DNA of 12,181 nt from an uncultured Actinomycetes bacterium (GTDB taxonomy: Bacteria > Actinomycetota > Coriobacteriia > Coriobacteriales > RUG844), in contig OMSY01000176.1 in the NCBI GenBank assembly GCA_900313875.1, positions 1 through 12,181 of the forward strand. The letters are read 5' to 3'. The translations under genes and the position numbers were made by a program. Of this stretch, positions 1 through 12,181 are shown one piece after another; the stretch's first letter is position 1; every line of letters starts with the position of its first letter. The notes beneath the pieces are model-generated. The model worked only from the letters and a program-made list of their open reading frames with translations, did no database searches and was not told where the DNA came from.

Positions 1-62
1 ACCCGAAAGTTCTCGGTCGCGTGCACCCTCAAACGAGCTTTCCCTGCAACGGACCGCCGCAT
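1..62 (-). other. Possible start of the next gene, cut by the window edge
   Basis: An ATG at 62-60, 11 bases after the coaBC stop, opens a frame that stays open for 20 codons to the window edge. No strong ribosome site precedes it. The visible residues end in ATENFR and are not enough to name a family. In several actinobacteria coaBC is followed by metK or priA, and MetK proteins carry a TSESVTEGHPDK motif near the N-terminus, so metK is one guess only. Confidence 0.2.
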
Positions 63-72
63 ATGCCGGCTT

Positions 73-1260
73 TCACGGCCGACCGGTACTTGCGGCATCG
101 AGTATGCGTTCCGCGATCTCCGTCTTCGAGAGGACACCGAGGTCCTCGGCACCCGCTGCATCGACGAGCCACACCCGGTTCTCGGCGGTCCCGAAACCAA
201 GCGCACCGGAGACATCGTTGGCGACGATGAGGTCCGCGTGCTTGCGCACGAGCTTCTCGCGGGCATGCCCGAGCACATCCTCTGTCTCCGCGGCGAAACC
301 GACGACGAAACGGGACCCCTTGTCCGAGGCGAGGCAGGCGATGATGTCGGGGTTCTCGACCAGGTCCAAGGTGAGCACACCGCTTCCATCCTTCTTGATC
401 TTGTCTGCGGCGACCTGCTTGGGCCTGAAGTCCGAGACGGCAGCGGAGAAGATGGCGATATCCGCGGAGGCGAACTCCTCCTTGGCGACCTGGAGCATCT
501 CCCCCGCCGAAGTCACCCGATGAACGGCCACGCCGACCGGAGAGGCAAGCGCCGTCGGCCCGGAGACGAGCACGACATCCGCGCCCCGTCTGTGAGCGAC
601 CCGCGCAAGCTCGTATCCCGTCAGCCCGCTGCTGCGGTTGCCTATGAAACGTACGGGATCGATGGCCTCATGGGTGGGACCAGCGGTGATGAGCACCTTC
701 TTGCCACAGAGGTCGCGTCGTGCGTCGAGCGCATCGAGGACATGTGCCACGATGGTCTCGACCGGTGCGAGCTTGCCGGCACCCGTATCGCCACAGGCGA
801 GGTAACCGGAATCCGGTTCGATGATCCCGAAGCCGCGTCGGCGTAGGATCGAGAGGTTGTCCTGCGTGGCTGCGGCCTGCCACATGGCCGTGTTCATCGC
901 CGGGGCGATCAGGATGGGCGCGGTGGTGGCAAGCACCGTCGTCGTGAGGAGGTCGTCCGCGATCCCATGCGCGACCTTGGCCATGACGTTGGCTGTCGCG
1001 GGGGCGATGAGGAACAGGTCGGCCTCCTTCGCAAGGGATACATGATGGACGGGGGCTCCCGGTTCGTCGAACAGGGAGATGGCGACCGGTTCACGCGTGA
1101 GGGTCTTGAAGGTGACCGGCCCCACGAAACGCGTCGCATTCTGGGTCATGACGACCTTGACCCGAAGCCCCGCCTTCTGAAGCCCACGGACGACCTCACA
1201 TGACTTGTAGGCGGCGATGCAGCCTGTCACACCGATGAGCACGGTTCTCTGTTCGGACAT
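73..1260 (-). CDS. coaBC: Bifunctional phosphopantothenoylcysteine decarboxylase / phosphopantothenate-cysteine ligase
   Basis: Makes 4'-phosphopantetheine on the way to coenzyme A: CoaB joins cysteine to 4'-phosphopantothenate using CTP, and CoaC decarboxylates the product with FMN. The 395-residue length is normal. CoaC part (1-180): GVTGCIAAYK (10-19), catalytic H73 in VHHVSL, PAMN (120-123) and the substrate-lid cysteine C156 in GYLACGDTGAGK. CoaB part (about 186-395): ITAGPTHEAIDPVRFIGNRSSG (191-212), SAAVSDFRP (262-270), the KxKK motif K277-K280 and VGFAAET (320-326). After NRSSG most family members have a basic residue then Met or Gln before Gly; here it reads GLTG, a small oddity near the nucleotide site. 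The ATG follows TGGAG. It is the last complete gene; a candidate start for another gene lies 11 bases beyond its stop. Identification is firm. Confidence 0.96.
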   Translation of the reverse strand: MSEQRTVLIGVTGCIAAYKSCEVVRGLQKAGLRVKVVMTQNATRFVGPVTFKTLTREPVAISLFDEPGAPVHHVSLAKEADLFLIAPATANVMAKVAHGIADDLLTTTVLATTAPILIAPAMNTAMWQAAATQDNLSILRRRGFGIIEPDSGYLACGDTGAGKLAPVETIVAHVLDALDARRDLCGKKVLITAGPTHEAIDPVRFIGNRSSGLTGYELARVAHRRGADVVLVSGPTALASPVGVAVHRVTSAGEMLQVAKEEFASADIAIFSAAVSDFRPKQVAADKIKKDGSGVLTLDLVENPDIIACLASDKGSRFVVGFAAETEDVLGHAREKLVRKHADLIVANDVSGALGFGTAENRVWLVDAAGAEDLGVLSKTEIAERILDAASTGRP

Positions 1261-1356
1261 GATGACTCCAATGATAGGAAACCTCGGAAAGTGGGGACAC
1301 GACCATCAGGCCAGCGCTTCCATCCCATGATGAGGGGAAACAGGACGCCAAGGGAC
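1261..1356. other. 96-base spacer before coaBC, no clear signal
   Basis: The largest gap in the window. A TGGAG ribosome site lies 5 bases before the coaBC ATG at 1260. I see no convincing pair of -35 and -10 boxes and no hairpin with a following T run. An A/T-poor sequence makes a weak promoter hard to judge, so this may be either an internal promoter region or simple operon spacer. Confidence 0.4.
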
Positions 1357-2355
1357 TCAGGACCGGTGGTCCCTCTGCATGACCCTCCGGAAACGCAGAC
1401 GTGCCACCGGCGACTCCCAGACGCACACCTCCGTGAGATGAACCTGCTCGGGAAGGCGCTCGTCCAACCGTTCGTAGATGACACGCGCAAGGTTCTCCGC
1501 AGTCGAGTTCATCTCATCGAAGGGCTTGACCTCGTTGAGGTACGCATGGTCATATGCGTCGAGTATGGTGCGCAGGTCATCCTTGAGCTTCTTGAAGTCG
1601 TAGAGGATCCCGATGTCGTCGAGTTCCGTGCCCGCGACGCTCACCTCCACATCCCATGTGTGCCCATGCAGGTCACGACACTGACCGGGATATCCGCGTA
1701 GGGCATGTGCGGCATCGAAATGCTCCCGTACCGTGAGCTCGTACAGGTCGACGGGCTCCCTGCGCCTCTCGGTCGACCGCGGGGCGGAGGAAGGGGCTGC
1801 CGACGAGGACTGCGCAGCATCCTCGACCAGCGGAGCGGGATGACCGGAACCCGCCGCATCCGATGCATGACCGGGTCCCTGCTGCACGCCATCGGGAACG
1901 GAGGTGAGATTCGGAAGGGCCTGCTTCTGCGTGGGCCTGCGAAGATACTCGCCGACCGTCAGACGACGCGAGGCGGCATCCTCCGCGGAAGCGCGCGCAC
2001 CTCCATCCATATCGGGAGAACCCAACTCCAGGGAGACCTCCCCGAATGTGCCAAGAAGCGTGCGAGCTTGCGCGAACAGCGGCTTGAGCCCTTCGTTGCG
2101 TACACGCTCGACCCCGGTCAGCTGCAGGACGAGCGACTCGTCGGCAGAGGTGACCTCGAGCTCCCTGACACCCGCGGCCCGCGCGTTCTCGAGACCCCAG
2201 ATGATGGCATTGTAGGACGCCACGCTCCGGGTGGTCTCACCGATGAACGCACCGGCACGGTAGCCCGTACCCTCATCGGTCTCGAGCGAGAACCCGATCC
2301 CGGCAGGACCTGGCTCTCCCAAGGAGATACCGTCGGTATGCAGTGTTCCCTTCAC
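1357..2355 (-). CDS. RNase HI-like domain fused to QueD-type 6-carboxytetrahydropterin synthase
   Basis: A 332-residue fusion. Residues 1-131 resemble RNase HI (HTDGIS...GEPGPAGIGF, IGETT, AIIWGLENA, then a C-terminal helix region), but of the four DEDD acids only D8 is clear. The Glu position is S47, the next Asp position is A71, and the last Asp is not in a normal AD motif. Residues 132-203 form an Ala/Ser/Pro/Gly-rich linker. Residues 204-325 are a complete QueD/PTPS domain: zinc histidines H217, H230 and H232, catalytic C226 in the CxxxHGH motif, D269 and H270 in YDHAYLN, the NSTAEN segment and E314 in VWES. QueD turns dihydroneopterin triphosphate into 6-carboxytetrahydropterin for queuosine-type 7-deazaguanines. 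The cysteine argues against the folate-type PTPS-III. The GTG start follows GAGG at 6 bases. In mycobacteria the equivalent third gene is RNase H plus a CobC-like phosphatase. No in-frame start near the linker end would give QueD alone. No other que gene is visible. Confidence 0.88.
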   Translation of the reverse strand: MKGTLHTDGISLGEPGPAGIGFSLETDEGTGYRAGAFIGETTRSVASYNAIIWGLENARAAGVRELEVTSADESLVLQLTGVERVRNEGLKPLFAQARTLLGTFGEVSLELGSPDMDGGARASAEDAASRRLTVGEYLRRPTQKQALPNLTSVPDGVQQGPGHASDAAGSGHPAPLVEDAAQSSSAAPSSAPRSTERRREPVDLYELTVREHFDAAHALRGYPGQCRDLHGHTWDVEVSVAGTELDDIGILYDFKKLKDDLRTILDAYDHAYLNEVKPFDEMNSTAENLARVIYERLDERLPEQVHLTEVCVWESPVARLRFRRVMQRDHRS

Positions 2356-2363
2356 GTTCTACC

Positions 2364-3080
2364 TCATTCCTCCCCCGCGTCCCTGATCAGAAGTCGCCCA
2401 CAGCGGGGACATGTGTTGATTGCAGGTCCCCGTGCGATACGTTGTCGCTCGCCCTCATGGAACTCCAGGTTGCAGGCCGAGCAACGGTCATCGGCGAAAT
2501 CGGCGACACCGACGCCGCCCTTGGTGCGTGCGAGATGCAGGTAACGTTCGAGCAGGTCCTTGTCAAGCTCCGCCGCATATGCCCTGTGCAGCTCCTGTGA
2601 TTCGGAAACGACCCGATGCATCTCCTTGGCCTGTGCTGCAACGAAAGCGGCGAGCTCGGACTCCGCAGCATCGAGCTTGGCAGCGGCAGCCTTCACCTGC
2701 GCCTCGACCGCCTCGATCTTCTCGAGGCGTGCCAGATGCTCGTTCATCTGGAAATCGACCTTCTCGCGCCGCTTGACAGCACCCTCCATGTCCTTGGTGA
2801 GGCCGGCGATGAGCCTGTGATTCGATGTGCTGTCCAACTCGCGCTGTTTCTCCGAGATCTTCCTGTCGAGGTCCTCGATCTCCTTCTGGCATGCTTCGAT
2901 GCGGTCCTCGCATTCGGCTTTCAGGTCGCTGACCTGACCCTGCTTGACCAGGACCTCGTGCACCTTCTTCCGAACCGTGGCGAGCTGTGCCTTCTCAGGA
3001 AGGTTGTCGTACCTGCTTTTCGCGCGCAATATGGCCAGATCGGCATCCTGCAGGGCACGGAGCGTTCTCGCCTGATCCAT
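2364..3080 (-). CDS. Coiled-coil C4-type zinc-ribbon protein (DUF164 family)
   Basis: The 238-residue product is a long helical coiled coil (about residues 1-170, rich in Glu, Lys, Ala, Leu and Gln with heptad-like spacing) followed by a C-terminal zinc ribbon. The four zinc ligands are C200 and C203 (CSAC) and C224 and C227 (CPRC). This layout matches the family of mycobacterial Rv2229c and Helicobacter HP0958/FlgZ. HP0958 is known as an RNA- and sigma-54-related factor for flagella, but a general role for the family is not settled, and no flagellar gene is seen here. There is no signal peptide or membrane segment. The start is the ATG at 3080; a GTG at 3089 would add three residues. The 90-base spacer before it is one of the two largest in the window. 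Its TGA stop lies within the ribosome site of the next gene, 8 bases before that gene's GTG. Confidence 0.9.
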   Translation of the reverse strand: MDQARTLRALQDADLAILRAKSRYDNLPEKAQLATVRKKVHEVLVKQGQVSDLKAECEDRIEACQKEIEDLDRKISEKQRELDSTSNHRLIAGLTKDMEGAVKRREKVDFQMNEHLARLEKIEAVEAQVKAAAAKLDAAESELAAFVAAQAKEMHRVVSESQELHRAYAAELDKDLLERYLHLARTKGGVGVADFADDRCSACNLEFHEGERQRIARGPAINTCPRCGRLLIRDAGEE

Positions 3081-3085
3081 CTCTC

Positions 3086-3091
3086 TCACCT
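3086..3091 (-). promoter_or_regulatory. Shine-Dalgarno site choosing the zinc-ribbon gene start
   Basis: AGGTGA on the minus strand lies 5 bases before the ATG at 3080. A GTG at 3089 in the same frame would overlap this site and has only a distant GAAGG before it. The ATG also gives a start immediately before the coiled coil, as expected for the family. Confidence 0.6.
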
Positions 3092-3121
3092 GCCAAACAC
3101 CTTCGAATCGGATAGATGCAT

Positions 3122-3146
3122 CCCACCCCCATACCCATGATACCCC
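3122..3146 (-). other. G-quadruplex-capable tract in the zinc-ribbon gene leader
   Basis: On the minus (mRNA-sense) strand four G runs of 4, 3, 5 and 3 bases are separated by loops of 6, 3 and 1 bases (TATCAT, TAT, T). This satisfies the usual G3+N1-7 four-run rule. It lies in the spacer between the Nif3 stop (3171) and the zinc-ribbon start (3080), 41 bases before that start. Whether it folds in DNA or RNA is not known from sequence; chance occurrence is possible in a GC-rich genome. Confidence 0.5.
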
Positions 3147-3170
3147 AGAAACGCCACGCTACCGGCCTGG

Positions 3171-4049
3171 TTATGGGGTCCACCAGCCGGGCTCCTCGTC
3201 AATCAACACGATATCGTCTGCAGGAACCCCGATCCGCCGGAGGACTATGCGGAGAACATCGGTGTAGAACCGCTCGGAGACATCGTGTCCCAGCTCGATC
3301 ACGGCCAGACCCATCTCATGTGCGGCGCGTGTCGCATGATATCGGGTCTCACCGCAGATGAGGCAGTCGAGACCCAGACGGGTCGCCTCGCCCAGGAACG
3401 AGCCACCTGACCCGGGGCAGGTGCCGATGACCTGGATCACCTGTTCCGGGTCACCCCAGACACGCGGGGCCCTGCCGAACACCTCGTGACATCGCGATGC
3501 GAGATCGTGCAGTCTGGTCGGCGACGTCGAGCATACCTGCAGGAAATCAGACACCGAACCGTCGGGTCGACCGCATGCGAATCCGGTGGCATCGGCTTCC
3601 GGATCCAGACGCGACAAGCCAAGGGCGTCGGGTAGGAGCTGCCGTCCATGGACGGAACGGTCGAGATTGGTGTGCATGGCGATCAGGTTGACACCCTCCC
3701 GAGCCGCCGCCATGACCACGCCGGCGGCCTCGACCCCCTCGATGGAATCGTCCTGCGCCCGTCGAGGGGCCCAAGTGCGGTGCATCGTCCGCAAGAGCCG
3801 TCGAGGAGGCTCCAGGAACACCGGGTGGTGGGTGAGCAGCACGTTGCATCCCCTGCTGACAGCGAACTGCACCGCCCTGACGCTCGGGTCGAGTGCCAGG
3901 GCGATACGCTCGACATCGGCATCGGGGTCCCCGACGAGAAGCCCCACGTTGTCCCATGCCTCGGCATCCTCCTCGGGCAGCAGCTCGAACAACCTCCGCT
4001 CGAGATACCATACCTTGTGCGCAGAACCGGAAAGGACATCGGACATCAT
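3171..4049 (-). CDS. Nif3-like dinuclear metal centre protein (YbgI/YqfO family)
   Basis: Widespread family of ring-forming hexamers with a two-metal site; often labelled GTP cyclohydrolase 1 type 2 homologue, but the cellular reaction is not settled. The 292-residue product has WDNVGLLVGDP (32-42), metal ligands H74 and H75 in LLTHHP, D130 in MHTNLDR, and H255 and E259 in GHDVSER, plus GETRYHATRAAHEMG (233-247). It is somewhat longer than E. coli YbgI but lacks the PII-like insert of the long YqfO type. The first ATG overlaps the PHP stop as ATGA and follows GGAGGGG at 5 bases; the second ATG directly after is an alternative. Downstream lie the zinc-ribbon gene and the RNase H-domain gene, the same order as mycobacterial Rv2230c, Rv2229c and Rv2228c. 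In Helicobacter a Nif3 protein and a coiled-coil zinc-ribbon protein are also neighbours. Confidence 0.93.
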   Translation of the reverse strand: MMSDVLSGSAHKVWYLERRLFELLPEEDAEAWDNVGLLVGDPDADVERIALALDPSVRAVQFAVSRGCNVLLTHHPVFLEPPRRLLRTMHRTWAPRRAQDDSIEGVEAAGVVMAAAREGVNLIAMHTNLDRSVHGRQLLPDALGLSRLDPEADATGFACGRPDGSVSDFLQVCSTSPTRLHDLASRCHEVFGRAPRVWGDPEQVIQVIGTCPGSGGSFLGEATRLGLDCLICGETRYHATRAAHEMGLAVIELGHDVSERFYTDVLRIVLRRIGVPADDIVLIDEEPGWWTP

Positions 4050-4861
4050 AGGAACCCCTCCAAGTCGACGAACCGGTGGTCACCATCGCGAAGCGGGATG
4101 CAGAGCTGGGCATACCCTGCCCGAACCATGGCAGCACAGGCCTCATCGAAACCGGAACCCACATCCTGCGGCGCATGGGCATCGGAACCGATGGTGCAGG
4201 GGACACCTGCAGCACGGAATGCCCTGAGAAGGGCATCGCCCGGAAACAGCTCGTGCAGAGGACGCCGCAGGCCCGAGGTGTTGACCTCGACGATGACACC
4301 CGCGCGTGCCGCGACCTGCGCGACGTGCTCGTACAGCTCGCGTGTATCGAAGGACGGACGATGACCGAATTTCTTGGGAAGGTCGGGATGCGACATGCAG
4401 TTGAAGGGATATGCACTCTGTGCCGCTTCGCACCAGATCTCGAAATACCGTCGCCATACCTCATCGACGTCACGATCATCCCATGTAGAGAGCTGGTCAG
4501 GATCGTCGAAGGCCCATCCATCTATGAAATGCACCGAACCGAGAATGTACTCGAAGCCTTCGAGGGCATCGAGGCGGTTCTGTTCGGGTTGCCCGATCCA
4601 GTCGACCTCGATCCCGCAGAGGATCTCAAGCCCCCCATGACGCTCGCGGGCGCGTTCGATGTCGACGCGATAGAGATGAAGCTCCTCAAGGCTCATCGAG
4701 AAATCGTTTCCCGGGTCGATCTCGGGAGGGAGGATGAAGTGCTCCGTCAAGGCAAGGGTGGCAAGACCGGCGGCCTCGGCAGCGGACACGACCTCCTCGA
4801 CGGTTCCCACGCCATGACCCGAGTACACCGTATGGGTGTGGCAGTCGATTCGTTCGATCAT
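4046..4861 (-). CDS. PHP-domain phosphatase, HisJ (histidinol-phosphatase)-like
   Basis: A 271-residue member of the PHP phosphoesterase family. Metal-binding residues are all visible: H8 and H10 in DCHTH, E40 and H41 in TEHF, E85 in GIEVDW, H111 in GSVHF, H158 in MSHPD, and D227 and H229 in GSDAHAP. The GSVHF.DGWAFDDP block and EVNTSGLRRP (192-201) match the HisJ branch, which removes phosphate from histidinol phosphate in histidine synthesis. No other his gene is in the window, so the substrate could differ. The ATG at 4861 follows a strong GGAGGAGG site, 24 bases after the cysteine desulfurase stop. Its stop overlaps the next gene by four bases (ATGA), so it is likely co-translated with the Nif3 gene. 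Family is firm, substrate moderate. Confidence 0.88.
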   Translation of the reverse strand: MIERIDCHTHTVYSGHGVGTVEEVVSAAEAAGLATLALTEHFILPPEIDPGNDFSMSLEELHLYRVDIERARERHGGLEILCGIEVDWIGQPEQNRLDALEGFEYILGSVHFIDGWAFDDPDQLSTWDDRDVDEVWRRYFEIWCEAAQSAYPFNCMSHPDLPKKFGHRPSFDTRELYEHVAQVAARAGVIVEVNTSGLRRPLHELFPGDALLRAFRAAGVPCTIGSDAHAPQDVGSGFDEACAAMVRAGYAQLCIPLRDGDHRFVDLEGFL

Positions 4862-4885
4862 CTTCCTCCTCCGAAGATGCCGTCT

Positions 4886-6067
4886 TCAGGAAAGCGTCCT
4901 GTCATGCATCAGGTCGTCGAGCTTCTCCAACAGCACATCGATGTCCCGTTCCATCGTCGCACGTCCAAGCGAGACGCGTAGGGAACCGAAGGCGAGCTCC
5001 CGCTCGCATCCGATGGCGAGCAGGACATGACTCGGTTCCAATGAACGGGAGGAACAGGCCGAACCGCCCGAAAGCGCGATGCCCGCCTCATCAAGATAGA
5101 CCAAGGCGGTCTCACTCTCCATCCCCTCGATGCAGAAGGAGACGAGATTGGGCAGATACCGCCCATCACCCGACAGCGGGTCAACGGTGAGCCGGATGCG
5201 GGACGATATCCGTGGCAGCTCCACCAGAAGACGGTCCCGCAGGACGCGCTCGCGGACGATCTCGTCGGAAAGGCCCGAGGTAAGCTCGTCAAGTGCAGCC
5301 GCGAAGCCTGCGGCACCAGCCACGTTCTGCGTGCCGCTGCGTCTTCCGCCCTCCTGTCCACCGCCCCGCATCTGCGTGCGGAACGGGGTCCGACGGCGCA
5401 GATACAACGCCCCGACGCCCTTGGGTCCATATGCCTTGTGCGCCGAGAACGAGGCGGCGTCGATCCCCGAACCCTCGAGGTCGAGGGAAAGCTTTCCCAG
5501 CGCCTGCACGGCATCGGTGTGGAAACAGGCGCCGACCTCATGGCTCGCTGCAGCGAGCTCTCGGACGGGCTGCACGGTCCCGATCTCGTTGTTGGCGTAC
5601 ATGATGCTGACCAACACGACATCGTCATCGAGCATCATCGCCAAGTCGCTGGGACGGATGAAGCCGTCGGCCCCCGGCTCGATGAGGTCGACGGAGCAGC
5701 CGATGTGCTCGAGAGCGGGGATGCATTCGAGGACGGCATGATGCTCGAAGGATGAGATGATGACCCGTCCCCCCTTGCGACCCTCAAGGCATGCGGATGC
5801 GATGCCGATGAGCGCCGCGTTGTCGCTCTCGGTCCCACCCGACGTGAAGACGATCTCGCTGGAACGCCTCGCACCGACCGCTCCCGCCACCTGCTTCCGT
5901 GCATCCTCGAGCGCAGCGTAGGCTTCGCGTCCCTCCCGGTACAGACCGTTCGCATTACCGAAGACATCCTGCAGATAGGGACGCATCGCGTCCAGGGCCG
6001 CATCCGAGAGCGGGGTGGTGGCCGCATGGTCGAGGTAGACACGCTCCTTGCAGGCAGAACCCATCAC
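4886..6067 (-). CDS. Cysteine desulfurase, NifS/IscS class
   Basis: PLP enzyme that takes sulfur from cysteine as an enzyme-bound persulfide for Fe-S clusters and tRNA thiolation. The 393-residue product has YLDHAATTPL at 11-20, FTSGGTESDN (74-83), H109, the cofactor aspartate D185 in HTDAVQA, PLP lysine K211 in SAHKAYGPKG, the RSGTQNVA motif (243-250) and the active-site loop SGGSACSS with catalytic C338. The loop length and fold class fit group I (NifS/IscS) rather than SufS. The start is either the GTG at 6067, giving a GTGA overlap with rpe, or the ATG at 6064, which shares one base with the rpe stop; they differ by one residue. A weak GGGG ribosome site serves both. No IscU/NifU scaffold or MnmA thiolase gene lies beside it in this window, so the exact sulfur acceptor is unclear. 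The desulfurase activity itself is well supported. Confidence 0.94.
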   Translation of the reverse strand: MMGSACKERVYLDHAATTPLSDAALDAMRPYLQDVFGNANGLYREGREAYAALEDARKQVAGAVGARRSSEIVFTSGGTESDNAALIGIASACLEGRKGGRVIISSFEHHAVLECIPALEHIGCSVDLIEPGADGFIRPSDLAMMLDDDVVLVSIMYANNEIGTVQPVRELAAASHEVGACFHTDAVQALGKLSLDLEGSGIDAASFSAHKAYGPKGVGALYLRRRTPFRTQMRGGGQEGGRRSGTQNVAGAAGFAAALDELTSGLSDEIVRERVLRDRLLVELPRISSRIRLTVDPLSGDGRYLPNLVSFCIEGMESETALVYLDEAGIALSGGSACSSRSLEPSHVLLAIGCERELAFGSLRVSLGRATMERDIDVLLEKLDDLMHDRTLS

Positions 6068-6750
6068 CCAAGACCCCGCTCATGTGCCTCGTCGGCGATC
6101 CTCCGCAGCATCGAGATCTCGAACGCAGGGTCGTCCGCCTTGAAGACGGCATTCCCCGAGACGAGCACATCGGCGCCCTCCTCCGCCACAAGCGGGGCGG
6201 TCATACGGTTGATGCCCCCATCCACCTGCACGCGGCACCTATGCCCGATGCGGTCCATATGCTCGCGGAGGGCGGTGATCTTGCCGATGACGGAGGGGAT
6301 GAAGCTCTGTCCGGAGAATCCCGGGTTCACGCTCATGACAAGCACCATATCCAGCTGGTCGACGTATTCGAGCACGCGCTCGATGGGCGTGGGCGGGTTG
6401 AGTGCGATGGCCGCACGTGCACCGGCCTCATGGATGCGAGACACCGTGCGCACAGGGTCTGCCAGGGTCTCGATATGCACCGTGACGAGATCCGCACCGG
6501 CATCGAGATACCAATCGAGCTGCTCGTCGGGATTGGCGATCATCAGATGGACATCGAGCGGGGTCCTGGCAACCTGCTTGAGCGCACGCACATGCGGCGG
6601 CCCGATCGTGAGGTTGGGGACGAAATGCCCATCCATCACATCGACGTGCAACCAGTCGCACCCTCCCTCCTCCACCATGCGTACCCCCGCTTCGAGGTTG
6701 AGGAAATCAGCGGACAGGATGGAAGGCGCGATGAGTGTCGGTTCGTACAT
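6064..6750 (-). CDS. rpe: Ribulose-phosphate 3-epimerase
   Basis: Interconverts ribulose 5-phosphate and xylulose 5-phosphate in the pentose phosphate pathway, using a metal-bound TIM barrel. The 228-residue product is standard length. It shows IAPSILSADF at the N-terminus, the metal and catalytic residues H35, D37 and D40 in HVDVMDGHFVPN, H68 in VHLMI, the phosphate-side loop MSVNPGFSGQSF (139-150) and the catalytic D177 in QVDGGIN. The ATG at 6750 follows AAAGGAG with 5 bases between. Its TGA stop overlaps the start of the cysteine desulfurase gene, so the two are co-translated. No partner genes of the pentose phosphate pathway are in the window; the place beside gpsA looks like a general housekeeping grouping. 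Confidence 0.97.
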   Translation of the reverse strand: MYEPTLIAPSILSADFLNLEAGVRMVEEGGCDWLHVDVMDGHFVPNLTIGPPHVRALKQVARTPLDVHLMIANPDEQLDWYLDAGADLVTVHIETLADPVRTVSRIHEAGARAAIALNPPTPIERVLEYVDQLDMVLVMSVNPGFSGQSFIPSVIGKITALREHMDRIGHRCRVQVDGGINRMTAPLVAEEGADVLVSGNAVFKADDPAFEISMLRRIADEAHERGLG

Positions 6751-6769
6751 CCGTTCTCCTTTCCCAGCT

Positions 6770-7771
6770 TCAGCGCAGACCCTCGAGCTCGGGTTTCGGT
6801 GGTCGCAGCATCAGCTCATCGAGCATGTCGGCAGGCGGGCGCCCTTCCCAGAGCACCGCCCGCACCGCGTTGGCGATGGGAAGGTCGACTCCCTTCTTCC
6901 GTGCGAGGTCGGTGACCGAAAGCGCAGCATGTGCGCCCTCGGCGACCATATGCGTACGCTCCTCGAACTGCGCGAGCGTGCCGCCCTGGGCGATGAGCTC
7001 CCCAAGGGAGCGGTTGCGGGAATGGCGCGACGAGCAGGTCGCGATCAGGTCGCCCATGCCTGCAAGCCCCATGCAGGTGAGCGGGTTGCCACCGAGGGCG
7101 ATCACCAGACGGCTCATCTCGGCCAGGCCACGCGTCATGATGACCGCGGAGGTGTTGTCGCCATACCCCATGCCGGCGGAGATCCCGTTCGCGATGGCGA
7201 TGATGTTCTTGCTGGCCGCGCAGAGCTCGACACCGCATACGTCGTCAGACGTGTAGACACGGAAGAAATCATTGCGGAAGAGGTCTGCCACGAACTCGGC
7301 GCAGACCGCATCGTCAGACGCCACGACCGTCGCGGCGGGAAGGCCGCGCGATACCTCCTCGGCATGGTTGGGACCCGAGAGCGCGGCGATGAGCTGGCCG
7401 GAGCCGAAGACATCCGCGCAGATCTCGGTGAGCAACATACCCGTCTCCCGTTCGATGCCCTTCGAGAGCATGACGACCGGGGTATCACAGCTGATATGGG
7501 GCTTGAGCTGCTCCGCGACCTCCCGTACGTTGACGGACGGGGTGACCATGATGACGGCACGTGCACCTTCGCATACCTCCTCGAACGAGGTCGACGAGGT
7601 GATGCCGGTCAGATCGAGGTCCGTGAGATACCGGGGATTGCGCTGAGTGGTGTTGATGGCGTCCGCAGTCGCCTGACCATGCGACCAGGCACGCACCTCA
7701 TGGGCGTTCTGGGCAAGCAACCACGCGACTGCCGTGCCCCAGGAACCCGTACCGATGACTGCTACCTTCAT
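6770..7771 (-). CDS. gpsA: Glycerol-3-phosphate dehydrogenase [NAD(P)+] GpsA
   Basis: Cytosolic enzyme that reduces dihydroxyacetone phosphate to sn-glycerol 3-phosphate, the backbone for phospholipids and the substrate of PlsY. The 333-residue protein has the usual length. The dinucleotide-binding loop is GTGSWGTA (7-14). Other family marks are K104 in MLSKGIE, the SGPNHAEEV segment (132-140), catalytic K188 in CAASKN, the IANGISAGMGYGDNT stretch (193-207) and the GMGDLIATCSS motif (239-248). The start is the ATG at 7771, 3 bases after the plsY stop. The gene is followed after 19 bases by rpe. No truncation or odd residue is apparent. Confidence 0.97.
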   Translation of the reverse strand: MKVAVIGTGSWGTAVAWLLAQNAHEVRAWSHGQATADAINTTQRNPRYLTDLDLTGITSSTSFEEVCEGARAVIMVTPSVNVREVAEQLKPHISCDTPVVMLSKGIERETGMLLTEICADVFGSGQLIAALSGPNHAEEVSRGLPAATVVASDDAVCAEFVADLFRNDFFRVYTSDDVCGVELCAASKNIIAIANGISAGMGYGDNTSAVIMTRGLAEMSRLVIALGGNPLTCMGLAGMGDLIATCSSRHSRNRSLGELIAQGGTLAQFEERTHMVAEGAHAALSVTDLARKKGVDLPIANAVRAVLWEGRPPADMLDELMLRPPKPELEGLR

Positions 7772-7774
7772 GTC

Positions 7775-8518
7775 CTATCTCCTCCTCCGAGGGCGCTTCC
7801 CCGCAGGGTCGTCGCCACCATGTCCATGGTCCACCCGTTGGCCATGCCCGAAGGAGAACCTGTTCTCCTCATGGGCGAGCAAACGTTTGATGTTCGATCG
7901 ATGCGCGATGAAGATGACGATGCAGACGAACCACGAGAACACGAGATAGGGGATATGGCTCCCATAGAAGATATGGGTCGCGATCACGAGGGTGACCGCC
8001 GCAGACATGCTGCCCAGGGAGATGTAACGGGTGCAGAAGCCGACGAGCACGAAGACCACGAGACAAAGAACCGCCACCTTGGGCATGATGACCGAGACGC
8101 CGCCACAGGCGGTTGCAGCCCCCTTTCCCCCGTGGAACCCGAGGAACGGGGAGAACATATGGCCGAGGATGGAGCAGAGCGCGGCGAGCGGAAGGGCGCT
8201 GCGATACGCTGGACCCACAGTCCAGGCCGTGTCCGCCAGACCGTGGGCAGCCAAGTGCATGGACCCCATCATGGCGAGAACGGACAGGGCCCCCTTGGCG
8301 GCATCGAGCAGGAGCACGGCCGCACCCGGTCCCGCACCGAGCGTGCGCGCGATGTTGGTCGCTCCCGTGTTGCCCGACCCATGCTCGCGGATATCGATGC
8401 CATAAAACACCTTGCCGACGATGACGCCCACGGGGATGGCACCCAGAAGGAAGGCGCAGAGCATGCCTGCGAGGAGGAAGAGCAGGTATCTCGCGAGCCC
8501 GATGGTGGAAACGAGCAT
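7775..8518 (-). CDS. plsY: Acyl-phosphate:glycerol-3-phosphate acyltransferase PlsY
   Basis: Integral membrane enzyme that moves an acyl group from acyl phosphate to glycerol 3-phosphate, giving lysophosphatidic acid, the first committed phospholipid intermediate. The three family motifs are clear: GSGNTGATN (47-55), GHMFSPFLGFHGGKGAAT (119-136) and the HRSNIKRLL..HEE segment (206-218). Hydrophobic stretches near 8-32, 66-90, 107-126, 143-162, 168-186 and 190-205 fit a polytopic membrane protein. At 247 residues it is longer than the usual 190-220. The excess is a hydrophilic tail after residue 224, rich in His, Gly and Asp and ending in four arginines. Those arginine codons double as the ribosome site of gpsA. 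The ATG follows AAGGAG at 8 bases. It lies directly before gpsA, which makes its substrate, so the pair is metabolically coherent. Identification is firm. Confidence 0.96.
   Translation of the reverse strand: MLVSTIGLARYLLFLLAGMLCAFLLGAIPVGVIVGKVFYGIDIREHGSGNTGATNIARTLGAGPGAAVLLLDAAKGALSVLAMMGSMHLAAHGLADTAWTVGPAYRSALPLAALCSILGHMFSPFLGFHGGKGAATACGGVSVIMPKVAVLCLVVFVLVGFCTRYISLGSMSAAVTLVIATHIFYGSHIPYLVFSWFVCIVIFIAHRSNIKRLLAHEENRFSFGHGQRVDHGHGGDDPAGKRPRRRR
7779..7788 (-). promoter_or_regulatory. gpsA Shine-Dalgarno embedded in the last codons of plsY
   Basis: GGAGGAGGAG on the minus strand ends 7 bases before the gpsA ATG at 7771. In the plsY frame the same bases are part of the codons CGG AGG AGG AGA just before the TAG stop at 7777-7775. 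The site is unusually strong and fully inside the upstream reading frame, which suggests coupled translation of plsY and gpsA. Confidence 0.7.
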
Positions 8519-8523
8519 GTGGC

Positions 8524-9834
8524 TTACTCCTTCTTCTTCTTGAACTTCATGCGGATGGGCGTCCCGGTGAAATCGAAGCGCTCGCGCAGGCGCCCTTCCA
8601 GATAGCGTTCGAAATTGTCATCGACCAGCTCCGGTGAGTTGGCGAAGAACGTGAAGAACGGGGGCTTGACCCCAGTCTGCGTGACATAGTTGAGCTTGAG
8701 GCGTCTGGACCCCTTGGTGACGGTATGGCCGAACTCCCTGATCTCGGTGAGCAGGTTGTTGAGCCGGTTGGTGGGGATGACGCGTTTGGCATTGGCCGCA
8801 CTCGTCTCGATCGCCCCCCAGATACGGTGCACGCTGCGGCCGGTGTACGCCGAGATGCGCAGCAGGGGCGCGTACCCCACGAAGACGAGACGGTCGGTCA
8901 CCTTGGCGACGATGCGCTCGCGTTCCTCCTGCGTCTCGATGAGGTCCCATTTGTTGAGCAGGATGACGAGACCGCACCCCTGTTCCTTGGCGATACCGGC
9001 CACCCGCTGGTCCTGGTCGGTGAGACCGATGGTGGAGTCCACCACGAGCAGGCACACATCCGCACGTTCGATGGCCCGGAGCGCACGGACGAAACCGAAG
9101 TACTCGAGACTGTCCGCAGCGGACACGTTGCGACGGAGCCCTGCCGTGTCCACGAGCCGGTACCGTGTGCCCTCATGCTCGACGATGGTGTCGATGGCAT
9201 CGCGGGTGGTGCCGGGGACCTCGGACACGATGGAGCGCTCGGCACCGACGAGCTTGTTCACGAGCGAGGACTTGCCCGCGTTGGGGCGTCCGACGATGGC
9301 GACGTTCACCAGGTCGTCGTCCTCGGGAACGATCTCATCGGGAAGCTTCTCGCACAACGCATCGAGCAGGTCGCCCGTACCGTTGCCATGCAGGGCGGAT
9401 ACCCCCCAGGGATCACCGAGGCCAAGGGAGTAGAACTCCCAGAGGGCGTCCTCGCGGGATGGGTCGTCCATCTTGTTCACCGTCAGGAACACCGGGGCAT
9501 CCGCGCCCTTCAGCATGCGCGCGACCGCCTCGTCCTCGGCGGTGATCCCGACGGTACCGTCGACGATGAAGATAATCGCATCCGCCTCATCGATCGCAGC
9601 CTGCGCCTGGGTGCGGATGGAGGATTGGAAGCGGTCCCCTCCCCCGATCTCGACACCACCGGTGTCCACGAGCATGAAGTCCCGCCCGTTCCAATCACAG
9701 CGATGGTAACTACGGTCACGGGTGACCCCCCGCTGCTCATGCACGATCGCCTCCCGCGTCCGGGCGATGCGGTTGACGAATGTCGACTTGCCGACGTTGC
9801 TCCTACCGACGACGGCGACCACTGGCAATGTCAT
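8524..9834 (-). CDS. der: Ribosome-associated double GTPase Der (EngA)
   Basis: Essential GTPase that helps mature the 50S ribosomal subunit. The 436-residue product (from the ATG at 9834) matches the usual length. GTPase domain 1 has the P-loop GRSNVGKS (10-17), GVTRD switch, DTGG (57-60) and NKMD (120-123). Domain 2 has GRPNAGKS (182-189), PGTTRD, DTAG (229-232) and NKWD (294-297). The KH-like C-terminal domain (about 350-436) contains the usual KLNYVTQTGVKPP-type segment and ends in a run of lysines. The first P-loop has Ser where most Der proteins have Pro; the GTP-binding residues themselves are intact. A GTG start at 9846 would add four residues but is less likely. The last codons (AAG GAG TAA) also form the ribosome site of plsY, which begins 5 bases after the stop. 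Identification is firm. Confidence 0.97.
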   Translation of the reverse strand: MTLPVVAVVGRSNVGKSTFVNRIARTREAIVHEQRGVTRDRSYHRCDWNGRDFMLVDTGGVEIGGGDRFQSSIRTQAQAAIDEADAIIFIVDGTVGITAEDEAVARMLKGADAPVFLTVNKMDDPSREDALWEFYSLGLGDPWGVSALHGNGTGDLLDALCEKLPDEIVPEDDDLVNVAIVGRPNAGKSSLVNKLVGAERSIVSEVPGTTRDAIDTIVEHEGTRYRLVDTAGLRRNVSAADSLEYFGFVRALRAIERADVCLLVVDSTIGLTDQDQRVAGIAKEQGCGLVILLNKWDLIETQEERERIVAKVTDRLVFVGYAPLLRISAYTGRSVHRIWGAIETSAANAKRVIPTNRLNNLLTEIREFGHTVTKGSRRLKLNYVTQTGVKPPFFTFFANSPELVDDNFERYLEGRLRERFDFTGTPIRMKFKKKKE

Positions 9835-9840
9835 GCTGCA

Positions 9841-9847
9841 CCTCACC
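9841..9847 (-). promoter_or_regulatory. Shine-Dalgarno site choosing the internal ATG start of der
   Basis: GGTGAGG on the minus strand lies 6 bases before the ATG at 9834. The frame also has a GTG at 9846 that overlaps the stop of the previous gene as GTGA. Der proteins normally begin only a few residues before the first P-loop, which favours the ATG at 9834. The site overlaps the stop codon of the radical SAM gene, so ribosomes ending there could restart on der. Confidence 0.65.
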
Positions 9848-11267
9848 TATCCTGTGACAGAAAAGCGACGATTCCGTCCAACATGTCCTCGGCAGAACAG
9901 GATAACACGTCAACCGGCCAACCCGATTCGCGCTCGATATCCTCTTTCGCGTAATCATCGAGGGTCACCCCATCGGCATTGAACATGGCATCGGGGATGA
10001 ACATCTGCTCCTCGACGCCCGGTACATGGACGGTCTCCGCGATCGCCCGCGAGATATCGCATCCACAGAGCAACCCGGTGACATCGACATCCCCGCCGAA
10101 GAAGTCGTTGCGCACGACATGCACGGACACGCGACCGGCTATCGGGCAATGCTCGAAGCAGCGGATGAGCGTGGGACCGAACGCCTCGCCCGTGAACAGA
10201 TGCGCATGGCGGTCCGAGGTCATCGCGCGCCCGACCCGCTCGTCGGCAGATGCGCTGTGCGCACGCCAGAAGGCGTCCCATTCCTCGAGGAAGGACCTCA
10301 CCATACCGATGCCGTCCTCGTACTGCCCGAAACCATCGTACTCCTCGGCAAGCGGGAGGGGTACCTGCGCGTTGAGGTAGAACTCGTCGGCAAGATGGAA
10401 ACGGGTGATGTCCCTGTCCCTCCGGGCCCGCTCCTGGAAGGGGCTGACGAGCTCGATGACCTCCAGTGCACGGACAGGGTCGCGGAACGAGGCGTCGAAC
10501 CTCGTCTGGAAACGGGTGTAGCCAAGCGGCACGATGGAACACGACAGGACATGATGATGCCCCTCGAGCCAGGAAAGCGTCTCCTCGAGCACCTTCCCAT
10601 CGTTGATATCGGGAACGAGCACGATCTGGGCATGGCAATCGATCCCGGCCTCGAGCAGGCGCTCGAGGACCTCCATGCCCCGCGCCTCGTTCTCCCCGAT
10701 GAGCCGTCGCCGGACGACCGGGTCCACCGCATGCACGGAGACGTGCAGGGGCGAGATACGCTGGTCGAGGATACGGTCGAGATCGTCCTCGCCCACGTTG
10801 GTCAGCGTGACGAAGTTCCCCTGGAGGAACGAGAGCCGGTAGTCGTCATCCCTCAGGTAAAGCGTGTCACGCATACCCTCGGGCAGCATGGACATGAAAC
10901 AGAACAGGCAGTCGTTCACGCACAGGTGCATGTCATCGAAGATGGCATCGGCGAACTCGATACCCCAGGACTGGCCGACTGCGCGTTCGAGGTCGCAATC
11001 GAACTCGAACGGCTCGTCATCACCGGCATCATCCCCGAGAAGCCCGACAGGGACGAAACCACTCACGGTGACCTCGAGGTCGTCGGAAACCCAGTACCAA
11101 TCGATGAGGTCACGCAGTACAAGGCCGTTCGCCTCGGTCAGCACCATACCAGCACGGAGACCAGCCTCCCAGGCAGGGGAGCCCTCGTCGACCTTGGCGA
11201 TCAAGCCCCCACGGGAACCCGGTCGCGCGCTTGGGGCATAGTCAGCTACTTCGAAACGCTCGGCCAT
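9843..11267 (-). CDS. DUF512 family PDZ/radical SAM protein of unknown substrate
   Basis: The 474-residue protein has the full layout of the DUF512 family. A PDZ-like domain (about 18-65) contains SPAWEAGLRAGMVL. A radical SAM-type region carries C116, C120 and C123 in the CX3CX2C pattern (CVNDCLFC), followed by the signature GMRDTLYLRDDDYRLSF and GNFVTLTN (131-157). A TIM-barrel part follows to about 285. The C-terminal DUF512 region includes DEFYLNA, the YDGFGQYEDGIGM motif (310-322), FTGEAFGP and FFGGDVDVTGLLCGCDI (389-405). The three cysteines should bind a 4Fe-4S cluster and S-adenosylmethionine; no reaction is established for the family as far as I know. The gene lies between ispH and der, an arrangement also common in clostridia, which hints at a link with ribosome or membrane biogenesis (inference). 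Start ATG follows GGGGTGA, which spans the ispH stop. There is no signal peptide or membrane segment, so it is probably cytosolic. Family assignment is firm; function is open. Confidence 0.9.
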   Translation of the reverse strand: MAERFEVADYAPSARPGSRGGLIAKVDEGSPAWEAGLRAGMVLTEANGLVLRDLIDWYWVSDDLEVTVSGFVPVGLLGDDAGDDEPFEFDCDLERAVGQSWGIEFADAIFDDMHLCVNDCLFCFMSMLPEGMRDTLYLRDDDYRLSFLQGNFVTLTNVGEDDLDRILDQRISPLHVSVHAVDPVVRRRLIGENEARGMEVLERLLEAGIDCHAQIVLVPDINDGKVLEETLSWLEGHHHVLSCSIVPLGYTRFQTRFDASFRDPVRALEVIELVSPFQERARRDRDITRFHLADEFYLNAQVPLPLAEEYDGFGQYEDGIGMVRSFLEEWDAFWRAHSASADERVGRAMTSDRHAHLFTGEAFGPTLIRCFEHCPIAGRVSVHVVRNDFFGGDVDVTGLLCGCDISRAIAETVHVPGVEEQMFIPDAMFNADGVTLDDYAKEDIERESGWPVDVLSCSAEDMLDGIVAFLSQDR

Positions 11268-11271
11268 GTCG

Positions 11272-12111
11272 TCACCCCGTCATCTCCTCTATCCTGTACA
11301 GTACCGCATCGATCCGCTGCTGTGGGGTCGAGGCGCCGGCGGTGATGCCCACCTTCCCCATTCCCTCGAACCAATCAGGCACCAGCTCATCCTCCCGTTC
11401 GATATGGAAGGAACGGGGACACGAGGCGCTGCAGATCTCGTGAAGCCTTCGGGTGTTACCGGAATTGCGTCCACCGATGACGACCATCACATCGACCTGT
11501 GAGGCAAGTTCGGCAGCAGCCGCCTGACGCTCCTGGGTGGCAAGGCAGATGGTATCGGCTACCTCGAGGTCGGATACCCGCTTCGAGACCGCATCGACGA
11601 TACGGGCGAGAACCGCAGGCGCCTGGGTCGTCTGGACCACGATGCCCACCCTGTCGGGCAGCTCGTCCGGGAGATCCTCCGCAGAGGTGAGGGCCAGGGT
11701 GCCGGGTCCCGCATGACCGAGTATCCCCTCGACCTCGGGATGTCCCACATCGCCCACCACGATGCAGAGGCGCCCATCGGCCGTCATGCGCTCGACAGCC
11801 CTGTGGACCTTCGCGACATGGGGGCAGGTCGCATCGATGACCTCGCATCCCCTATCACGCGCATGTTCGACCACTGCAGGGGGAACCCCATGGGAACGGA
11901 TGACGAGCCGTGCCCGGGGTTCGACATCCTCCGGTGAGCCAGCGACCTCCACACCCCTGGACCGGAGCTCGTCCACCACCTGGGGGTTGTGGATGAGGGG
12001 TCCGAGCGTGTAGACGGGCCCCTTGCCGTCATCAGCACACGAGTTGACGATGTCGAGGGCGCGGTTGACCCCGTAGCATGCGCCCGCATGCGGGGCTACG
12101 ATGACCTGCAT
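11272..12111 (-). CDS. ispH: 4-hydroxy-3-methylbut-2-enyl diphosphate reductase (IspH/LytB)
   Basis: Catalyses the last step of the cytosolic MEP pathway, reducing HMBPP to IPP and DMAPP with a 4Fe-4S cluster. The 279-residue protein has the usual short bacterial length. All three cluster cysteines are visible: C12 in GACYGV, C96 in DATCPHV and C189 in DTICLATQ. The substrate-binding histidines are present as H41 (LIHNP), H74 (RSHGV) and H124, with the catalytic glutamate E126 in VGHPE. The QTTQ segment (160-163), the GGRNSGNT loop and the late STP motif (251-253) also match the family. The start is the ATG at 12111, chosen for its strong ribosome site. It is the first complete gene of the window. 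Its stop codon is 4 bases before the radical SAM gene, whose ribosome site overlaps the end of ispH, so the two are probably co-translated. Identification is firm. Confidence 0.97.
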   Translation of the reverse strand: MQVIVAPHAGACYGVNRALDIVNSCADDGKGPVYTLGPLIHNPQVVDELRSRGVEVAGSPEDVEPRARLVIRSHGVPPAVVEHARDRGCEVIDATCPHVAKVHRAVERMTADGRLCIVVGDVGHPEVEGILGHAGPGTLALTSAEDLPDELPDRVGIVVQTTQAPAVLARIVDAVSKRVSDLEVADTICLATQERQAAAAELASQVDVMVVIGGRNSGNTRRLHEICSASCPRSFHIEREDELVPDWFEGMGKVGITAGASTPQQRIDAVLYRIEEMTG

Positions 12112-12179
12112 GTCGGCATCTCCTTCCTTGGGCGAACGGCACATGCATGAGCGGCCGGGACGGGAACCGGGATGAGCGG
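12096..12179 (-). other. Possible 3' end of the gene upstream of ispH (unresolved)
   Basis: A minus-strand frame open from the window edge gives 27 codons and stops at a TAG (12098-12096) lying 14 bases into ispH. The residues are Pro/Ala/Arg-rich and match no family I know. In many bacteria with this gene order the gene before ispH is cmk or plsC, so this could be the tail of such a gene with a short overlap. A second frame is also open from the edge and runs further into ispH, so the choice between them is not decided by the visible sequence. Confidence 0.15.
12120..12127 (-). promoter_or_regulatory. Shine-Dalgarno site that fixes the ispH start
   Basis: GGAAGGAG on the minus strand lies 8 bases before the ATG at 12111. 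The frame stays open upstream to another ATG at 12144, but that codon has no comparable ribosome site. IspH proteins also normally begin directly with the short strand before the first cluster cysteine. The ATG at 12111 is therefore preferred, and the upstream 11 codons (including the cysteine they encode) are probably not translated as part of IspH. Confidence 0.75.
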
Positions 12180-12181
12180 GG

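Follow-up and report, generated by a model that had tools for sequence, protein, structure and literature searches.

The window examined here, a stretch of 12,181 nucleotides, carries on its minus strand (1357-2355) a gene that joins an RNase HI-like domain, a linker and a PTPS domain in one protein, and its RNase H half appears, as judged from sequence, to be an inactive pseudoenzyme. We assign a probability of about 60% to one joint explanation of the data below: the gene would have arisen by fusion of an operon pair, its halves would act independently, the displaced RNase H would have been kept as a pseudoenzyme, and the PTPS half would serve folate rather than queuosine synthesis.

The frame is uninterrupted, begins with GTG and encodes 332 aa. 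The preliminary description had divided it into an RNase HI-like domain (residues 1-131), a linker and a complete PTPS domain (residues 204-325). On the minus strand the two domains occupy 1963-2355 and 1381-1746, and their bounds agree with the Pfam matches, both above cut-off, namely RVT_3 (RNase H, residues 8-124, E 2.4e-11) and PTPS (residues 206-323, E 4.9e-39). The 72-residue linker between them (1747-1962, minus strand) is abundant in Ala, Pro and Ser, and over 121 aligned rows its length varies from 30 to 233 residues. In an AlphaFold2 model of the window protein, built on a 62-sequence alignment, both domains were predicted with high confidence, and for residues 1-140 the block-mean pLDDT exceeds 90; most of the linker is of low confidence, and pLDDT falls below 50 in its middle. 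The first Foldseek match was 3hst, the Rv2228c RNase H domain (target TM 0.89), and E. coli QueD was matched as well (4ntk, target TM 0.87-0.89). Thus the RNase H fold proposed for the N-terminal part was recovered by domain search and structure comparison alike, and the two-domain prediction, RNase HI followed by PTPS/QueD, was borne out. The active-site residues of the PTPS domain are complete, and the fused protein scores 105.7 bits with NCBIfam TIGR03367 (QueD, cut-off 89.25). With NF005567 (RNase H/acid phosphatase) it reaches 51 bits against a cut-off of 326, its C-terminus being PTPS and not a histidine phosphatase. Searches of the open-licence PMC literature on RNase H with QueD, Nif3 or 6-carboxytetrahydropterin synthase, on bacterial RNase H pseudoenzymes, and on queuosine or folate in Coriobacteriia gave no listing in which this protein is described.

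The architecture extends well beyond the single assembly in which it had been noticed. A total of 173 proteins match, and both domains are present in all 120 of the matches listed, among them that of the window itself; some of these are named 6-carboxytetrahydropterin synthase QueD of Coriobacteriales or Coriobacteriia in their source records. The window protein itself belongs to a 90%-identity cluster of 8 sequences on 14 contigs. A one-off fusion or assembly error was rejected on the basis of this cluster and of the clade-wide architecture. The window genome is a draft (80% complete, 217 contigs), which is what an assembly or frameshift artefact would call for, but the chance of one is negligible in view of the same 14 contigs, the distribution of the architecture over the clade and a relative, 84% identical, that has lost the same residues.

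Judging from gene arrangement, the fused gene appears to have arisen when two adjacent genes were joined in an operon of Coriobacteriia with the order Nif3 - zinc ribbon - RNase HI - PTPS. By reading of translations, the minus strand of the window runs ispH, DUF512-like, der, plsY, gpsA, rpe, cysteine desulfurase, a PHP/histidinol-phosphatase-type gene, nif3, zinc-ribbon, fused gene and coaBC; the last five were searched with profiles, and the other genes were named from their translations. The DUF34/NIF3 protein (3171-4049; Pfam) and the upstream neighbour, a coiled-coil/zinc-ribbon protein of the CT398/COG1579 type (2364-3089; Pfam, with the zinc ribbon itself below cut-off), lie on the same strand as the downstream neighbour coaBC (73-1260; TIGR00521 above cut-off). 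A scan of genome contigs yielded 129 loci, of which 80 of Coriobacteriia type were kept. RNase H and PTPS are fused in 37 of these and separate adjacent ORFs in 40, with PTPS only in the remaining 3, and the 40 loci with two adjacent genes point to a fusion of operon neighbours. The zinc-ribbon gene is present in 71 of the 80 loci and in 15 of 16 relatives' loci, Nif3 in 58 and 10, and coaBC in 27 versus 13, respectively, where misses include contig ends and, for Nif3, flank limits. These associations have precedents in the relevant parts of two surveys, one of which lists RNase HI (COG0328) among DUF34 neighbours and fusions (PMC8469502), while the other describes Nif3 as adjoining a zinc-ribbon gene in Actinobacteria (PMC3372290).

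The fused and tandem states have interchanged repeatedly, with at least 6 changes on a tree of 78 rows, 3 of them forced by well-supported branches. For 22 of the 40 tandem loci the position of the PTPS start codon could be determined, giving 11 gaps of 3-21 bases, one gap of 246 bases and 10 overlaps, some of which probably reflect upstream starts. GGAGG occurs between the tandem genes in L106, L149, L152 and L156. Records titled Slackia (L155), Aeromicrobium (L157) and Corynebacterium (P0129) hold an otherwise Coriobacteriia-type gene pair, and these assemblies may be misnamed.

The RNase H half of the window protein has lost nearly all of its catalytic residues. D8, E47, D71, H111 and D121 were scored in a family alignment of 121 rows, and each is retained in 116-118 of them. 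In the window (minus strand), codon 47 (2215-2217) encodes Ser for a catalytic Glu found in 118/121 rows, codon 71 (2143-2145) Ala for an Asp found in 117/121, and codon 121 (1993-1995) Arg for an Asp found in 116/121. The resulting set is D8-S47-A71-L111-R121, so that of the D-E-D-D residues only D8 is left. A shifted alignment might rescue D71 through the Asp at 72, but for that position alone; 47, 111 and 121 would still be lost. R12, N14, N43, N44, S72 and N117, residues of a kind that we take to touch the RNA/DNA hybrid, are likewise altered. The net charge of the domain is -8, on the acidic side, but family members range from -13 to 6, and hence charge decides nothing. When family-conserved positions were defined as those kept in at least 95% of the rows used (P0001, P0002, P0003, P0021 and P0085 set aside), the window was changed at 15 of 38 such positions in RNase H versus 0 of 43 in PTPS (Fisher p 1.9e-6).

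These losses are shared by one close relative and are otherwise rare. P0003, 84% identical to the window protein (P0001), also lacks E47, D71, H111 and D121. The rows that break D-E-D-D are P0001 with its copy P0002, P0003, P0021 and P0085, while P0077 and P0089 merely start late. In P0021 (381 aa) both halves are apparently broken, with RNase H and PTPS catalytic residues altered. Among 93 domains read from loci (some genomes counted twice), all five residues are intact in 91, the exceptions being the window (D, S, A, L, R at positions 8, 47, 71, 111 and 121) and G041 (S, E, D, L, E). In its relatives, then, the domain looks by its residues like an ordinary RNase HI.

A separately encoded enzyme may have made this loss tolerable. 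Our PF00075 survey for a second rnhA covered 17 relatives with the cluster RNase H and 48 further genomes, 7 of them repeats, making 58 distinct genomes. The cluster RNase H was the only RNase HI found in 54 of these; a separate rnhA was found in four, namely the window genome (G000) and G041 among the 17 relatives and G091 and G107 among the 48. By reading of its sequence, the separate rnhA of the window genome has all its catalytic residues. Contamination by the contig that carries it was thought unlikely, as it correlates with the window at 0.939 in tetranucleotide composition, compared with 0.959 and 0.964 for two other contigs of the same genome and 0.07 to 0.86 for ten contigs of other genomes. 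The cluster RNase H is broken in 2 of the 4 genomes with a separate rnhA versus 0 of 53 others (G023 left out; exact p 0.004, uncorrected for kinship). Displacement is not automatic, since G091 and G107 have a separate rnhA and yet an intact cluster RNase H. P0021 and P0085, in which RNase H residues are also broken, are known without genome context. The converse also occurs: the PTPS half of the fused protein is degenerate in G009 and G041, and both genomes carry another PTPS that stands alone. The genomes in which either half is seen to be broken thus all have a stand-alone enzyme of that kind (2/2 genomes in each case). In P0129, P0130 and P0141 the PTPS match begins at profile position 29-30, with no HGH there. 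A second kind of PTPS - RNase HI adjacency was observed in G003 and G041, two of 35 genomes with a stand-alone PTPS, where an E. coli-type rnhA comes immediately after the PTPS gene (3035-3924 in L160 and 1041636-1042487 in G041 contig C9, L161).

On the reading that we favour, the two halves would act independently of each other, with a flexible linker as tether, and each would become dispensable once a stand-alone enzyme covers its job. In the window lineage an E. coli-type RnhA encoded elsewhere would have taken over hybrid removal, and the fused RNase H, now a pseudoenzyme, would be retained in folded form, probably for the folding, the oligomer packing or a protein contact of the PTPS half. 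Independent halves fit what is reported for Mycobacterium smegmatis. There MSMEG_4305 and a separate rnhA both encode RNase HI, and one or the other, but not the two together, could be deleted (PMC4429107); within MSMEG_4305, the CobC half was judged to be functionally dissociated from the RNase H half (PMC7466739).

Retention of the dead domain was assessed by comparing P0001 with P0003. The two differ at 13 of 135 positions in RNase H, 12 of 123 in PTPS and 27 of 67 in the linker, that is, by 9.6%, 10% and 40%, respectively. The low divergence of the RNase H half, like that of PTPS and unlike that of the linker, suggests that the dead domain is still under constraint; the constraint seems close to that on a live domain, with the low-complexity linker being an imperfect yardstick. 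For comparison, mean RNase H identity was 82.8% in live pairs with a PTPS identity of 90-100% (n=15). P0003 has 11 of the 15 window changes exactly and differs at the other four, so that formerly conserved sites vary more between the two proteins (4/15 vs 9/120, p 0.04). Compared with live relatives, the window RNase H is some 12-17 points lower in identity than live pairs whose PTPS identity is similar (bins 60-75%), which is to be expected once function is lost.

Two other readings of the RNase H half have to be weighed at this point. It might be a passive relic without a role of its own, persisting because its removal needs an in-frame deletion or because it keeps PTPS soluble; the variable linker and the mycobacterial precedent, in which the dissociated halves form a protein probably fixed by drift (PMC7466739, in the part concerned), agree with this, but a divergence of 9.6% in the dead domain over the time in which the linker has reached 40% and PTPS 10% argues for continuing constraint, and we regard a relic as a real possibility that is probably not the correct one. 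The preliminary description had instead seen a reusable module, perhaps RNA- or nucleotide-binding, which would target or regulate various metabolite enzymes. The reusable part of this proposal holds. A search with the RNase H part of the protein from G009 gave 727 matches, and among the 120 listed a second Pfam domain is present in 56, including PTPS (39), formyltransferase (6), cupin (4), HAD (3), pterin-4a-carbinolamine dehydratase (2), NUDIX (1) and deoxynucleoside kinase (1). Among these listed matches, PTPS, formyltransferase and cupin are C-terminal to RNase H, and HAD, NUDIX, dehydratase and kinase N-terminal. The kinase region of P0218, whose RNase H spans residues 239-368, retrieved as query four more kinase-RNase H proteins. 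P0200, P0202 and P0154, in which RNase HI is fused to pterin-4a-carbinolamine dehydratase or formyltransferase, show more pterin/folate-type partners. D-E-D-D is kept in the partner-fusion rows shown, with Tyr for His111 in five and with the partly aligned P0166 as exception.

The binding part of the same proposal found no support. Its recurrence with several nucleotide-, pterin- and folate-type enzymes, and the conservation of the domain after its death, would suit a nucleic-acid- or nucleotide-binding adaptor. However, the window domain has lost, besides its catalytic residues, the six other conserved active-site-motif residues named above (R12 to N117), its relatives look like working RNase HI (91/93 domains), beside which no other RNase HI was found in 54 of 58 genomes, and partners on either side of the domain fit fusion of neighbours better than a single adaptor design. 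A binding module is accordingly improbable, and fusion of operon neighbours followed by displacement of the RNase H half remains our preferred reading.

The motif of the PTPS half is the main point in conflict with a simple PTPS-III assignment. It reads C226-R-D-L-H230-G-H232 (1660-1680, minus strand), with Arg where PTPS-III has Glu, and is thus a PTPS-I motif by the definitions in the relevant part of PMC5041015. The cluster PTPS proteins share a strict PTPS-I form, C followed by R, K, Q, A, S, C or H and then xLHGH, with V for L in one locus; the PTPS-III motif ExxHGH is found neither in the window nor in these relatives. By the published motif the enzyme should therefore be QueD-like, which counts against a folate role. 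Stand-alone PTPS, in turn, occurs in 35 genomes, and all 15 of those read have CENLHGH, an instance of the CExxHGH that the same source treats as a PTPS-I/III hybrid motif (PMC5041015, as regards motif definitions).

The gene content of the genomes points the other way. Among 56 distinct genomes with a cluster PTPS (15 relatives and 48 genomes, 7 of them repeats), neither QueC at E<=1e-20 nor FolB at E<=0.001 was found in any; in controls, QueC was detected in 9 of 14 at E<=1e-20 versus 12 of 14 at E<=0.001, and FolB in 10 of 14, and for the 41 extra genomes the QueC threshold of 1e-20 shows strong matches only. In 60 relatives QueC matches at E<=0.001 occurred in 34, but those below 1e-50 (about 1e-55) were limited to four, all of family f2, and the others look like weak matches to related ATP-binding proteins. 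FolB was found in 10 of the 60 and PTPS in the other 50, with zero overlap, an exclusion that may represent a single event because FolB is confined to one family (f10). FolE is present in 56 and FolK in 57 of the 60. Both are present in 14 of 15 fusion/tandem relatives, all draft genomes, with G010 missing both. In the window genome FolE and a FolP-FolK protein lie on one contig, the FolP and FolK domains sharing a 456-aa frame beside FolE (L077, contig C102, 2117-3487). The failure to find QueC and FolB in the 56 genomes, together with the mutual exclusion of FolB and PTPS, makes the name "QueD" doubtful for the fused PTPS, and a role in bypassing FolB appears to fit better, its PTPS-I motif notwithstanding. 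That a CExxHGH PTPS replaces the broken fused PTPS in G009 and G041, genomes with neither FolB nor strong QueC, speaks for one common, putatively folate-type job. The fused PTPS would then convert dihydroneopterin triphosphate, supplied by FolE, into 6-hydroxymethyl-dihydropterin for FolK and FolP, replacing the FolB that was not found.

The opposite view is that the databases name the protein correctly and that it makes 6-carboxytetrahydropterin for queuosine or another 7-deazaguanine. Its TIGR03367 score above cut-off, its strict CxxxHGH motif and the presence of TGT in 60 of 60 relatives favour this view. TGT, however, can serve salvage, and QueC, which is needed for preQ0, is missing from the 56 genomes at the threshold used and strong (about 1e-55) only in the four f2 relatives. 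Moreover, in G026, of a sister family, the PTPS beside a radical-SAM (QueE-like) protein, QueC and QueF has CENLHGH instead. This run, likely a queuosine operon, is found at 2544-4955 of L168 (contig C25), and its PTPS scores 86.4 with TIGR03367, under the cut-off, versus 105.7 for the fused protein. We consider a true QueD unlikely and retain the folate role for the PTPS half.

A conserved dead RNase H and a QueD without QueC are more surprising than the module idea with which the preliminary description ended. RNase H/metabolic-enzyme fusions were already known, and the PTPS fusion with a dead RNase H adds to them a case from nature in which one can ask if an RNase H and the metabolic enzyme fused to it depend on one another. 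A naturally occurring pseudo-RNase H, apparently under constraint, indicates that an enzyme domain may persist once its chemistry is gone. QueD without QueC points to a likely mis-annotation and provides a candidate for the FolB step for which one group of Coriobacteriia seems to lack the usual enzyme. As a bolder idea, which we hold to be improbable in its full form but worth stating, a retired RNase HI, displaced by a separate rnhA, may have been kept and reshaped into a partner domain, itself without catalysis, for an enzyme of PTPS-I type, which would carry out the FolB step without the PTPS-III glutamate; and RNase HI may couple repeatedly to enzymes of folate, pterin and nucleotide metabolism because cells need to remove hybrids and to supply nucleotides at the same time.

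Among known systems, the RNase H/acid phosphatase proteins (Rv2228c, MSMEG_4305; NF005567) are similar in having an N-terminal RNase HI, which in 3hst provides the closest solved fold, a variable linker and a C-terminal metabolic enzyme; the mycobacterial CobC-type fusion is described in PMC7466739, in the part that concerns it. The window protein differs from them in ending in PTPS rather than a CobC-type phosphatase and in having an RNase H without catalytic residues, and the Coriobacteriia pair is also found as tandem genes. With QueD/PTPS-I (TIGR03367; 4ntk) it shares the fold, CxxxHGH and the active-site His, Asp-His and Glu, but it is fused to RNase H, no QueC was found at E<=1e-20 in the 56 genomes with a cluster PTPS, and it likely belongs to another pathway. 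Unlike PTPS-III, it has no Glu of ExxHGH. It resembles the PTPS-III and PTPS-I/III hybrids that bypass FolB, as far as these are treated in the relevant part of PMC5041015, in its genomic setting: FolE and FolK are present where FolB was not found, FolP is also present in the window genome, and the stand-alone PTPS of sister genomes is of CExxHGH type in 15 of 15 cases.
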